Origin: Paenibacillus sp. 481
Lineage (GTDB): Bacteria > Bacillota > Bacilli > Paenibacillales > Paenibacillaceae
DNA length: 64,000 bases
Assembly (NCBI RefSeq): GCF_021223605.1
Contig: NZ_CP075175.1
Coordinates: 5,287,501-5,351,500 of the forward strand
Reading direction: 5' to 3'
Shown here: positions 1 through 64,000 of the stretch, one piece after another
How the letters are laid out: each line of letters starts with the position of its first letter
How positions within the stretch are numbered: position 1 is the first letter of the stretch
Notes under the pieces: model-generated
What the model was told of the DNA's origin: nothing
Seen by the model: only the letters and a program-made list of their open reading frames with translations
Databases searched by the model: none
Made by a program: the position numbers and the translations under genes

Positions 1-124
1 TGGCGATCCATCTGGATCGCCTGGAGAACAGGGGGGTAACCCCCTAATTTCCCGATTTTACATCTACCAAAACAAAAAGAGAAACCCGATGTCATTAAAA
101 TGACTCGGTTTCTCGACAAGCTGA
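1..124 (+). mobile_element. 3' end of an IS1182-family element
   Basis: The first 47 bases read in frame as the last codons of an IS1182-type transposase (AIHLDRLENRGVTP, stop 45-47). This matches the tail of the broken transposase at 34.7-35.2 kb ([12 protein letters not shown]). After it comes a hairpin (GAGAAACC at 80-87 with GGTTTCTC at 107-114). The stretch at 109-124 is the exact reverse complement of 16 bases in the left terminal repeat of the element at 34225. The rest of the element lies outside the window, so its integrity cannot be judged. Confidence 0.75.
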
Positions 125-129
125 GAAAA

Positions 130-153
130 GGCGATCGTTGTATAACGATCGCC
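130..153 (-). terminator. Terminator of the cytolysin gene
   Basis: A perfect 10-bp inverted repeat (GGCGATCGTT / AACGATCGCC) with loop GTAT. On the minus strand it is followed by CTTTTCTC. It lies 35 bp past the cytolysin stop codon. Confidence 0.75.
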
Positions 154-188
154 TTCTCTTGTAATTGTATTTCCACTTATTCGTTTAC

Positions 189-1694
189 TTACTCGTGACT
201 AATGGATGCTGACGGGTGTAACGTAGTTCCTCCAATATAAACTTTTATATTGCTAGTTAACGGAACGTTTGTCTCGTCAATAATTGTTCTCCACCACTCC
301 CATGCAAGACCAGTGCATTCTTTTGCAAAAATCTTAATGTTCTTGGCGTTAGGTGGAAGTGGAATCACAGTCGAGAAATGAGCTGTTTTATTCTGACCGT
401 TTCCTACCCAAGTTCTATGAGTAATGATTTCTTGTCCATTTGCATCATATGTAACTTCGTCCCAAGACACTTCAAACTGAGCTACATATGCACCATGATG
501 ATCAAGTGTTATTTTACCTTTAGAAAATTCTGTAGATTTAGTCTCGATATATTCCGTGTTGTTGCGAACAGCAGCTATTGAATTATCTTTCAAAAAGACA
601 CTTGTATAAGAGATTGGGTATGCTGGATTTTTCGTGCTAAATTGTGCATTGTCTTTAATGATATTTTGGATGACAGTAAAGTCTTTCGTGACTACTTGGT
701 TATGTGTCTGTGCATCGCCACCTAATACAACGGCAGTAAACGAACTGTTTTCATAAATATCTTTGTACTGTCCGCTAGATTGTATGTCCGCATTCTTTAG
801 CAATGCTTTAAATGCAGCTTGTACATCACTGCTCTTCGAAGTTGTCTCCAATTTCACATACATCGTTCTGCCATAAGCTACATTGGATACCATAAGTGGC
901 GGAGCCTCTTGGCTTACCCCTTTACGGACTAATTCACTATACGTTACGCTTTCATCAAAAAGGTCCGATGGATTATAAGGAAGAGCTGCACTTACCGTAT
1001 AAAAAATTTGCTTATAAGCAGCTACCATCACTTTTTTCTCTCCGTTTGCAACTGCATTAAAGTCGATTCCGAGCGTATTGTTAAGAACTTGAGCGTTCAC
1101 ATTAAGTGCGCTGGAAATTTGATTCTTACTGTAAACCATAGATTCTGCATATTGTAACCTTGCAGGCAATGTATGAGTGGCCGAGTATTTGTCAACCCAA
1201 GTCGATACTAACTGATCAACGGCACCAGACACACTGCTGTGATTTGGATTTTGAACCGTAATTGTATTTTCATTTTTCAACCCAGGTAAATCTACACTGA
1301 TATTTATAGGTTTTCTTGGGCTCATAATGAGATCAGGCTGATTATCCGAAAACGCCTGATTTGCAAGCTGTATGGCACCTGGATAACTGCGGCTCGTCAT
1401 CGAATCAATAATGGATATATCTACTGGTGAGGTTGCGAGTGATTTTTTCTCACGTTCAACCACAATAAATTTACCATTCGAATGGAGGCCTTCCTTGGGA
1501 ACAAAACTACTGATTTTCTCTCCATCTACGGCCAAAACTTCATTGCGATCATAGTCTAGGTTTGCGATACCAGTATCAATATCATTCAGTTCGTTTGTTG
1601 CAGCGTAGGAAATACTAGAATACGTAAACACATTTAAACTAACTAGTAGACTTACAAGCACTTTTGTTCCTTTACCCTGTTTAAAAAGTTTCAT
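189..1694 (-). CDS. alv: Cholesterol-dependent cytolysin (alveolysin-like)
   Basis: Secreted pore-forming toxin of the thiol-activated cytolysin family, which binds membrane cholesterol and assembles large beta-barrel pores in host cells. The 501-residue length is typical. An N-terminal signal peptide (lysines, then a hydrophobic run ending near SSISYAA) exports it. The canonical undecapeptide [11 protein letters not shown] is at about residues 459-469 with its single cysteine, and the Thr-Leu cholesterol-recognition pair is at about 491-492 (GGTTLHP). Ribosome binding site AAAGGAGGG precedes the ATG. The gene is monocistronic, with a terminator 35 bp downstream and an IS1182 end just beyond. 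The family call is certain; the name alveolysin rests on resemblance and on the Paenibacillus-like context. Confidence 0.96.
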
Positions 1695-1848
1695 AAAGAA
1701 ACCCTCCTTTATTGTAAAATAATAGTGCTATATTAAATATATCGGTATTTTGATATGAAAATATTATATTTCAAGAAAAATAACAGATTATAAGAGCTCC
1801 AATTGACGTCTGGCTAATCAGTCATAAGTTATTATCAGTAATAGTAAT

Positions 1849-1911
1849 AATAGCTAGCATGAGCGCATCCCTCAAATCTGGGACTTGTAAATACCGCCCG
1901 TGCTAGCTATT
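1849..1911. repeat. Inverted repeat in the cytolysin-LysR gap
   Basis: An 11-bp perfect inverted repeat (AATAGCTAGCA 1849-1859; TGCTAGCTATT 1901-1911) encloses 41 bases. It lies in the 370-bp gap between the cytolysin start and the LysR stop. It could fold into an RNA structure or help end lysR transcription, but it has only an interrupted T-rich tail on the minus strand. No gene is seen in the gap. Confidence 0.45.
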
Positions 1912-2066
1912 CGTGCGTTCGTTCTGATGTCGCAGCCCTCTCGCCTTTTCGTTCAAGATACAGATTTTTGGTGAGGTATATACTTAGATGTCATATCGTT
2001 TTTAGAGGTTGGTCATTTTCCACATTTTCCGCTTGCTGAAGTGTATCCCGCTACAGCCGTTGTTCA

Positions 2067-2960
2067 TCATCCCGCTTGATGCGGCGGATTGGCGAGGATG
2101 TAGGCAATCAGCTCCCGGGATGCATAAGATAAGTATTTATCCCGGGGAAAAATAAGCGCCAGTTCCCAAGCAATCTTGGGGTTCGAAATCGAAACAATAT
2201 GAACGGAAAGATGATGCAAACGGTTCGCCATCGATCTAGGGATCAATGAAACTCCTAATTGAGACGCCACCATCTCGCAGCAAAAATCCCACAGGGAGGT
2301 CATATGTGCCACCTTCGGTTGGAACCCAGCTTGCGAGCATGCTTGCCAAACGATATCATGCAGAACGAATTCCTTGGTGAACAAAATAAACGGCTCATGC
2401 TGTAATTCAACTAAACTGACAGATGTTTTTCCGGCCAGCCAGTGGTGAGCGCTTACAATGACAACCAACTCTTCAGCTAACAATGACACCGGTTGATACA
2501 GCCGTGTGTTTACCGGCAACACCGTAACCCCAAAATCGATATTTCCTTGCTCGATTTGCATCTCTACCTGTTTCGCAGTGTATTCTACCATTTGAATCTC
2601 AATCATCGGATATGTCTTCTTGAATCCGGCAACTATTTTCGGGAACAGCAATGCGCTGATTGTAGGCAATATGCCCATCTTCACTTTTCCTCTTTGTACA
2701 TGAACGAGCTCATTAACAGATGAAGGTATCTCCTCTAGCAGTTGCAAAATTTTTAAAGTCTTCTCATAAACAAGTTGTCCTGTATCGGTAAGTATAACTT
2801 CCCTCTCGGAACGGTCAAGCAAAGTAACTCCCAATTCGTCTTCGAGGCTTTTGATCATCTTGCTAATAGAGGGCTGAGAAACAAACAGGACCTGCGAAGC
2901 TTTTGTAAAATTTTTGTGCTTGGCTACTTCTGCAAAATAATGAAGCTGTTTAATATCCAT
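2067..2960 (-). CDS. LysR-family transcriptional regulator
   Basis: DNA-binding regulator of 297 residues, the usual LysR length. The winged helix-turn-helix is at residues 1-60 (MDIKQLHYFAEVAKHKNFTK, then SQPSISKMIKSLEDELG), followed by the linker helix and an effector-binding domain at about 90-290. The N-terminus resembles the CidR/YwbI group of Bacillus, but the effector cannot be read from sequence. It lies downstream of the leucine operon on the same strand, separated from it by a strong terminator at 3050-3089, so it should have its own promoter. It may control that operon, though LysR regulators more often sit divergently from their target. Confidence 0.9.
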   Translation of the reverse strand: MDIKQLHYFAEVAKHKNFTKASQVLFVSQPSISKMIKSLEDELGVTLLDRSEREVILTDTGQLVYEKTLKILQLLEEIPSSVNELVHVQRGKVKMGILPTISALLFPKIVAGFKKTYPMIEIQMVEYTAKQVEMQIEQGNIDFGVTVLPVNTRLYQPVSLLAEELVVIVSAHHWLAGKTSVSLVELQHEPFILFTKEFVLHDIVWQACSQAGFQPKVAHMTSLWDFCCEMVASQLGVSLIPRSMANRLHHLSVHIVSISNPKIAWELALIFPRDKYLSYASRELIAYILANPPHQAG

Positions 2961-3049
2961 TTGAGCCGGATCTGCCTCCTTCCCTTATAGGCAAAGCGGT
3001 ATCCACACCATTCATCCACTTAATCAAGATTATAATATGCCCGCCATAC

Positions 3050-3089
3050 AAAAAACAGCACCGTGCGCAGCTACACGCTTGGTGCTGTT
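3050..3089 (-). terminator. Terminator of the leucine degradation operon
   Basis: Stem AACAGCACC (3054-3062) / GGTGCTGTT (3081-3089). On the minus strand the stem is followed by six T. It starts 24 bp after the carboxyltransferase stop codon. Confidence 0.85.
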
Positions 3090-3113
3090 CGAAAATGCCA
3101 GAATGTCAGCAAA

Positions 3114-4652
3114 TTACACCGGATATACCGGGTGCTTCCGTTCAGAAAAGACGACAACCTTGGAGGAGTAAGCCTCGAATCGATTCACTAACTCGTCACG
3201 TAACGAATTGGCCGGAATGATCCCGTCAATTATCATTTCGGAGGCTAGCCGGTAAATATCAATATCCTGCTTATATTCCTCCCGCTTTTGTTCGATAAAA
3301 GCGGCCCGCTCGTGCTCAGGCAGTTGTGCAATTTTATTGGCATAGACGGCGTTGACCGCAGCTTCTGGCCCCATCACCGCAATTTGAGCCGTAGGCAATG
3401 CAAGACAGCAATCCGGTTCAAACGCCGGACCCGCCATCGCATAAAGTCCTGCTCCGTATGCTTTGCGGACGATGACCGAGATTTTAGGTACACTCGCTTC
3501 GGACATGGCCGAAATCATTTTCGCGCCATGGCGGATAATGCCTGCTCGTTCCACCTTCGTGCCGATCATAAAACCGGGCACGTCGGCGAGAAATAGCAGC
3601 GGGATATGGAATGCGTCGCAAAGGGTAATAAAGCGGGCTGCCTTGTCCGCCGAATCATGAAACAGCACGCCGCCTTTAATCCGCGGCTGATTGGCAATGA
3701 TCCCAATCGGGCTGCCGTTCATTCGGGCAAATCCCGTAATCAGTTCGCCAGCAAACAACTTCTTAATCTCAAAGAATGACCCTTGGTCAATAATCCGGTC
3801 AATAAGGTCATACATGCTAAACGGGGCATTCTGATTAGTTGGAATAAGTTCTTCTAAAGATTTCTCAAAAGATTGCGGCTCCGCAGCTGCCACGACGGGT
3901 GGTTTTTCAGAAAAGTTGGCTGGAAAATAGGAGAGATATCGTCGTGCCATCGAAATGGCTTCTTCTTCGTTGTTCGCCAGCACATCCCCGCATCCGGATA
4001 CCGAGCAATGCATGCGCGCGCCACCCATTTCTTCTAACGTAACTTTTTCCCCGATAACCATCTCCGCCATCCGCGGGGAGCCGAGATACATGGATGCATT
4101 TCCATCCACCATAATAACGATATCGCAAAATGCCGGAATGTACGCCCCGCCAGCAGCTGAAGGGCCAAAAAGCAGGCAGATTTGAGGGATTTTACCCGAC
4201 AATTTGACCTGATTGTAAAAAATACGACCAGCCCCTCGTCTACCGGGGAACATCTCAACTTGATCCGTAATGCGAGCACCTGCTGAATCCACGAGGTAAA
4301 TTAACGGCACTCTCATTTTGTCGGCCGTCTCTTGGATGCGAATGATCTTCTCTACCGTACGCGCTCCCCACGAGCCAGCTTTAACGGTCGAATCATTGGC
4401 CATCACACAAACGATTCTTCCATTTATTTTTCCAATGCCCGTAACCACGCCATCTGCCGGAAGGCCTTCTTCTGCGCAGTTAGCAAATAACCCATCCTCC
4501 AGCTCGAACCCTGGATCAAACAAGAGCTTTAAACGGTCGCGAACAAATCGTTTTCCTTGCTCCGCATTTTTTTGATGATAAGCCTGCGTCCCCCCCTTGA
4601 GGATTCGTGAAATACGTTCCTGCTGCTTATCTGGATTGATTTCCATAGCCAT
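3114..4652 (-). CDS. Acyl-CoA carboxylase, carboxyltransferase subunit (methylcrotonyl-CoA type)
   Basis: Beta subunit (512 aa) of a biotin-dependent acyl-CoA carboxylase. It moves the carboxyl group from carboxybiotin to an acyl-CoA. The N-terminal carboxyltransferase half carries SAGARITDQVEMFPGRRGAG and a GPSAAGGAYIPA oxyanion loop (about 120-170). The C-terminal half carries ADVPGFMIGT and RKAYGAGLYAM (about 355-410). Start ATG follows AAGGAGG at 8 bp. It is the last gene of a nine-gene operon that also holds biotin carboxylase, biotin carrier, HMG-CoA lyase and a methylglutaconyl-type hydratase. That context points to 3-methylcrotonyl-CoA carboxylase in leucine breakdown; sequence alone does not exclude propionyl-CoA. 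Confidence 0.92.
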   Translation of the reverse strand: MAMEINPDKQQERISRILKGGTQAYHQKNAEQGKRFVRDRLKLLFDPGFELEDGLFANCAEEGLPADGVVTGIGKINGRIVCVMANDSTVKAGSWGARTVEKIIRIQETADKMRVPLIYLVDSAGARITDQVEMFPGRRGAGRIFYNQVKLSGKIPQICLLFGPSAAGGAYIPAFCDIVIMVDGNASMYLGSPRMAEMVIGEKVTLEEMGGARMHCSVSGCGDVLANNEEEAISMARRYLSYFPANFSEKPPVVAAAEPQSFEKSLEELIPTNQNAPFSMYDLIDRIIDQGSFFEIKKLFAGELITGFARMNGSPIGIIANQPRIKGGVLFHDSADKAARFITLCDAFHIPLLFLADVPGFMIGTKVERAGIIRHGAKMISAMSEASVPKISVIVRKAYGAGLYAMAGPAFEPDCCLALPTAQIAVMGPEAAVNAVYANKIAQLPEHERAAFIEQKREEYKQDIDIYRLASEMIIDGIIPANSLRDELVNRFEAYSSKVVVFSERKHPVYPV

Positions 4653-4704
4653 CCCCTATTCCTCCTTATCTCCAACATGCTCGTTACTCGCCATTACGTA
4701 TATG

Positions 4705-5487
4705 TTATTCACCATTAAATTTAGGGGGACGCTTATCTTTGAACGCCTGCAGCCCTTCCGAGCGATCCATTGTCGGGATCGTGACTTCATACGCATTTTT
4801 CTCGATCGCAAGCCCAGTGCTTAGATCGACTTCACATCCCTTATCGATGGCGAACTTGGCTTGTGCCACGGCGATCGGAGCATTTCGAACAATTTGACCC
4901 GCTATTTCTAATGCTTTATCGAGCAGGAATTCAGGTGGTGTCACAACCTCTATCAACCCGATGTCCTTTGCCTCTTTGGCATCGATTTTTCGGGCCGTGA
5001 AAATGAGCTCTTTGGCACGCCCCTTCCCAATCAGCCGCGGCAACCGCTGCGTGCCGCCTGCGCCAGGAATAATCCCGAGCGAAGTCTCCGTAAGCGCGAA
5101 TGTGGCCGTTGCGGAGGCGATCCGAATGTCACATGCCAACGCCAATTCCGCTCCCCCGCCAATTGCTGCTCCGTTCACGGCGGCAATAATCGGCTGGGGC
5201 AAGGCTGCTAAATCATTGATGCACGCGCGAATCAAAGAAACCGTTCTTCGCACTTGGTTCGCATCCATTCCTGCACGCTCTTTTAAATCGGCACCTGCGC
5301 AAAAAGCTTTCTCGCCAGCCCCTGTGATCACGATACAGCGAATAGCGCGATCAAATTTACATGTTGCAGCCACATCCCGCAATTGTTCAAGCAACTGCAC
5401 CGACAGCGCATTGGCGGCTTCCGGCCGATTTAAAGTGATGAGTACCATTCCATTTCCAATATTGGACACCAATACTGCTTTTTCCAT
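4705..5487 (-). CDS. Enoyl-CoA hydratase/isomerase, likely 3-methylglutaconyl-CoA hydratase
   Basis: Crotonase-fold protein of about 260 aa. Oxyanion-hole segments are CAGADLKERAGM (about 61-72) and NGAAIGGGAELALACD (about 103-118). The acidic residue and loop TETSLGIIPGAGGTQRLPR (about 131-149) resemble AUH-type methylglutaconyl-CoA hydratases. The start is placed at MEKAVLV, since GAAGGAGGAGGGGAC precedes that ATG and the ten extra upstream residues have no ribosome site. In leucine breakdown this enzyme hydrates 3-methylglutaconyl-CoA, the carboxylase product, to HMG-CoA, which the lyase encoded just upstream cleaves. Substrate assignment is by context. Confidence 0.9.
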   Translation of the reverse strand: MEKAVLVSNIGNGMVLITLNRPEAANALSVQLLEQLRDVAATCKFDRAIRCIVITGAGEKAFCAGADLKERAGMDANQVRRTVSLIRACINDLAALPQPIIAAVNGAAIGGGAELALACDIRIASATATFALTETSLGIIPGAGGTQRLPRLIGKGRAKELIFTARKIDAKEAKDIGLIEVVTPPEFLLDKALEIAGQIVRNAPIAVAQAKFAIDKGCEVDLSTGLAIEKNAYEVTIPTMDRSEGLQAFKDKRPPKFNGE

Positions 5488-5547
5488 GTCCCCTCCTCCT
5501 TCCCTGCGCCGAGTCATGAACCTGCCTAACCCAAGCCGTTCGTTTGC

Positions 5548-6450
5548 CTATCCATTCGATCTGCTGACCTGAAGATTCCGGCTTGGTAAATCTCTTCCTA
5601 TCTTCTCCTGAATAAAAATAGCCGCAGCGAGCAGCTTCTCCTGATCTACCCCCGTTTGAATCCCCATCGCCTCCAGCATGTAAAGCAAATCGTCCGAAGC
5701 TACATTACCCGAGGCTCCAAGCGCATACGGGCAACCGCCTAGGCCGCCGACTGAAGCATCAAACGTCGTGATCCCCATATCCATGGACACTACAATATTA
5801 GCCAGAGCCGTCCCACGCGTATCGTGAAAATGCAGGGCTAGCTTGTTAGCATCAAAACGCTTTAAAAGAATATCCAACACACGTTGCACCTGCTGTGGAT
5901 TTGCAATACCAATCGTATCCCCGAGAGATAACTCGCCAATGCCCATGTCGAACAACGTCTCCGATACCCGTATCACCTCGTCGATGGAAACAGGACCTTC
6001 ATAGGGACAACCGAACACGGTTGACACATAACCGCGGACAGATTTGCCTGCTGACAGTGCTTCTTGCACCACTTCTCTTAAAATAGGAAAGGCAGCGCTA
6101 CTAGACTTGTTAATGTTCCTTTGATTATGGGATTCGCTGACAGACATAAAAACGGCTACTTCATCCATATCGACAGCCAACGCGCGCTCCAAACCTTGAC
6201 GATTCGGAACGAGAGCTGAATAGGTGATGCCGGGCATCCGTTCAATTCCTTTCGCAACTTCAGCGGCATCTGCCAGCGCCGGAATCCACTTGGGATTTAC
6301 AAATGAAGTGATTTCAATCGATGTGACTCCGGTGCCGGACAATTGGTTGATCCAAGCTATTTTATCTGCTGTTGAAACGAACACCTGCTCATTTTGTAAT
6401 CCATCCCGCGGACCAACCTCTTTGATCGTCACGCTCGCTGGCCAGTTCAT
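5548..6450 (-). CDS. mvaB: Hydroxymethylglutaryl-CoA lyase
   Basis: Cleaves 3-hydroxy-3-methylglutaryl-CoA to acetyl-CoA and acetoacetate, the final step of leucine degradation. It is a TIM-barrel HMGL-like protein. Family signatures visible are EVGPRDGLQNE near the N-terminus (metal-binding Asp and catalytic Arg), TSFVNPKWIPAL, the HFHDTRGTALAN metal-binding histidines, and the lyase loop GLGGCPYALGASGNVASDDL carrying the catalytic cysteine. The ATG at 6450 is preferred because GATGGAGAG lies just before it; the upstream in-frame ATG (6468) overlaps the biotin-carrier stop region and lacks a site. The gene lies 22 bp after the biotin-carrier gene. Confidence 0.95.
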   Translation of the reverse strand: MNWPASVTIKEVGPRDGLQNEQVFVSTADKIAWINQLSGTGVTSIEITSFVNPKWIPALADAAEVAKGIERMPGITYSALVPNRQGLERALAVDMDEVAVFMSVSESHNQRNINKSSSAAFPILREVVQEALSAGKSVRGYVSTVFGCPYEGPVSIDEVIRVSETLFDMGIGELSLGDTIGIANPQQVQRVLDILLKRFDANKLALHFHDTRGTALANIVVSMDMGITTFDASVGGLGGCPYALGASGNVASDDLLYMLEAMGIQTGVDQEKLLAAAIFIQEKIGRDLPSRNLQVSRSNG

Positions 6451-6472
6451 CTCTCCATCCCCCAGCATCCGT

Positions 6473-6694
6473 TTAATCCAGCTCGCTCAATTCCATCAAT
6501 AGATCTCCTTCATTAACAAAATCGCCTTCGCTCACGTTTACTGCTGCTACCTTCCCGCCGGAACCACTCGTGATCGTGATCTCCATTTTCATCGATTCCA
6601 ACACGGCCACGGTTTGGCCTGCTTCGACTTGATCCCCAGGCTTGACTAGAATTTTGTACACATTCCCCGCCATAACCGCCACTACTTTGCTCAC
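6473..6694 (-). CDS. Biotin carboxyl carrier (biotinyl-lipoyl attachment) protein
   Basis: A 73-residue stand-alone biotinyl domain. The biotinylated lysine lies in ESMKME (Lys about 36), and the flat beta-sandwich pattern (VKPGDQVEAGQ, VNEGDLLMEL) is intact. It carries carboxybiotin between the biotin carboxylase encoded just upstream and the carboxyltransferase at the operon end. A separate minimal carrier is the arrangement of the Bacillus subtilis yng cluster. The start is GTG, chosen because AGGAGGTCATTCAG precedes it and no ATG fits. Confidence 0.93.
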   Translation of the reverse strand: MSKVVAVMAGNVYKILVKPGDQVEAGQTVAVLESMKMEITITSGSGGKVAAVNVSEGDFVNEGDLLMELSELD

Positions 6695-6770
6695 CTGAAT
6701 GACCTCCTGTTCTACGAATAGCCTTCATATAACTATAAGCCTTTCGGGCACTGGCCGAGGCTCTAACCTG

Positions 6771-8120
6771 TTATGTCTGCTCTAACAAATACGTAGTAAC
6801 GAAACTCGTTGTTGTATCGCCTGAACGGAATGCGGGATGCGCAATTACTTCTTGCAGCATCGGGATATTTGTCTTGATCCCTTGAACTTGATAATGGGCT
6901 AACGCCTCATGAAGTCGGTCAATCGCCTCGTCTCGATCCTGACCTTTGACCACAAGCTTCGCAATCATCGGATCATAAAAAGGAGTGACCACCGAGCCCT
7001 CATGTACAGCCAACTCATGGCGGATTCCCTCTCCTTCAGGTATGGCAAACTTCGTAATCGTTCCCGGAGATGGGAAAAATGTCTTCGGATCTTCCGCATA
7101 AATGCGCACTTCAATCGCATGACCGTCGCGTGTCACATCGGATTGCCCGAAATTCAAGGAATGTCCGGCCGCAATTCGCAGTTGCTCTGCAACTAAGTCC
7201 AAGCTGGTAATCTCTTCTGTAATCGTATGCTCCACCTGTAGACGGGTATTCATTTCAAGGAAATAGAAATTTTTGTTCTCGTCAACTAAAAACTCGATCG
7301 TTCCTGCATTCTGGTACCCGATAGATTGAGCCGCCCTTACCGCGGCTTCTCCCATTTGACTTCGAGTGTGTTCATCCAAAAAAGGTGAAGGAGCTTCCTC
7401 CACCACTTTTTGATGGCGGCGTTGAATGGAACACTCCCGTTCCCATAAGTAGACGGTATTCCCATGCGTATCGGCCAAAATCTGAATTTCGATATGTCGG
7501 GGATTTTCCACAACTTTCTCGATATACATGGCCCCGTCTCCGAAGAAATTAGCGGCACGTTTCCGGTTCCCTGCAAAGGCGTCTTGCATTTCCGCTTCGC
7601 TGTACACGATCTGCATACCGATCCCGCCACCGCCAGCCGAAGCCTTGAGCATAACCGGATAGCCGATATCGCTGGCCGCCCGCGCTGCTGCTTCCGCATC
7701 CGCTAACGGATAAGAAATGCCAGGTACCACAGGCACACCAGCCTGTTCCATGATGTTACGGGCTTCAATTTTACTGCCCATGCGGGCGATGACATCCGCT
7801 GAGGGGCCGATGAATACGATTCCGGCTTCCTCGCAGCGGCGAGCAAATTCGGCATTTTCCGAGAGAAGGCCATATCCGGGGTGAATGGCGTCCGCTTTAG
7901 TGAGACGGGCGATTTCCAACACTTTATCGATATTCAAGTAGCTTTCTGCTACTCTCGGATTTCCTACCCCGTAAGCCTCATCCGCCTGCATGACATGTGG
8001 GGCTTGCTTATCCGCTTCGGAGTATATGCCGACGGTGGCAATGCCCAGTAATTTGCAAGTCCGGATCACTCGTACCGCAATTTCCCCCCGGTTCGCAATT
8101 AGAACCTTTTTGAACATCAT
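6771..8120 (-). CDS. Biotin carboxylase subunit of acyl-CoA carboxylase
   Basis: ATP-dependent carboxylation of biotin on the carrier protein, 450 residues as usual for accC-type subunits. Visible in order are the N-terminal biotin-carboxylase fold (FKKVLIANRGEIAVRVIR), the ATP-grasp glycine loop (KASAGGGGIGMQ), the metal and bicarbonate region (FLEMNTRLQVEHTITEE) and the C-terminal domain. The open reading frame runs 81 codons further upstream, but those codons overlap the dehydrogenase gene in another frame. The true start is the ATGATG at 8120, with AAAGGGG 6 bp before it, 11 bp after the dehydrogenase stop. With the other operon genes it probably forms a methylcrotonyl-CoA carboxylase. 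Confidence 0.94.
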   Translation of the reverse strand: MMFKKVLIANRGEIAVRVIRTCKLLGIATVGIYSEADKQAPHVMQADEAYGVGNPRVAESYLNIDKVLEIARLTKADAIHPGYGLLSENAEFARRCEEAGIVFIGPSADVIARMGSKIEARNIMEQAGVPVVPGISYPLADAEAAARAASDIGYPVMLKASAGGGGIGMQIVYSEAEMQDAFAGNRKRAANFFGDGAMYIEKVVENPRHIEIQILADTHGNTVYLWERECSIQRRHQKVVEEAPSPFLDEHTRSQMGEAAVRAAQSIGYQNAGTIEFLVDENKNFYFLEMNTRLQVEHTITEEITSLDLVAEQLRIAAGHSLNFGQSDVTRDGHAIEVRIYAEDPKTFFPSPGTITKFAIPEGEGIRHELAVHEGSVVTPFYDPMIAKLVVKGQDRDEAIDRLHEALAHYQVQGIKTNIPMLQEVIAHPAFRSGDTTTSFVTTYLLEQT

Positions 8121-8131
8121 ACCGATCCCCT

Positions 8132-9271
8132 TTAACAACCGATCTGGCGTGCAATCACCATTCGTTGCACTTCCGAAGTACCTTCGCCGATTTCTAACAG
8201 TTTGGCATCCCGGAAGAACCGCTCCACCTGATATTCCTTCATATAACCGTACCCGCCATGGATCTGAACGGCTTGATCGCAAACCTTCATACACATTTCC
8301 GATGCAAATAATTTGGCCATCGCGGCTTCCTTCTTGAATTTTCTTCCGTGCTCCTTCAGCCATGCCGCTTTATAAACCATGTTGCGTGCGATTTCAATGT
8401 TCATGGCCATGTCGGCCAGTTTAAATTGGATCGCTTGAAAGGTCGATAAGCTGTGGCCAAATTGTTTTCTTACTTTGGCATATTCAAGTGATTTTTCATA
8501 AGCGCCTTGAGCAATTCCGACCGCCATAGCCGCGATTCCGATTCTTCCGCCATCAAGCGTAGCTAAAAATTGCTTGTATCCATGTCCTTCTTTCCCAAGG
8601 AGATTTTCTTTGGGAACGGTTACATTTTCTAAGACCAATTCGGTTGTATTCGAAGCGTGCAGCCCCATCTTTTCATAATTGTTAATGACCGTAAATCCTG
8701 ACGCATCTGTAGGCACGATAAACGCACTAATTCCGTCCGTCCCTTTGCTTCGATCCGTTACGGCCGTGAGCGCCAAGCTTTTGGCAAAGCTTGCATTCGT
8801 AATAAAGCACTTGGAACCGGAAATGATCCACTGCTCCTCATGCGGTGTCGCTGTCGTACGGGTACCCCCTGCATCAGAACCTGCATTCGATTCCGTCAGC
8901 CCAAACGCACCCAAGTACTCTCCCATACAAAGAGGGGTTAAGTATTTTTCCTTTTGCTCATCTGTGCCGAATAAATGGATGGGTGCCCCGCCTAACGAAA
9001 TATGGGCAGAGTAAGTAATACCTGTAGAAGCGCATACCCGACTTAGTTCCTCTACCACGATAACAAAGCTTATTGTATCTGCTCCCCCGCCGCCATATTG
9101 TTCAGGAAAAGGCAGCCCCATGACGCCCAGCTTCGTTAATTTATCGAACACATCCTCCGGAAATTGCTTTGTACGATCCCGTTCATCTGCCCCCGGTGCA
9201 ACCTCGCCTTCCGCAAAATCACGCATCATCCTCTTGATTAACGTTTGTTCCTCGGTTAAATCAAAGTGCAT
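8132..9271 (-). CDS. Acyl-CoA dehydrogenase (isovaleryl-CoA step by context)
   Basis: FAD enzyme of about 380 aa that desaturates short or branched acyl-CoA and passes electrons to ETF. The family signatures FGLTESNAGSDAGG and QIHGGYGYMKEYQVERFFRDAK are present. The catalytic glutamate sits in GEGTSEVQR, the short-chain (butyryl) position; classical isovaleryl-CoA dehydrogenases carry a small residue there and use another glutamate. Its place between the BCKDH genes and methylcrotonyl-CoA carboxylase nevertheless argues for isovaleryl-CoA or mixed branched acyl-CoA. The start at MHFDLTEEQ is preferred (AGGAAAGGGGCGAG upstream); 29 earlier codons overlap the end of the E2 gene. Confidence 0.93.
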   Translation of the reverse strand: MHFDLTEEQTLIKRMMRDFAEGEVAPGADERDRTKQFPEDVFDKLTKLGVMGLPFPEQYGGGGADTISFVIVVEELSRVCASTGITYSAHISLGGAPIHLFGTDEQKEKYLTPLCMGEYLGAFGLTESNAGSDAGGTRTTATPHEEQWIISGSKCFITNASFAKSLALTAVTDRSKGTDGISAFIVPTDASGFTVINNYEKMGLHASNTTELVLENVTVPKENLLGKEGHGYKQFLATLDGGRIGIAAMAVGIAQGAYEKSLEYAKVRKQFGHSLSTFQAIQFKLADMAMNIEIARNMVYKAAWLKEHGRKFKKEAAMAKLFASEMCMKVCDQAVQIHGGYGYMKEYQVERFFRDAKLLEIGEGTSEVQRMVIARQIGC

Positions 9272-9314
9272 GATGTTCTCGCCCCTTTCCTGTTGAACAT
9301 GAAGACATGCTGAA

Positions 9315-10637
9315 TCATGAATAGAGTCCGGTATCGGTGTCGGTGCCATAACTTTCAATCTTTTGCTTGACGCTCTTCAAGAAGCGACCACACACAAGAC
9401 CATTCAACACCCGGTGATCCAAGGAGAGACAGATGTTCATCATATCGCGGATGGCGATCATGTTATCGATGACGATCGGACGTTTGACGATCGCTTCAAC
9501 ACTTAAAATGGCCACTTGCGGTGGATTGATGATGGGCGCTGAAAGAATGGAGCCGAAAGAGCCTGTGTTATTAATGGTAAACGTTCCGCCCGTTATATCC
9601 TCTAGCGTGAGCCGGCCATCCTTCGTCTTCTTGACCAAGTCATCGACTGCTTTTGCAAGTCCGAGTATGTTTTTTTGGTCGGCGTCCTTAATGACGGGAA
9701 CGAATAACGCTACATCGTTGGCCACGGCAATCGAGATATGAACCGATTTTTTGACGATCATGTGATCATCGGCCCACTGCGAATTTAAGGCAGGGAATTC
9801 CTTCAAGGCTTCTACAACCGACTTTATAAAAAACGGTAAATACGTTAAATGGACTCCTTCTTTTCTCTTAAACTCCTCTTTGATCTGGCCTCGATATCGG
9901 ACCAGATTCGTGACATCGCATTCCACCATAAGCCAAGCATGAGGAATCTCCTCCTTGCTTTTAACCATACGTTTGGCAGTCGTTTTGTGAATAGCGGTAA
10001 TCGGGATCGTCTCGTCGGCTTGATGTAACGGAGCATTGGCGGTGGTTGACAAGGCATCAACGGAAATGGACGGTTTCGGCATTTCACGAGCTGATTTTAT
10101 CGGTTGGGATGGCTTAGATGGAAGTTCACTTGTTGGCACAGAGGTGGCCACGGCCTGCCTTTGTCCTTGTAACATTTCCAAGACGTCATGTCTGGTGATG
10201 CGTCCGGCAATGCCAGATCCCTGAACTTGGGAAAGATCTAGGTTGTGTTCTTGAGCCAGTTTAAGCACGGCCGGTGAATAGCGTGGCTGCATGGCTGCTT
10301 GCGTTGTCATATCATTGGTCACATCATTAGTCACACCATGGGCGCACTCATTATGAGCGAGGTCTGACATCTTTGCTTCAACCGGCGTGACCGCTTGGTC
10401 TTCCACCACGATCCAGCAAATCAAAGTTCCTACCGCTACCGTTTCGTCTTCTGGCACGACAATTTCGGTTATCGTGCCGCTAACCGTAGAAGGAACCTCC
10501 GCATTCACTTTATCTGTAATCACTTCGCATACCGGATCATATTTGTTGACTTTATCCCCGATGTTTACGAGCCACTTAGAAATGGTTCCTTCCGTTACAC
10601 TTTCCCCTAGCTGGGGCATAACGATTTTCTCAGCCAT
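9315..10637 (-). CDS. bkdB: Branched-chain 2-oxoacid dehydrogenase E2 (dihydrolipoyl acyltransferase)
   Basis: Core of the branched-chain 2-oxoacid dehydrogenase complex; it takes the acyl group from E1 and hands it to CoA. The lipoyl domain is at 1-77 with the lipoylated lysine in EVITDKVNAEVPS. A Thr/Val-rich linker follows, then the E1/E3-binding domain at about 117-155 (YSPAVLKLAQEH, GSGIAGRITRHDV), a second linker with prolines, and the catalytic domain at about 205-440 with the active-site HRVLNG. 440 residues is normal for a one-lipoyl E2. GGAGGAGAAT precedes the ATG, 18 bp after the E1 beta gene. No E3 (dihydrolipoamide dehydrogenase) gene is in the operon, so E3 must come from elsewhere. 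Confidence 0.95.
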   Translation of the reverse strand: MAEKIVMPQLGESVTEGTISKWLVNIGDKVNKYDPVCEVITDKVNAEVPSTVSGTITEIVVPEDETVAVGTLICWIVVEDQAVTPVEAKMSDLAHNECAHGVTNDVTNDMTTQAAMQPRYSPAVLKLAQEHNLDLSQVQGSGIAGRITRHDVLEMLQGQRQAVATSVPTSELPSKPSQPIKSAREMPKPSISVDALSTTANAPLHQADETIPITAIHKTTAKRMVKSKEEIPHAWLMVECDVTNLVRYRGQIKEEFKRKEGVHLTYLPFFIKSVVEALKEFPALNSQWADDHMIVKKSVHISIAVANDVALFVPVIKDADQKNILGLAKAVDDLVKKTKDGRLTLEDITGGTFTINNTGSFGSILSAPIINPPQVAILSVEAIVKRPIVIDNMIAIRDMMNICLSLDHRVLNGLVCGRFLKSVKQKIESYGTDTDTGLYS

Positions 10638-10655
10638 ATTCTCCTCCCGCTCGGC

Positions 10656-11639
10656 TCAAAATTGGGCCAATTGTTTCATGGCCTGATATACTTTATCCGC
10701 ATTGAGCATGAAAAATTTCTCCATTGGTAAACTATACGGCATAGCAGGAACGTCCGGACCGCAAAGGCGTTTGATCGGAGCATCCAATTCAAACATGCAT
10801 TCCTCTGCAAGCACAGCTGCTACTTCGGCGCCAACGCCTCCCTCTTTGTTGTCCTCATGAACAATAAGCACTTTACCCGTTTTACGAGCAGCCTCTACAA
10901 TAGACTCCTTATCCAGAGGATAGAGGGTACGCAAATCCAAAATATGAGCGCTATATCCTTCGCGGGCAAGTTTCTCCGCCGCTTCCAGCGCAAAATGCAA
11001 GGCAAGCCCGTACGTAATAACCGTGAAGTGTTCTCCTTGCCGCTTAATATCCGCCTTCCCTATGGGCACAATGTAATCCGAGTCCGGCACTTCTCCTTTG
11101 ATCGAGCGATAACATCGCTTATGCTCAAAGAACAGTACAGGGTCTTCATTACGGATAGCTGCTTTTAGCAGTCCTTTGGCATCATAGGGCGTAGAAGGTG
11201 TGACTACTTTTAAACCGGGAATATTGCAGAACATCGCTTCCACGCATTGCGAATGATAGAGGGCACCACGAACTCCACCCCCATAAGGCGCACGAATGAC
11301 CAAGGGACAGTTCCAATCTCCGTTCGAGCGATACCTCATTTTGGCTGCTTCATTCACAATTTGGTTTACGGCAGGCATGATATACTCAGCAAATTGAATT
11401 TCTGCAACAGGCCTCATGCCATGAGCAGCTGCCCCAATCGATACACCTGCAATGGCCGCTTCTGATAGGGGCGTATCTATAACCCGTTGTTCGCCAAATT
11501 CCTCATACAATCCCTGCGTAACCCGAAACACACCACCGCGCACTCCGACATCTTCCCCTAGTACAAATACCCTTTTATCTCGCTGCATTTCTTCTCGAAG
11601 AGCTTGTGACACTGCTTCAAGATAAGAAATCACGGCCAT
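10656..11639 (-). CDS. bkdAB: Branched-chain 2-oxoacid dehydrogenase E1 beta subunit
   Basis: Beta subunit (327 aa) of the thiamine-diphosphate-dependent E1 component, which with E1 alpha decarboxylates 2-oxoacids derived from leucine, isoleucine and valine. Transketolase-like pyrimidine domain at 1-180 (VFVLGEDVGVRGGVFRVTQGL, DTPLSEAAIAG, EIQFAEYI) and C-terminal domain at about 195-320 (DLRTLYPLDKESI, HEDNKEGGVGAEVAA). GGGGGAG lies 5-6 bp before the ATG, and the gene begins 12 bp after the E1 alpha stop, so the two subunits are tightly coupled. Confidence 0.95.
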   Translation of the reverse strand: MAVISYLEAVSQALREEMQRDKRVFVLGEDVGVRGGVFRVTQGLYEEFGEQRVIDTPLSEAAIAGVSIGAAAHGMRPVAEIQFAEYIMPAVNQIVNEAAKMRYRSNGDWNCPLVIRAPYGGGVRGALYHSQCVEAMFCNIPGLKVVTPSTPYDAKGLLKAAIRNEDPVLFFEHKRCYRSIKGEVPDSDYIVPIGKADIKRQGEHFTVITYGLALHFALEAAEKLAREGYSAHILDLRTLYPLDKESIVEAARKTGKVLIVHEDNKEGGVGAEVAAVLAEECMFELDAPIKRLCGPDVPAMPYSLPMEKFFMLNADKVYQAMKQLAQF

Positions 11640-11651
11640 TTTTCACTCCCC

Positions 11652-12665
11652 CTATTCTGCATACACGTGCTTAAGGGCATCTTCCGGAGCCGAATTCGGG
11701 GCATTCTCCGCATACTCCGTGGCCTCATCAATTTCCATGAGCATCCGGTCGTGGATGTCCTTCTCTTTAAGTTCATCTAATATTCCTAAACCTTTAAGAT
11801 AATTGCTGAAAGTGACTAGCGGATCCTTCTTCCTCGCTTCTTCCACTTCTTCACGGGAACGATAAGTTCGATCGTCGTCATCGCTGGAATGAGGAACTAA
11901 ACGATAGACGACCGCCTCAATAAGCGTCGGTCCTTCTCCTCTTTTTGCGCGATCGGCTGCCTCTTTCGTAACCTTGTATACTTCTAAGGGATCATTGCCA
12001 TCCACACTGATGCCAGGAAACCCATAACCTATTGCTCGATCCGCGATACTTGCACAAGCCACTTGCTTGGAATAGGGGACTGAAATGGCATACTTGTTAT
12101 TTTCGCACAAGAAAATGACAGGCAGCTTGTGTACCCCCGCAAAGTTCGCCGCTTCGTGAAATTCCCCTTGATTGCTGCCACCTTCTCCAAAGGCCGTTAA
12201 CACGACAAGGTTTTCATCCTGCATTTTTCCAGATAAAGCGATTCCAACTCCATGCGGCACTTGACTCGTTACGACACTAGAACCCGAAAGAATATTTAGT
12301 CTTTTACTCCCATAATGCCCTGGCATTTGGCGTCCGCCACTGTTGGGATCTCCCGCTTTGGCAAAAGCGGAAAGCATCAATTCCTTTGCCGTCATCCCGA
12401 ACACAATGACCATTCCCATATCCCGATAATACGGGCACAGATAATCTTTCGTTTGATCCAACGCATAAGCCGCTCCTACTTGTGCTGCTTCATGACCTTG
12501 GCAAGAAACGAGAAAAGGGATTTTTCCCGCACGATTTAGAAGCCACATCCGTTCATCTACTTTACGCGCCATAACCATATTCTGATACATTTCAAGAACC
12601 TGTTCATCCGATAAACCTAATGCTTGGTGCCGGTTCTTGACTCGACCATTTCCGGTTCTATTCAT
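11652..12665 (-). CDS. bkdAA: Branched-chain 2-oxoacid dehydrogenase E1 alpha subunit
   Basis: First gene of the operon; 337 aa alpha subunit of E1. The thiamine-diphosphate motif runs from GEGGSNQGEFHEA to ENNKYA in mid-protein, and the regulatory-loop segment PHSSDDDDRTYR is present. GHEAAQVGAAYAL and PYYRDMG are typical of the branched-chain rather than the pyruvate enzyme. The ATG at 12665 is chosen because GGAGGG lies 7 bp upstream; an alternative in-frame start 18 bp earlier has no site. Transcription should begin near 12734 from the promoter at 12741-12769, giving a leader of about 70 nt. Confidence 0.95.
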   Translation of the reverse strand: MNRTGNGRVKNRHQALGLSDEQVLEMYQNMVMARKVDERMWLLNRAGKIPFLVSCQGHEAAQVGAAYALDQTKDYLCPYYRDMGMVIVFGMTAKELMLSAFAKAGDPNSGGRQMPGHYGSKRLNILSGSSVVTSQVPHGVGIALSGKMQDENLVVLTAFGEGGSNQGEFHEAANFAGVHKLPVIFLCENNKYAISVPYSKQVACASIADRAIGYGFPGISVDGNDPLEVYKVTKEAADRAKRGEGPTLIEAVVYRLVPHSSDDDDRTYRSREEVEEARKKDPLVTFSNYLKGLGILDELKEKDIHDRMLMEIDEATEYAENAPNSAPEDALKHVYAE

Positions 12666-12740
12666 AGCGTATCCCTCCGACAATTGTGCCGCTGCATACT
12701 GCGGTTGTCTTTACTTTACATATCTTCATTCCAATCGTGA

Positions 12741-12769
12741 AATATATATTGTGCATGGAAACTATGCAA
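12741..12769 (-). promoter_or_regulatory. SigmaA promoter of the leucine operon with dyad in the spacer
   Basis: Read on the minus strand: -35 TTGCAT (12769-12764), 17-bp spacer, -10 TATATT (12746-12741). The spacer and -35 are covered by the inverted repeat TGCAT-N7-ATGCA (12752-12768), a good position for a repressor or a LysR-type box. No sigma-54 -24/-12 element of the kind used by the Bacillus bkd operon was recognised. Confidence 0.6.
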
Positions 12770-12840
12770 AAAAAATATAGCCCATTTATTTGCGATAAGA
12801 TTTCCGGGAAATATTCTCACCTGCTTGTCAAATAAAAACA

Positions 12841-12872
12841 AAAAGAACTCGATCACACGACCGAGTTCTTTT
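12841..12872. terminator. Terminator downstream of the phosphotransferase gene
   Basis: Perfect 11-bp inverted repeat AAAAGAACTCG / CGAGTTCTTTT with a 10-base loop. It has T tails in both directions. It lies 46 bp past the stop of the minus-strand gene at 12918 and insulates the leucine promoter. Confidence 0.85.
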
Positions 12873-12917
12873 ACGTTTATTCCACTTTCTTGTCTCCAGA
12901 CACCCGTATCCGTGTCC

Positions 12918-13799
12918 TCATTTTGCTTGTTCATACTCTTGCAAAATGATGTTGAGTGTATGCTTAGCATCTAATGCCATTCTTGAATTTTTTTCGCTGC
13001 TATCATAGGTTATAAGCGCCTTCCACAGCGCCCAGCCACGCGCTCGATTCCAAGTTGCTTCATCACATTCCACTTCAGCAAATAACGTCTTTCTACTTTC
13101 ATCGTCAAAAAAAGTCCAAGCCATTGCATAATCACAGGCAGGATCTCCGGTACCCAGTATACCAAAGTCAATAACAGCGCACAGTCTCCCGCCATTGACC
13201 AAAAGATTTCCTGGCGCAACATCCCCGTGAACCCAAACGGGATCTTTTGTCCATTTCGACTGCAACGCTACATCCCATACGGTTTGAAACTTATCTGTTT
13301 CTAATAACGGCTGTAGATGATTTAGGGCACACTTCGTTTCTTCATCGTATATGGATAGTGAGCCACCCCTATAAAAATTATGCACTCCGGCGATTGGTCC
13401 ATCAGAAGAATCTATGGCCTGAAGCTCCTTTAGAAAATGTGCTAAATCAATTGCAAGCTGATTCAGACTTAACACATTCTCATGGCTTACTGTTTCGCCC
13501 TCAATCCATTTATTAATCGTCCATGACCATGGATATCCTTCGGCTGGTTCTCCTTTTTCTAATGGAACTGATATCGGCAAAGTAAGATGCGGTTTTAGCT
13601 TCGGCAACCAAAACAATTCCTTTTCAACTTGTGGAACATAGCATTCCTTACTAGGTAGCCTGATGCTCATTTCAGAACCTAGATGAAAGGTTCTATTGTC
13701 ATGTCCCGATTTCTCTACTGGAGAAACGGGTAATTCAGACCATTGTGGAAATTGACCTTGTATAAGTCTACTTACTAAGTCTTTATTGATTTCCATCAT
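12918..13799 (-). CDS. Aminoglycoside phosphotransferase (APH) family kinase
   Basis: 293-aa protein kinase-like fold of the APH/choline kinase family. The catalytic loop is HGDVAPGNLLV (Asp as base, Asn for metal), followed by the DFG-like motif VIDFGILGTGDPACDYAM (about 205-225). The N-lobe carries the KSGHDNRTFHLG nucleotide loop. GGGAGG precedes the ATG at 6 bp. Such genes are common in Bacillales chromosomes. Some phosphorylate antibiotics (aminoglycosides, macrolides), but many have unknown small-molecule substrates, and nothing here decides. It is followed by degraded acetyltransferase sequence on its 5' side. Confidence 0.88.
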   Translation of the reverse strand: MMEINKDLVSRLIQGQFPQWSELPVSPVEKSGHDNRTFHLGSEMSIRLPSKECYVPQVEKELFWLPKLKPHLTLPISVPLEKGEPAEGYPWSWTINKWIEGETVSHENVLSLNQLAIDLAHFLKELQAIDSSDGPIAGVHNFYRGGSLSIYDEETKCALNHLQPLLETDKFQTVWDVALQSKWTKDPVWVHGDVAPGNLLVNGGRLCAVIDFGILGTGDPACDYAMAWTFFDDESRKTLFAEVECDEATWNRARGWALWKALITYDSSEKNSRMALDAKHTLNIILQEYEQAK

Positions 13800-13801
13800 T
13801 G

Positions 13802-14280
13802 TTAACCTCCCTCTTGAATCTTAGGAATATACATACTTTGTATTTCCTGCACTCCTGGAACAAACCTGAGATTAAGATAGACAGACTCCGCATCATTGCC
13901 CTCCATGACATACAACCTTAGCAGTGGATACTTATCTTTAAGCGCAGTCAGGACTCTTAATGATATAATCAGGTTCCCAAACAACTTCGAAATAATCTGT
14001 AGGGCGCTGCATCCAACGACATCTGAACTCATCTGGCCAAAATCCTGCCCTCGTATATAAATGAACTTGGTCTGGCAGTATTTCATAGGTCACTATAGGT
14101 TTCGTTCGATCAGACCACTGTATTAAAATATGTTTAAGCAGCTTAAGTACTTCAAATGAATCATTGAATGGGGGTATGTAAAATAAATGATAGATCGTAT
14201 TGGGTGCTATCCTTACCCCACCTATTTTGGATTCACCTTTATAGATCCAAAAAGAGTTTCCTCGTGGAGCATTGAAAGTG
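13802..14280 (-). pseudogene. Remnants of a GNAT acetyltransferase
   Basis: Two pieces of GNAT-like protein lie in different frames. From about 14280 to 13940 one frame reads KGESKIGGVRIAPNTIYHLF and ends EVVWEPDYIIKSPDCA. Another frame, ending at 13802, gives LRLYVMEGNDAESVYLNL and FVPGVQEIQSMYIPK, the alpha4/beta-strand tail typical of GNAT enzymes. Neither piece has an intact N-terminus, and a stop lies directly upstream of the first piece. This is best read as one or two decayed acetyltransferase genes joined by deletion. The gene at 12918 starts 3 bp after it. Confidence 0.6.
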
Positions 14281-14582
14281 AATGGAATACCATTTTTTCA
14301 AATGGTTTATGTCCTCTCTTAGGAAACCTGAGAACAACAAAAAAGACCACAAATGAACGTAGCTTCATCTGTAGCCTCAAATCTCCTGGATTATCCCTAT
14401 TAGCAGGTAATAATGATGTGTATACCTGAAAAAGCATACAAATACCGAGTACACAAGGCGCGGTGGAGAATGTGGGTATGATATCGCTGTTGTTCTTAAA
14501 GATATGAGCACGACTAAAAGAAGGTACACAGATCATAACTGTAGTTAACTCCCCTTAGGCCTCACCTATTCAGTTATTTAAT

Positions 14583-14680
14583 CAACTGATTAAGAACAAC
14601 AAAAATCATGTCACCATTCACTCCTATTGAATACACTTTTTATTATCATATCAGAGCTTTGGAAGCGCTTCAACCTTTTT
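14583..14680 (+). repeat. Dispersed repeat, copy A
   Basis: About 98 bp that align with 20192-20289 in the same orientation. The shared core is GATTAAGAACAACAAAAATC, followed by a close match through ACTCCTAT-GAATACACTTTTT and TTCAACCTTTTT. No open frame is conserved. The two copies flank the block holding oxidoreductase/HxlR, PadR-pentapeptide-P450 and GNAT genes. No transposase is linked to it. Confidence 0.7.
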
Positions 14681-14768
14681 AAGGTTGAGAGAAAGCCCCC
14701 CCCACGCAACCTACCGTTCGTGCAACGAGCTGCCAAACGAATCGATTTTGCGGGGCGGGGCCTGCTTA

Positions 14769-15329
14769 TTAATTGTACTCGCGCCCGAGCTGATACGCTC
14801 GTTCCAGCAAACTCTCAATATGCTCCTTGGATTCCGAAAGGGTATCGCATAGCAGTTCAACCCGGGATTCTTTCAAGCGGGCGTAGCCAGCAAGTAGTAT
14901 ATTGAGATAGTGTGACAGCGTCTCGTCACGCTTGTATTTGGTCATATGCTCTTGATCCCCGCCAGCCAGGCAGATCCACAGTACTTTTTTCTCCTCAAAT
15001 TTCCCGAACAGCCCCATGTTCCATACTTTGTCCAAGTAGCCTTTAAGCATCGCAGGGACGTTGTATTGCCATAACGGGAACACGAACACGAGCGTGTCTG
15101 CTGCAAGAATCCGGTCCATCTCCTTGCGAACTACGGGAGAGTAGTTTTTGTTCGGATTTATCCAATCTTCTTCATCTTCAACCGTATATACAGGATTGAA
15201 TCCGTCGTGGTGCAAGTCCAATAGATCGACTTCGTGGTTATTTTGCTTCAAACCTTCGACAAAACGGTTCATTACAGCGTGCGTAAGCGAATTTTGTCGA
15301 GGATGAGTGACGGTCACAAGCGTTTTCAT
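14769..15329 (-). CDS. NAD(P)H-dependent FMN oxidoreductase (flavodoxin-like fold)
   Basis: 186-aa member of the NQO/KefF/YwrO-type flavodoxin-fold quinone reductases, which use NAD(P)H and FMN for two-electron reduction of quinones and related electrophiles. Seen: the N-terminal FMN-phosphate loop THPRQNSLTHAV (about 7-18), the central motif VFVFPLWQYNVPAMLKGYLDKVW (about 81-103) and the GGDQEHMTKYK segment. The start at MKTLVTVTHPR is set by AGGAAGG upstream; 36 further in-frame codons enter the divergent promoter. It is divergent from an HxlR regulator, the usual arrangement for an electrophile- or redox-responsive pair. Confidence 0.92.
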   Translation of the reverse strand: MKTLVTVTHPRQNSLTHAVMNRFVEGLKQNNHEVDLLDLHHDGFNPVYTVEDEEDWINPNKNYSPVVRKEMDRILAADTLVFVFPLWQYNVPAMLKGYLDKVWNMGLFGKFEEKKVLWICLAGGDQEHMTKYKRDETLSHYLNILLAGYARLKESRVELLCDTLSESKEHIESLLERAYQLGREYN

Positions 15330-15451
15330 CGGATATCGACCTTCCTTTGTTCTGTATTTCCGGCGGCATCTATTGATACTATTCGAAGTGGTAGTAAATG
15401 GCCGGTTCCTGATGCTATTATGAATGTTACAAAACATATTGTTAAGTACGC

Positions 15452-15502
15452 ACTTAAAAGTGCTGTAGGTACTTTTAAGTTTCGTAGTATCATTTTTATA
15501 CT
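15452..15502 (+). promoter_or_regulatory. HxlR-type operator and promoter between oxidoreductase and hxlR
   Basis: A perfect 10-bp inverted repeat ACTTAAAAGT (15452-15461) / ACTTTTAAGT (15471-15480). Its right arm overlaps a weak -35 (TTTAAG 15474-15479), set 17 bp before a -10 TATACT (15497-15502) for the plus-strand regulator. A second small dyad AAGT-N4-ACTT (15444-15455) abuts it. The same design occurs before the oxidoreductase at 51981. Confidence 0.6.
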
Positions 15503-15539
15503 GACTATATTACCTTCGAAAGGTAGGAGGAGTGTTACT

Positions 15540-15911
15540 ATGAAGAAATATCCCAGTGGCATGGAGGCCGCGCTGGAAGTCGTCGGCGGAAAATGGAAAA
15601 GCATCATCCTATATCATTTGACAACCGGGAAAAAGCGTACCAATGAGCTGAGAAGGTTAATTCCCGACATTACTCAAAAAATGCTGACGCAGCAACTTCG
15701 CGAGCTCGAAAAGGATGGCATTATCAACCGGATCATCTACCATGAAATCCCACCCAAAGTGGAGTATGAGCTTAGCGAATACGGTTTGAGCTTGAGAACG
15801 GTGCTGGACAGCTTGTGCTTATGGGGAGAAAGGCACTTGGAAAAAGTGTACGGAGACAGGTCGGCCGTTCTGGAGGTGTACTGTCCGGACGATACCTATG
15901 AGCGCTTGTAA
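15540..15911 (+). CDS. HxlR-family transcriptional regulator
   Basis: 123-aa winged-helix regulator of the HxlR (MarR-like) family. Family features: VVGGKWKSIILYHL at the N-terminus, RRLIPDITQKMLTQQLRELEKDGII as the recognition region, and the wing YHEIPPKVEYELSEYG. There is no cysteine in the N-terminal segment that YodB/HypR-type redox sensors use, so sensing by that mechanism is not evident. The ATG follows AGGAGGAG. It probably controls itself and the divergent oxidoreductase through the dyad at 15452-15480. Confidence 0.93.
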   Translation: MKKYPSGMEAALEVVGGKWKSIILYHLTTGKKRTNELRRLIPDITQKMLTQQLRELEKDGIINRIIYHEIPPKVEYELSEYGLSLRTVLDSLCLWGERHLEKVYGDRSAVLEVYCPDDTYERL

Positions 15912-16461
15912 TAAGCGCTCCTTGTGGTGATCGTAAGCCAAGATCGCATATATCGTGGTTGCATCTCTGGACGGATGGTAGATTGTGCACGGGCTATCAT
16001 TATGAGTGTCTTTGTTGACTGGTTGGCCACAAGTCTGATCACTATGGCTTGTGGCCTCTTGGATATTGTCCTCTTCCTTTTCAAATCACGCGTAGCCTAG
16101 ATCGGCCTCCATGGCCAGCTCTTGATCCTCTACCCGGTTGGTTGCGGTAACCGCTATCTCTATCTGCCATACGAATCCACATCTTTCTTCTCAACTTCCA
16201 TCTCGGTACAGCCATTTCCGTACAATGACGCAGTACTCCCCTATCGTAGCAGCAATTTCGGATGAAGGGAGTACCGTAAACCCCAATCGAGTTTCCCCTG
16301 ATTTGCTCCCGACTTGCTACATTTCATTTGGAAGAAACGTTACATATTCGCTTTATTCATTCAGCTCCCCATTTCGCTTTACATGGTCCCCTCTGAGGAA
16401 AGTTCCTAACATGCATGGAAACAAGACATTAGATACCGATTGGAATGATTTATTTTTCCAA
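15912..16461. other. Gene-free stretch between hxlR and padR
   Basis: About 550 bp. Open frames here (plus 16138-16491, minus 15896-16084) have no ribosome site, a skewed composition and no recognisable protein pattern. Short minus-strand readings look like decayed coding sequence but cannot be assigned. I see no hairpin with a T tract. Confidence 0.4.
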
Positions 16462-16516
16462 CAAGGTATTACATCAAAGATATTACCTTGACAGTCATAG
16501 TAGTATGTCGTATTAT
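16462..16516 (+). promoter_or_regulatory. Promoter and candidate operator of the padR operon
   Basis: Near-consensus sigmaA promoter: TTGACA (16488-16493), 17-bp spacer, TATTAT (16511-16516). The inverted repeat CAAGGTA (16462-16468) / TACCTTG (16484-16490) overlaps the -35, as expected for autorepression by the PadR protein encoded 21 bp downstream of the -10. Confidence 0.7.
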
Positions 16517-16536
16517 ACAAATGCGGAGGTGATTAT

Positions 16537-16866
16537 ATGAGCGAGAACAAAATTACATCCGACCTGCTGCGCGGACATACGGATACGATGATATTGCGAC
16601 TCTTATCCGAAGCTGACCGCTATGGTTACGAGATAGTCAAGTTGATTGCCGAGCGCTCGGGCGGAAAGTATGAATTAAAGGAAGCCACGATGTACTCCAG
16701 CGTCCGTCGGCTTGAGGTGGACGGTGATATCGAGTGGTATTGGGGCGACGAATCTCAGGGTGGACGGCGTAAATATTTTAGGATTACCGAAAAGGGCAAG
16801 ACGACTTACGCCCGCAACAAAAGCAATTGGGAGTACGCCAAGCGCGTGCTTGAAAACTTATTATAG
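16537..16866 (+). CDS. PadR-family transcriptional regulator
   Basis: 109-aa PadR regulator, subfamily 2 size. The winged helix runs through LLRGHTDTMILRLLSEADRYGYEIVKLI and continues through ATMYSSVRRLEVDGDIEWYW to the GGRRKYFRITEKGK wing; a short C-terminal helix serves for dimerisation. GGAGGT precedes the ATG by 6 bp. It begins an operon with a HAAS-pentapeptide protein (14 bp gap) and a cytochrome P450. PadR genes are typically coupled to a HAAS-domain membrane protein; here the partner is not a membrane protein. Confidence 0.94.
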   Translation: MSENKITSDLLRGHTDTMILRLLSEADRYGYEIVKLIAERSGGKYELKEATMYSSVRRLEVDGDIEWYWGDESQGGRRKYFRITEKGKTTYARNKSNWEYAKRVLENLL

Positions 16867-16880
16867 GGAGAGATGAGATT

Positions 16881-17744
16881 ATGAATGAGAAATTGACCAA
16901 CTATTTGAACGGCGTGTTCGCACCATACGATGGGGTAAAAAGCGTTACCGAACTAAAGACTGACCTGCTCTCCGATTTGCAGGAGCGGTTCCGTGATCTC
17001 AAATCCGAGGGCAAGGACGATGAAACCGCTTTTGAGATGACCATTGATAGCATCGGCGACATTGAGCAAACGGTACTAGAGGTCGCTAACCTCTCCCGTT
17101 CGCTGGAGCGGCATGTGGTGACAAACTTTAGCGGAAGTAATCTGGCTAAGAGCGACTTTGCTGGTGTGGTTGCGCATAAAGGGAAATTTTCAGGGAGCGC
17201 ACTGCGAGGCTCCGACTTTGCGAACGCTGACTTGACCGGCAGCACGTTCGCGGGCAGCGATGTACGTGAAGCCAATTTTGATGGTGCAAACCTGACCGAC
17301 TGCAACCTATCCGGCAATGACCTATCGCACGCAAGCTTCAATAAATCAATCCTCGTGCGCACCAACTACAGCTCATCAGGGCTAGATGGTGCAAAATTCA
17401 TAGGTGTTAAACTGACCGACGTCAAGCTGAATACGACCGACCTCAGAAAAACAATCTTTGAAAGTTGTATCTTTGACGGCGTGGACTTCAAATATTCCGA
17501 TCTGACAGGTCTCTGTTTTGACGGGCAAACCTTTATCGGCGTCAAGTTTGACAAAGCGGGACTAAACGAAGTTTCGTTTAGGGGTGCTACCCTCAAAAAT
17601 GTGTCTTTTCAAGCATTTTCATTGTCCAAGAAGTATTACCGTGCCATCAAAACCATCTGCTTTGACGGTGCAATCATGGATAAGTTGACCTACGCTGCGC
17701 TTAAAGGTATGGAAGCCGATTTGTCCAAGGTTACTGTTCGATAA
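16881..17744 (+). CDS. HAAS (permease-prefix-like) domain protein with pentapeptide repeats
   Basis: 287-aa protein in two parts. Residues 1-75 form the alpha-helical HAAS/permease prefix type domain (LKTDLLSDLQERFRDLKSEGK, then DDETAFEMTIDSIGDI). That domain normally sits in front of membrane segments in proteins encoded next to padR. Residues about 80-245 are pentapeptide repeats of A(D/N)LXX type (for example SNLAKSDFAG, ANLTDCNLSG, SDLTGLCFDG), expected to form a quadrilateral beta-helix. There is no signal peptide or membrane segment, so it should be cytosolic. Pentapeptide proteins can mimic DNA (Qnr/MfpA) or act as scaffolds; no function is claimed. Cotranscribed with PadR and P450. 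Confidence 0.85.
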   Translation: MNEKLTNYLNGVFAPYDGVKSVTELKTDLLSDLQERFRDLKSEGKDDETAFEMTIDSIGDIEQTVLEVANLSRSLERHVVTNFSGSNLAKSDFAGVVAHKGKFSGSALRGSDFANADLTGSTFAGSDVREANFDGANLTDCNLSGNDLSHASFNKSILVRTNYSSSGLDGAKFIGVKLTDVKLNTTDLRKTIFESCIFDGVDFKYSDLTGLCFDGQTFIGVKFDKAGLNEVSFRGATLKNVSFQAFSLSKKYYRAIKTICFDGAIMDKLTYAALKGMEADLSKVTVR

Positions 17745-17757
17745 GGAGGTGAATCAG

Positions 17758-18966
17758 ATGCAAAGCATTACAACAGAAGATTTTAGATCGCCAGAAAATA
17801 TGAAGGATGTTGTTGGCTTCTATAAAAAACTAACGGAACAACAAGAGCCGCTTATCCGTTTAGATGATTATTATGGATTGGGGCCAGCCTGGCTTGCGAT
17901 TCACCATGAGGATGTGGTAGCTATTCTCAAAGATTCTCGGTTTATTAGAGATGTGCGAAGGCTACTGCCTACCCAAGATCAACCAGATATAGAAGATCGA
18001 TCTGAGCAGTGGGAATGGTCGATAAATTTCCCGAATATGCTAGACTCTGATCCACCTGATCATACTCGTTTACGCAGGTTAACAGCTAAGGCTTTTACCC
18101 CACAAATGATCGCGAATCTAGAACCTCGTATTCAACAGATTGCAGATGAATTATTAGATGCCGTACAGGAACAAGGAAAGATGGATCTTATTTCAGACTT
18201 TGCTTTCCCCTTTCCATTTCGGGTTATTGCCGAGATGTTAGGAATACCTACTTTATATCAACATAAAATTCATGATTTGTGGGTGAGCATAAAGACAGAT
18301 CCTACTCAAGACCACCATGCATGGATCAAAGCGTATTACTCATGCATCCAAGCAACATTGGAAGAAAAACGAAAACATCCAACAGAAGATGTAATCAGCT
18401 CCCTTATACACGCGCACGATCAAGAGGATAAACTGAGTGAACCCGAACTGCTCTCTACTGTCCAATTACTCATTACTGCTGGACATGAGACCACAACAAA
18501 TTTGATTGGAAATGGTATGGTTGCTTTGCAGAAACATCCCGAACAATTAGCTTTGTTGCGTAGTAATCTTTCGTTGCTACCTCATGCTATCGAAGAGCTG
18601 CTTCGCTATGCTGGACCGATCATGATCAGCTGGCGTTTTGCAGGTGAAGATATCACGATGCATGGGAAAAACATCCGTAAAGGGGAAATGGTTCTATTCT
18701 CGCTTGGCACTGCGAACCTTGATCCAACAAAGTTTTCCCATCCTGAAGGTTTCGATATTACGAGAAGTGAAAATGCTCATCTTGCCTTCGGCAAAGGTAT
18801 TCATCACTGTCTAGGTGCGCCACTTGCAAGATTAGAAGCAAAAGTTGCCTTTCGCACTTTGCTGACACGCTTCCCAGATTTAAAATTGGCGCATGATCCA
18901 GATGAGTTGATTTATAACAACAATGCTGTAATACGTCACATCGCTAGTATCCCAATGATTTTCTAA
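17758..18966 (+). CDS. Cytochrome P450
   Basis: 402-aa soluble bacterial P450 (class I type, needing separate ferredoxin and reductase). I-helix oxygen-activation motif TAGHETTTN (about 242-250), ExxR region EELLRYAGP with the R-containing loop SWRFAGED, and the heme-binding loop AFGKGIHHCLGAPLARLEA with the cysteine ligand (about 346-364). Overall it resembles the CYP107/BioI-like group of Bacillales; the substrate cannot be read. AAGGAGG overlaps the stop of the pentapeptide gene; the ATG at 17758 is chosen over the GTG at 17749, which touches that site. No redox partner gene is adjacent. Confidence 0.94.
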   Translation: MQSITTEDFRSPENMKDVVGFYKKLTEQQEPLIRLDDYYGLGPAWLAIHHEDVVAILKDSRFIRDVRRLLPTQDQPDIEDRSEQWEWSINFPNMLDSDPPDHTRLRRLTAKAFTPQMIANLEPRIQQIADELLDAVQEQGKMDLISDFAFPFPFRVIAEMLGIPTLYQHKIHDLWVSIKTDPTQDHHAWIKAYYSCIQATLEEKRKHPTEDVISSLIHAHDQEDKLSEPELLSTVQLLITAGHETTTNLIGNGMVALQKHPEQLALLRSNLSLLPHAIEELLRYAGPIMISWRFAGEDITMHGKNIRKGEMVLFSLGTANLDPTKFSHPEGFDITRSENAHLAFGKGIHHCLGAPLARLEAKVAFRTLLTRFPDLKLAHDPDELIYNNNAVIRHIASIPMIF

Positions 18967-19066
18967 CCTTCGATGGTATGTGGTTGTGTATCTTACACGG
19001 CTTTTCGCCTGGTTAGCTGCTGCTATTTCTACTTCTATGACTATAACTTAGGTATTGTTTGTGTGG

Positions 19067-19113
19067 AAAACGCCAAGCCGGTGGATAGAATCATAGGCTT
19101 GGCGTTTATTTTC
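19067..19113 (+). terminator. Terminator of the padR-P450 operon
   Basis: Stem AAAACGCCAAGCC (19067-19079) / GGCTTGGCGTTT (19096-19107) followed by ATTTT, about 100 bp after the P450 stop. Confidence 0.8.
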
Positions 19114-19246
19114 GCAATATGAGACTAAGAGAGAGTCATTCACACATATCTATAGACCACTTCAATCGGTCTCCTCTAACTTATTTTCCAAACGTTACTT
19201 CAACTACGCTTGATATATAAATCGATACTTGAATACACCCTCACAT

Positions 19247-19993
19247 TTATTTGGAGTCGGAATCTAAGTCAGTGGAGTCAGGAGAAATCACTTCCCACTT
19301 TCCAAACAGCGTCAAACCCGCCGCTCTAGCGAGTGACGTAGACGCCTGATTATCGAGCTGGCATCGGTACTGGGGTTCGTATCCCTGATCACAGGCATAC
19401 TTGCAGATGGAACGCACCACTTTGCGGGCGTGGCCTTTTCCTCTACAGGTAGCCAGCGTCAGTACGCCGAGATCCGCAATTTGCGCATTTCCCCAGGGAT
19501 ACATGCTGGCGGCGCTGACCAGGCTGTGTTGCTCAAAAGAGCCGAACACTGCCCAGTGATCCAATTCCACATAAGCGTCATCCAAGTCTTGTTCGGAAGC
19601 GGAGGACTGGAACTCGGAGAACACCGCCTTATCTTGCTCGGTTAACCGACGCAAGACGCCTTCCACATGTTCTTGCAGCAATACGTTCTTATCGGCTTCT
19701 GAAAAATAAAAAAGATAATCTGCGCCATGCAGAGTGACGCCCGCTTCATGTAATTGCTGACGAAAGGCCAGCTCAGACAGCTCTTTTCGTTGATAAAGGC
19801 CTAACCTATCTGCCAGCGCAGGCGTCAGGACCGCCATAACCCGGCCTTCGGCGGTTTCCAGCACCATGACTCGACGTTCTTCGCTCAGGTGAGGGTTAGT
19901 CGCGACAGTAAAGTCTTCACTGCTATAGAGGACGTCTCCGCTCAAAAATGGTGCCTGCCAAAAGTCAGTTATCGTGTGTGAAAATAAAGGCAT
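19247..19993 (-). CDS. GNAT family N-acetyltransferase
   Basis: About 248 aa, with the acetyltransferase core in the C-terminal half. The acetyl-CoA binding pattern is LGVLTLATCRGKGHARKVVRSI (about 177-198), preceded by beta4 SMYPWGNAQIADL and followed by QCQ-like CQLDNQASTSLARAAGLTLFG. The N-terminal 120 residues are a separate region without a recognised motif. The start is set at MPLFSHT, with AAGGGGGTAAG upstream; 15 earlier codons lack good spacing. Single gene; the substrate is unknown. Confidence 0.85.
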   Translation of the reverse strand: MPLFSHTITDFWQAPFLSGDVLYSSEDFTVATNPHLSEERRVMVLETAEGRVMAVLTPALADRLGLYQRKELSELAFRQQLHEAGVTLHGADYLFYFSEADKNVLLQEHVEGVLRRLTEQDKAVFSEFQSSASEQDLDDAYVELDHWAVFGSFEQHSLVSAASMYPWGNAQIADLGVLTLATCRGKGHARKVVRSICKYACDQGYEPQYRCQLDNQASTSLARAAGLTLFGKWEVISPDSTDLDSDSK

Positions 19994-20191
19994 ACTTCTT
20001 ACCCCCTTCATTTGAACCTTATAATCTCCTACATACATGTGGGCGCTTACTTATTAATAATAGAAAATTTTAGGTGTTTGGTAAACAACCCTCTGAAACT
20101 ATCGATAATTTTTAACGATATTAACTAAATGATGTATGCTGCTTACCTTGTCATCAAGAGATCGATCATATACGGTTTTCGTGCAAAAAAG

Positions 20192-20289
20192 TCAACGGAT
20201 TAAGAACAACAAAAATCATGACACATTCGCTCCTATCGAATACACTTTTTCTTATCGTATCAATGTCTTGGTGATGGTTCAACTTTTTA
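20192..20289 (+). repeat. Dispersed repeat, copy B
   Basis: Partner of 14583-14680, same orientation. The 20-bp core GATTAAGAACAACAAAAATC is identical, and similarity continues to the T-rich end (TTCAACTTTTT). It lies in the 280-bp gap between a GNAT gene and the exporter permease, ending 33 bp from the permease stop. Confidence 0.7.
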
Positions 20290-20321
20290 ATCCACAACTT
20301 GTAATTCCTAAATATCTTCCA

Positions 20322-22655
20322 CTATTCTACACTTTTCAAGGATTCTATCATGTTGATTCGTGACACTTTTCTTTGAAGCAGTAAGTTCGAGAAAATGGTG
20401 AGCACGTATGCAAGAATAACAGCTATCAGTATGACAAACAGACTTAATTGATTCGGAATTTGCTGATGGGTGCTCGACAATGCCTTGACAACTAAGGCAT
20501 ACATATAGCCACTGATCGGTAACGCTACAAGAACCGCAAAGGTGGTGAGAATGATATTCTCAAAGAAGATAAGCCGGCTTATTTTATGCTTGGGATAGCC
20601 TAATACTTTTAGTGTGGCTAGCTCACGATTTCTTTCATATATGTTTATGGAAGATATCGTATAGATCGCACCAAAGGAAAGCACAACCGCACTAATAATA
20701 AACATGATAAAGATAAATTGATTTTGCTTTAACATATATTCTGCGGATTTCTTTAAATCATTCTTATCTGAGATTGCTTCTATCTGTTTATCTTGTTCGA
20801 AGTATTTACGAACACTTGTAAGGCCTGTATCTGTGGCGCTATTCGCTTCCACTAACAGCGATGTCGGATTGTACTTGATGCCAAAGCTCGCTAGATACGT
20901 TGGCGTAATATAGAACGACGGATTCGAATACTGGTTGGATAGGTGTAAAACCTTCATATCGACCGTTTTATTCGCAAACTCAGGCGCGGTGAACTTGATT
21001 TGGACGATATCCCCTTCTGCAATCTGATAGTGGTCGGCATACGATTTGGGTACCAGCACCCCACTGTCTTCCAAAGCAATCCGCTTGTCATCTTCGTCGA
21101 AGAAATGAATGAGATTGTTTTCTTTCTTCGTCACAACTAACGTGGCATTTTTGTTATCATCACCTTTGATAAATTCCACGGGAAAGGTGGATAAATCATA
21201 ATTGCTTTTAATACCATCGAGTAGCTGTAACGTATCCGGAGCAGTTCCTCTCTTATAATCGACTCTTAAATCATACGTATTCACCTCTTCAATCTGATCA
21301 GCTACTTTTTGCAAAGCCATTTGAGTACCAAAAGCAGTAATCAATAAAACCGTGCTCACCACAACCCCAATGGAGCTTGCTATCGCTTTTGATTTATTTA
21401 AAAATATATTTCTTAAAATGATTTTGTAGCTGTAGGAAATATGACTCCAAATGCCCGGAATTCGTTCGATGAGCAGCTTCTTCATCTTCTTAGGTGGTTT
21501 GGGACGCATCGCCTGAGCCGCACGTTCTTGTAGGATAGCTCTACCACTCAAGTAACAGGACAGGATTCCAAACGCGCTCGAGAAAAGGATGGGTGGTAGC
21601 ACAGAGGTTAAGGACAGGGAAAAAACAATGTCAGGCAATGAGTAGGCTTTTGCAATCGACGCCTGTACTAATGGAATAAAAACACTAGCAGCAAGGACAC
21701 AACCTAGAATCGAGCCTATGATCCCTACCAGCACGGGGTATCCCATATAATGAAGCATGATGTTTCTGTTTTTTACACCCAACGCCTTCATGATACCTAC
21801 TTGATTTCTTTGCGAATCGATAATCCGCGACATGGTAAGGAATAAGATAATCGCTTCAATGATAAAAAGAACTAACGGGATAACCGTACTCATCAATTTA
21901 TTATTATGGATCGTTTGTTGGAGTTGAGCATAACTGTACATTCGCTCTTTACTCATTTGGCTTACATAGGAAAGTTCTTTTGATTGTGCTTCAACGGTTT
22001 GGCCTAATTGGTCAATATCATAACCTTCTTGGGCATCAATCAAGATTTCATTATAGGAAAAGCTACCTGTGAATTGAGGTATGGCTAGTTCAGTCACATA
22101 CGCTACGCCGAACGATTTATGGTCTTGGATTTCGTTCTTTTTGGCATATTCCACATTCTCACCCAAGCCGCTAATGGTGAACGTCATATTTTTGTCATTC
22201 ACACTTATCTGAATCTGATCACCGATTTGGTACTGATGCTCCTTGGCATAATGGGAATCAAGCAAGATTTCATCATGTTGTGACGGAATTCTACCCTCAA
22301 TCATCTTAGGCGTATTGATTTCATTATTTACAGGAATGGTATGTATCTTTAAGGTGGTTTTCATATCTTCAAACGCTTGCGTTGCATCCAAGGTGTACCG
22401 TCCTTCCATTTTGCTTATACCTTGGATTTGACTTAACCCCGCCACGTCCTGCTTGGAAATTTGGCTGTAATAGACATTCAAATCGCTTACATTATGCTCT
22501 TTAAAGTAAACCTTCGTATATGTACTCAGATTATCGCTTAACGTGACTAGCCCCGCATAGAAAAAAGCGCCTACTGCGATCACCAACACAAACGCGATGA
22601 ATTGCCCGCTCGACTGTTTGATATCCCTTAACAATTTTAAAAATAGCTTCATCAT
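20322..22655 (-). CDS. ABC transporter permease of FtsX/MacB type
   Basis: About 777-aa membrane protein with two FtsX-like permease domains. It has a first membrane segment at about 20-42, a long extracytoplasmic domain, three segments around 260-370 (LVLFIIEAIILFLTMSRII; TSVLPPILFSSAFGILSCYL), another near 415-440, a second outer domain, and three terminal segments ending near residue 765. DUF-like FtsX signatures NQVGIMKALG and NRELATLKVLGYP are present in each half. Its start overlaps the ATPase stop (TAATG), indicating translational coupling. It probably exports a peptide or lipid-like compound, or acts in cell-envelope stress. Confidence 0.92.
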   Translation of the reverse strand: MMKLFLKLLRDIKQSSGQFIAFVLVIAVGAFFYAGLVTLSDNLSTYTKVYFKEHNVSDLNVYYSQISKQDVAGLSQIQGISKMEGRYTLDATQAFEDMKTTLKIHTIPVNNEINTPKMIEGRIPSQHDEILLDSHYAKEHQYQIGDQIQISVNDKNMTFTISGLGENVEYAKKNEIQDHKSFGVAYVTELAIPQFTGSFSYNEILIDAQEGYDIDQLGQTVEAQSKELSYVSQMSKERMYSYAQLQQTIHNNKLMSTVIPLVLFIIEAIILFLTMSRIIDSQRNQVGIMKALGVKNRNIMLHYMGYPVLVGIIGSILGCVLAASVFIPLVQASIAKAYSLPDIVFSLSLTSVLPPILFSSAFGILSCYLSGRAILQERAAQAMRPKPPKKMKKLLIERIPGIWSHISYSYKIILRNIFLNKSKAIASSIGVVVSTVLLITAFGTQMALQKVADQIEEVNTYDLRVDYKRGTAPDTLQLLDGIKSNYDLSTFPVEFIKGDDNKNATLVVTKKENNLIHFFDEDDKRIALEDSGVLVPKSYADHYQIAEGDIVQIKFTAPEFANKTVDMKVLHLSNQYSNPSFYITPTYLASFGIKYNPTSLLVEANSATDTGLTSVRKYFEQDKQIEAISDKNDLKKSAEYMLKQNQFIFIMFIISAVVLSFGAIYTISSINIYERNRELATLKVLGYPKHKISRLIFFENIILTTFAVLVALPISGYMYALVVKALSSTHQQIPNQLSLFVILIAVILAYVLTIFSNLLLQRKVSRINMIESLKSVE

Positions 22656-23359
22656 TACCACTCGATCCCTTCAACATTCTGTTTGTCATGATTCACCGTA
22701 ACGCTTTCGATCATTCCGCTCTTTACCTTAATAATTTTATCCGCCATAGGAGCAATCGCGGAGTTATGTGTGACTAACACAACGCACTTCTTCGTTTCTT
22801 TGTTCAAATCTTGAAGGAGCTTTAGGACGGACTTGCCTGTAACATAATCTAAAGCTCCGGTAGGTTCATCGCAGAGCAATAGTAGCGGATTTTTGGCAAC
22901 AGCTCGCGCGATTGCAACACGTTGTTGTTCTCCTCCAGAAAGTTGGGAAGGGAAGTTCCTGATACGGTCCTGTAACCCAACCTTATACAAAATTTCTTTG
23001 GCATCCAGATGGTTTTTACATACTTCCGTCGCAAACTCAACATTTTCTAGCGCATTTAAATTCGGAATTAGATTATAAAATTGAAATACAAAACCAACCT
23101 TCTCACCGCGATATTCGGTTAATTTTTTTTCATTAAACGTTGTGATCTCTTGATTGCCAACAAGCACTTGACCTGTAGTAGCCGTGTCCATACCGCCAAG
23201 GATATTCAAGATTGTACTTTTACCGGCACCACTAGCACCCAGAACAACGACGAATTCCCCCTCTGATATGGAAAAATCAACACCAGCAAGCGCCTTGATT
23301 GTCACTTCTCCTATTTTGTATTCTTTTGTTACGTTTTTGAATTCGATCAGTTTATTCAC
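22655..23359 (-). CDS. ABC transporter ATP-binding protein (MacB/LolD type)
   Basis: 234-aa ATPase partner of the FtsX-type permease. Walker [13 protein letters not shown] (about 43-54), Q-loop [10 protein letters not shown], signature [14 protein letters not shown] (about 141-154), Walker [14 protein letters not shown] and H-loop VLVTHN are all intact. The start codon is GTG, with GAGGAG 9 bp upstream. The gene overlaps the permease start by one base. A possible 48-codon frame lies 44 bp upstream on the same strand. Confidence 0.95.
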
Positions 23360-23403
23360 TTCTTACATCTCCTCGCAGGGTATTTTTTGAATATGGTTTG
23401 ACT

Positions 23404-23550
23404 TTAGCCAGTTTCCCGGGGAGCTGGCTTTCTTATCTGCTCGATATAAGGCACCACATGTACTCCTTCTTTGACCGTATAGGCAACCATATACCCTTCA
23501 ACAACTCCTTCTCCAAGCTCCAAATATCCGCTAATTTGCAGACCATTCAT
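23404..23550 (-). CDS. Possible small ORF, 48 codons, unrecognised
   Basis: ATG at 23548-23550 to stop at 23404-23406. It reads MNGLQISGYLELGEGVVEGY and continues to end IRKPAPRETG. Composition looks protein-like (Gly, Val, Glu rich, amphipathic) and a weak GGAA lies 5 bp before the ATG. It sits between the chitinase terminator and the exporter ATPase. It could be a short peptide gene or the tail of a lost gene. The stop overlaps a hairpin AGCCAG / CTGGCT at 23406-23429. Confidence 0.35.
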   Translation of the reverse strand: MNGLQISGYLELGEGVVEGYMVAYTVKEGVHVVPYIEQIRKPAPRETG

Positions 23551-23572
23551 CTATTTCCATCTATCGTCAAAA

Positions 23573-23596
23573 TAAAAACGACGGGTTGCCCCGTCG
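23573..23596 (-). terminator. Terminator of the GH19 chitinase gene
   Basis: CGACGGG (23579-23585) / CCCGTCG (23590-23596) with TTTTTATTTT on the minus strand, 24 bp past the chitinase stop. Confidence 0.8.
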
Positions 23597-23619
23597 CTCA
23601 TCATGGAATGGATATGATG

Positions 23620-25308
23620 TTAAAATGCCTGCATACCTAGTGTATTCAACTTCTCGCCTTGAATGTTGACTCCGGCACGGCTCGTGATGTCGATATAGTG
23701 AGCCACACGACGACCTATGCGCACATCCGATTCATCGCGGTTGCCCTCTTGCGCCCCATTAATGACCATAATCGTGGCACCAAAACCAGGTACAAGACCT
23801 TTAGCAAGTTGTGCTGCGGTCGGAACATAATTACCAACCATAATGTCGTGGCAAGATGGCTTCGGATCTTGTGGAGTCATCCAGAACAGCATCGCTGTCA
23901 TAAATCCAAGTCTGCCATCGTCTGTGATTTTCTCCGGGTTATTCAGCAGTACGTTCTTATCACCGAAAATAATGGAACCAATCAAGCCATAGTTGTAGTT
24001 CCAGCTCAACTGAATCGGCCCGCGACCATGATAGGACTTACCCGCTACTGCTGGATAATCACTGTGACTTTGCACATATCCGATACCGCCTTGGCCGTTC
24101 ACATACTTAACTTCTTCGTTAAAGAATAGTGCCCAACTTAATTCTCCACCTGGAGCACCTTTCCAGCCACCACCTGTTTCGTGCGAGATATTTGCCAAGA
24201 AAGCAGCAAGTTCACGCTTACGGTTGACTTCTGTCCCCTCTTTCAAGAAGGTACCAAAATCAACGATTCTGGAACGAGTTGGCTTGCCGATATTCCATTC
24301 CGCGTTAAACTCTTTTTCCTCAAACAAGAGCGTTTCTGTCTTCGTTGTCTTGTCCAAACGCCAAATTTGCTTCGTCCAGTTGCTAGGTCCACGGTATAAT
24401 TCTTTGTATTTAATATTCGCTACATCACGTACGGCGGCAATCAAATTATCGTAGGAGTAGTAGTCGGTTTGTCCAGGTTTGTAGTAAGCTTTACCTGCCG
24501 CTTTCTCATGCCAGCCTGGTGTACCTGTGCGTAATGGGAACAACGCTTCATATTCGGTTCGAGGAAGCGCCGATGTTACGGCTTGAATAGCTTGATCCGG
24601 TGAATACTGCGCGTCGATGCCACCCCATGTTTGTTGGATTTGTTGATCCGTAATGACACGGCTTCCACCAACAGGAAGGAGTGATCCCGGGCCTTCATTG
24701 CCGGTCGCAGCCGTCGTAGCCGACAGCGCTGTGCTTGCAGCCGATGCATTACCTGCGGCATCTAGTGCAATAACTGTATAACTATAAGCCGTATTTGCAG
24801 TCAAACCTGTATCTGCATACGAGGTTGTCGTGGCAGAACCTATTTTAACTGCATTTCTATAAATATCGTATTTAGTGACACCCACATTATCGGTCGATGC
24901 ACTCCAAGATAAAGTAACGGTTGATGCGGTTGGATTCGATGAGACAAGTCCTGTTGGTACGCTTGGTGCTACTGTATCCGTTCCGCCACCTGGATTTGGA
25001 TTGGGTTCGGCACCCACCTGTTTCCACCCACTATTCGGATTCGTTAAAGAGCTTTCCGGATTTTCACCTTGCGTCCACCATTTCGCTTCATACACCTTAC
25101 CGTTATAAGTCACCTTATCCCCTGTTGAATACGCTTTATTCTGATCCCATGCAGGCGCCGTAGCTTGAGTCACAGCAAAGGGTTCGCTCGGTGCCACCAA
25201 TTCCGCTGCACCTGCAACTGGAGTGGTTGCAAGCATAGCTGCGCCTAGTACTGCGCTAATATTACGCACCATATTTTTTCGTTGTGACGATTGTTTATTC
25301 GTTTTCAT
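23620..25308 (-). CDS. Secreted GH19 chitinase with CBM5/12 and FN3 modules
   Basis: 562-aa extracellular chitinase. Order: signal peptide at 1-34 (NISAVLGAAMLATTPVAGA); CBM5/12 chitin-binding module at about 50-98 (AYSTGDKVTYNGKVYEAKWW); FN3 domain at about 110-200 (PTGLVSSNPTASTVTLSWSA); GH19 catalytic domain at about 220-560. The catalytic-region signatures are ISHETGGGWKG (general acid Glu) and YHGRGPIQLSWNYNYG. It hydrolyses beta-1,4 chitin with inversion. GGAGAC lies before the ATG; a terminator follows. The CBM and FN3 modules are close in sequence to those of the monooxygenase at 42920, suggesting joint action on chitin. Confidence 0.96.
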   Translation of the reverse strand: MKTNKQSSQRKNMVRNISAVLGAAMLATTPVAGAAELVAPSEPFAVTQATAPAWDQNKAYSTGDKVTYNGKVYEAKWWTQGENPESSLTNPNSGWKQVGAEPNPNPGGGTDTVAPSVPTGLVSSNPTASTVTLSWSASTDNVGVTKYDIYRNAVKIGSATTTSYADTGLTANTAYSYTVIALDAAGNASAASTALSATTAATGNEGPGSLLPVGGSRVITDQQIQQTWGGIDAQYSPDQAIQAVTSALPRTEYEALFPLRTGTPGWHEKAAGKAYYKPGQTDYYSYDNLIAAVRDVANIKYKELYRGPSNWTKQIWRLDKTTKTETLLFEEKEFNAEWNIGKPTRSRIVDFGTFLKEGTEVNRKRELAAFLANISHETGGGWKGAPGGELSWALFFNEEVKYVNGQGGIGYVQSHSDYPAVAGKSYHGRGPIQLSWNYNYGLIGSIIFGDKNVLLNNPEKITDDGRLGFMTAMLFWMTPQDPKPSCHDIMVGNYVPTAAQLAKGLVPGFGATIMVINGAQEGNRDESDVRIGRRVAHYIDITSRAGVNIQGEKLNTLGMQAF

Positions 25309-25425
25309 AGTCAGTCTCCTCTACATTTTCGGTTTCATTCAGTACATTCTGGATGGTTTCGTACAGTCAAAGCCTGTGGTGCTTTTATGTCGACGTCGAA
25401 TGAAATGATTCTGAACCCTGATTAA

Positions 25426-25439
25426 TAGAGCGCTTACAA
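25426..25439 (-). promoter_or_regulatory. Weak cre-like site upstream of the chitinase
   Basis: Minus strand TTGTAAGCGCTCTA resembles a CcpA site but departs from TGWNANCGNTNWCA at the last two positions. It lies about 120 bp before the chitinase start. The rest of the 350-bp gap 25309-25657 holds no gene. Confidence 0.3.
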
Positions 25440-25659
25440 AAATATTTTAAAAACACGATAAGGAGTTCGTCATATCCCCCCATTCCCACATATTAGTTAA
25501 CGCCTGTATTATAATTTGATATAGGCCTAATTGTCACTACTTATTTTACAATAAAGGCCAAATGGCAAACGTATAACTGGAATACTCGAATAGATCTCTA
25601 ACCATTTCGTCTGGTTTTGGATATAAGATTAAAGCATACTCGTACTCTTTTTCAAATAA

Positions 25660-25697
25660 AAAAGCACCAGCAACTCTACAGAGGTACTGGCACTTTC
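25660..25697 (-). terminator. Terminator of the CHY zinc finger gene
   Basis: Imperfect stem (GTGCCAG...CTGGTGC on the minus strand, with an inner CTCTGTAGAG hairpin), followed by a T run, 30 bp past the stop at 25728. Confidence 0.6.
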
Positions 25698-25727
25698 AGT
25701 TAAAAAATATGTCGGGTTAGGTGAACA

Positions 25728-26042
25728 CTAGACGGGTTCAAAATAAATCGAATAATGTAAAGCGCATCTTTCGTTGAACGACGCCTGACAGCAAGGGCAG
25801 CTAATGGTATTCATATACTCCCGAATCGTCAATTCCTGACGGCAGCTTCCGCAAAGGATAGCCCTTTCATCGAACTGCTGCTGCGACCAGCGCTGTATGG
25901 TATGACCCGCATGCTCCTCATGACATTTGTAACACGGATAATAGCGATTGCAGCAATTAAATTTTATCGCAACAATGTCTTTCTTGGTGTGGTAATGTGT
26001 ACAACGCGTTTCATTATCTACGACTGAACCATAAACTTTCAT
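25728..26042 (-). CDS. CHY-type zinc finger protein
   Basis: 104-aa protein rich in Cys and His, in the CHY zinc finger pattern: RCTHYHTKKDIVAIKFNCCN, YYPCYKCHEEHAGH, then CGSCRQELTIREY and SCPCCQASFNERCALHY. It probably binds two or three zinc ions. In Bacillales these small proteins stand alone and their role is not established. The start is at MKVYGSVV, since GGGGGATAGGG precedes that ATG. Confidence 0.88.
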   Translation of the reverse strand: MKVYGSVVDNETRCTHYHTKKDIVAIKFNCCNRYYPCYKCHEEHAGHTIQRWSQQQFDERAILCGSCRQELTIREYMNTISCPCCQASFNERCALHYSIYFEPV

Positions 26043-26139
26043 CCCTATCCCCCTTATATAAACGCACATTAAGACAAGGTCTAATCATCATCCCTCTACT
26101 GCTTTTATTGCCGGTTCCAGCAATTTTGAATCTAGCTCT

Positions 26140-27450
26140 TTATCTTTCGATATGTACAGGAATCGCAACTTTCTTATTGTACGTTTTAATATATTGGAAC
26201 CCGTCCATCAGCAAGAATTCCGGTTTGACCGTGGTCTTAAAAGAATACGTATTCTCCCACAAAACGTTTCCATTTTTCAAATCCCAAGGACGTGCTTTGG
26301 AAATCGATGATACGGGAACGACGTTTCCGTCAGCTTGGATGGATAAAGAGTAATGTTCAAAGCATACAAAACATAAAAATTGATCTCTGGCGATCACGAT
26401 ATCGTAGCCTGAGGTCGTTTGGGTTACGCTGCGAATCCATAGCTTTTCATCACCTACTTTGATCGAGCGGTCGGATGGTGAAGCAAGCGAGATAGGTTCT
26501 TTTACTTTGTGGTATGCTCCGAAATTGACGAGTTTCAGCTCTATTGACTCAATCTTATCTGTTGGAAACACAGCAAATTCAAGTTCAAATTGTGTACCAC
26601 TCACGCTCATTCCCCTTGATTCCACTTCGGTTCCATTTACATAAAGCTTTGTTTTTCCCGAACGTATAGAACGTCCCTCTTGCTCTAATTCATAATGACC
26701 CTTCACGAATGTGGAAGTTGGTGAAGCCGTAATAGAATCATAGTGAATAACCCCTTGATCGATAGCAATGGATGCTGAAAGATCCTGTTTAACGATACTC
26801 TTCATCGCTTTATTCGCTTCAAACTTGAAGGAGAGCGGATAGGATACCTTCTCCCCATTTTCTAGCCATTCAAAAAAGGTTACGGTTAATGTTCTGGAAA
26901 ATGGACTAACTGGCTCAAATTCATGCACGCCGACGAACTGGGACTTGCTGTTACCGTCACCACCGCTTCCACCTCGCGATTTAGAATCCGTCCAGAACCC
27001 TTGCAAACTATCAAAACCGTAATGATTGTAGATATGTTCAGGCAATTGGGTGCCTGCCGGCCTATCGATCGTGTAATACATGAGAAATGCATTATCGTCT
27101 GCAATAACACCGTTAATCGTAAAGACCGTACCGTCTTTAAGCGTTGTGCTCTTGTTTATCTTTTGGCCGTATCCTTGCTCCGCCACTTCAGAAAAACCGT
27201 GAGAGCTTAACTCGTCATTATTAAACAACTTACTTCCGTAATAAGCTAAAGCAGGATATTCATAGGCACCAACAATCAGAATGAGCGCTGCAGCAGCTGA
27301 TGTTACCCAGGCTTTCACTTTATTCCTATTTCTTTTTTTAGCAGGAACACGTTGAAGTGCATTTCGAAGTCTGTCCTCAAGTTCTGACGGAGCGTGTATC
27401 GCATCCCAAGTCTGTTTATACTCCTGTAGCTTCTCCTCGATCGTGTTCAT
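26140..27450 (-). CDS. DUF4179-type anti-sigma factor (membrane protein)
   Basis: 436-aa protein encoded directly after an ECF sigma factor and overlapping it by 35 bp. The N-terminal cytoplasmic part (about 1-48) is basic and probably binds sigma. One membrane segment follows (about 49-68, AWVTSAAAALILIVGAYEY), then a large extracytoplasmic domain with DUF4179 features (GVIADDNAFLMYYTIDR) and beta-rich C-terminal DUF5643-like repeats. The ATG at 27450 is preceded by GGAGGTGATC; the ORF extends to a GTG nine bases upstream, which overlaps that site. Likely a transmembrane anti-sigma sensor of envelope stress. Confidence 0.85.
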   Translation of the reverse strand: MNTIEEKLQEYKQTWDAIHAPSELEDRLRNALQRVPAKKRNRNKVKAWVTSAAAALILIVGAYEYPALAYYGSKLFNNDELSSHGFSEVAEQGYGQKINKSTTLKDGTVFTINGVIADDNAFLMYYTIDRPAGTQLPEHIYNHYGFDSLQGFWTDSKSRGGSGGDGNSKSQFVGVHEFEPVSPFSRTLTVTFFEWLENGEKVSYPLSFKFEANKAMKSIVKQDLSASIAIDQGVIHYDSITASPTSTFVKGHYELEQEGRSIRSGKTKLYVNGTEVESRGMSVSGTQFELEFAVFPTDKIESIELKLVNFGAYHKVKEPISLASPSDRSIKVGDEKLWIRSVTQTTSGYDIVIARDQFLCFVCFEHYSLSIQADGNVVPVSSISKARPWDLKNGNVLWENTYSFKTTVKPEFLLMDGFQYIKTYNKKVAIPVHIER

Positions 27451-27979
27451 AACGATCACCTCCGATCATCACTTTCAATTTGTGTATGCCTTGTGAAATT
27501 CTTGACTTGATCGTTCCTAGCGGCGCACCAGTCATGTCCGCAATCGTCTGATACGGAAGATCATGAACGTAACGAAGTTCAATCGCTTCCCGCTGTTGTG
27601 CATTCAGATGAGATAGCAGCACCTGCATATCCAGTTCGGACTCTGTATCGCGATATGGATTATCGTCCGTTAATGCAGCAAGCGACGATTCTCGCTCTTC
27701 TTCCAGCGGAAGAAGGCGCTCCTGTTTGCGGAGCAATGTTTTGCATCGATTGACGAGAATCGTTTTGCTCCAGCTGTAGAATGCTTCATCATTTTGCAAT
27801 TGATCAATCTTTTCATAAAGTGTAACAATCATGTCTTCCATAGCATCCATCGCATCATGCTCGTTTCCCATATATGTATAGGCAAGGCGATAATAAGCGT
27901 TCTGATCGGCCATGATTAGTTGCAATAAAGCTTCCTTATTGCCTTTTTGGGCTTGTCTGACAAGATGGCTTACTTTCAT
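27416..27979 (-). CDS. ECF RNA polymerase sigma factor
   Basis: 187-aa sigma-70 family ECF protein. Region 2 spans about 20-90 (YRLAYTYMGNEHDAMDAMEDM, YSWSKTILVNRCKTLLRK). Region 4 spans about 120-170 (LNAQQREAIELRYVHDLPYQ, IADMTGAPLGTIKSRISQGI). The start at MKVSHLVRQ is chosen because AAGGGGAGAG precedes it; 55 upstream in-frame codons read as non-coding AT-rich leader. Cotranscribed with the anti-sigma gene. The signal and target promoters are unknown; autoregulation is usual for this class. Confidence 0.93.
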   Translation of the reverse strand: MKVSHLVRQAQKGNKEALLQLIMADQNAYYRLAYTYMGNEHDAMDAMEDMIVTLYEKIDQLQNDEAFYSWSKTILVNRCKTLLRKQERLLPLEEERESSLAALTDDNPYRDTESELDMQVLLSHLNAQQREAIELRYVHDLPYQTIADMTGAPLGTIKSRISQGIHKLKVMIGGDRYEHDRGEATGV

Positions 27980-28169
27980 GTTCTCTCCCCTTTTCATAGA
28001 TAAGAGATCGCAGAGGTGATAAAAGTTCATTATATACAAAAAAACTTTATACTTTACCCAGCAGCACCTAATATTGCACATATATATGATATATCGGTTA
28101 AATTGCACGATCATTTCTAATGGCTTAACTATCGTCCATTCCATGATGTGGCAGCCGCCTCTATAACAA

Positions 28170-28211
28170 AAATAGACAATTTCCCACTACATACTAGGAA
28201 ATTGTCTATTT
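28170..28211. terminator. Bidirectional terminator
   Basis: Perfect 15-bp stem AAATAGACAATTTCC / GGAAATTGTCTATTT, 50 bp past the stop of the minus-strand gene at 28262. Confidence 0.85.
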
Positions 28212-28261
28212 ACATATGACTCTCAATAATCGCTAGCCGTTATACCACTACTCCGCTATGC

Positions 28262-29020
28262 TTACTCCCATAAACGTATATACGCGGGTTGGAGTCGCAG
28301 ATCGCTTGCTTGCTGTACATAATGCTCATATGCCTGTTCAAGCTCTGCACGAGTAACAAGATGCTGGAACCCTAATCTGCTGCGAATACTGCTAGCCGAC
28401 ATCGTCGGCCCAATTTGCAGCTTACGGAGCTTCATTTCTTCCGTCCATGGACTGAAGTAGAACTTAATAATAAATGCAGGATCAGGAACATCAATGAACG
28501 GAAAATGGACCATAGGTTTATTCGTCGAATGCCTGCCGACGGTATAGCTTCCATGTGTATGACGATGAATCAATCTCCCTGCATGCGGGAGTATAAAGCC
28601 ATGATGACGCTGTTTAACTAGTGGAACAGCGGGATCAGGTGCTGTATATCCATAATGGGGATCGTCGACGAGAAATATCGTTCGCAGATGATACATGCTA
28701 CTGCCTAACTCATCAAGTTTAGTGAAAAATGGCTGAGTATTGCGGAAGCAGAGAAACTCAGTCGTATTCAGTACCATTTTCCAACCGGTACATTCTGCTT
28801 CTATTTCCATCACTTCACGATCGACGAGCAGGGCGTCGAACTCTGCCACTTTAGAGTCTCGAACTTCCCAGTGGGGAGCAAGTTCTTTACATATTTCCAC
28901 AGATCGATCGGTAGAACCGCGATTAATTAAAATACCATGTTCAAACAACGGGACATGATGCTTCAGCCACCATGGAAGTAAGTATTGCTCATTATAAAAA
29001 TGCGAAATAATCGTACTCAA
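28262..29020 (-). CDS. Glycosyltransferase family 2-like protein
   Basis: 252-aa protein resembling the Glyco_tranf_2_4 / GT92-like group. The N-terminus ISHFYNEQYLLPWWLKHHVP and the INRGSTDRSVEICKEL segment fit the nucleotide-sugar binding start of a GT-A fold, where stem-like NEQYLLPWWL is characteristic. A DxD-like VDDPH is seen near residue 118. No membrane segment. It is not embedded in a cell-wall or capsule cluster, so acceptor and sugar are unknown. Confidence 0.75.
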   Translation of the reverse strand: MSTIISHFYNEQYLLPWWLKHHVPLFEHGILINRGSTDRSVEICKELAPHWEVRDSKVAEFDALLVDREVMEIEAECTGWKMVLNTTEFLCFRNTQPFFTKLDELGSSMYHLRTIFLVDDPHYGYTAPDPAVPLVKQRHHGFILPHAGRLIHRHTHGSYTVGRHSTNKPMVHFPFIDVPDPAFIIKFYFSPWTEEMKLRKLQIGPTMSASSIRSRLGFQHLVTRAELEQAYEHYVQQASDLRLQPAYIRLWE

Positions 29021-29105
29021 CCTACTAGCCTCCTTTCTTGCTTAGATTATGTCTACAGCACTTCGTGTGGCACTTGCTATGTATCCTGTTGAAGTGTTTT
29101 TTTTC

Positions 29106-29146
29106 ATAAAAAAGAAGGCCTGCCAGCCTGTTAGCTTGCAGACCTC
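29106..29146 (-). terminator. Terminator after the gene fragment at 29169
   Basis: Imperfect stem AGGCCTGCCAGC / GCTTGCAGACCT. On the minus strand it is followed by TTCTTTTTT. It sits 23 bp past the stop of the fragment below, which suggests that fragment was once an expressed gene. Confidence 0.6.
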
Positions 29147-29168
29147 CCTATATGCTCCGATGAGACAA

Positions 29169-29368
29169 TTATTTCCGACCGCCTTTAGCGGGAATTAGCT
29201 TGATCGAGAACACTTGCTTCTTCTGTGTCAATCCAACTTCTACCGTCGGAGCCCCTTTCTTCGTTAACGTGAACGTATACGGAAACATTGGATGCGGTTT
29301 ACTTTTGTATCCCTTCAAATCTAATCCGAATATAGACTTTACATGAGGGGTCGCTGCTTTCAGAACAT
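29169..29368 (-). pseudogene. C-terminal fragment of an unrecognised gene
   Basis: An open frame without a start codon ends at 29169. It contains VLKAATPHVKSIFGLDLKGY and PMFPYTFTLTKKGAPTVEVG, ending KLIPAKGGRK. It has protein-like composition, a stop codon followed by a good terminator, and nothing plausible upstream (AT-rich, stop codon). I read it as the 3' remnant of a deleted gene. The family is not recognised. Confidence 0.5.
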
Positions 29369-29561
29369 TTTTTATTTTACATTTTTGGGATATTCCCCTA
29401 TTAATTAACGATATCTTATTTCATTTCATATTGCCTGTGCTGATGTTCTTTCACATGAGCGAGCAGTATGAGGGAATGAATCCTATATATGTTAATAATA
29501 TATAATTTACCATCTGACAATGGAATTTACATAAGATTGGGTATATGTGGGTTATACGAAA

Positions 29562-30455
29562 TCAACTCAACAGGTCATGAAGGGTCTTATCCAACTTATC
29601 GTACTTGAACTTATAACCTGCCCGCTCTAGCCGCTCCGGAACTACCCAACGACTTTTCAATACTAACTCTGTCTCCGTCTTAATGAACACCGCACCGATC
29701 TCAAGCAGCCACTTCGGTGAGGGCAATCCCACTTTCACATTCATCGTCTTGCGCAATTGATCCATCAATTCACGATTCGTAACCGGATCAGGTGAAGAGC
29801 AGTTGAACACGCCACTCAGCTCTTCATTATCTCGGAGGAACATGATGATTTGAAACAAATCCTCAATATGAATCCAACTGAATCGCTGCGTACCTGATCC
29901 CTGCACACCGCCAAGCCCGAAGCGCGCTAAGTTCTTAAAAGGCGTCATTACTCCGCCATCTTTGCCTAATACGATCGCAATTCGCAAAGCAATTTGCCGA
30001 GTAGCAGGTAGTTGAAAGGAAAATAACGCTGCTTCCCACTGCTGTGCTACATCGACAGAAAAGCCCGTTCCAATGTCCCCGCCCTCTTCCGTCATCGGGC
30101 GATCTTCCGCATGCCGATAAATCGTCGCCGTACTAGAATTGATCCATAGGGACGGTGGATTGGGACATGTTTGGAGAATCTTACCGAGTAGATTGGTCGT
30201 GCTTGTGCGAGAACGAATAATCTCTTGTTTATTCTGCTCATTATATCGGCAATTTACAGACTTGCCGGCTAAATTGATAAGCATATCGGCGTTATTCAAC
30301 GCCTCTGTAATTCCTTGTTCATTTTCCCATGCCAAATGATTTGGTTGTCTAGAGATGATAATGACGTCGTATCCCATCCTGTGGAATTGCTTCTCGATAT
30401 ATTTCCCGATGAACCCTGTTCCGCCGGCTATAACGATTTTCTTCTTCATCTCCAT
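29562..30455 (-). CDS. TIGR01777 family NAD(P)-dependent epimerase
   Basis: 297-aa extended short-chain dehydrogenase fold protein (YfcH-like). N-terminal Rossmann motif GGTGFIGKYI (about 12-21), INLAGKSVNCRY (about 61-72), ATIYRHAEDRPMTEE in place of the active-site YxxxK region, and a C-terminal DUF1731-type segment (PSPKWLLEIGAVFIKTETEL, LKSRWVVPERLERAGYKF). The reaction is unknown for the family. The ATG at 30455 (or 30449) is chosen; the ORF includes one GTG more. Monocistronic. Confidence 0.92.
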   Translation of the reverse strand: MEMKKKIVIAGGTGFIGKYIEKQFHRMGYDVIIISRQPNHLAWENEQGITEALNNADMLINLAGKSVNCRYNEQNKQEIIRSRTSTTNLLGKILQTCPNPPSLWINSSTATIYRHAEDRPMTEEGGDIGTGFSVDVAQQWEAALFSFQLPATRQIALRIAIVLGKDGGVMTPFKNLARFGLGGVQGSGTQRFSWIHIEDLFQIIMFLRDNEELSGVFNCSSPDPVTNRELMDQLRKTMNVKVGLPSPKWLLEIGAVFIKTETELVLKSRWVVPERLERAGYKFKYDKLDKTLHDLLS

Positions 30456-30610
30456 CACTCATTCCCTGTATAATAAGACTAATCGGTCTCGAAAGTAAAA
30501 AACAATTGCGATTGCTTCAACAATAGGAATCTCCTTCCTTATTTTAGGCAGATGATCAACATCGTTGCAAGACTTATTATCTTCTTAGTCGTTTCGTTGG
30601 CCATATGAGT

Positions 30611-30655
30611 CGGCTACATATCCATTGCGAAGCGCAACGAAAGTGTATGTAGCCG
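30611..30655. repeat. Nested hairpin
   Basis: CGGCTACATA (30611-30620) / TATGTAGCCG (30646-30655), a perfect 10-bp outer stem. It encloses TTGCG / CGCAA around AAG (30625-30637). There is no T tract. It lies in the 400-bp gap 30456-30857, which holds no gene. Confidence 0.5.
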
Positions 30656-30780
30656 GATATAAAGCACTGCATAACGACGTGAATAATAAAAAAACTGGTG
30701 GATACAAGGTGACCTCACTCCTCCCGACTCTTCAAGCGCCAATATGTAGAAATTAACCCCTCATAATAAGTGCGCAATCC

Positions 30781-30816
30781 AAAAGCCGCCAGCCTCTCAT
30801 TTGAGGTGCTGGCGGC
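30781..30816. terminator. Terminator of the helveticin J-like gene
   Basis: GCCGCCAGC (30785-30793) / GCTGGCGGC (30808-30816), AAAA/TTTT flanks, 42 bp past the stop at 30858. Confidence 0.8.
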
Positions 30817-30857
30817 CATTTTCGCGTTGTTGGGATCAGCCCTTTTAACTCGATCAA

Positions 30858-31859
30858 CTACATTTGAGAGGCGCTGAAACCGTTAAAATAGTGCACGCCG
30901 TCGTGACCAGTATTCGGGTCTGTTCTGCGATTCGTGTTGAACCAAAGTTTATTCCCGTGGGCGATCCCAACGCTCTCGATCTCAAAAAGTGGGAATGCCT
31001 CGGACGTTATGCGGAATGACAGATTATCATCTGCATTAATCGTACCGGAGGCAGTAGATATATGACGATAAACGAGTACAATGCTGATATTTTCAAATGT
31101 CAGCGGAACATATATGGAGTTGTTATGATAACCGAATCCCTGATTTGCATACAAATCGATGTTAGCTATGGTATTGCCGTTAACTTTTGCACCTGCAATA
31201 TTTAGTCTAAATGCCTCGGTTACATGAATGATTCCGCTGTTTGCGTTTAGTGGGAGTGTACCCCTGAAATAAATTTGTCCGGGCTCCGGTTTCATGCCCG
31301 TTTTAAAAAGAAAATGTATGTTATTCGTGTCTTTGCTGGTGATTTTCACACCCGTCATTAACTTGTCTTGGCCATTGAGTTTGATCGTGTAGTTACCCAC
31401 TTTGGTATAGGTGTCACCTACATATTTCAGTTTCACGAGGCTCATACTGCCGACTTTCGTGGTAACGACGAACATATAATGAGTTCCGTCGATTGTGCTG
31501 AGCACGATATCGTTGGCGTGTCCGAGTTGGGTAGTGTAGTTTGTCCCGTCCCCGTTTTTCATGAGCGTAGTGGCTCCGGTGCTCATATTGGTCCGGTAAA
31601 TGACTGCCTTCGTATCGTTTTTGTTGACTTTTATAGAATAGGCATAGACAGATCCCACATCAAATCCCTGTGCGGAAGTAATATCACCTACATTATCAAT
31701 CGGTGCGACGGTGGTGTACGTGTTGTAATACGCTGCACTGGCTATGCTGGGTAACATCATCGCCGTGCAAAGGAGAGAGGCTACAAATAGGAGAAATGGT
31801 TTTCTGGAACTTAAAGTCTTGTTCTTCGATCTCATTCTTCCTGTTAACATGCTCTTCAT
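30858..31859 (-). CDS. Helveticin J family class III bacteriocin-like secreted protein
   Basis: 333-aa secreted protein. The signal peptide spans about residues 1-42, with KPFLLFVASLLCTAMMLPSI followed by ASAAYYN as the cleavage zone. The mature part matches the helveticin J pattern known from lactobacilli: IDNVGDITSAQGFDVGSVYA, KAVIYRTNMSTGATTLMKNG, LGHANDIVLSTIDG, MTGVKITSKDTNNIHFLFK. A beta-propeller-like fold is likely. The start is the ATG after GGAGGTATGTTGT. No immunity or processing gene is adjacent, and many proteins of this family in Bacillales have untested activity. Confidence 0.85.
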   Translation of the reverse strand: MKSMLTGRMRSKNKTLSSRKPFLLFVASLLCTAMMLPSIASAAYYNTYTTVAPIDNVGDITSAQGFDVGSVYAYSIKVNKNDTKAVIYRTNMSTGATTLMKNGDGTNYTTQLGHANDIVLSTIDGTHYMFVVTTKVGSMSLVKLKYVGDTYTKVGNYTIKLNGQDKLMTGVKITSKDTNNIHFLFKTGMKPEPGQIYFRGTLPLNANSGIIHVTEAFRLNIAGAKVNGNTIANIDLYANQGFGYHNNSIYVPLTFENISIVLVYRHISTASGTINADDNLSFRITSEAFPLFEIESVGIAHGNKLWFNTNRRTDPNTGHDGVHYFNGFSASQM

Positions 31860-32060
31860 ACAACATACCTCCATAAAAATATGATTTATGTTGTTTATAT
31901 GAATGGAATAATCCTCCTACCTAGCTGCCAGCATAAACAACACAGTACTGCTTTTTTTGAGCGGTGTTACTGGAAGTTCCCACATTGATGACCCTATCAA
32001 GTACTGCACTTTATGAGGATTGGTAAGTAAACGCTCTCTCTCATTTCTTGACACAAATAT

Positions 32061-32110
32061 ACCCCCAATCCTATTAGAAGTCCAGTAATTTCTGGAAGAA
32101 AATTGGGGGT
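32061..32110. repeat. Inverted repeat downstream of the GNAT gene
   Basis: ACCCCCAAT (32061-32069) / ATTGGGGGT (32102-32110) with inner CCAG / CTGG. It lies 45 bp beyond the GNAT stop. It has no T run on the minus strand. It could act as a transcript end or be a remnant element. The 300-bp gap 31860-32154 has no convincing gene. Confidence 0.45.
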
Positions 32111-32154
32111 CTTTGGTTTCATTAGAACGTAATAAAAAATGGTTGATAAAATGC

Positions 32155-32700
32155 CTATACACCAGTGTTTACAATCCCATAATAAATAAGGTCTTCAAAT
32201 TTATCTTCTTTATAAACATGCTGTAATAACACACCTTCTCTCACCATGCCAACTTTCTGCATAACTCGTCCCGAGCCAGGGTTTGAAGCAAAGTATCTTG
32301 CATATACTTTGTGGTAATGCTTCTCGACAAAAGCAAACTCAATGATAGCTTTAGCTCCTTCAGTGGCATATCCTTTACCCCAATATTCCTCACCTATCCA
32401 ATAGGCAAGTTCGCCATTTTTGTGTATTTGGTTATTTGACAGTGCTATCGCTCCATAAAGCTCATTTGTTCGTTTATCCGAAATGGCAAACTCATATAAT
32501 TTATTATCGTTAAAATGATCCTCATGTGTTTGAATCCATGATAATGCACATTCAAGGGGGTAAGGATAAGGTAGAGTCAATGTACTTTTGTAAATATTAT
32601 AATTATTGCAGAACTCATACACACGCTGTGCATCAGAACATTCAAATGGTCTTAGCATCAACCTGTCGGTAGTAATTGTTCTTTTTTCATGATTATACAT
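32155..32700 (-). CDS. GNAT N-acetyltransferase, RimJ/RimL type
   Basis: 181-aa acetyltransferase of the RimJ/RimL (Acetyltransf_3) group. TTDRLMLRPFECSDAQRVYEF opens the domain; beta4 and the acetyl-CoA loop are ELAYWIGEEYWGKGYATEGAKAIIEFAF (about 95-122); ASNPGSGRVMQKVGMVREGVL follows. These enzymes acetylate ribosomal protein N-termini or small molecules. The start at MYNHEKR is set by GAGGAGGTAACACG. It is a single gene. Confidence 0.92.
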   Translation of the reverse strand: MYNHEKRTITTDRLMLRPFECSDAQRVYEFCNNYNIYKSTLTLPYPYPLECALSWIQTHEDHFNDNKLYEFAISDKRTNELYGAIALSNNQIHKNGELAYWIGEEYWGKGYATEGAKAIIEFAFVEKHYHKVYARYFASNPGSGRVMQKVGMVREGVLLQHVYKEDKFEDLIYYGIVNTGV

Positions 32701-32906
32701 CGTGTTACCTCCTCTAATTAGAACTTTCGCTGGACAATACACATGCTAATACACTATAAGCACCTCTATTATTTTACATTTTTTTCTAATAAAAAGAATC
32801 TCCCTGTTGAATAAAGAGTATTTTCGAAATTGTATAACCATGGAAAGAAGCCGTCAACTGTAATTATTATCGGACTCGAAGCAAGTAAAAAAGAAATGTG
32901 CAAGCG

Positions 32907-32931
32907 AAAAAACCGTCCCTAAGAGACGGTT
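32907..32931 (-). terminator. Terminator of the serine hydrolase gene
   Basis: AACCGTC / GACGGTT stem with TTTTTT on the minus strand, 7 bp past the stop at 32938. Confidence 0.8.
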
Positions 32932-32937
32932 CATGGT

Positions 32938-34134
32938 TTAGTCGTTAATGGCCTGATTGACCGCTGTCCAGAATTCCTGAAAAATGGGAGACGGTTCGGC
33001 AGAATCCATCATACGTTGCGTTAACAAAATGCCAATCCATTCATTTTTAGGGTCGATATACGCACTCGTGCCTGTACCGCCGCTCCAGCCAAAGATACCT
33101 GCCTCAAACCAACGGGTACGCTCAACGGTAACGCCCACTCCCATCCCCCAACTACCTCCGTCGTCCAGAAGCAGCCGATTGTTTAGTCTCTGACTCGGAG
33201 TCAAATGGCTTGATCCCAGCATCTCCACCGCAGAACGGGATAGGATACGTCCACCCTCGAACGTCCCTTTGTTAAGTAGCATGTTGTAGAAAGCCAAATA
33301 ATCGTCCACTGTTGATACGAGTCCAGAAGAACCAGACGAGAATACAGACGGAGCTAGCCAACGGCTGCTCGTTGGTTCGTCGTGAATGGCCAAACCTCCC
33401 GTTGCCCAATCCGTCTCATAGCTGGCCGGCAAACGATGCAACTGCTCAGCTGACACTGCGAACGCCGTATCCTTCATACGAAGCGGCTCGAAAATATGTT
33501 CGTGCATAAATGTTGCAAGCGATTGTGCGGACGCTCGCGCGATCAAAATGCCAAGGATATCAATGCCCGTGTCATACATCCATTCCTCGCCGGGATGATG
33601 AATTAAGGGCAAGCTGCCAAGTCGCTTCATCCATTCATCAGGCGGCAGCAAGGGAAGGTTAGGACCCGGTGCAATGCCTGCCTCTTCCATTGCGCGTTGG
33701 ATAGGTGTACTGCCTGGAGGCTTCAAGACAAGCCCGATACCTGTCTTAAGCGTCAACAAATCACGCGTTGTGATCGGCCGTTGGGCAGGCACGGTATCAT
33801 CGAGCGGCCCGTCGGGGTGTCGCAGTACCTTGCGTTCCGAGAGCTCGGGCAGCCAGCGGTCTATAGGCTCATCCAGCGTCAATCGACCCTGTTCAGCGAG
33901 AATCAGCGCCGCGACCGCCGTAACTGGCTTCGTAAGTGAAGCCATGCGAAATATCGCGTCTCGTGTGATCGGACGATCAGACGCTACATCCATCGTTCCG
34001 ATTGCTTCAACGTAAGTTTCCCCTCTTCGGCTTACCGCATAGACGACGCCTGGCAATGCCCCACGTTCCACGTGAGAAGCAATTGCAGTCCGCAATCGCG
34101 CAAGTCTCTCTTGCGACCATGCTTGTTTCAACAT
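32938..34134 (-). CDS. Beta-lactamase-fold serine hydrolase (esterase/class C-like)
   Basis: 398-aa member of the beta-lactamase/transpeptidase-like superfamily. The SxxK nucleophile motif is MASLTKPVT (about 66-74), the second motif is MYDTG (about 188) in place of the usual YxN, and a later FGWSGGTGTSAY (about 347) stands for the HxG/KTG strand. There is no signal peptide, so it is probably intracellular, like EstB-type esterases or D-aminopeptidase-like enzymes rather than a true beta-lactamase. GGAGGTGC precedes the ATG. An IS1182-type element begins 91 bp upstream. Confidence 0.88.
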   Translation of the reverse strand: MLKQAWSQERLARLRTAIASHVERGALPGVVYAVSRRGETYVEAIGTMDVASDRPITRDAIFRMASLTKPVTAVAALILAEQGRLTLDEPIDRWLPELSERKVLRHPDGPLDDTVPAQRPITTRDLLTLKTGIGLVLKPPGSTPIQRAMEEAGIAPGPNLPLLPPDEWMKRLGSLPLIHHPGEEWMYDTGIDILGILIARASAQSLATFMHEHIFEPLRMKDTAFAVSAEQLHRLPASYETDWATGGLAIHDEPTSSRWLAPSVFSSGSSGLVSTVDDYLAFYNMLLNKGTFEGGRILSRSAVEMLGSSHLTPSQRLNNRLLLDDGGSWGMGVGVTVERTRWFEAGIFGWSGGTGTSAYIDPKNEWIGILLTQRMMDSAEPSPIFQEFWTAVNQAIND

Positions 34135-34224
34135 TTTGCAGCACCTCCACCTGTATTCTACCTTTCATCTTAGCACCAGATTATCATTTTTTCGTTTGGT
34201 TTGTATGTACGCAACAAGTAACCG

Positions 34225-35305
34225 CGTTATACGCGGTTCAGCTTGTCGAGAAATCTCTGTTTGTTAAGAGGACGGTCTCTCTTCATTGAGATAACGGCAG
34301 GCAGCTTCACACTTATCGGTTGGTAGCCGGTTGGTAGTCGGTTGATCCCGTGTGCCCTAACCATTGGTGATCAGCTGATTCGCTGTGCCTCCTTTCCTAA
34401 CGGTCGCCACAGTTGTTATTTCAGCGAATATGAACCCATTCCAAATGTAACGGTTATGATGGCGCTTATTACGATGAAAACAGCTAGGTTTTGAATGAAA
34501 TTGGAGAAATAAGCCCATCTATAACCGTTAGAAATCAAACCGAGGTAAATCTGGCGATATAGCCACTATGGCAACCGTTAAGAACTAACTTTACTTTCTC
34601 GACAGCTATTTTTACATTCTTTTATTTTCATACGACACCGCGTTAATATTATGTAATATAAAGAAATAAGTCAGTTTAGGAAGGTGTTCACATATGCTGC
34701 GTTCCAATCGTGTGAAGCAACAGTCCTTTAAATTTGTTTTATTTGAAGAATTGGTTCCTCAAGATCATCTGCTTCGTAAAGTGGTAGTTTACCTACGATG
34801 CGGAGCGAAATCTTTACCTTTGCTCTGCAAAATATGAGCTTTATTACCGCACAACAAATTGCGAGGGATATCGTCAGTATGCATCTGATCCTCAATACTG
34901 TAGGAAATGCCCGTTGTTAGCGGAATGCACTCGATCTCGTAACCACCAGAAGGTGGTGACTCGTCATGTCTGGGAAGGCAGCAAGGAGTGGGTATGTACA
35001 AACCGTCTAAGTCGATCCGGCAAATATTTATACTGAGAACGAAAGGAACGATTGAGCGAAGCTTCGCGGATACTAAAGAGCTCCATGGGTTTCGCTATTG
35101 CCGTTCGCGTGGGATGCAGAACGGCAGGGAACAAGCCCTGATGACAGCAGCCGTGCAGAACATGAAGAAGATGGCGATCTACCTAGATCGCTTAGAAAAA
35201 CGGGGGTAATCCCTCTTTTTTACTTACATTGTAGATAAAAAAAGAGAAACCTTGTGACCTTTGAAAAAGGACAGGGTTTCTCGACACTCTGAACCGCGTA
35301 TAACG
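34225..35305 (+). mobile_element. Internally deleted IS1182-family element
   Basis: Bounded by inverted repeats of 29 bp, 34225-34253 and 35277-35305, which match at 27 of 29 positions (core GTTATACGCGGTTCAG, then GTCGAGAAA). The length of 1081 bp is short of the roughly 1.6-1.7 kb expected for IS1182 members. Inside is a broken transposase (34694-35209). The left 440 bp is non-coding. A GAGAAACC / GGTTTCTC hairpin at 35243-35283 precedes the right end, as in the element at 1-124. The element can no longer move itself but could be mobilised by a relative. Confidence 0.75.
34694..35209 (+). pseudogene. IS1182 transposase, deleted and frameshifted
   Basis: Begins normally at 34694 (MLRSNRVKQQSFKFVLFEEL, then VPQDHLLRKV) after AAGGTG. 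It then jumps, within the run ending at about 34786, to the C-terminal region (TYDAERNLYLCSAKYELYYR, CRKCPLLAECT), so the central catalytic part is missing. Near 35000-35040 the frame is lost again. The last part ([20 protein letters not shown], then [16 protein letters not shown]) is in another frame ending at 35209. At least one large deletion and one frameshift. Confidence 0.85.
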
Positions 35306-35347
35306 GGGTTCAGAGTGCTAATAGGTTTACACGACTCTAACTCTTAT

Positions 35348-35799
35348 TTAGTCAACCTCACAACTACCATAATCTCGAATCATTTGTTCTTGCACTTTTT
35401 CAACGGGGAATCCTTCCTTAAAGGTCATCATCATTAACATTGCGCCTTGGAGCGCAGAAGAGAAAGAAAGCGATCTCATTCTTGGTTCGTTCACACCTAA
35501 CTGCTCGAAAATACGGCACTGCACTTCGAATTGCTTCCGTGATTCCTCATTCAGTAGCTTACTATAAGCAGCAAGCACTTCATCGTCTTCCGGATGCGTT
35601 TGCAAATTCAAATAAAAACGATAGACTTCGGGGCGCTGATATACGTTACGAAGCGCACCCTCCACAATATATCGCAGCTGCTCAACTGGCGTCTTCTGCA
35701 CAGTTGCCGCTCCCATAACTTCCGCAATTTCACCGATCCGAATCTGGACCATCGCTGCAGTATGAATCTTGTCTTTAGCTGCTTAGCGTATACGTTCAT
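35348..35799 (-). pseudogene. TetR-family regulator with damaged DNA-binding domain
   Basis: The ligand-binding half is intact (EQLRYIVEGALRNVYQRPEV, through SALQGAMLMMMTFKEGFPVE). The N-terminus is broken. A plausible start ATG at 35799 reads MNVYAKQLK; a one-base shift is then needed to reach AKDKIHTAAMVQIR. From there the helix-turn-helix is shortened to RIGEIAEVMGAATVQKTPVEQ, lacking the usual G-x-T-x-x-x-I start and the recognition helix with its aromatic YxHF end. It lies 30 bp after the hydrolase stop, on the same strand, so it was probably the hydrolase operon's regulator and can no longer bind DNA normally. Confidence 0.65.
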
Positions 35800-35829
35800 T
35801 TTGTTTAGAGGTACGAGGCAAAGTTATAT

Positions 35830-36579
35830 TCAACCCTCCACAAATTCAATAATATGACGACTAAGCTCTTCTGGATGTGTCAGCGTCGGCTTATGATCAA
35901 CTCCATCCATCACGACAAATTGGATGTCTGTAACGACTTGAAAGTGTTCAGCGATTTGGTGCAAATCCAATGAATCTTCTTGACCGACAATAAAGCATGT
36001 CGGAACAGTAAGCTGGTCAAGCCGTTCAATTGCCGGCGGCTGCGGCCATACGGCTTCCGAAGTCCCCCATTCGAACATTTTAGCCATGTTATGCTTGTGC
36101 ATTTGCACGAAGAAATCCCGCTGTGGGCTGGCCATAACAAGACGATACAAACAGGCTTGCAAAGATATCTCCGTCATTTTATCGATATCCGGGGCGACCG
36201 CCTGTGTCTCCGTTATCATGCTCATAAATCCCTCACTATGGTTATAACCGGACAAGCCGGGAGCGACAAGTACAAGCTTCGTAACTCGTTGCGGATAGGC
36301 CAATGCAAACTCTGTTGCGATTCGCCCACCTATCGAATGGCCAACAATAGTGGCTTGCTCAAGCTGAAGATGGTCCAATACACTTAGCAAATCCTCAACA
36401 TAGTTGGGAGGCGCTATTGGAGATGGCGATTGCCCGCATCCGCGACCGTCAAAGGCAATGACTTGATATTGCTGTGCCAAAATGGGAGCGACATACGCCC
36501 AATCTCTTACATCAGCTGCACCGCTGTGCACGAGGACAAGCGGCTTGCCTTCCCCTAATCCTTCATAATACAAATCCAT
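35830..36579 (-). CDS. Alpha/beta hydrolase
   Basis: 249-aa alpha/beta hydrolase fold enzyme. The oxyanion HG-like segment is VLVHSGAADVRDW (about 15-27), the nucleophile elbow is VGHSIGGRIA (Ser about 85), acid is in CFIVGQEDSLDLH, and the catalytic His is in GVDHKPTLTHPEE. Resembles 3-oxoadipate enol-lactonase/haloperoxidase-like hydrolases; the substrate is unknown. GGAGGGATG lies before the ATG at 36579, so this start is preferred to the one five codons earlier. The TetR remnant follows it. Confidence 0.92.
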   Translation of the reverse strand: MDLYYEGLGEGKPLVLVHSGAADVRDWAYVAPILAQQYQVIAFDGRGCGQSPSPIAPPNYVEDLLSVLDHLQLEQATIVGHSIGGRIATEFALAYPQRVTKLVLVAPGLSGYNHSEGFMSMITETQAVAPDIDKMTEISLQACLYRLVMASPQRDFFVQMHKHNMAKMFEWGTSEAVWPQPPAIERLDQLTVPTCFIVGQEDSLDLHQIAEHFQVVTDIQFVVMDGVDHKPTLTHPEELSRHIIEFVEG

Positions 36580-36793
36580 CGAACATCCCTCCATGAATTG
36601 GTAATGAGAAGATGATCACCGTTTATTATTGAATGAACGTTTAGTCAATATAAAATCAAGCGCAGCGTAAACGGATCTCCCCCGCTTGATTTCATGTCGA
36701 ATATCCTGTGCCCATTTTAAAAAATATACCTTAACCTACTTGGCACATATCTCTTACCGATTCTTCATCCGATCATATACTTAAGGAAAAACG

Positions 36794-37375
36794 ATGGGGA
36801 GGATACATGTTGTTATGAAATCAGGCCGAATTACCATTATTATTGAAAAAGGAAAAAAGCGTTTAACCGCTAGAGCCCCGATTCATGGAATCAAAAGATT
36901 CGTATTCGTCGTAAACCATCAGTTTACGAACGCCCCCAATACAACGCAAATCGCAAGTGGTTCAGGCCGCAGTAGTGCGGCTGGTAACAACGCTGCTATT
37001 AAGTCGCCTCATACTAAACAGCAGCAAAGTGTTGGTGCCGGAGGAACTGCCAAAAATAAGTGGTTGAACAAAAAAGGGTCGAAGCGTGCCGACCACAAAT
37101 TACTACAAGGAAAAAAATGGGCTAAAAAGCGGCGTCATTTCAAAGAAATCGTGGTAGTCCTTAACGATCAGATCGTGAAGCTTCCCAGACGTGCAGCTAA
37201 CGCTTCGGCAACACAGGTGGCAAGCGGAGCCGGGAAATACAGTACTAGCGGAACGAACTCTGCTATTGAAAGTGCAGGAACCAAACAGCAGCATGCTGTA
37301 GGCGGAGGCGGAACTGCAGAGAACAAATGGATTAGTAAACGTAAGAAAAAGTCGAAATATTCAAAAAAAGGTTGA
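36794..37375 (+). CDS. Basic protein with a duplicated Gly/Ser/Asn-rich module, function unknown
   Basis: 193-aa protein, very rich in Lys, Ala, Gly and Ser, without a signal peptide or membrane segment. Two copies of one unit are obvious. Unit 1 is at about residues 46-92 (TTQIASGSGRSSAAGNNAAI, then TKQQQSVGAGGTAKNKWLNK). Unit 2 is at about 137-184 (ATQVASGAGKYSTSGTNSAI, then TKQQHAVGGGGTAENKWISK). Each is preceded by a basic segment with a hydrophobic strand (FVFVVNHQF; EIVVVLNDQIVKLPRR) and the C-terminus is a Lys-rich tail. The make-up recalls spore coat or exosporium proteins of Bacillales, but no named family is recognised. AAGGA precedes the ATG at 36794; another ATG at 36815 follows GGGGAGG. 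Lone plus-strand gene. Confidence 0.75.
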   Translation: MGRIHVVMKSGRITIIIEKGKKRLTARAPIHGIKRFVFVVNHQFTNAPNTTQIASGSGRSSAAGNNAAIKSPHTKQQQSVGAGGTAKNKWLNKKGSKRADHKLLQGKKWAKKRRHFKEIVVVLNDQIVKLPRRAANASATQVASGAGKYSTSGTNSAIESAGTKQQHAVGGGGTAENKWISKRKKKSKYSKKG

Positions 37376-37413
37376 TACCTAGAGCCTCCATACTTCTCCG
37401 TACTTTGTAGATC

Positions 37414-37514
37414 CATTTGAAAAGGGGATATTTCAACAGTCATTGCGAAATGACAGCGAAACATCCCCTTCTTCAAATGTGGCGAACAACCATTACGGAC
37501 TGTGAGTCCGTAAT
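37414..37514. repeat. Two strong hairpins between convergent genes
   Basis: Hairpin 1: CATTTGAAAAGGGGATATTTC (37414-37434) pairs with 37458-37479 almost throughout (one mismatch, one bulge) and carries an inner TCATT / AATGA stem. Hairpin 2: ATTACGGACT-GTG-AGTCCGTAAT (37492-37514), perfect. They lie between a plus-strand and a minus-strand gene and probably end both transcripts, although T tracts are lacking at hairpin 1. Confidence 0.55.
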
Positions 37515-37544
37515 CGAGCCCATTTTTTAGCTCGGTGCCATTCA

Positions 37545-38426
37545 TTACGAAAGCGAATCGCTTCGCATGACTTCCCTTCTCCGCATAAAACGCTTCGCAC
37601 CTAGTATGATGAGAGATACAATAACGCCCCCAACAATGATCATACCCGCAGAGATTAACCAAGCAAGTCCGGGCTCTGATTCATGGTAGGTTATTATTGG
37701 CGGTGCGCCATATTGATGGGGCACGATGACAAACCTCGTGATTTCTAAGTATGCGAGGTGAAAACCAATCGTTGTCCAAAGATTCCTGGTCCATAGCCGG
37801 AGCAACTGCAAACATAATCCAAAGCATAAAATGAAGAGAATATAAGGCACGGCAATGCTGACTCCGGGAGTAAGTCCAACGAGCGCTTGAAGCAGCGCAA
37901 CTGCTGTCGTGACTGCTACAAACAACAAGGTTTGAAGAATTAACGATAACCAAGTGGAGAATCGATGACGCAAGACGTCATACAGCATTCCTCTCAATCC
38001 TAATTCCTCTGGGAAAGCTTCATATAAAAAGGCAATGACTATATTTACGAACAGTGCAGCCAACCACTGATCGGGAGCATGCCATTCCTCAATGACTATC
38101 CACCCTTGTGTCCTGGCTATTATGAAACCAAATGACACCAGCGCAAGGGCCAAGAGCACCCCAGTAATAAAGTGAGTTAGCTTTTTCCACGAATATTCTG
38201 GTGTCTTAGGTTTAAGGCCAGTCATCCGATACACATGCTGATACAAGTACAACATGATAGGAACAACCAGCCCACTCATCACAACAGCTTGAACCCAAAG
38301 TCGAGAATTTCTTGCTAAGCCGAACCACTGTTCAGCAACATTCCCGGTAAGAGTAGCTAGGAACAGACCCCCAACTAATGTTGACCATCCAGCAAGCAGC
38401 AAAAGCAGCCATTTCATACCTTTCAT
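37545..38426 (-). CDS. CPBP family intramembrane metalloprotease
   Basis: 293-aa integral membrane protein with about eight hydrophobic segments. The CPBP (Abi/CAAX-like) motif 1 EExxxR is seen in FPEELGLRGMLYDVL (about 141-155) and motif 4 in GFHLAYLEITRFV (about 224-236). The second conserved motif with FxxxH is not clear, so activity is uncertain. AGGAG lies 10 bp before the ATG. It follows the YtrA-type ABC operon by 61 bp on the same strand and may be cotranscribed. Family members act in prenyl-protein processing or bacteriocin self-immunity. Confidence 0.82.
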   Translation of the reverse strand: MKGMKWLLLLLAGWSTLVGGLFLATLTGNVAEQWFGLARNSRLWVQAVVMSGLVVPIMLYLYQHVYRMTGLKPKTPEYSWKKLTHFITGVLLALALVSFGFIIARTQGWIVIEEWHAPDQWLAALFVNIVIAFLYEAFPEELGLRGMLYDVLRHRFSTWLSLILQTLLFVAVTTAVALLQALVGLTPGVSIAVPYILFILCFGLCLQLLRLWTRNLWTTIGFHLAYLEITRFVIVPHQYGAPPIITYHESEPGLAWLISAGMIIVGGVIVSLIILGAKRFMRRREVMRSDSLS

Positions 38427-38487
38427 GTGACCAGCTCTCCTAATTTATTGTTTATTGTTCACTTTGACCATACAACCCTATGGCCTT

Positions 38488-39111
38488 CTATAGATCTTTC
38501 CGAGTAAAGAGATGTACAGTTAAGTAATAGGAAGCAATAAATAACAGTAAAATACCGATCGGGATAAAAAATAACAATGTGTCACTAGTAGAGCCTTGTT
38601 CGCTTATCTTATTCATAACATACGCTGCTGGATGCGCCAGAACAATTAGAATGATCAGGAACACAACATTAATAATATGGGTTCCTTTTTTACTTAGTGT
38701 GTAAAACAGCGGTAAATAAATGGAAACTATCACGAGCACTATGCCAGTTGGTATAAGTAGATCTACGATCGAATAGTCTTGCATGTTAAGCTCTGGAACT
38801 GCTAGTTTAACGAGCGAGTGGATCCCGTATGAAGAAAAAATACCAAAAAATGTACATATGATGGCTATTATGTATTTGGCTTGAACAATATGTTTACGGC
38901 TAATTGGAAGCGTGATCAGAAAATGATGGTTATGGTTTTTGCTATCTATCATCGTAGCCAGACTAACTGAGGCAAATGCGGTGTAGATACCCACAAAGTG
39001 CATCGACAATTCTTTTGGCATAAAAGCGACACTGAATACCACGAGATAAAAAACAACTATCCAAAGTGAGCTTTTTAATGCGATGAAGTCTTTACGAAGC
39101 AAGTTAAGCAT
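38488..39111 (-). CDS. ABC-2 type transporter permease
   Basis: 207-aa membrane protein with six predicted segments (LWIVVFYLVVFSVAFMPK at the start; LLFFIPIGILLLFIASYYLT at the end). It resembles the ABC-2 permeases of Bacillales that accompany YtrA regulators. The start overlaps the ATPase stop by 8 bp, so translation is coupled. With the ATPase it probably forms an exporter linked to cell-wall-active compounds; the substrate is not known. Confidence 0.87.
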   Translation of the reverse strand: MLNLLRKDFIALKSSLWIVVFYLVVFSVAFMPKELSMHFVGIYTAFASVSLATMIDSKNHNHHFLITLPISRKHIVQAKYIIAIICTFFGIFSSYGIHSLVKLAVPELNMQDYSIVDLLIPTGIVLVIVSIYLPLFYTLSKKGTHIINVVFLIILIVLAHPAAYVMNKISEQGSTSDTLLFFIPIGILLLFIASYYLTVHLFTRKDL

Positions 39112-39970
39112 GAATGCGTCCTCCTTTGGCGGTGAAATACATGATGTCTTCTAAAGATGGCCTGTCCAAAACAGCATAATTGCCAAACAATTGTGCAGCC
39201 TCATCCCTATTATTTAGTAAGCCCTCAAAACCAACAGCTGTTTCGCGAATCCCGACAAATTGATTTCGAATATCTGAATCGAGCAATTGTGCGTCACCTT
39301 TTACGAGCGTGTATCTATCAAGTACATCATCTTTTGCTTCATTGAATATGAGTTGTCCACGATTAATAAAAGTGATGTAATCAGCAATTCGGTCTAAATC
39401 TGTTGTAATATGGGTCGAAAAAACAATCGTATTTCGTTCGTCCTGCATCATCTCTGCTAATAGATCGAGCAGTTCCCTTCGAAACACAGGATCAAGACCA
39501 GAAGTCGGCTCATCCATGATGAGAAGTTCAGCCTCATGCGATAAGGCAACGGCCAAGGAAAACTTGACTTTCATCCCCTTAGATAAGTCTTCAATCTTCT
39601 TCTTGGGTGACAATTCGAATTGCTCCAAATAGTTGTTAAACTTCTGTTCGTTCCACTTTTTATAAAAAGGCGCGATCATCTTCTTCATATCACGAATCGT
39701 TAGATGTTCATAATAAAAGCAATCATCTGACACAATACCGATGCGCTGCTTCATGTCAACTTCATGTCTAGGCATATCGTAGCCTAGTATTTTTACACTC
39801 CCGGAGTCAGGACGGATCATGCCGAGCATCATCTTGATCAAGGTGCTTTTACCAGCGCCATTCGGGCCAATAAGCCCGGTAATGTAGCCTTTTTTCACAT
39901 CCAAAGATACGTTATCAACTGTAAATTGAGCGTATGTTTTCGTTAGATTACGTAATTCTATTGCATTCAT
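39104..39970 (-). CDS. ABC transporter ATP-binding protein (YtrB-like)
   Basis: 288-aa ATPase. Walker A GPNGAGKSTLIKMML (about 35-49), signature LSKGMKVKFSLAVALSHEAE (about 129-148) with the SKGMK variant common in this group, Walker B LLIMDEPTSGLD (about 149-160) and H-loop FSTHI. The C-terminal 70 residues are a regulatory extension. Encoded 5 bp after the GntR gene. The GntR-ATPase-permease order is that of YtrA-type antibiotic-responsive operons. Confidence 0.93.
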   Translation of the reverse strand: MNAIELRNLTKTYAQFTVDNVSLDVKKGYITGLIGPNGAGKSTLIKMMLGMIRPDSGSVKILGYDMPRHEVDMKQRIGIVSDDCFYYEHLTIRDMKKMIAPFYKKWNEQKFNNYLEQFELSPKKKIEDLSKGMKVKFSLAVALSHEAELLIMDEPTSGLDPVFRRELLDLLAEMMQDERNTIVFSTHITTDLDRIADYITFINRGQLIFNEAKDDVLDRYTLVKGDAQLLDSDIRNQFVGIRETAVGFEGLLNNRDEAAQLFGNYAVLDRPSLEDIMYFTAKGGRIHA

Positions 39971-39975
39971 GGTGT

Positions 39976-40350
39976 CTACTCCTCCTCGAACAATAAATTC
40001 AGATGATCGATTACATTTTGCTGACTCATGCTTAATTCCTTGCTTTCTTGAATGACTTCTATCATTTTCTCCTCAAGTCGTTTCATACGCTGCTCCCGAA
40101 TAAAATCTTTATTGGCTCCTGATACGAAACAACCCTTACCTACGATAGAGTCGATTAGCTTCTCTTTCTCTAACTCTTCATAGACACGCTTCGTTGTAAT
40201 CACACTAACTTGCAAATCTTTGGCCAGCTGCCTTATGGAAGGAAGGCTGTCACCTGCACGCAATTCACCGCTCAAAATGCTCGTTCTAATCTGATTCATA
40301 ATCTGTATGTAAATCGGATCGCTCGATGCGTTAGATATGATAATGTTCAT
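39976..40350 (-). CDS. GntR-family regulator, YtrA subfamily
   Basis: 124-aa regulator: N-terminal winged helix (PIYIQIMNQIRTSILSGELR, then AGDSLPSIRQLAKDLQVSV and TTKRVYEELEKEKLI) plus the short two-helix dimerisation tail typical of YtrA. It should repress its own ABC operon until an envelope-active antibiotic is sensed. GAGGGAAC precedes the ATG. A palindromic candidate operator lies at 40381-40404. Confidence 0.93.
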   Translation of the reverse strand: MNIIISNASSDPIYIQIMNQIRTSILSGELRAGDSLPSIRQLAKDLQVSVITTKRVYEELEKEKLIDSIVGKGCFVSGANKDFIREQRMKRLEEKMIEVIQESKELSMSQQNVIDHLNLLFEEE

Positions 40351-40380
40351 GTTCCCTCACCTCACTTCTGTTCATGTAAC

Positions 40381-40404
40381 GTATACCGTATATATACACT
40401 ATAC
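40381..40404 (-). promoter_or_regulatory. Candidate YtrA-type operator
   Basis: A 24-bp palindrome centred on GTATATATAC, with flanking GTATA and TATAC arms separated by 2 bp on each side. It lies 31-54 bp upstream of the GntR start, where its own promoter must be. Confidence 0.5.
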
Positions 40405-40433
40405 ACACTATTTACTGATGTAGCAATACATAA

Positions 40434-40580
40434 TTGATTGGAGCGCGTTTCATACGAGATAAGCCGTATGCTGCTTTGTTGGTCGTCAGGGAAAAAGAAG
40501 TCGCTTTGTACGAGGGAAAAGCGAAATGGGAGCGGTTGATTCAGGATATTCGGCTGACAAAACCGCCAATTGGGGATTGA
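40434..40580 (+). pseudogene. C-terminal gene fragment, unrecognised
   Basis: Plus-strand frame reading IGARFIRDKPYAALLVVREK, then EVALYEGKAKWERLIQDIRL and ending KPPIGD, stop at 40578-40580. The composition is clearly protein-like, but there is no ribosome site or ATG. An in-frame stop lies just before it. Probably the last 45-48 codons of a lost gene; family unknown. Confidence 0.45.
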
Positions 40581-40712
40581 GCGAAAGGTTCGCCGTGTAG
40601 TGCTTCTCCGTAATTAGTGAATATATGAATCTACTTCCAATAAATACAACTTGTTTCCAATCCTTTTCAGAGGCATGATCTTCTTTGTACTTGATTAGGA
40701 GGTAGTAGATTT

Positions 40713-42329
40713 ATGAAAGTGAAGAACTACATAAAACATAGCATCGTTATGTTTATTGTACTCGCATTATCGTTAACGAGTGTTCCATTATCCGTGTATG
40801 CCGACAAGTTTGCGATGTCATACATTTATTTTGGTGATTCTAGCAAGTTTGTGCAGGCAGTAGATCAGACACAGGGAAGCTTGGATATGATCTCGCCAAG
40901 TTATTTTGACTTGAATAAGGATGGTTCTCTATTATTAACGCCTGCGCTTGACCCTGCGTTTATTAAGGAGATGCATCGACGCAAGATGAAGGTCGTTCCT
41001 TTTCTTAGCAACCACTGGGATCGTCAAGTTGGAATAAGCGCCTTGCACAACAAGCATGCGTTGGTTAAGCAAGTTGCGGATGCAGTGGAAAAGTACGATC
41101 TGGACGGGGTCAATGTCAATATTGAAAATCTTACGCCCAAAGAGCGGGATGAGCAGACAGCATTAGTGAGAATGCTGAGGCAAGCGATACCTGCTCACAA
41201 GGAAGTGTCCGTTGCTGTCGCGGCCAATCCAAATGAGTGGAAAACAGGCTGGCATGGTTCATATGACTACGCAGGGCTCGCGAAGGTGAGCGACTATCTT
41301 ATGGTGATGACGTATGATGAGAGCTATCAAGGCGGGCCAGCGGGGCCAATTGCTAGCCTGCCATTCGTTGAGAAGTCCATTCAAGTCATGCTTAAGGATG
41401 TCCCGAGTCATAAAATCGTGATGGGGATTCCATTTTTCGGCCGATATTGGAAGTCTGACGGAACGATGAAAGGCTATGCGATCCAGCATAACAGGGTCGA
41501 ACCATTAGTGAAGCAGTATGGGGGCATGATCACATATGATGAACGGGCTCAATCTCCCAAAGCTACATTCACAATTGATGTAGGTGATCCGCTAGTATCC
41601 GTGCATAATAAGAAGCTCAATCCGGGAACGTATACAGTCTGGTACGATAATAAAGAGTCGATTAAGGCTAAGTTAAGCCTCGTCAACAAATATAATCTCA
41701 AAGGTGCAGGAAATTGGAGTCTGAATGAAGACTCTAGGGAAATATGGAACCACTATTCAGCTTGGCTCAATGGTACCGAGTTCATCGATACACCTGGGCA
41801 TTGGGCAGCCGCCTATATTTCCTCGGCACAACAAAAAGGATGGATGTCCGGGACGTCACCGAAAATGTTCGAGCCCAATAAAGCTTTGACTCGTGCGCAG
41901 GCGGCGTCGATACTTGTTAGAGTCAAAAATACGAATCATGGGCAGCAGCGATATAGCACACTGTCTCCTTATTGGGACGTCCCTTCCCATCACTGGGCTG
42001 CTGCTGACATTCGGATTGCACAGCAAGCAGGTCTGATATCAGGCTTCTCCGACGGAAGCTTTGTGCCGAACCGTGCAGTCACTCGTGAAGAGCTAGCAAT
42101 GATGATAGCAAGATTGCTTCCAGACCTTCCGCAAGCAACATCTCCGGCCTTCAAGGCATTCAAGGATGTGTCGCCCTACCGCTGGTCTACAGCAGCCATT
42201 ATGGAGTTGACGAATAGAGGCATCATTCAGGGATATAAGGATAACACATTCAGACCTCTGAACAAGGTGACTCGTGCTGAGATGGCAGCGATGCTATACG
42301 CATACTCGGTATCAACGTCTTCGCAGTAA
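40713..42329 (+). CDS. Surface-anchored GH18 family protein with three SLH domains
   Basis: 538-aa exported protein. Signal peptide at 1-31 (HSIVMFIVLALSLTSVPLSV, then YA|DK). GH18 domain at about 32-345 of the YaaH/SleL-like type (SYIYFGDSSKFVQAV, LMVMTYDESYQGG, KIVMGIPFFGRYW, GAGNWSLNED). The catalytic signature reads DGVNVNIE: the acid Glu is kept, but both preceding aspartates of DxDxE-type motifs are asparagines. Three SLH domains at about 355-535 bind secondary cell-wall polymer. AGGAGGT precedes the ATG. It may act on peptidoglycan N-acetylglucosamine or bind it without cutting. Confidence 0.93.
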   Translation: MKVKNYIKHSIVMFIVLALSLTSVPLSVYADKFAMSYIYFGDSSKFVQAVDQTQGSLDMISPSYFDLNKDGSLLLTPALDPAFIKEMHRRKMKVVPFLSNHWDRQVGISALHNKHALVKQVADAVEKYDLDGVNVNIENLTPKERDEQTALVRMLRQAIPAHKEVSVAVAANPNEWKTGWHGSYDYAGLAKVSDYLMVMTYDESYQGGPAGPIASLPFVEKSIQVMLKDVPSHKIVMGIPFFGRYWKSDGTMKGYAIQHNRVEPLVKQYGGMITYDERAQSPKATFTIDVGDPLVSVHNKKLNPGTYTVWYDNKESIKAKLSLVNKYNLKGAGNWSLNEDSREIWNHYSAWLNGTEFIDTPGHWAAAYISSAQQKGWMSGTSPKMFEPNKALTRAQAASILVRVKNTNHGQQRYSTLSPYWDVPSHHWAAADIRIAQQAGLISGFSDGSFVPNRAVTREELAMMIARLLPDLPQATSPAFKAFKDVSPYRWSTAAIMELTNRGIIQGYKDNTFRPLNKVTRAEMAAMLYAYSVSTSSQ

Positions 42330-42357
42330 TGTTCTGAGCATCTTGTCTAAACAGAAA

Positions 42358-42403
42358 TGTCATCAAGTTCTTGTCACATGAAAATGATAAGAACTTGACG
42401 ACA
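42358..42403 (+). terminator. Hairpin after the GH18-SLH gene
   Basis: TCAAGTTCTT (42363-42372) / AAGAACTTGA (42389-42398), extended by TGTC / GACA across one mismatch. It lies 33 bp after the stop. No T run follows, so termination would be inefficient or factor-aided. Confidence 0.5.
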
Positions 42404-42706
42404 TTAACTAAACAACCGTCATTCAATCCGTACTAGATTTTATAAAATTAATAAGCAATAATAACAAAACTAATTGCCACTGAAAACGTATAGTGATATA
42501 TTTTATTGCATAGTTATTGTTTAAGTTATTCAACTATACCTTCACACCCACGACCTACTTCTTATTGAATGCAGGCGACCCATTTCGTATGATATGGAAC
42601 CTACGTTACCGTCATCTACTGAGCTAACTGGTCGCGTTCGCTATAAGCGCATCTTAGTTACAACATCTCTCAATCTAACACCTAATGACAAGACTCCAAT
42701 CCTTAA

Positions 42707-42720
42707 TGATATCGCTTTCA
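42707..42720 (+). promoter_or_regulatory. cre (CcpA) site upstream of the chitin monooxygenase
   Basis: TGATATCGCTTTCA fits the Bacillus cre consensus TGWNANCGNTNWCA at every position. It lies 200 bp before the monooxygenase start, in a 590-bp gap without other genes. It implies carbon catabolite control of chitin attack. Confidence 0.6.
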
Positions 42721-42919
42721 TTTACTTAATAATACGTCGTATCCCTATCAACATACCGTTCTTCTCTATCATCCTGGTCTAACGATATCTTTTTGTCATA
42801 TGAGAATTTTGATATATACTCCTTTGTGAGTTTATATATATTCGGTTTTTTAAGGAGGCGACATCCGAACATTACACAAGTTATGGTTTGCCAATTAAAT
42901 GAATGAAATGGAGGAATTT

Positions 42920-44263
42920 ATGATGTCTAATGTATGTTTATCCGGTACTAAAAAGTTGAAACTTCTCATTACTGGTGGTACCGTGCTCGCGCTTCTTTTT
43001 TCAATGTCCCTCTTACTGGCGGATAAGGCTTCCGCTCACGGTAACGTGACCAACAGCCGTGCAGGCCTTTGCGCAGACCGTGTTAATACGAACTGTGGGC
43101 TGATTATTTATGAGCCTTATAGTTTGGAAGCACACAAGGGATTCCCAGCAGGAGGCCCAGCCGATGGCAAGATTGCAAGTGCTAACGGCGCGTTCGCCCC
43201 GCTTGACGAGCAGTCTGCGACTCGTTGGTCGAAGGTTAATATTAGCCCAGGTCCCAACACTTTCAACTGGAAAATTAAAGTACCTCACGCAACGGCAAGC
43301 TGGAAGTATTACATCACCAAGCAGAACTGGAATCCTAATGCAGCGCTTACTCGTGACTCCTTTGATTTAACTCCTTTTTGCAGTGTACCTTATAACGGTC
43401 AAATGCCTGGCAACACATACTCCGACACTTGCAACGTTCCTAGCCGGACCGGATATCAAGTCATTCTTGCAGTCTGGGAAGTTTCCAATACCTTGAATGC
43501 CTTCTATAATGTCATTGATGTTAATTTTGGCGGAAACGTTGATAATGTAGCTCCGACTGCTCCAACTGGCGCAACGGTATCCAATGTTGGAGCGACAGGC
43601 GCAACTATCGCTTGGAACGCTTCCACGGACAACATTGGCGTAACTGGCTATCGGATCTTTAACGGCTCCAACCAAATCGGAACAACAAACGGAGCGTTAG
43701 TTGCTAACTTGACGGGCCTGACGTCCAACACGTCTTATACGATTACGGTAAAAGCGATTGATGCAGCTGGCAATAGTTCCGCAGCTGGCAATGCCGTAAC
43801 CTTTACGACGCTTCCTGTCAGCGGACCGGATACAGTAGCACCTACTGCGCCAAACAGTCTTCATGTTATGGGCAGATCAACATCCACGACAGTACCTTTA
43901 ATGTGGAACGCTTCAACGGATAATGTCAGCGTGACAGGATACCAAATCTTTCGCGGCACTACGCTGATCGCGACTGTCTCTGGATCAGCAGTGGAATACC
44001 TCGTTACGGGTTTAACGGCAAACACGGCTTATACGTTCACCGTGAAAGCTTTTGATGCTGCTGGCAACGTATCGGCAGCGAGCAATGTGTTGAACGTCAC
44101 TACACCGTCCGCTTCGACTACATATCCAGCTTGGAGCGCAACGGCAGTGTATTTAGCTGGAAATAAAGTAACGCATAACGGCGTGAATTATGAAGCAAAA
44201 TGGTGGACACAAGGGGAGACGCCAGGCTCTCCAAACGCTGGTGTGTGGAAGGTAATCTCTTAG
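42920..44263 (+). CDS. AA10 lytic chitin monooxygenase with two FN3 domains and CBM5/12
   Basis: 447-aa secreted copper enzyme that oxidatively cuts crystalline chitin. The signal peptide ends ...DKASA, leaving His as residue 1 of the mature protein (HGNVTNSRAGLC), the first histidine-brace ligand. The AA10 core runs to about residue 205 (AWEV-type strand VILAVWEVSNTLNAFYNVID). Then come two FN3 domains (about 215-305 and 310-400, each with WNASTDN) and a C-terminal CBM5/12 (KVTHNGVNYEAKWWTQGETP). The ATG at 42920 or the next codon fits GGAGG at 42910; an earlier ATG has no site. FN3 and CBM modules resemble those of the GH19 chitinase at 23620. Confidence 0.95.
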   Translation: MMSNVCLSGTKKLKLLITGGTVLALLFSMSLLLADKASAHGNVTNSRAGLCADRVNTNCGLIIYEPYSLEAHKGFPAGGPADGKIASANGAFAPLDEQSATRWSKVNISPGPNTFNWKIKVPHATASWKYYITKQNWNPNAALTRDSFDLTPFCSVPYNGQMPGNTYSDTCNVPSRTGYQVILAVWEVSNTLNAFYNVIDVNFGGNVDNVAPTAPTGATVSNVGATGATIAWNASTDNIGVTGYRIFNGSNQIGTTNGALVANLTGLTSNTSYTITVKAIDAAGNSSAAGNAVTFTTLPVSGPDTVAPTAPNSLHVMGRSTSTTVPLMWNASTDNVSVTGYQIFRGTTLIATVSGSAVEYLVTGLTANTAYTFTVKAFDAAGNVSAASNVLNVTTPSASTTYPAWSATAVYLAGNKVTHNGVNYEAKWWTQGETPGSPNAGVWKVIS

Positions 44264-44317
44264 GAACCTTGATAACCTTGATAACCTTAGGAACAGCAAG
44301 CCAGCAATAGCTTGTAC

Positions 44318-44360
44318 AAATGACCGCCAGCATCCTATTCGAGATGCTGGCGGTCATTTT
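44318..44360. terminator. Strong bidirectional terminator after the monooxygenase gene
   Basis: Perfect 17-bp stem AAATGACCGCCAGCATC / GATGCTGGCGGTCATTT, 8-base loop, T tail. The CCGCCAGC core recurs in the terminator at 30781. The rest of 44361-44735 shows no gene. Confidence 0.9.
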
Positions 44361-44735
44361 CACGTTGTTCGAGAACGTGGATTATACGTTCAACAAAATG
44401 GGTCACTTGAGTGAACGAGCAGTTGTATGTTTTTTATCGTAAAGGCGCTATGTTCCAGTCGTTCTAGTATTTCCAGTCGATCTTTTTGTTGTACTTGCAC
44501 TTGTCAATCGACATATGACTTTGTGAGCGACACATACCGTCTTCTAACACGTGCTAGACTTCATCTCCGCAACCCTATTTTAAGCACGTCTACAACGTTA
44601 TCTAGAGGTGTTATAGATGTTCTAAGCGCTTTAACTACATGAAGTTCTGGAATGCTTCCTTCACCTATTCATGCCATTGCTTATTTGTAGCAAGAAATTG
44701 GGTGAATACACGGCCCATCATTGCCCGTGCAATAC

Positions 44736-45773
44736 TTAGCTATCCTCTCTTTCGTCCATTACTGCGGGGATAATACATTCCTTAATCAGTGTCCACCTAT
44801 CACGAGGATTCATGATGAATTCTGAGGCAATAGCTACGACCAAGTCTTTGTCTGGAATGCAACATATCACATTTCCCCCATCCCCAAGTGCTAAGTAAGC
44901 AACAATTCCGTCCTCTTCGCGCAACCACCATAAATAACCGTAATGAGAAGGGTTCATCGCTGTCGATTCGTTAATCCATTTCTCGGAAATAATCTGCTTA
45001 TTATCCCAATTGCCTCGGCTTAGATACAGGACACCCATACGTGCCATGTCACGAGGAATTAGCGTAAGTCCCCACCCTCCGGTGGAGTTGTTGCTCGGGT
45101 CTTTCACCCACCCTCTCACATCTTTCCCGAATAAATCATCAAATCCAAATGATTTCATGTCGACATCCGGGATTTCTTTCATGCCGGTCGGTTTAAATAA
45201 GCGTTCATTGGCAAACGCGCGGGCACTTGTTCCTGTGCTACGAGTGATGATGGCTGACAACAGGTGCGTCCCTGCCGTAGAGTACTTAAATGCTCCAAGC
45301 TCTCCGTTTTGCCCGAGCATATCCAGCGTATATGTGACCCAGTCAGGTTGCATACACATTTTGTCCAGCGGTTCGTGCCAGTCCGCAAATGGATACGGAG
45401 CCGTCATCGTGAGCAGATGGCGTATCGTAATTTCTCGCTTCTGCTTATCAGCAGCATCGACGACATATTCGGGGAAAAAATCAAGCACCTTTTGATCTAC
45501 ATGTTTAATGTATCCTGCATCTATAGCAATACCAATGAGGGCAGAAATGACACTTTTCGTTACAGATGCCACATGATGCGCATCGTTCGGGCCGTAGCCA
45601 TTATAATATTTTTCATAAGCAATAGAACCATTTCTCACAACAACAATCCCGTTTATATTGCTGTACGCGGATTGTATCGTAGGATCAAGCTCTGACAGCT
45701 TTTCGGCGTTCATTCGCAAAGTTGCCGGATCTACGGTTTGCCATCCTGTAGTTGGCGAGTCGTTTCTTGGCAT
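44736..45773 (-). CDS. Serine hydrolase, beta-lactamase class C-like
   Basis: 345-aa member of the beta-lactamase superfamily. Nucleophile motif SVTKSVIS (about 71-78), second motif YSTAGTHLLSAII (YxN replaced by YST, about 164), and LALGDGGNVICCIPDKDLVV near residue 300 in place of the KTG strand. No signal peptide. Probably an intracellular esterase or amidase; 6-aminohexanoate-dimer hydrolase-like enzymes share this pattern. The start at MPRNDSP lies after a GGGAGGAATC site. The next gene on its 5' side is a MerR regulator on the same strand, 58 bp away, so the two may form an operon. Confidence 0.87.
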   Translation of the reverse strand: MPRNDSPTTGWQTVDPATLRMNAEKLSELDPTIQSAYSNINGIVVVRNGSIAYEKYYNGYGPNDAHHVASVTKSVISALIGIAIDAGYIKHVDQKVLDFFPEYVVDAADKQKREITIRHLLTMTAPYPFADWHEPLDKMCMQPDWVTYTLDMLGQNGELGAFKYSTAGTHLLSAIITRSTGTSARAFANERLFKPTGMKEIPDVDMKSFGFDDLFGKDVRGWVKDPSNNSTGGWGLTLIPRDMARMGVLYLSRGNWDNKQIISEKWINESTAMNPSHYGYLWWLREEDGIVAYLALGDGGNVICCIPDKDLVVAIASEFIMNPRDRWTLIKECIIPAVMDEREDS

Positions 45774-45831
45774 GATAGATTCCTCCCTAGAAGTCAGTTA
45801 TGGCTTTGATTAGCGAGCGTTAAACGATTTA

Positions 45832-46668
45832 TCAGGTCTTGCTTCTTTTTTTCTTTACCGGAAAATACACTTCGGTAACCATTTCCTCAGCAGCGACGGC
45901 TTGATTGGGGTCCGTTATATATACTTCATATGGTGATTTCACGATATCGTATCCTTCATGCTCTACCCATTCCCTCAGCTTGGCATACACCGATGTCAAC
46001 TCTGAATATGCCCCCTTTAACACAGACTTCGCACACAGGCCTCCAGACAAATCTCGCGTGCCCTTCACAGCTTCTTCTATCGGGATAGCAAACTCTGTAT
46101 CATTGCCAGCAGGATTGTATTCTGTGCTGTGATAAATCGTCATTGGCGTACCACGTAAGGTGAGTTGTTGCGTAGCAACCTTTTCATATAACCTGCTAAA
46201 ATACGTTCCGTATCCTGCAACATAGTCATCCCTACTCAGCTTCTGACGCGTATAGAGGATGTTGATGGGCTCGGTTTCAACAAGTTCGACCTGTATATGA
46301 TCAAGGTACGTCATAATGGGTATACCCTGCCCCAAAGCTAAAATGTCCTGATTCATTTGATGTAGGGTGTATTCCAATGCACTTAGCTTGACTTGTAATT
46401 CGCTTCTCTTACGATTAAGGGCAGAACAAAGCTGCTCGTCAGATAGATCTGCATCCCACTCCAGAATGGCTTTTATTTCTTCCAATGAAAAATGATAAGA
46501 TTTCAAACGATTAATGAAGAGCATCTTTTTTAATTGTTTAATAGAATAATATCTATAGCCGTTGTCAGGATTGATCTCATCAGGCTTAATTAACCCCACT
46601 TCATCGTAGTATCGAAGTGTTTTTGTTGATACTTCGCAAATCTTTGAGAATTCACCAATCGATAGCAT
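45832..46668 (-). CDS. MerR-family regulator with GyrI-like effector domain
   Basis: 278-aa BmrR-like activator. MerR helix-turn-helix at 1-70 (LSIGEFSKICEVSTKTLRYY, then DEVGLIKPDEINPDNGYRYY), dimerisation coiled coil at about 75-115, and a C-terminal GyrI-like small-molecule binding domain (about 125-270, VELVETEPINILYTRQKLSR; GYDIVKSPYEVYI). Such proteins sense hydrophobic cations or drugs and activate promoters with long spacers. The start is set by GGAGGTGACCTC; ten earlier codons are excluded. The likely target is the serine hydrolase downstream. Confidence 0.92.
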   Translation of the reverse strand: MLSIGEFSKICEVSTKTLRYYDEVGLIKPDEINPDNGYRYYSIKQLKKMLFINRLKSYHFSLEEIKAILEWDADLSDEQLCSALNRKRSELQVKLSALEYTLHQMNQDILALGQGIPIMTYLDHIQVELVETEPINILYTRQKLSRDDYVAGYGTYFSRLYEKVATQQLTLRGTPMTIYHSTEYNPAGNDTEFAIPIEEAVKGTRDLSGGLCAKSVLKGAYSELTSVYAKLREWVEHEGYDIVKSPYEVYITDPNQAVAAEEMVTEVYFPVKKKRSKT

Positions 46669-46837
46669 GAGGTCACCTCCATTTTTCCAAATTTGCATAC
46701 GGCCTACACGTTTTGCGTATCGATAAGGTGTGTAAGTTCACTATATGCCTTTCCCTAAGGGCAAAGTCAACGCCATTACATCATTGCTTGGAAAGCTTTC
46801 ACCGCAACGATAGTTCGCATTCAACAAGTAATGGCAT

Positions 46838-46865
46838 AAAAAAAACCGCTATTTACGCGGTTTTT
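46838..46865. terminator. Bidirectional terminator
   Basis: AAAACCGC / GCGGTTTT stem with A and T tails on both sides, 75 bp past the DedA stop and between it and the MerR start. Confidence 0.85.
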
Positions 46866-46939
46866 AGTGTAACTAAGTTATGTCATCGTCATCTATTATG
46901 AGATGACTATCATTATATTCGTTAACAGCCAAGCAACAT

Positions 46940-47557
46940 TTATTGTTTCTCGGTTGATTTCTCATACTCTTCACTGCTTACTTTGACTTGTGCTTCCTTT
47001 TTACTACGAAACTTACGAATTAGGAACCAGCCTGTGGAAAATATAAGAAGGAGCCCTAAACATATTAAAGTAAAGTATTGATTAATTACATTCTCAGCTA
47101 ATGTGCCATAAATATAAAACAATATACCAACAATATAAAACTTAGCCGCTCGTCCGATCGCTGCGTAACCCATTAATTTCCACAAAGGATAGTTCGTACT
47201 GCCTGACAATATCGTGAAGATCTTAAAGGGAATAGGTGTGAAAGCTCCCAGTACAATAGCTGTTTCCCCATGACGGTGAAACATGGCTGTAGCGGAATCG
47301 ACCCATTTTTTCTTGAGTATTTTGTTCAAAAAAGATCGTCCCGCTACTTTTCCAATCCAGTAGCCAACTGGCGTACCTAATAAACAACCAATAAACCCAA
47401 CCGTAGCCAGCCATAACGCATTGGATGGATCGATCATGCTTAAGGACACCTGCGTAAAAAAAGCGGGAATAGGGAAAATAATAGCATCAATAAAACCATG
47501 TAAAAACATTCCTAATGTTCCGAATTCTTTTAAAAAGCTTAAAATGGAATCAATCAT
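46940..47557 (-). CDS. DedA family (VTT domain) membrane protein
   Basis: 205-aa inner-membrane protein. The VTT/SNARE-associated core spans about 25-165: GFIDAIIFPIPAFFTQVSLS, GCLLGTPVGYWIGKVAGR, then GAFTPIPFKIFTILSG with the conserved proline loop and GRAAKFYIVGILF. Terminal segment and charged C-terminal tail (RKFRSKKEAQVKVSSEEYEK). DedA proteins transport phospholipid or undecaprenyl-phosphate across the membrane and support envelope homeostasis. Monocistronic, with a terminator downstream. Confidence 0.9.
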   Translation of the reverse strand: MIDSILSFLKEFGTLGMFLHGFIDAIIFPIPAFFTQVSLSMIDPSNALWLATVGFIGCLLGTPVGYWIGKVAGRSFLNKILKKKWVDSATAMFHRHGETAIVLGAFTPIPFKIFTILSGSTNYPLWKLMGYAAIGRAAKFYIVGILFYIYGTLAENVINQYFTLICLGLLLIFSTGWFLIRKFRSKKEAQVKVSSEEYEKSTEKQ

Positions 47558-47796
47558 TTTATAATCACTCCTACTTATTTATTTATATCAGAATCAACAT
47601 CGCGGTTTGTTAATTTTTCTTCATAAAGTAGCGGATAATTGATCCAATTTACGTTCGTATACCCATTCGACTGAAAATATTGCAAAATAAAACGATACAG
47701 ATAGAATTAATCTTACCTTTAGTACAGATTTAATGCAAAGCCTATATCGTCTCCTTGTAAGATTTATTATGATATTATTTATGTACTCTTGATAAA

Positions 47797-47836
47797 AAAA
47801 GCTCATTTCCCTACTTATGAAGGAGAATGAGCTTTT
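47797..47836. terminator. Terminator of the FAD oxidoreductase gene
   Basis: AAAAGCTCATT / AATGAGCTTTT with T tract on the minus strand, 33 bp past the stop at 47869. Confidence 0.85.
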
Positions 47837-47868
47837 CTAACCATCTCAGCTTATCCGTAGCACAAGGA

Positions 47869-48996
47869 TCATTTTTCATCCATTGCTGTTCGAATATCAT
47901 AATCATTTATATCGATATCTAGATCCATGCCTAGCGCCATTTTCGCTAGCTGGCTTCCAAGGTACGGGCCCATCGTCAATCCGGACGCTCCAAGTCCGTT
48001 TGCCGCCATTAAACCATTCCACCCCGGAACAGCACCGATTACCGGCAGAAAACCGGGTGTAAAGGGACGGAAACCAACTCTTACCTCTTGAACGGTGCTG
48101 TTAGCTAAGCCAGGTGCTATTGTTAGCCCCTTATTCAGGATTTCCTGCATTCCACCTGCCGTTACCCTCGTATCGTAGCCTGCTATATCATCTTCATGAG
48201 TTGCGCCGATAACGATCTTTTGGTGTTCAAAAGCGAGCATATATTGATCAGCAGGTGGCATCACTAGAGGCCACTTGCCTGTGTCTTGTTGGTCAGGAAC
48301 TTGTAAATGCATAATTTGTGCTTTTTGATAGCTAACCTTAAAGTGAATGCCTAATGGCTGTAGAAGCGCATTGGCCCAAGCCCCTGCACAGGCAATAACG
48401 ACGTCAGACGAGAAGCTTTGTGACCCGACCGTTACTCCTGTTACACTGTTAGACTCATATTGAAGCGTGGCGTCCCCATCAATCAAGATAGCCCCGTTTC
48501 TTTGTGCGGATCGGATCAACGCATCACGCAGCGCACGACCATCTACCCGAGCAGCTCCGCTAATATGAACAGAATGATATGTTTCTGCTAACAGCGGAAG
48601 CCGCGAATGGGTTTCTTTTTCATCAAGCTGGGTAATTTCGCCGATCTCCGGTGCATCCGCTTTGCGTACATGCGCGCGCTCCTCCATCTTTTTGATTTTG
48701 TCTAAATCATCATGTAGACACAGAGCCCCAACTTGAGCATAGCCAGTTTCTGTTTCACCCTCGCTGTTGAGCTCTTCAATCAAACCGGAGTAAAAATGGG
48801 CGCCAGCCTTTGCCAGCCGATACCAAGCCTGATTCCGTCGCTGTGAGAGCCAAGGACAAATAATACCAGCAGCCGCATCTGTAGCTTGGCCTTTATCTTT
48901 GCGATCTACAATAATGACATCTGCACCCATCTTTGCTAATTGGTATGCTGTCGATGCTCCAAGAATTCCTGATCCAATAACAATGACTTTCTTCAT
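47869..48996 (-). CDS. FAD-dependent amino acid oxidase/dehydrogenase (DAO family)
   Basis: 375-aa flavoprotein of the DAO family (glycine oxidase/D-amino acid dehydrogenase type). N-terminal dinucleotide motif VIGSGILGASTAYQLAKMGA (about 5-24), GIICPWLS, VDGRALRDALIRSA, CAGAWANALLQPLG and the C-terminal FAD segment MAANGLGASGLTMGPYLGSQ. The start is placed at MKKVIVIG (AAAGGGATG upstream); 15 earlier codons lack a site. It probably oxidises a D-amino acid or a secondary amine. Not part of a thiamine or cell-wall operon here, so the substrate is open. Confidence 0.9.
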   Translation of the reverse strand: MKKVIVIGSGILGASTAYQLAKMGADVIIVDRKDKGQATDAAAGIICPWLSQRRNQAWYRLAKAGAHFYSGLIEELNSEGETETGYAQVGALCLHDDLDKIKKMEERAHVRKADAPEIGEITQLDEKETHSRLPLLAETYHSVHISGAARVDGRALRDALIRSAQRNGAILIDGDATLQYESNSVTGVTVGSQSFSSDVVIACAGAWANALLQPLGIHFKVSYQKAQIMHLQVPDQQDTGKWPLVMPPADQYMLAFEHQKIVIGATHEDDIAGYDTRVTAGGMQEILNKGLTIAPGLANSTVQEVRVGFRPFTPGFLPVIGAVPGWNGLMAANGLGASGLTMGPYLGSQLAKMALGMDLDIDINDYDIRTAMDEK

Positions 48997-49063
48997 AGGT
49001 ACATCCCTTTCCTCAATCACTATATCCATTATAGCGAACACAGTAAAAAGTATAACAAATAGA

Positions 49064-49096
49064 AAAGAGAAAGAGCAAAAGTTGCTCTTTCTCTTT
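49064..49096. terminator. Terminator of the Rrf2/methyltransferase pair
   Basis: Perfect 15-bp stem AAAGAGAAAGAGCAA / TTGCTCTTTCTCTTT with loop AAG, 67 bp past the methyltransferase stop. Confidence 0.85.
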
Positions 49097-49163
49097 ATTT
49101 ATGTTTGACTGGTTCGTTAGTCGTACAGGCTCTACTTATGCATCATTTTTTTCCAATCACGAA

Positions 49164-49862
49164 TTACTCTGCATGGCACATCCATCCCGCCATAATGCCC
49201 GTCGAGTAAAATCGAGTTATTTTCGTAAAACCAGCTTCCGCCAATAACCCTTCGATTTGTGTTTCAGGAAGGAAAGAAAGTTTCGCCAAGGCGTGGCTTA
49301 TCATCTCGTCTGTTTCGGATAATTCGCGACCACCTTCTACCCAGAAGCTTTTCCATATTTGCATCCTGTCCTGCAGTTCGGAATTGTCACGGTCTCCATA
49401 CGCACTTACGAGAACGAAAGGAGCACCTGACTTCAGTTTATTTTTTATGGACACGAGTAGGTTCAACTTTTCTTGAATATCGTTAATGAAGTGAAGAACC
49501 AAAATACAGCTTGCCGCATCGAACTTCGAATCGGACTGAGGAAGGTCATCTATCGTCCCATGGATGAGGCTAACGCGACTTTCAAAGCCTAGTTCAACTA
49601 CTTTATACTTAGCTATCTTAAGCATCTCTTCTGAAGGGTCGACTCCAGTAAATGTCCATGTCGGGTTAGATGGTCCCCACGCGGAAAGTTCATTGCCGGT
49701 GCCTGCTCCGATCACGAGCAAGGAGGCCGCTTGCTCGCCTAATTGTAAGCGGTAATACGATTGAACCATTGCAAATAACGCGTCATACGTCGGAACCGAG
49801 ATACGAGAGTTTTTTTCGTACGTTGCTGCCATTGCAGAATTGAATGTAGGATCTTTAGTCAT
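49164..49862 (-). CDS. Class I SAM-dependent methyltransferase
   Basis: 232-aa methyltransferase. SAM motif I LLVIGAGTGNELSAWG (about 48-63), motif II acidic VDPSEEML, and motif after VSLIHGTIDDLPQSDSKFDAASCILVLHFI. Resembles Methyltransf_25/tRNA-CmoA-like small-molecule enzymes; the substrate is unknown. It follows an Rrf2 regulator by 78 bp on the same strand, and the two are likely one operon. Confidence 0.9.
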   Translation of the reverse strand: MTKDPTFNSAMAATYEKNSRISVPTYDALFAMVQSYYRLQLGEQAASLLVIGAGTGNELSAWGPSNPTWTFTGVDPSEEMLKIAKYKVVELGFESRVSLIHGTIDDLPQSDSKFDAASCILVLHFINDIQEKLNLLVSIKNKLKSGAPFVLVSAYGDRDNSELQDRMQIWKSFWVEGGRELSETDEMISHALAKLSFLPETQIEGLLAEAGFTKITRFYSTGIMAGWMCHAE

Positions 49863-49940
49863 TGCTTAACTCCATTTCGTGTTCATGATTGATATTTTAA
49901 GGATATTAAAGATAGTTGTAATCGATAATTAGATTAAAAA

Positions 49941-50381
49941 TTAATTCGCTACATAATGTATGAAATTCACAACATTTCTGTCTACCTTCTGTAAGACATG
50001 TTCTATCGTTTGAGTTTGTAAATGATTTTCCATTTTTTGCTCAGCTTCATTCATTACTTTTTCGATGAAACAATTTTGTCTATCATGTATCTTATTGTCT
50101 AAGCTACAATTAAATAACGAAGTTGTCCCCTCAATAGCATGTATGATATCTAAAAATGTAATCGTTTTTACATCTTTAATTAATTTGTATCCACCGTTTA
50201 CCCCTGTGCCCGATTCAATAAAGCCGGACTTAACTAAAGTCGTTAATACTTTAGAAAGATACGTAGGCGACACTTTCTGTACTTCAGCCAATGGCTTTAC
50301 ACCTATTGTCTTGCCCGCTGGTAACAGGGCCAAATAAACGATCGTATGCAGGGCATAATTCGTTGCCTTCGAATACTTCAC
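49941..50381 (-). CDS. Rrf2-family transcriptional regulator
   Basis: 146-aa winged-helix regulator. YSKATNYALHTIVYLALLPA at the N-terminus, VSPTYLSKVLTTLVKSGFIE as recognition helix and SGTGVNGGYKLIKD as wing. Only two cysteines (FNCSLDNKIHDRQNCFIEK) are in the region where IscR/NsrR have three, so an Fe-S cluster is doubtful; it is closer to YwnA-type Rrf2 proteins. The start is read as the GTG giving MKYSKATNYAL, with AGAGGTGAGA upstream. It probably controls the methyltransferase downstream. Confidence 0.9.
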   Translation of the reverse strand: MKYSKATNYALHTIVYLALLPAGKTIGVKPLAEVQKVSPTYLSKVLTTLVKSGFIESGTGVNGGYKLIKDVKTITFLDIIHAIEGTTSLFNCSLDNKIHDRQNCFIEKVMNEAEQKMENHLQTQTIEHVLQKVDRNVVNFIHYVAN

Positions 50382-50498
50382 TCTTCTCACCTCTTAATTA
50401 AAGACTCAATGAGTCTATAATATCTCCAATGACTTAGATAAGTCAAGTTAGCACACCTCATCGGCCGCTTGTCTTCATCGTAAATACGCTTCAAAAAA

Positions 50499-50534
50499 GA
50501 AAAGACAGCCACATATTTCTGGCTGCCGTCTTTT
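50499..50534. terminator. Terminator of the VOC protein gene
   Basis: AAAAGACAGCC / GGCTGCCGTCTTTT stem with a small bulge, T tails, 33 bp past the stop at 50567. Confidence 0.75.
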
Positions 50535-50566
50535 AATGTTTATAGAGCCTATATACTAGAAACTTG

Positions 50567-50944
50567 TTATTTTTCCATTACAGCAAAGTAATTATCTTCA
50601 TAATCGGCAAAGTTAAACACTCTGCTGGAACCCATATTTACAATTTCTCCGACTTTAACATTTTTATTGACTAATTCGCTATGTAATTCATTAAAATTCT
50701 CTGCAAAAAACATCAAAGAAGGTGTCCCCAGATTCATTCCAGGTGACATTTTAGCAACGAGTTCTTTATTGTGCAGAATGATGCTTGTCTCGGCTCCTGT
50801 TGTTGGAGCAATTTCAATCCATCTCATTCCTTGGCCGTTATTTTCTTCAGAAATGACACGAAACCCTACTTTTTCTGTCCAAAAATTCACTGCCTCATCT
50901 TGGTTATTTACATACAACATAATTTGACCGACTTTACTAATCAT
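50567..50944 (-). CDS. VOC (glyoxalase/bleomycin resistance) superfamily protein
   Basis: 125-aa single-module VOC protein: two beta-alpha-beta-beta-beta units, ISKVGQIMLYVNNQDEAVNF at the start and NMGSSRVFNFADYEDNYFAV at the end. Metal ligand positions are not well conserved: a Gln in KVGQIML in place of His, and acidic residues in DYEDNYFAV. It could be a glyoxalase-like enzyme or an antibiotic-binding protein. The start at MISKVGQ is favoured over an ATG seven codons earlier. Single gene. Confidence 0.87.
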   Translation of the reverse strand: MISKVGQIMLYVNNQDEAVNFWTEKVGFRVISEENNGQGMRWIEIAPTTGAETSIILHNKELVAKMSPGMNLGTPSLMFFAENFNELHSELVNKNVKVGEIVNMGSSRVFNFADYEDNYFAVMEK

Positions 50945-51134
50945 AACCAGCGACACTCCCTTCATAGTAAGTACATCCCAAACCCGATGCTCTTATTCCT
51001 TTCCATCGAGCAGGTTTCTGATACCCCACGACATCCGATACGGGCGATTAATGCAACAAAATGTTCTTAGCTTCCCCCTAGTTCGTCTTGTCTACTTTAC
51101 GAAGAAACTTCAAACCATGCAGGTTCGTTCTTTC

Positions 51135-51611
51135 TTAAGCCTCATGCTCCATACTAGTCATTACGGAATATACATCCTCAGATATTACACGACGAGCTGT
51201 AACGTATCGTTTTTCGTAATAGTTCTCAGATAGTTTACTAATTCGAACACCTTTATTGCTTGAAGAATGAGCAAATTGTCCGTCTCCTATGAATATACCG
51301 GCATGAGAAATACCTTTACCGTCCGTATTAAAGAAGACAAGATCGCCAGGTTGTAAATCTTCTTGTTCCACATGTTCTCCTTCTTCGGCTTGTAACTTTG
51401 AGGTTCTTGGAAGATCTACATCATACTGATTAAATATGTGCAAAATGAATCCCGAGCAATCAAATCCATCTACGGTCGTACCTCCCCATTTATAAGGCGT
51501 CCCGACCACTTCATCAACTGCATGTTCGATCTTCATTTCATCAGCGAAGGCACTCCCCGCAAAGCTAAAACACATCACACTCACTAATAATGATGCTACA
51601 ACTTTTTTCAA
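51135..51611 (-). CDS. Secreted NlpC/P60 cell-wall endopeptidase
   Basis: 158-aa exported cysteine peptidase. Signal peptide at 1-23 (SLLVSVMCFSFAGSAFA). NlpC/P60 domain at about 28-140 with catalytic Cys in DGFDCSGFI, His in ISHAGIFIG and third polar residue in GQFAHSSSNKG. It cuts D-gamma-glutamyl-meso-diaminopimelate links in peptidoglycan. No binding repeats. The start codon is TTG, with GAAGGGGGAAAC upstream. A c-di-AMP riboswitch precedes it, so expression should fall when c-di-AMP is high. Confidence 0.94.
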   Translation of the reverse strand: MKKVVASLLVSVMCFSFAGSAFADEMKIEHAVDEVVGTPYKWGGTTVDGFDCSGFILHIFNQYDVDLPRTSKLQAEEGEHVEQEDLQPGDLVFFNTDGKGISHAGIFIGDGQFAHSSSNKGVRISKLSENYYEKRYVTARRVISEDVYSVMTSMEHEA

Positions 51612-51620
51612 AACTAGTTT

Positions 51621-51750
51621 CCCCCTTCGATGCCTACGAGGTTAGCTAAGGGTTCGGAAGAAGGTTTCCCTATAATCTTTTTGCAATAGATTAATTCACC
51701 CAAGTGGATCCCCCGTTTCCTGAACAGGAATTCGGCAAAATACAATTTTT
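51621..51750 (-). ncRNA. ydaO/yuaA-type c-di-AMP riboswitch
   Basis: On the minus strand, directly upstream of the NlpC/P60 gene, the conserved blocks of the ydaO motif appear in order: GCCGAATTCCTG, AAACGGGGGATCCA, TTGGGTGAATTAAT, TAGGGAAACCTTC, CCGAACCC, AGCTAACCTCGTAGGC and GAAGGGG. This class binds cyclic di-AMP and turns off genes for cell-wall hydrolases and potassium or osmolyte uptake. The 3' end lies so close to the ribosome site that control could be translational as well as by termination. Confidence 0.9.
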
Positions 51751-51880
51751 TTGGTACGTTTATACCCTTTCTTTTTTTACTAACCAATTCCTGCTTTATA
51801 ACCATTAGAAAAATCTAACTTATGTGTCGATTTTTCTAAAATTGATCCACTAGCCCATAACTGATTTGACACTAACCTTT

Positions 51881-51938
51881 ATGTAAGTACCTGTACTAAA
51901 AGTGCATACTTACATTTTTGTAGTGATCTCTTTATACT
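51881..51938 (+). promoter_or_regulatory. Operator and promoter of the oxidoreductase at 51981
   Basis: Perfect 9-bp inverted repeat ATGTAAGTA (51881-51889) / TACTTACAT (51907-51915). Its right arm holds a -35 TTACAT (51910-51915) placed 17 bp before a -10 TATACT (51933-51938). Sequence within it (TAAGTAC...CTAAAAGTGC) is shared with the hxlR operator at 15442-15463. Confidence 0.6.
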
Positions 51939-51980
51939 CAAAACATAAATCACAAACCACCCTTAAAGGAGGACAAAACT

Positions 51981-52511
51981 TTGAAAACTCTTGTAATCGT
52001 AACACACCCAAGCATAGAAACATCCGTCATCAATAAACGGTGGGTCGAGGAACTCCATAAATATCCGGAAAAATATACGGTACATGAATTGCATAAGGTT
52101 TACCCTGACGGAAACATCGATGTGGAAAAAGAGCAACAACTCATTGAATCACATGGTAATCTGGTTCTACAGTTCCCAGTGTATTGGTTTAATTGCCCGC
52201 CGCTGCTTAAAAAATGGCTTGATGACGTGTTTGCATATGGTTGGGCTTATGGTTCAAACGGAGGCGATAAATTAAAAGATCGCAAAATTGCTTTAGCTGT
52301 ATCGGCCGGAATTAAACAAGCAGATTATAGTGCAGAGGGAAGATATAAGTACACACTGGAACATTTGTTAGCTCCTTTTGAAACTTCCTTCCTATACTGC
52401 CATGCCGATTATCGTTCGTTCTTTGCGTTTTATGGCACAGAATATGAGCCGTCTGCAAGCGAAGTGGACACAAGTGCACAAAATTATTTGAAGTTTATTA
52501 ACAATCTGTAA
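51981..52511 (+). CDS. NAD(P)H oxidoreductase, flavodoxin-like fold (YwrO/KefF type)
   Basis: 176-aa FMN-dependent quinone reductase-like protein. FMN loop THPSIETSVINKRW (about 8-21), LVLQFPVYWFNCPPLLKKWLDDVF (about 60-83) and an AVSAGIKQADYSAEGRYKYTLEHLLAPFE segment. It is related to, but distinct from, the oxidoreductase at 14769. The start codon is TTG, with AAAGGAGG at good distance. A single gene whose promoter has an HxlR-like operator; no regulator is adjacent. Probable role in quinone or electrophile detoxification. Confidence 0.92.
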   Translation: MKTLVIVTHPSIETSVINKRWVEELHKYPEKYTVHELHKVYPDGNIDVEKEQQLIESHGNLVLQFPVYWFNCPPLLKKWLDDVFAYGWAYGSNGGDKLKDRKIALAVSAGIKQADYSAEGRYKYTLEHLLAPFETSFLYCHADYRSFFAFYGTEYEPSASEVDTSAQNYLKFINNL

Positions 52512-52537
52512 TCAATTACTTGATTAAAGCTAAATAA

Positions 52538-52574
52538 AAAAGAAGTATTTCCGTGTTCAGGAGATACTTCTTTT
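52538..52574. terminator. Bidirectional terminator between convergent genes
   Basis: AAAAGAAGTAT / ATACTTCTTTT stem, serving the plus-strand oxidoreductase and the minus-strand siderophore operon. Confidence 0.85.
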
Positions 52575-52605
52575 GATTTACATGAGCTCATTATGCCGCA
52601 TTACC

Positions 52606-53385
52606 TCATTTTAATTTTGGACAAGTTAAGCAGTAATCATGATCATCCGAAATTTTGTATAAAAAGCAGCATGTCTTTCGAACACGGATCGGCGTGTCCG
52701 AATAAGACGTTGTACATTTAGGACTGTTATACTTTTTCATCGGATTCTCTCTTTCTCCAAAGAGATGTGCTGGCGCTTCTTGAACTAAATATTGAAAATC
52801 TTCTTGAATACGAGCTTTTTGTTGATCACTAGCCCCCTCTAACATGCGCCTTTCATACAGCCAATATACGGAAATAGCTGCATTTTCCCATAAAATAGAG
52901 GTCGGCACCTTTGCCACTTTGGAGACAGAATTCCACACTTCCGCCATATTCCCCGCAAAAATACGTTGAATCATTTGTTCACGCCAAATATACCGATCTC
53001 CGCCTGTAGGCTCGGTTACTCGCCAATCGCTTAAACATACCTCAGGCAGCCAAGACTTGTCTTCATCCACGGACTCAATATGACAGTTTTCAATCGAGTA
53101 ATCCAATCCCTTATTAAACATCGTCATGGCATAAAGGCCAGAAGCCATTGTGAGATAAGCATATCTCTTGGACAATTGAGACAAGCTAGCAGCTGCATTT
53201 GAGCATTGAAAGATCGTCTTTGCCGCTTCTAAGTATTCCTGACACTTTGCTGTATCCAACAAATCTACCGCTGGAATGGATAAACGGCTGTCTCGCGACG
53301 CATGTAAGGTCAAACGAAAATGTTCTGTTAGAATGTTTACTTCCTCTGGCTCAAACAAGGACAGCTGCAAGTTACTCTTATTCAT
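52606..53385 (-). CDS. FhuF-like (2Fe-2S) ferric siderophore reductase
   Basis: 259-aa protein with a C-terminal 2Fe-2S centre of the FhuF type: adjacent cysteines in KTCCFLYK, then YCLTCPKLK at the very end. The upstream part resembles the FhuF/IucA-like reductase fold. It would reduce ferric siderophore in the cytoplasm to release iron. It is the last gene of the uptake operon, 40 bp after a permease gene. The start at MNKSNLQL (AGAGG upstream) is preferred; 12 codons more are possible. Confidence 0.85.
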   Translation of the reverse strand: MNKSNLQLSLFEPEEVNILTEHFRLTLHASRDSRLSIPAVDLLDTAKCQEYLEAAKTIFQCSNAAASLSQLSKRYAYLTMASGLYAMTMFNKGLDYSIENCHIESVDEDKSWLPEVCLSDWRVTEPTGGDRYIWREQMIQRIFAGNMAEVWNSVSKVAKVPTSILWENAAISVYWLYERRMLEGASDQQKARIQEDFQYLVQEAPAHLFGERENPMKKYNSPKCTTSYSDTPIRVRKTCCFLYKISDDHDYCLTCPKLK

Positions 53386-53424
53386 TCTCTCTCTACCTCT
53401 TCCATGTAGGCTGTTTCCCATCAG

Positions 53425-54465
53425 TTATTGATGACGATTACGATACAGTAAGTAAATAAAAAATGGCGCCCCAATTCCAGATACAAATACACCGGCTGGA
53501 ATATCAAGCGGAATAAAGGCGGTTCTGGCCACGATATCTGCTGCACACACGATCATCCCACCGATGAGGGCCGACACGAGAACCAATCCTCCCATTGCTC
53601 GTCCAACCAGTTGTCTGGCGATATGCGGTGCAATTAAACCTACAAATCCTATGCCTCCAGCGAACGCTACAGCCGATCCTGCTAAGGCAACACTAACAAA
53701 TAGCAAACCGAATCGGTGCATTTGCACCCGAACACCTAGACTAGTGGCGACTTGGTCCCCCATCTCCTGTGCATTCGCGGTTCTGGAAAATAATAAGGTT
53801 AATGGGACAAAAATAAGCACCCAGGGTAGCATAGCATAAACCTTCGCCCAACTCGCACCGTATACACTTCCAGTTAGCCAGAGATAAGCATGGCTCGTAG
53901 TGACCGTACTACCGAGTACGAGCAGCAACGTGGTCATCGCCCCCATCGCTGCCGCCATCCCAATTCCGACAAGAACAAGTCGAATCGGGGTGACCCCTTT
54001 TTTCCATGCTAATGTATAAACAAGCATAGACATGATTCCGGCACCTGCTATAGCGGCAGCAGGCAGCCATTTCATGCTTATGGAGCCAGCAAAATAAGTG
54101 ATAAAAATAACAGCCGCGAAGGAAGCTCCACCTGTAATCCCAACTATATCTGGAGAGCCAAGCGGATTTCTAATCATACTTTGCAAAATAAGGCCCGAAA
54201 CGCCAAGCGCAGCTCCCACGAGCAAGGCAAGTAACATGCGCGGAAGTCTGATGGAATCAATAATAAACGTAAATTTCCCATTCCCGATGCCCAATACTTG
54301 TTTGATTACCTCTACAGGGGGAATCATCGTACTACCGATGGATAACCCCACCAAAAATAGCATGAGAAGTAGACATCCTAATCCAAAAAGGACAACGATC
54401 GTTTTCTTGTCCAGAAAAATAGACGCTGTTGCAGACCGATTTCGTAACGAAATGTATTTACTCAC
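53425..54465 (-). CDS. Ferric siderophore ABC transporter permease (FecCD family)
   Basis: 346-aa permease with about nine to ten membrane segments. The FecCD family features are LPRMLLALLVGAALGVSGLI, MIRNPLGSPDIVGITGGASF and GGIGFVGLIAPHIARQLVGR (ATPase contact loop). The start is GTG, overlapping the upstream permease stop by 4 bp (GTGA), so the two subunits are translationally coupled. Similar to YfhA of Bacillus. Confidence 0.94.
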   Translation of the reverse strand: MSKYISLRNRSATASIFLDKKTIVVLFGLGCLLLMLFLVGLSIGSTMIPPVEVIKQVLGIGNGKFTFIIDSIRLPRMLLALLVGAALGVSGLILQSMIRNPLGSPDIVGITGGASFAAVIFITYFAGSISMKWLPAAAIAGAGIMSMLVYTLAWKKGVTPIRLVLVGIGMAAAMGAMTTLLLVLGSTVTTSHAYLWLTGSVYGASWAKVYAMLPWVLIFVPLTLLFSRTANAQEMGDQVATSLGVRVQMHRFGLLFVSVALAGSAVAFAGGIGFVGLIAPHIARQLVGRAMGGLVLVSALIGGMIVCAADIVARTAFIPLDIPAGVFVSGIGAPFFIYLLYRNRHQ

Positions 54466-55475
54466 GTTTTTTTAAGCCCCCTGCGCGCAATATAAATAAA
54501 GAAGGGTGTTCCAATTATAGCGGTCATGACGCCAATCGGAACTTCCTGGGGCATAATAATAAATCTTGCAGACACATCTGCCAGCAGCAATAAACTGGCT
54601 CCAAATATCGCACAATAAGGTATAATCCAGCGATAATCGATTCCTACAAGACCACGAACAAGATGTGGGACAATTAAACCTACAAAGCCAATAGATCCCC
54701 CTACTGCAACGGAGCCTCCGGCAAGGCATACGATAGCAGTTGCCATTAATACTTTCACTAAAGTGGTTCGTTGACCCAAACTTGTTGCTATATCATCTCC
54801 AGAGGTAAGAATGTTGATCGAATTTCCTAGTAAACATGCCAACAGCCAGCCTCCAACGATAAACGGCAATACAGGAACTAGCATTTCGACTGATTTCCCT
54901 GCTACAGAACCAGCTAGCCAGAATAGCACTTGTTCTAAATTTTGTTCACTTATGACTAGCATCCCTTGAGTTAAGCTTACGAATAAGGCCGTCATAGCCG
55001 ATCCGGCCAAAACTATTTTAATTGGTGATAGTCCGTCTCTTCCTATCGATCCAAGAAAATAGACCATTGCTGCTGCGACTCCAGCGCCAAAAAAGGCAGC
55101 CCACATATAGTGGGTTAAGGAAGAGAGTGAAAAGAAAGTGAGGGCGAGTACAATAAAAAAAATAGCGCCCGCGTTGATGCCGAACGTACTAGGAGACGCT
55201 AGTGGATTTTTCGTCAATGCTTGCATGAGTGCTCCAGCAATCGCCAAGCTCGCCCCAATAACGGTTGCAATTACTGCTCGTGAAATTCTTGACGTTGTGA
55301 CAATAACATGTTCTTCGGACTGTCCGTCAAAATGAGTAAAGGCTTCGATGGCCGTACGAAATGAGATCGGAATTTGCCCATAAACAATACTGAGCATAAA
55401 TGAAGCCATAAGAAGGCATAAACCAAAAATTAAACCTATCATTTTTGCTGTTAGACTCGAAAATAAATGTATCAT
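54462..55475 (-). CDS. Ferric siderophore ABC transporter permease (FecCD family)
   Basis: About 337-aa permease, partner of the one encoded at 53425. ISRAVIATVIGASLAIAGAL, LTKNPLASPSTFGINAGAIF and GGSIGFVGLIVPHLVRGLVG are family signatures. The ATG at 55475 is chosen; five further in-frame codons begin at a GTG that overlaps the ribosome site. Similar to YfiZ of Bacillus. Encoded about 85 bp after the binding protein gene. Confidence 0.94.
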   Translation of the reverse strand: MIHLFSSLTAKMIGLIFGLCLLMASFMLSIVYGQIPISFRTAIEAFTHFDGQSEEHVIVTTSRISRAVIATVIGASLAIAGALMQALTKNPLASPSTFGINAGAIFFIVLALTFFSLSSLTHYMWAAFFGAGVAAAMVYFLGSIGRDGLSPIKIVLAGSAMTALFVSLTQGMLVISEQNLEQVLFWLAGSVAGKSVEMLVPVLPFIVGGWLLACLLGNSINILTSGDDIATSLGQRTTLVKVLMATAIVCLAGGSVAVGGSIGFVGLIVPHLVRGLVGIDYRWIIPYCAIFGASLLLLADVSARFIIMPQEVPIGVMTAIIGTPFFIYIARRGLKKT

Positions 55476-55559
55476 TCTTCTCGTTTCCACTCCTGTTTGT
55501 ATCGAACAACAAGAATAGAGGTCATGAATACACCTCTATTCTTGTGATAAGTTTATTTA

Positions 55560-56594
55560 TTACTTATTATTTTTTAATTCGAATCGATCATAAAGTTCAT
55601 CCAGCATCATGTTGGCAGCAATAATACCGCCCCCCATGTTCCATACCACTTCGCCAACTTCATATACTTGGTTCAGCTTAACCGAATCGAGCTTTTTCCA
55701 TAAAGGATGTGCTTTCCATTCATCGTATGTTTGCTGAACAGCTGGCTCACCTTCAGGGTCTGTCAAAAATACGAAGCTGACATCTGCGTTCATATTCGGA
55801 ATACTCTCTTTATCCGTCAAACGGATTACTGTCGAACCTTTATCAACTTCTTTCTGTAAAAATTCAGTACGTGCAAAACCGAGCTCACTTAAAATATCGC
55901 CAGCGAAGCTACCCGCATAAATTCGCGCTTGACCAGCTCTAAAGTTAAGTACAGATGCTTTCATCGGCCACTTGCTTCCGAGCTTTGCAGTAATTTGTTG
56001 TTTGAAATCGGCTATCCTATTCTCCCATTGGGATAGAAGGGTTTGCGCCTCATTTTGCTTATTCGCCGCATTTCCAACAAGCTCAACCGTTTCTTTAAAC
56101 TTGAATAGTGTTTCATGAGTGACAGTAGGTGCAATTTGAGTTAGCTGTTCGTAGATGGCTTCATGACGTACTTTAGATGCAATAATTAAATCGGGGTTCA
56201 GCTTTGATATCTCTTCTAAATTGGGTTGTGTCTCTTGACCGACGACAGGAACATCTTTGAGATCTTTCCTGATATATTCATAGTAAGGCTGCTCCCACCA
56301 AGATTCGACAGCTCCTACCGGTTTAATTCCTAAAGCGACGGCAGCATCCGTTGCGCCTTGATACAAGGTCACAATACGTTGCGGCGTACCTTTTATTTCA
56401 GTCGTGCCCATGGCATGATTAATAACGCGAATTTCGTTCTTGGGGTCAGACGCTTGATCCTGCTTCGTTGCTGAGGTTTCTTGCTTAGGTGAAGACGTTG
56501 TCTCTGCGGATTTATTCCCCCCGCAACCAACGATAAGGAGTGTAAATACGACAAGCGCAACGAGTGTAAGTAATATTCGGTTTGACCTGAACAA
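55560..56594 (-). CDS. Iron-siderophore ABC transporter substrate-binding lipoprotein
   Basis: 344-aa FepB/FhuD-type binding protein (class III fold). The lipoprotein signal LLTLVALVVFTLLIVGCGG has a lipobox cysteine at about residue 24. The mature domain shows GTPQRIVTLYQGATDAAVAL, LNPDLIIASKVRHEAIYEQL and a C-terminal WNMGGGIIAANMMLDELYDR. Resembles YfiY. The start is TTG with AGGGAGAG upstream. First gene of the operon; a 19-bp Fur-like box lies at 56654-56672. The siderophore is not identifiable; no biosynthesis genes are nearby. Confidence 0.94.
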   Translation of the reverse strand: MFRSNRILLTLVALVVFTLLIVGCGGNKSAETTSSPKQETSATKQDQASDPKNEIRVINHAMGTTEIKGTPQRIVTLYQGATDAAVALGIKPVGAVESWWEQPYYEYIRKDLKDVPVVGQETQPNLEEISKLNPDLIIASKVRHEAIYEQLTQIAPTVTHETLFKFKETVELVGNAANKQNEAQTLLSQWENRIADFKQQITAKLGSKWPMKASVLNFRAGQARIYAGSFAGDILSELGFARTEFLQKEVDKGSTVIRLTDKESIPNMNADVSFVFLTDPEGEPAVQQTYDEWKAHPLWKKLDSVKLNQVYEVGEVVWNMGGGIIAANMMLDELYDRFELKNNK

Positions 56595-56653
56595 TGTGCT
56601 CTCTCCCTTTCCTATCCAGCTGTAATTTGAATCTTGTCAGTCTTGATAATAAC

Positions 56654-56672
56654 ATTGAGACTGATTCTCAAT
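56654..56672 (-). promoter_or_regulatory. Fur box of the siderophore uptake operon
   Basis: ATTGAGACTGATTCTCAAT, a 19-bp palindrome of Fur-box type (mismatch only in the centre), 60-78 bp upstream of the binding protein start. Implies induction under iron limitation. Confidence 0.75.
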
Positions 56673-56811
56673 GGCAATTGTACATTAGTAAACCATAACA
56701 AAATAGGCCTGTCAACACATATGTTCATACGTAACCTAGGACTGGTATAGCTGGCTTTTAATGCTTAACAAGTGATTCTTTTTAACTTCTGCAATGCACG
56801 AATATGAATAA

Positions 56812-56850
56812 AGCGACACTTCAGAACGAAAAAACGTTCGAAGTGTCGCT
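56812..56850. terminator. Hairpin downstream of the HxlR gene at 56976
   Basis: AGCGACACTTC / GAAGTGTCGCT, perfect 11-bp stem with an inner GAACG / CGTTC (56824-56839). It separates the HxlR gene from the siderophore promoter. Confidence 0.65.
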
Positions 56851-56975
56851 GATGTTCAATTTCAGAAATGTAATGATTTCATTGTGATTGCTTATGTTCG
56901 AGGAAAAACTCATTTGCCTGCAAGTAAATAAATCAAGCTATAGCCTACTCTTACTATCAATTGAAATAGCTATGC

Positions 56976-57335
56976 CTACCGCTGTACTTCCTCCAGAGCT
57001 GATGTACTGTTTTGCTCTCCCCACTCACACATCATATTTAACACTGGGATGAGAGAAAGACCACGTTCCGATAATGAATATTCAACCTTTGGAGGTATTT
57101 GGGGAAATTCCTTACGTATAATAAGGTCATCTGCCTCTAACTCTTTTAACATAACGCTTAGCGTTTTAAAGGAAATGGTACCGATACATCGCTTCAGCTC
57201 ATTATGCCGCATAACCTTATTTTCAGCCAGCCAATACATAATGATCATTTTATATTTACCGCCTATTATGGATAAGGTGTATCCAAAGCCAGTGTCTTTT
57301 AGTCCCACGCCAGTCGGAACGCATGTTTCGCTCAC
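56976..57335 (-). CDS. HxlR-family transcriptional regulator
   Basis: 119-aa HxlR regulator. TLSIIGGKYKMIIMYWLAEN, then RHNELKRCIGTISFKTLSVM and the wing RKEFPQIPPKVEYSLSERGL. One N-terminal cysteine (ETCVPTGVG, residue 5) is at the place used by redox- or quinone-sensing members such as YodB and CatR, so thiol sensing is possible. It stands alone: the gene on its 5' side is over 400 bp away and not divergent, so the target is unknown. Confidence 0.93.
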   Translation of the reverse strand: MSETCVPTGVGLKDTGFGYTLSIIGGKYKMIIMYWLAENKVMRHNELKRCIGTISFKTLSVMLKELEADDLIIRKEFPQIPPKVEYSLSERGLSLIPVLNMMCEWGEQNSTSALEEVQR

Positions 57336-57607
57336 AAATTACACTCTCCTTCTGATTAGTTGGTGAGATATATATTGTTCCATTTAAATAATAAATTCAA
57401 CTATTTCTGGTCTTGTTAGCTACCCTACACAAAAAAATGGACATGTCCGTCTATAGAAAACGGATGTCCATATATGATGTGTAACACCATATGAAAATAC
57501 AGTAGATTCATAAGAGCGTCAACAACACTTATTAATTACTATTATATCGTATTTGGATGACAAGAACATATATCGATACTACTTCATTTTTCTTTTTTGT
57601 AAAATGA

Positions 57608-57637
57608 AGAACGCGTTCCTTTATGGTAACGCGTTCT
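57608..57637. terminator. Hairpin downstream of the acyltransferase gene
   Basis: AGAACGCGTT / AACGCGTTCT perfect stem, T-rich on the minus side, 150 bp after the stop at 57786. A further inverted repeat (TGGACAT-N-CCGT / ACGG-ATGTCCA) lies at 57437-57471. No convincing gene in 57336-57785. Confidence 0.6.
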
Positions 57638-57785
57638 AGAGTGTCAATTCTTGCTCCTCCGGTATGAGGCGCGAATGGTGATTCATGTTTTCTTAGCACA
57701 TATTCGTACGATGGATGACCACCTAATCTCCCTGTTTTCTTCAGCTTCCAAGAGGAGCTTCGGATAACTATGGCATAGCATACGA

Positions 57786-59102
57786 CTACTCCGTTAGCTC
57801 TAACACCATATTGTCCAGAAGCCTGCTCACCTCTTGTTCGGAAACAGCAGGCGTATGATAGCCCACACACAACGTGAGCTTATTGCGATAGGAGCTTACC
57901 CCCACACTGAAACACGGGGCATACATAATCGGCGAAGTCATGTGACCCGTTATCGCATCACAAGCTCCAAATTGGATAACATGTTTCGATAGGACACCGA
58001 AATTGGTCATCAGCGGCAACGCCATGTTCAGCTGGCTCCCCATTTCATACTGCTTCGCCATCACCGCTCTGGCAGCGGACAGAGGCATTGCCGCCATCTT
58101 CTCCACCCCTGCTGCAGAAGACAAGCCGGGTTTATTCTCCTTAATCGCATCCATGGCGCGCTTCACTTTTTCCAGCGTTGTCTCAAACCGCTCGCCTTCA
58201 TTCATTTCAATCTCCGGCATCTCCATGCCGGACAAATTACACAGCGCCCCTGTTGTGCGATTCGGCAAATATCGGCGCAAATCGACCGTCATCCCAATGG
58301 CTTTTTCTTTGGTACGAGGCTCCATATAGACTGCCTGCTTCGCAATGGAGCGGAAATAGGCCGCAAGCAAGCCATCATTGATCGTAGCTCCGACGGCTTT
58401 GGTTCGTGCAGTGAGCTTTTCCATTTGCTGTTGATCCAAGCTTCTCATCGCGATCACAGGAGTTAGGTTCTCTTGTGAATGAGCTGGAAAAGACCAGAGG
58501 GAAGCGGCCCCTGCGTGCTGTTGGAGGGCTGACGAAATATCCGTAATTCCTAATGCTGCAAACAGAGGAGCTTGATCCCGAAAACCTTGTTCGCTCTCTA
58601 TCATTTCTTGCTGGATTGAATCGTAAACCTCTCCCTTATATAGCCGCGTGTATAGCGTAGCCAACAGCTGTATAAACTCTTTTACCCCTGCCCCATCCAT
58701 GCAAAGATGCGAAACTTTTAAGCAGAGGGAATCATGATTGGATCTAAACAACTGCATTTCCAACACAGGACCGTTAATCCATTCAATCGGCTGCGCAAGA
58801 TACGCTTCTATTACGGCTTCCCTTTCATTATCTTCACAGCTCTGAACCGACAAAATGGACTCGACTGAACAATCTATACATTTTTCCCAATAAGGCGTTT
58901 CAGCCTCTACAAATCTACTGTTTAAAATAGGGTTTTTGGCTGCTATAAGTTGGAGGGCTTGCTTTAATAAGCTGGTATCGAGCTGCTTAGAAAAATGTAG
59001 TGTGGCTCCAATGTGTTGGGCAGCAAAAAACAGCCCCAATAAATAGTTCATCCGGTCCTGCGGTTCGGCTGGAAATATAGTTCCTTTTTGTTCTTCCTTC
59101 AT
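57786..59102 (-). CDS. Stand-alone condensation-domain-like acyltransferase
   Basis: 438-aa protein of the chloramphenicol acetyltransferase/condensation domain superfamily, like PapA or alcohol acetyltransferases. The active-site HxxxDG motif is KVSHLCMDGAGVKEF (about 129-143). The second half has GATINDGLLAAYFRSI and TVDLRRYLPNRTTGALCNLS, with the R and N of the solvent-channel DFGWG-like region replaced. No carrier or adenylation domain is encoded nearby. It may esterify an alcohol or a hydroxylated lipid. An ABC-F gene lies 240 bp upstream. Confidence 0.85.
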   Translation of the reverse strand: MKEEQKGTIFPAEPQDRMNYLLGLFFAAQHIGATLHFSKQLDTSLLKQALQLIAAKNPILNSRFVEAETPYWEKCIDCSVESILSVQSCEDNEREAVIEAYLAQPIEWINGPVLEMQLFRSNHDSLCLKVSHLCMDGAGVKEFIQLLATLYTRLYKGEVYDSIQQEMIESEQGFRDQAPLFAALGITDISSALQQHAGAASLWSFPAHSQENLTPVIAMRSLDQQQMEKLTARTKAVGATINDGLLAAYFRSIAKQAVYMEPRTKEKAIGMTVDLRRYLPNRTTGALCNLSGMEMPEIEMNEGERFETTLEKVKRAMDAIKENKPGLSSAAGVEKMAAMPLSAARAVMAKQYEMGSQLNMALPLMTNFGVLSKHVIQFGACDAITGHMTSPIMYAPCFSVGVSSYRNKLTLCVGYHTPAVSEQEVSRLLDNMVLELTE

Positions 59103-59305
59103 AAAAAATCAACCTCCTATCGATTCATGCACGCAGCATCCTCAATTTTTAATTTTATAAACAAAAACTAAATTTGTTTATTTATTAATAAACGAATAAT
59201 AATATTATCTATAAAATTAGTCAATACACTTTATGGAAAATGGAGGTTCAAATTTCACATTTAGGTGAATAAAATGCTCCAATCAAAACAGAAGGCATAA
59301 AAAAT

Positions 59306-59332
59306 AAGCCCCCAAGATGATCTTGGCGGCTT
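59306..59332 (-). terminator. Terminator of the ABC-F gene
   Basis: AAGCCCCCAAGAT / ATCTTGGCGGCTT stem (one mismatch), TTATTTTTT on the minus strand, 9 bp past the stop. Confidence 0.85.
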
Positions 59333-59340
59333 ATCGTAAA

Positions 59341-60810
59341 CTAACTTGAAATTACTGTTGATACCATTTTTTTATCCATAATATTAAACTGCAAATCCGC
59401 TACATGTGTGACGAACTTCTTATCATGTGATACAAATATGATAGTTCCTTCATATGCAGCAATAAACCGTTCTAAGGCTTCAATCGCATGAATATCTAAA
59501 AAATTGGTCGGTTCGTCTAACAATAATATGTTATATTCCCCTAAGAACAACTGACAAAGTTGGAGGCGAATCGCTTCCCCACCACTTAATGATCTCACAC
59601 TTTTTCGTATATCCGAGCCGACGAATTGCATCGAATGTAACACGCCTCGTAAAAATCCTTCCTCATATTCCGAGCGATTTTTTACAAATTCTAGTACCGT
59701 TTCATCACTTGTAAATTGATAGCTCATTTGACGGAAGTAACCTATTTTCGCTTTTGGAGAAAGGGTTACACCTGCACCACTATTCGCAATATGCTGTAGC
59801 AATGTACTTTTACCACTACCATTTGCACCAGTAATGGCTATTTTCTTTCCAAGCGGAAGCTGGAAACTTACTTCATTCAGTAATACGTTATCCTCTACCT
59901 GGAGAGTAAGCCTGTCAGCCATAATTGGAAACTTATTATGCAGCGCCAAAGCTTTTGATTGGCGGAACACCATTTGCTTTTCCGCATGCACAGCTTCAAC
60001 TTCCTGCAGTTTTTCCATTCGCTGTTCAATCGCTTTTGCGGCACGATGCACTGCTTTTTGACTCGTACCTTTAGATTTGGTTTCCACCATACTGTTCGGT
60101 TTGGCCTTTGATTCTCGCTTCGACATGCTCCCTGCTTGCGCGATTTTTTCAGCCCTTTTCATCTTCTCTTGCGCTGCTTTTTCAAGTCGACTCTTTTCTT
60201 TGATGAATTGCTCATGAGCTTGACTCTGTTGTTCACGTTCCAACTGTTTCTGTGCTAAGTATGCGCTGTAATTTCCTGAATAGACGTGTACCTTACCATC
60301 ATGTACTTCCCAAATCGTTGTGACGAGTTCGTCTAGTACAGCACGGTCATGACTAATTAAGATAAGAGCTCCATAGTAATACCATAATTCATCAAGTGAA
60401 AATGAAATACCACCTTGATCCAAGTGTGTTGTCGGCTCATCCATGAGTAATGCTTCGTAATAATGAGTGAACATTTGTGCCAGCTTCAGCTTTGTTTGCT
60501 CTCCGCCACTTAACTGATCAGCATGTTGTGGAACAGCCAATCTTCCGAGTAACGCTGGGTCGGCTTCTTCGGCTGTAGGAGCATCAATTTGCTCAAAATA
60601 ACCATACTCTACGTGACGATGCACTTTCCCACTAGATGGTTGAACAAGACCAGCAAGCAACTTTATTAAGCTACTTTTCCCTGCACCATTTCTTCCGACA
60701 ATACCGATGCGATCCCATTGATGTACAGCTAATCTATCCATTTTTAATACCACTTTATCTAAATAAGTCAATTCCACATTATTAATTTCGAAACTTATTT
60801 GTTCCATCAT
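59341..60810 (-). CDS. ABC-F ribosomal protection ATPase (Vga/Msr/VmlR-like)
   Basis: 489-aa soluble protein with two ATPase domains and no membrane part. Walker A GRNGAGKSSLIKLLAG (about 39-54) and GANGSGKSTLLQHI (about 330-343); signatures LSGGEQTKLKLAQMF and LSGGEAIRLQLCQLFL; Walker B LLMDEPTTHLD and LLLDEPTNFLD. The long basic interdomain linker (about 185-300), which reaches the peptidyl-transferase centre in resistance ABC-F proteins, is present. Overall close to Vga(A)-type proteins that displace lincosamides, streptogramins A or pleuromutilins. GGAGG lies 5 bp before the ATG. The leader carries an attenuator. Confidence 0.92.
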   Translation of the reverse strand: MMEQISFEINNVELTYLDKVVLKMDRLAVHQWDRIGIVGRNGAGKSSLIKLLAGLVQPSSGKVHRHVEYGYFEQIDAPTAEEADPALLGRLAVPQHADQLSGGEQTKLKLAQMFTHYYEALLMDEPTTHLDQGGISFSLDELWYYYGALILISHDRAVLDELVTTIWEVHDGKVHVYSGNYSAYLAQKQLEREQQSQAHEQFIKEKSRLEKAAQEKMKRAEKIAQAGSMSKRESKAKPNSMVETKSKGTSQKAVHRAAKAIEQRMEKLQEVEAVHAEKQMVFRQSKALALHNKFPIMADRLTLQVEDNVLLNEVSFQLPLGKKIAITGANGSGKSTLLQHIANSGAGVTLSPKAKIGYFRQMSYQFTSDETVLEFVKNRSEYEEGFLRGVLHSMQFVGSDIRKSVRSLSGGEAIRLQLCQLFLGEYNILLLDEPTNFLDIHAIEALERFIAAYEGTIIFVSHDKKFVTHVADLQFNIMDKKMVSTVISS

Positions 60811-60815
60811 CGCTA

Positions 60816-60920
60816 CCTCCGAAATGTTGTAATTTCGTATCGATAGCTATAGGATCGATACGAGCTTCTACTTCAAGCTCGTATTAAAAAAATAATAAGG
60901 TCTGCACGGTTACCCCTCCT
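60816..60920 (-). promoter_or_regulatory. Attenuator leader of the ABC-F gene
   Basis: On the minus strand: ribosome site AGGAGGGG (60920-60913), then a seven-codon leader ORF starting with GTG (60907-60884, MQTLLFF). Three hairpins follow in a chain: H1 AAGCTCGTAT / ATACGAGCTT (60858-60884), H2 CGTATCGAT / ATCGATACG (60836-60862) and H3 CGAAAT / ATTTCG (60820-60837). H1 overlaps H2 by 5 bases and H2 overlaps H3 by 2. H3 abuts the GGAGG of the ABC-F gene. A ribosome stalled on the leader would disrupt H1 and let H2 form in place of H3, freeing the start. Confidence 0.65.
60884..60907 (-). CDS. Leader peptide of the ABC-F attenuator, 7 residues
   Basis: GTG CAG ACC TTA TTA TTT TTT TAA, giving MQTLLFF. 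AGGAGGGG lies 5 bp upstream, a stronger ribosome site than most genes here. The stop codon overlaps the first base of hairpin H1. A longer frame from an ATG at 61000 runs in the same frame, but a TATAAT lies immediately before that ATG, so it is probably the promoter -10 and the longer frame is not transcribed. Confidence 0.6.
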   Translation of the reverse strand: MQTLLFF

Positions 60921-61001
60921 ACTACGCCTTCATTCATAGCCAGAACTTCATTTCGAAAAAAGAAGACACCCACTATTAATCCAACGGTCAATTCAATCAT
61001 G

Positions 61002-61030
61002 ATTATACGTGCAAGACGTACTCGTCGAAA
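61002..61030 (-). promoter_or_regulatory. Possible promoter of the ABC-F leader
   Basis: -10 TATAAT (61007-61002) with a weak -35 TTTCGA (61030-61025) and 17-bp spacer on the minus strand; it would start the leader about 85 bases before the leader peptide. Confidence 0.45.
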
Positions 61031-61111
61031 ATACCGAGTGTCGGTTATACAATATGTAATAATATATAAAACTATAATAATATCGCAGCTTCGTCAACAA
61101 AATTTGGGATT

Positions 61112-62572
61112 TTATGATATAAAGAAACATAGATGCCAATAGAACGCCCAAGGAATAAACATCAATCCGGCCCCAAGCGCCAGCGTTTCAATCCCATGTC
61201 GTTGTTGCCCGCCCCTTCTACGAATGGCGACTATTAATGCAATTAACGTGAGAATAACAGTCACTGTAGATATAAGCTGAATGATTAACCATATTAGCGG
61301 GCTTCCGAATAACACGAACCCAATATTCCTCCCGCCATTCATCCAGAATGAGACGAGGTACGTCCAGAAACTAATAATCGAGACGATGGCCGTCAGGCTG
61401 GCCCAACGTGTATACCCATTTACAATCAGCGTCTTGCGCTTTCTGATCTTATTGACTAGCAATGCGATCCATACAGATATGCCACTGATTAGTACAATTG
61501 CCGATACGCCTAAATGAAGCCAATATAAGTCGTACCAATCTATCTTCTTCACCTCTGTGGAGCTTAAACTCATCTGTATAGGAGTCTTTCCTAACGTTTG
61601 AGCTACTGGAGGGTTTCCTGCAACGACTTGCTTGATCCAAGATGTCATAGCTTCCGCGTAGCCCGGATATAACGTTTTTAGGGTGCGAAACCCATTATCA
61701 GAACTATTGTAAATAGGATGATCGGCTCCTTCGATAAATTGTAAGGTGTACAATCGGTTGCCTGAACTCTCAAATGCATCTTTAAAAATTTGCGCACTTT
61801 CCGCAGGCGGCACTTGGCGATCGATGCTGCCCCATATCGCTAAAAAAGGCTGTTGGACTTTTTTCAAGGTCGGAACAGGGTCGTACATATCTGTTTCTGA
61901 CGGAGACAGCGAGAGCATGACACCAGCTCCATTGCGGACCAGCGATTGAATCGCGGAGTGAGCGCTCACTCCTTGATGCCGCAGGCGGTTTTCTAAATTC
62001 CAAGACTGCTGCTGTACCGGAGAAATCCCCGGCCCTCCACTTGTAATTACAAAAGCAATTTCTTTGGATTGTGCCGCTGCTATAGGGGCCACCCATCCAC
62101 CTTCACTGATTCCCCACACGCCGACCTTGCTTTTTATAACGTCCGGCCGTTTTTGTAAAGCTTGTACGCCAGCAATTAAATCTTGCGCCAACAGTTCATA
62201 GGAACGATTCGTTTTGGAGTAACCTTTACTGCGCTTGTTATACAGCAATGTCGCGATTCCCGCGTTAGCGAACACCTCAGCTTCTTTGCGAACCGCTGTT
62301 TGACTCCCGCCACCGCGCTCTGTCGTACCGGAACCATGTGCCAGCACAATGCCAGGATGCATGGCAGCTTGTCCATTTGGAATCAACATCGTGCCGTTAA
62401 TGACTTCTTCAAATGGACCTGTGCCGCTCACAAAAGTAACTTTTTCCTCTCGGAATGGTGCTGAATTAGTAGGTGTTGCATGTGCCCAACCATACGGAAA
62501 CAGCACGAAAGTTAAGGTTACCGCTATAAAAAAATAGATTGCTTTGCGGACAACATTTGCATAGGTATGCAT
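61112..62572 (-). CDS. Exported alpha/beta hydrolase with C-terminal membrane segments
   Basis: 486-aa protein. Signal-like N-terminus (KAIYFFIAVTLTFVLFPYGW), then an acyl-aminoacyl-peptidase-like alpha/beta hydrolase domain at about 40-315: oxyanion LAHGSGTTERGG, nucleophile GVWGISEGGWVAP (Ser about 155), acid IWGSIDRQVPP, His GADHPIYN. The last 150 residues carry four membrane segments (LGVSAIVLISGISVWIALLV; LIWLIIQLISTVTVILTLIA). The active site should face outside. GGGGAACG precedes the ATG. Role unknown; it may be a surface esterase or peptidase. The hydrolase call is firm. Confidence 0.88.
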   Translation of the reverse strand: MHTYANVVRKAIYFFIAVTLTFVLFPYGWAHATPTNSAPFREEKVTFVSGTGPFEEVINGTMLIPNGQAAMHPGIVLAHGSGTTERGGGSQTAVRKEAEVFANAGIATLLYNKRSKGYSKTNRSYELLAQDLIAGVQALQKRPDVIKSKVGVWGISEGGWVAPIAAAQSKEIAFVITSGGPGISPVQQQSWNLENRLRHQGVSAHSAIQSLVRNGAGVMLSLSPSETDMYDPVPTLKKVQQPFLAIWGSIDRQVPPAESAQIFKDAFESSGNRLYTLQFIEGADHPIYNSSDNGFRTLKTLYPGYAEAMTSWIKQVVAGNPPVAQTLGKTPIQMSLSSTEVKKIDWYDLYWLHLGVSAIVLISGISVWIALLVNKIRKRKTLIVNGYTRWASLTAIVSIISFWTYLVSFWMNGGRNIGFVLFGSPLIWLIIQLISTVTVILTLIALIVAIRRRGGQQRHGIETLALGAGLMFIPWAFYWHLCFFIS

Positions 62573-62892
62573 AAATTCGTTCCCCTTTCTTTAGTCAAAG
62601 ACAAAAAATATATAAAATACACTTTCAGACGAGTCCGTCTATGGCCGCCAGTCGTGGTGAGCCCGTTATTGTTCATTACGTAAGTCATGTCGTGTATTAC
62701 AAAGTAAGGGATGCGTGATGTAAAGACGATTGTACCGATGTTTGTCATGATGTAGGTTTGGATAAAGAAGATTATTGTGTCTTTAAAACGGGAAAATGGA
62801 GGGACTACTTAGGAAGTCAGACAAAATAGATGTCACACCTATAGGTTAGACTGTCAAATCAGTTCATCACCCTTCGTTTAGCAAAACAATGC

Positions 62893-62933
62893 AAAAGAGC
62901 AGCCCCCATTTTATAAAAATGAGGGCTGCTCTT
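62893..62933. terminator. Terminator of ahpF
   Basis: AAGAGCAGCCC / GGGCTGCTCTT, perfect 11-bp stem with ATTTT-AAAAT inside, 50 bp past the ahpF stop. The remainder of 62573-62892 holds no convincing gene. Confidence 0.75.
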
Positions 62934-62984
62934 CGCTTACCTATCAAGAAATAGGAAGCACTTGCTGTTTAATTACAATATCAA

Positions 62985-64000
62985 TTAATTGCGAATAAGA
63001 TAATCGAAAGCGCCTAAAGCTGCAGTCGCACCAGATCCCATAGAAATGATAATCTGCTTGTATGGACTATTCGTACAATCACCGGCAGCAAATACGCCAG
63101 GTACGTTTGTAGCACCATGGCTGTCAACCACGATTTCACCCATGCGAGTACGTTCAACCGTGTCAGCTAACCAATCTGTGTTCGGCACAAGACCGATTTG
63201 TACAAATACACCTTGCAATTCGATATGCTTCTCTGCTCCAGTATCACGTTCGATGTAAGTGATACCGTTAAGCTTGTCCGTTCCGGTTAATTCTTTTGTC
63301 TGCACGTTCTTGAGAACCGTAACATTCGGCAAGCTATACAGACGATCTTGTAGTACAGCATCAGCTTTAAGTTCTGGCGCGAACTCAAGCACCGTTACAT
63401 GCTTCACGATACCTGCAAGATCAATCGCCGCTTCGATACCGGAATTACCGCCACCAACAACCGCGACATCTTTACCGATGAACAAAGGACCATCACAGTG
63501 CGGGCAATAAGCTACACCCTTGTTCTTGAACTCTGCTTCACCAGGGACGCCCATATTGCGCCAACGAGCGCCTGTCGATACGATTACCGTCTTACTTTTT
63601 AGCACAGCACCGTTTTCGAGTTCGATTTCGATTAGATCTCTCTTCTCTAGACGCTTAGCACGCTGCAATTTCATAACATCAATGTTGTATTCTTTCACTT
63701 GCTGTTCAATGTTTGCAACGAGCTGAGGACCTTCCGTGTACTTCACACTAATAAAGTTCTCAATGCCGACCGTATCATTGACTTGACCGCCAAAGCGATC
63801 AGCAACGATGCCTGTCCGAATCCCTTTACGCGCCGCGTAAATAGCTGCACTTGCTCCTGATGGGCCACCACCAATAACAAGGACATCAAAAGGATCTTTA
63901 TCGTCAAACTCGGATGCGTCCGGAGCATTACCCAACTTAGCAAGAATTTCTTCAATCGTCATACGACCGCTTCCGAAAAATTCGCCATTGAGGTGCACGC
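62985..64000 (-). CDS. ahpF: Alkyl hydroperoxide reductase subunit F (partial)
   Basis: The 5' part lies beyond the window; about 338 codons are present against some 510 in full AhpF. The visible part begins at the linker ([20 protein letters not shown]) that follows the N-terminal thioredoxin-like domains. It continues as a thioredoxin-reductase-like flavoprotein: FAD motif [20 protein letters not shown], redox cysteines [16 protein letters not shown] motif [19 protein letters not shown] and C-terminal FAGD-like [16 protein letters not shown]. It passes electrons from NADH to the peroxiredoxin AhpC, whose gene is expected just outside the window. Confidence 0.95.

Follow-up and report, generated by a model that had tools for sequence, protein, structure and literature searches.

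The best explanation for a short minus-strand region of Paenibacillus sp. 481 is a ribosome-mediated translation attenuator of an msr(G)-type macrolide-protection gene, with a probability of about 0.84. The region lies within the window, by which we mean the whole stretch of 64,000 nucleotides that was analysed. The element runs on the minus strand from a leader ribosome site to the start of an ABC-F gene (60920–60807) and is placed between an alpha/beta-hydrolase-like gene (61112–62572; Pfam matches) and the ABC-F gene. Related bacteria have the same arrangement, so a switch by which a drug-stalled ribosome turns the gene on is very probable. Our confidence is high in the class of mechanism and moderate in its details.

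The leader ORF and its overlapping helices

The leader ORF occupies 60907–60884 on the minus strand and reads GTG-CAG-ACC-TTA-TTA-TTT-TTT-TAA, with a GTG start, a TAA stop at 60886–60884 and the predicted peptide MQTLLFF. Its Shine-Dalgarno (SD) sequence, AGGAGGGG (minus strand, 60920–60913), is strong. An earlier note on this DNA had described a near-perfect ribosome site, a seven-codon ORF for MQTLLFF and three hairpins with overlapping sequence, and all of these were present.

H1 spans 60884–60858 on the minus strand, with arms at 60884–60875 and 60867–60858 that form 10 perfect base pairs, and its 5' arm begins on the last base of the leader stop codon. H2, the anti-sequestor, is also a perfect 10-bp hairpin (minus strand, 60863–60835; arms 60863–60854 and 60844–60835) and extends one base further at each end than the 60836–60862 given previously. 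H3, the inner sequestor helix, has 6 bp (minus strand, 60837–60820; arms 60837–60832 and 60825–60820). The masking of the ABC-F start had been assigned to H3, which is present and forms the inner half of the sequestor only. The missing part was an outer helix, GCUAUC/GGUAGC (minus strand, 60847–60842/60817–60812), within which H3 lies and in which the final two G of the ABC-F SD, GGAGG (minus strand, 60820–60816), are paired. The minimum-energy fold of the window contains this outer helix, and so does the consensus fold computed from 30 sequences. H1, H2, H3 and the outer helix share arms, which makes for mutually exclusive helices, one of which sequesters the ABC-F SD. All of their pairs are intact in the window. 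The fold of the window had a z-score of −2.31, and 4 of 200 shuffles folded as well.

In the proposed mechanism, ribosomes would translate and leave the leader when no drug is present. H1 would then form and hold arm 2, arm 3 would fold onto the ABC-F ribosome site through H3 and the outer helix, and little ABC-F would be made. A drug-stalled ribosome would cover the whole 5' arm of H1, and arm 2 would pair with arm 3 as H2, freeing the ABC-F ribosome site. Opening in vivo may depend on co-transcriptional folding of H2 before arm 4 emerges, or on help from 30S binding.

Pairing and covariation were counted over 30 distinct arm sets, and changes on both sides of a pair were compared with 1000 shuffles, uncorrected for relatedness. 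H1 was paired in 296 of 300 cells and had 10 both-side changes against a shuffle mean of 1.81, a count reached by none of the 1000 shuffles. H2 was paired in 298/300 cells, with two both-side-changed cells (reached by 11/1000 shuffles), the outer helix in 180/180 with one (132/1000), and inner H3 in 176/180 with two (42/1000). RNAalifold, run on 30 sequences, kept H1 and the outer helix only, and 1 of 15 pairs was changed on both sides. Covariation was clear in H1 and weak in H2, the outer helix and inner H3. Low variation is expected in H2 and H3 because their arms are shared, and the case for these two hairpins comes more from their conservation than from covariation.

In 55 of 57 elements the 5' arm of H1 was read with the third base of the stop codon as its first base, the other two having been shifted by hand; since the stop codon served to place the arm, this count depends on the quality of pairing. 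The covariation rows are without L029, which has an insertion in H1 and H2. In the arm comparison its arms were shifted by hand, one base being skipped for the pairing count, and the resulting single both-side changes at H1 pairs 4–8 were not used. Three decayed upstream copies (L024+2309, L025+2306 and L030+2307), whose arms are read from the next element, were kept in the arm comparison and taken out of the codon, folding, opening-cost and covariation counts.

Conservation of the leader in homologues

A contig scan for ABC-F homologues gave 32 loci, of which 30 were close (67–85% identity); the other two, L031 and L032 (28% identity), were left out of the homologue count. The record titles name Bacillus-, Sporosarcina- and Paenibacillus-like genera, and one names Arthrobacter. 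Short ORFs were searched without a motif, requiring 4–15 codons and an SD-like stretch. A leader ending in L-L-F-[F/Y]-stop was found in the window and in 29 of the 30 close homologues. The earlier note had stated that a lack of conservation of the leader and paired arms would speak against an attenuator, and both were kept in 29 of the 30. The leader mostly has the form M-x-x-LLF[FY], with MGSVMLLFF in L017. Unrelated ORFs in other frames were also listed at L005, L015 and L016. At L023, no leader was detected within 170 nt by the short-ORF scan or within 300 nt by a loose pattern.

For codon counts, 58 non-redundant elements were gathered with a motif pattern. Since this set was gathered by motif and holds close relatives, the motif-free scan is the fairer test of conservation. 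Counted back from the stop, codon −4 was Leu in 58/58 elements and codon −3 in 57/58, five different Leu codons being used at each position. Codon −2 was TTT or TTC, giving Phe in all 58, and codon −1 was Phe in 24, Tyr in 32, Leu in 1 and His in 1. The stops were TGA (45) and TAA (13), with TAG in none. The starts were ATG in 49, GTG in 5 and TTG in 4, so that the GTG of the window is an uncommon form (5/58). The residue preceding L-L-F is Thr in the window and Phe, Met or Thr in most relatives. With LLF[FY] kept while its codons vary synonymously, the leader is conserved at the level of the peptide, which suggests that the ORF is translated.

Distribution of the element

A covariance model of the element (R1) was searched against three sets of genomes, each count including the genome of the window; these large searches use stricter filters and lose weak matches. 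In a draw of 398 genomes from the class, 23 had an R1 match. The family gave matches in 35 of 394 genomes. Among 348 genomes drawn from the phylum there were two, the genome of the window and another of its family. An ABC-F homologue with an E-value of 1e-110 or lower was present in 46 genomes of the class draw, and in 27 of these its identity was at least 56%. R1 matched in 22 of these 27 and in 0 of the other 19. Among the five without the element, three have, by eye, coding sequence running up to the gene, and two have an upstream terminator region with an ErmDL-like reading frame (also by eye; one is MCFIRLRFPTLNK). The 23rd genome with an R1 match (L063) carries a decayed element, and no ABC-F homologue was seen in the 3.1 kb examined. 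The element or an msr(G)-like gene also occurs under Arthrobacter (L005) and Stenotrophomonas titles (plasmid matches H47 and H48), which may reflect transfer or contamination.

The 4227 models of Rfam gave no match in the leader, and none up to E 5 in 60600–61200. The only Rfam match in the window was a c-di-AMP riboswitch (RF00379, minus strand, 51616–51747, 81.3 bits). In 10 related loci, Rfam gave only BsrG RNA (L016 5086–5355, Aquibacillus) and one sub-threshold match, both 1.1–2.6 kb downstream of the leader.

The ABC-F gene of the Msr family

The gene controlled by the putative attenuator (minus strand, 60807–59341) was called a resistance-type ABC-F gene in the earlier note. Its protein scored 766.5 bits against NCBIfam NF000168 (Msr), above the curated cutoff of 680, and aligned over residues 8–485 of 489 to MsrE of PDB 5ZLU. 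It is 75.9% identical by tblastn, and 75.4% in a multiple alignment, to Msr(G) of the Macrococcoides canis plasmid pMiCAN82a. The next best match to the protein in its own genome reached 38% identity over part of the protein. A relative's protein is annotated as Msr(G), class macrolide/streptogramin. The gene is open at full length and both DEPT-x-x-LD motifs are present. The second ATG (60807) is more likely to be the start than the alternative first ATG (60810), because the homologues begin at its equivalent.

In the interdomain linker (around residues 226–250), the loop tip differs among the window protein, Msr(G) and an MsrD-like protein, and the flanks are conserved. In three Paenibacillus records, a second ABC-F-like stretch of about 27–34% identity lies downstream of the msr homologue (L001 4188–5702, L026 5626–6402 and L027 5660–6436).

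Folding model of the stalled ribosome

When codon 7 is in the P site, the ribosome extends about 15–16 bases past the first base of that codon, and by that reach it would cover the 5' arm of H1 exactly. PMC9226507 quotes a toeprint at 16.

To model the stall, the bases covered by the ribosome were removed and the free energy needed to open the ABC-F SD region was computed in 58 elements. Without a ribosome, the median opening cost was 9.63 kcal/mol. For a P site lying five to seven codons ahead of the stop it was 10.2–10.4 kcal/mol (57 or 58 elements); at four codons it was 7.1 kcal/mol, and from three codons before the stop onward 3.3–3.7 kcal/mol. In the window, the cost fell from 9.79 to 3.59 kcal/mol on stalling at the last three codons, and a ribosome on the first three leader codons gave no drop. 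Codon by codon, the model thus gave the predicted dependence on stall position, the cost dropping for late stalls only. The stall-dependent drop of the window was reached by 2 of 300 dinucleotide shuffles and its unstalled cost by 12 of 300. The cost was lower when stalled in all 58 elements, and it still amounted to 1.2–9.7 kcal/mol (median 3.35). In the mef rows of the folding and opening-cost models, a decaying mef leader (L083+4609) was left out.

The equilibrium probability that the SD is unpaired was 0.40 in the window both without and with the stall, and its median over the 58 elements went from 0.40 to 0.47. The SD became freer in 47 of 58 elements, and by more than 0.3 in only 3. Equilibrium accessibility was rejected as proof of switching, as it barely changes and the observed value was reached by 108 of 300 mononucleotide shuffles.

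The earlier note had proposed that H2 forms and H3 opens on stalling. The opening cost does fall, but at ViennaRNA equilibrium the closed state stayed favoured, and H2 did not rise above H3 even with H1 blocked. The opening of H3 therefore needs kinetics, 30S binding or different energies. In terms of the model, either H2 would win kinetically before arm 4 is made, or 30S binding would pay the remainder, or the energies may be off by a few kcal/mol. The opening of H3 is the weakest step of the mechanism.

The mef sister element and operon history

Three genomes (G384, G620 and G692) have a second R1 match about 1.3 kb upstream of the first. In the two that were tested, it precedes a gene for which Mef efflux families were the best or second-best NCBIfam models, below their curated cutoffs. 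The mef leader peptides are MMTLLFY or MMMLLFY, with MQFLLFY in L082, and their H1 and H2 arms resemble those of the msr element. The fourth arm is different: five of the six mef elements found have GGTATCGAT, and in five of the six ATCGATAC lies opposite GTATCGAT at the ribosome site of mef. The remaining element, L083, seems decayed, with a broken H1 and a mismatch at the fourth arm.

Upstream of the mef leader, L002 and L003 have a third leader, MTHSMRLRFPTLNQ, with the sequence that PMC10314930 and PMC4335068 quote for the leaders ErmDL and ErmK. Two terminator-like sites come after it in L002. These two operons have three different leader peptides in series, ErmDL-like, mef and msr (L002 763–2402; L003 543–2182). 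The plasmid mef(F)-msr(G) operons L084, L086 and L088 have MTHSMRLRS-type 5' leaders and the msr leader before msr(G). A pattern search found no mef-type leader before mef(F) in these three plasmid operons, and therefore three leaders are not the rule. A terminator-like hairpin with a TTTACTC box recurs upstream of the leader or of mef (L008, L016, L028, L084 and others) and is perhaps the 3' part of a 5' transcription attenuator. Decayed upstream copies of the leader and H1 were observed at L024 2309, L025 2306 and L030 2307, and one is also visible in L010, in Peribacillus records and Bacillus sp. SD075. They are perhaps what remains after mef loss.

Neither a mef gene nor a 5' leader was seen in the window, and the best match to Mef(F) in its own genome was 24% identical. 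The 48 bases before the leader (minus strand, 60921–60968) align at the DNA level with a relic in P. apiarius and with the 3' ends of intact mef genes. No ORF is left in them, and the likeness is clearer in P. apiarius, where TILNRIVALKAK-stop is still readable. The stretch is probably what is left of a mef-type MFS gene at its 3' end, which suggests that the window holds a stripped mef-msr operon. Further upstream lies a 67-bp block (61102–61036) with 77.6% identity to P. apiarius. For three neighbour proteins of the window, the P. apiarius DNA, which covers at most 2.5 kb upstream, gave no match, and the ABC-F control did match. A scan for promoters with spacers of 16–18 only found none on the minus strand. 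A candidate promoter, TTGACG-15-TATAGT (minus strand, 61071–61097), lies within the 67-bp block.

Comparison with known systems

Among the closest known systems is MsrDL-msrD of the Streptococcus mefA/msrD operon. According to PMC10314930, MsrDL (MYLIFM) is a macrolide sensor on which the ribosome stalls under erythromycin or azithromycin, Met6 then occupying the P site and UAA the A site. Replacement of L3 or I4 abolished induction, and F5 is important and clashes with release factors. Both systems have a very short hydrophobic leader, a stop codon by a hairpin and an Msr-family gene, and their parent operons have this leader between mef and msr and a further one at the 5' end. They differ in that a Rho-independent terminator acts in msrD, whereas the window has a chain of SD-sequestering hairpins with an anti-sequestor. 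Furthermore, a UGA stop reduced MsrDL induction (PMC10314930), yet UGA is the commonest stop here, which speaks against strict equivalence.

Counted from the stop, L-I-F-M of MsrDL aligns with L-L-F-F of the window, and L062 has a leader between the two, MWLLFL. For peptides this short, the alignment suggests homology but does not prove it. With [aromatic]-L-[I/L]-F-[M/F/Y]-stop as the MsrDL-type motif, our own reading of MYLIFM, the L-L-F-F-stop of the window fits, the preceding residue is Thr, and the peptide is one residue longer than MsrDL. The MsrD-like protein of L117, with MYLIFM upstream (leader read by eye), is 46.7% identical to the window protein. By analogy with MsrDL, cladinose macrolides are the putative inducers, and the ribosome may arrest at termination in the window leader as well.

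The leader peptide of ermC is longer than that of the window and has another sequence. The ermC translation attenuator resembles the present element in that a ribosome stalled on a leader peptide refolds the RNA and exposes the SD of the gene, which is unrelated to ABC-F (PMC10219788). The vmlR and cplR leaders likewise control ABC-F genes through uORFs, and for vmlR an SD-sequestering stem-loop is predicted besides the terminator. These leaders differ in their terminator logic, in their three-codon uORFs (MIN and MRI) and in their drug classes (PMC9226507, PMC10201436). The mef(F)-msr(G) operon of M. canis pMiCAN82a has an Msr(G) that is 75–76% identical and the same leader before msr(G). Unlike the window, it has mef(F) and an ErmDL-like 5' leader, MTHSMRLRSLSLNK.

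A literature search for the exact leader peptides gave no match, and no description of the element was found in the papers searched. It may have been described before, for instance in Supplementary Fig. 2a of PMC10314930 or in the original report on mef(F)/msr(G) (J. Antimicrob. Chemother. 2021).

Alternative explanations

Control might act on transcription, as in msrD, which is controlled by a terminator (PMC10314930): a stalled ribosome would prevent an intrinsic terminator between leader and gene. A related mef-msr operon (L002) does have two terminator-like sites further upstream. However, no terminator-like site was found on the minus strand of the window between the leader (60907) and the gene, or on the plus strand of L002 at 2300–2700, around its msr leader, and no U-run follows H1, H2 or H3 in the window. 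Transcription attenuation is therefore very unlikely here. The hairpins might also work without a translated leader, through protein- or temperature-controlled SD sequestration, with the short ORF being incidental, and the RNA arms are indeed about as conserved as the leader. Such independence from translation fits poorly with starts that vary among ATG, GTG and TTG and with Leu and Phe codons that vary synonymously while LLF[FY] is kept. Nor does it fit an H1 arm that starts on the leader stop codon, or a leader module found again before mef with a different fourth arm. We regard it as the least probable of the explanations considered.

The two other alternatives share most of the attenuator reading, so that their probabilities overlap with its own. 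The attenuator could work with a lincosamide, streptogramin A or a pleuromutilin as the inducer and with arrest early in the leader, much as lincomycin induces vmlR, with its uORF of three codons (PMC9226507). The gene is of the Msr family, though, and in the model an arrest on the first three codons does not lower the opening cost, which makes such an inducer improbable. The Msr group has been tied to macrolides and streptogramin B (PMC8116656). Because the gene is of the Msr family and the peptide resembles MsrDL, cladinose macrolides are likelier inducers than lincosamides, streptogramin A or pleuromutilins. It is unlikely, if somewhat easier to envisage, that the element worked in an ancestral mef-msr operon and is now unexpressed or uninducible in the window after the loss of mef and the 5' attenuator; for the relatives, this is compatible with the best explanation. 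The loss of mef (best own-genome match to Mef(F), 24% identical), the uncommon GTG start (5/58) and the lack of a minus-strand promoter in the scan with spacers of 16–18 point that way. Against decay, the ABC-F gene is full length with both DEPT-x-x-LD motifs, the pairs of H1, H2, H3 and the outer helix are intact, and the upstream block is partly conserved with P. apiarius, though three neighbour proteins have no match in the P. apiarius DNA, which covers at most 2.5 kb upstream.

Significance

A translation attenuator of an msr(G)-type gene would give a concrete and testable function to a widespread RNA element that has no match in Rfam. If true, the MsrDL-type termination-arrest peptide would be a reusable drug-sensing module that drives translation as well as transcription. 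Tentatively, and with slightly less than even confidence, we propose that MQFLLFF-, MMTLLFY-, MWLLFL- and MYLIFM-type peptides form one family of minimal macrolide sensors that arrest termination. The module would act through a terminator in streptococci, and in other Bacilli through hairpins that sequester the SD. Some operons (L002 and L003) carry three leaders in series, an ErmDL-like leader being followed by putative translation attenuators before mef and msr. The switch would be kinetic, set during RNA synthesis and not at equilibrium. The finding also points to a way in which msr(G) genes on chromosomes and plasmids might remain silent as long as no macrolide is present, and such silence matters when resistance is read from sequence alone.
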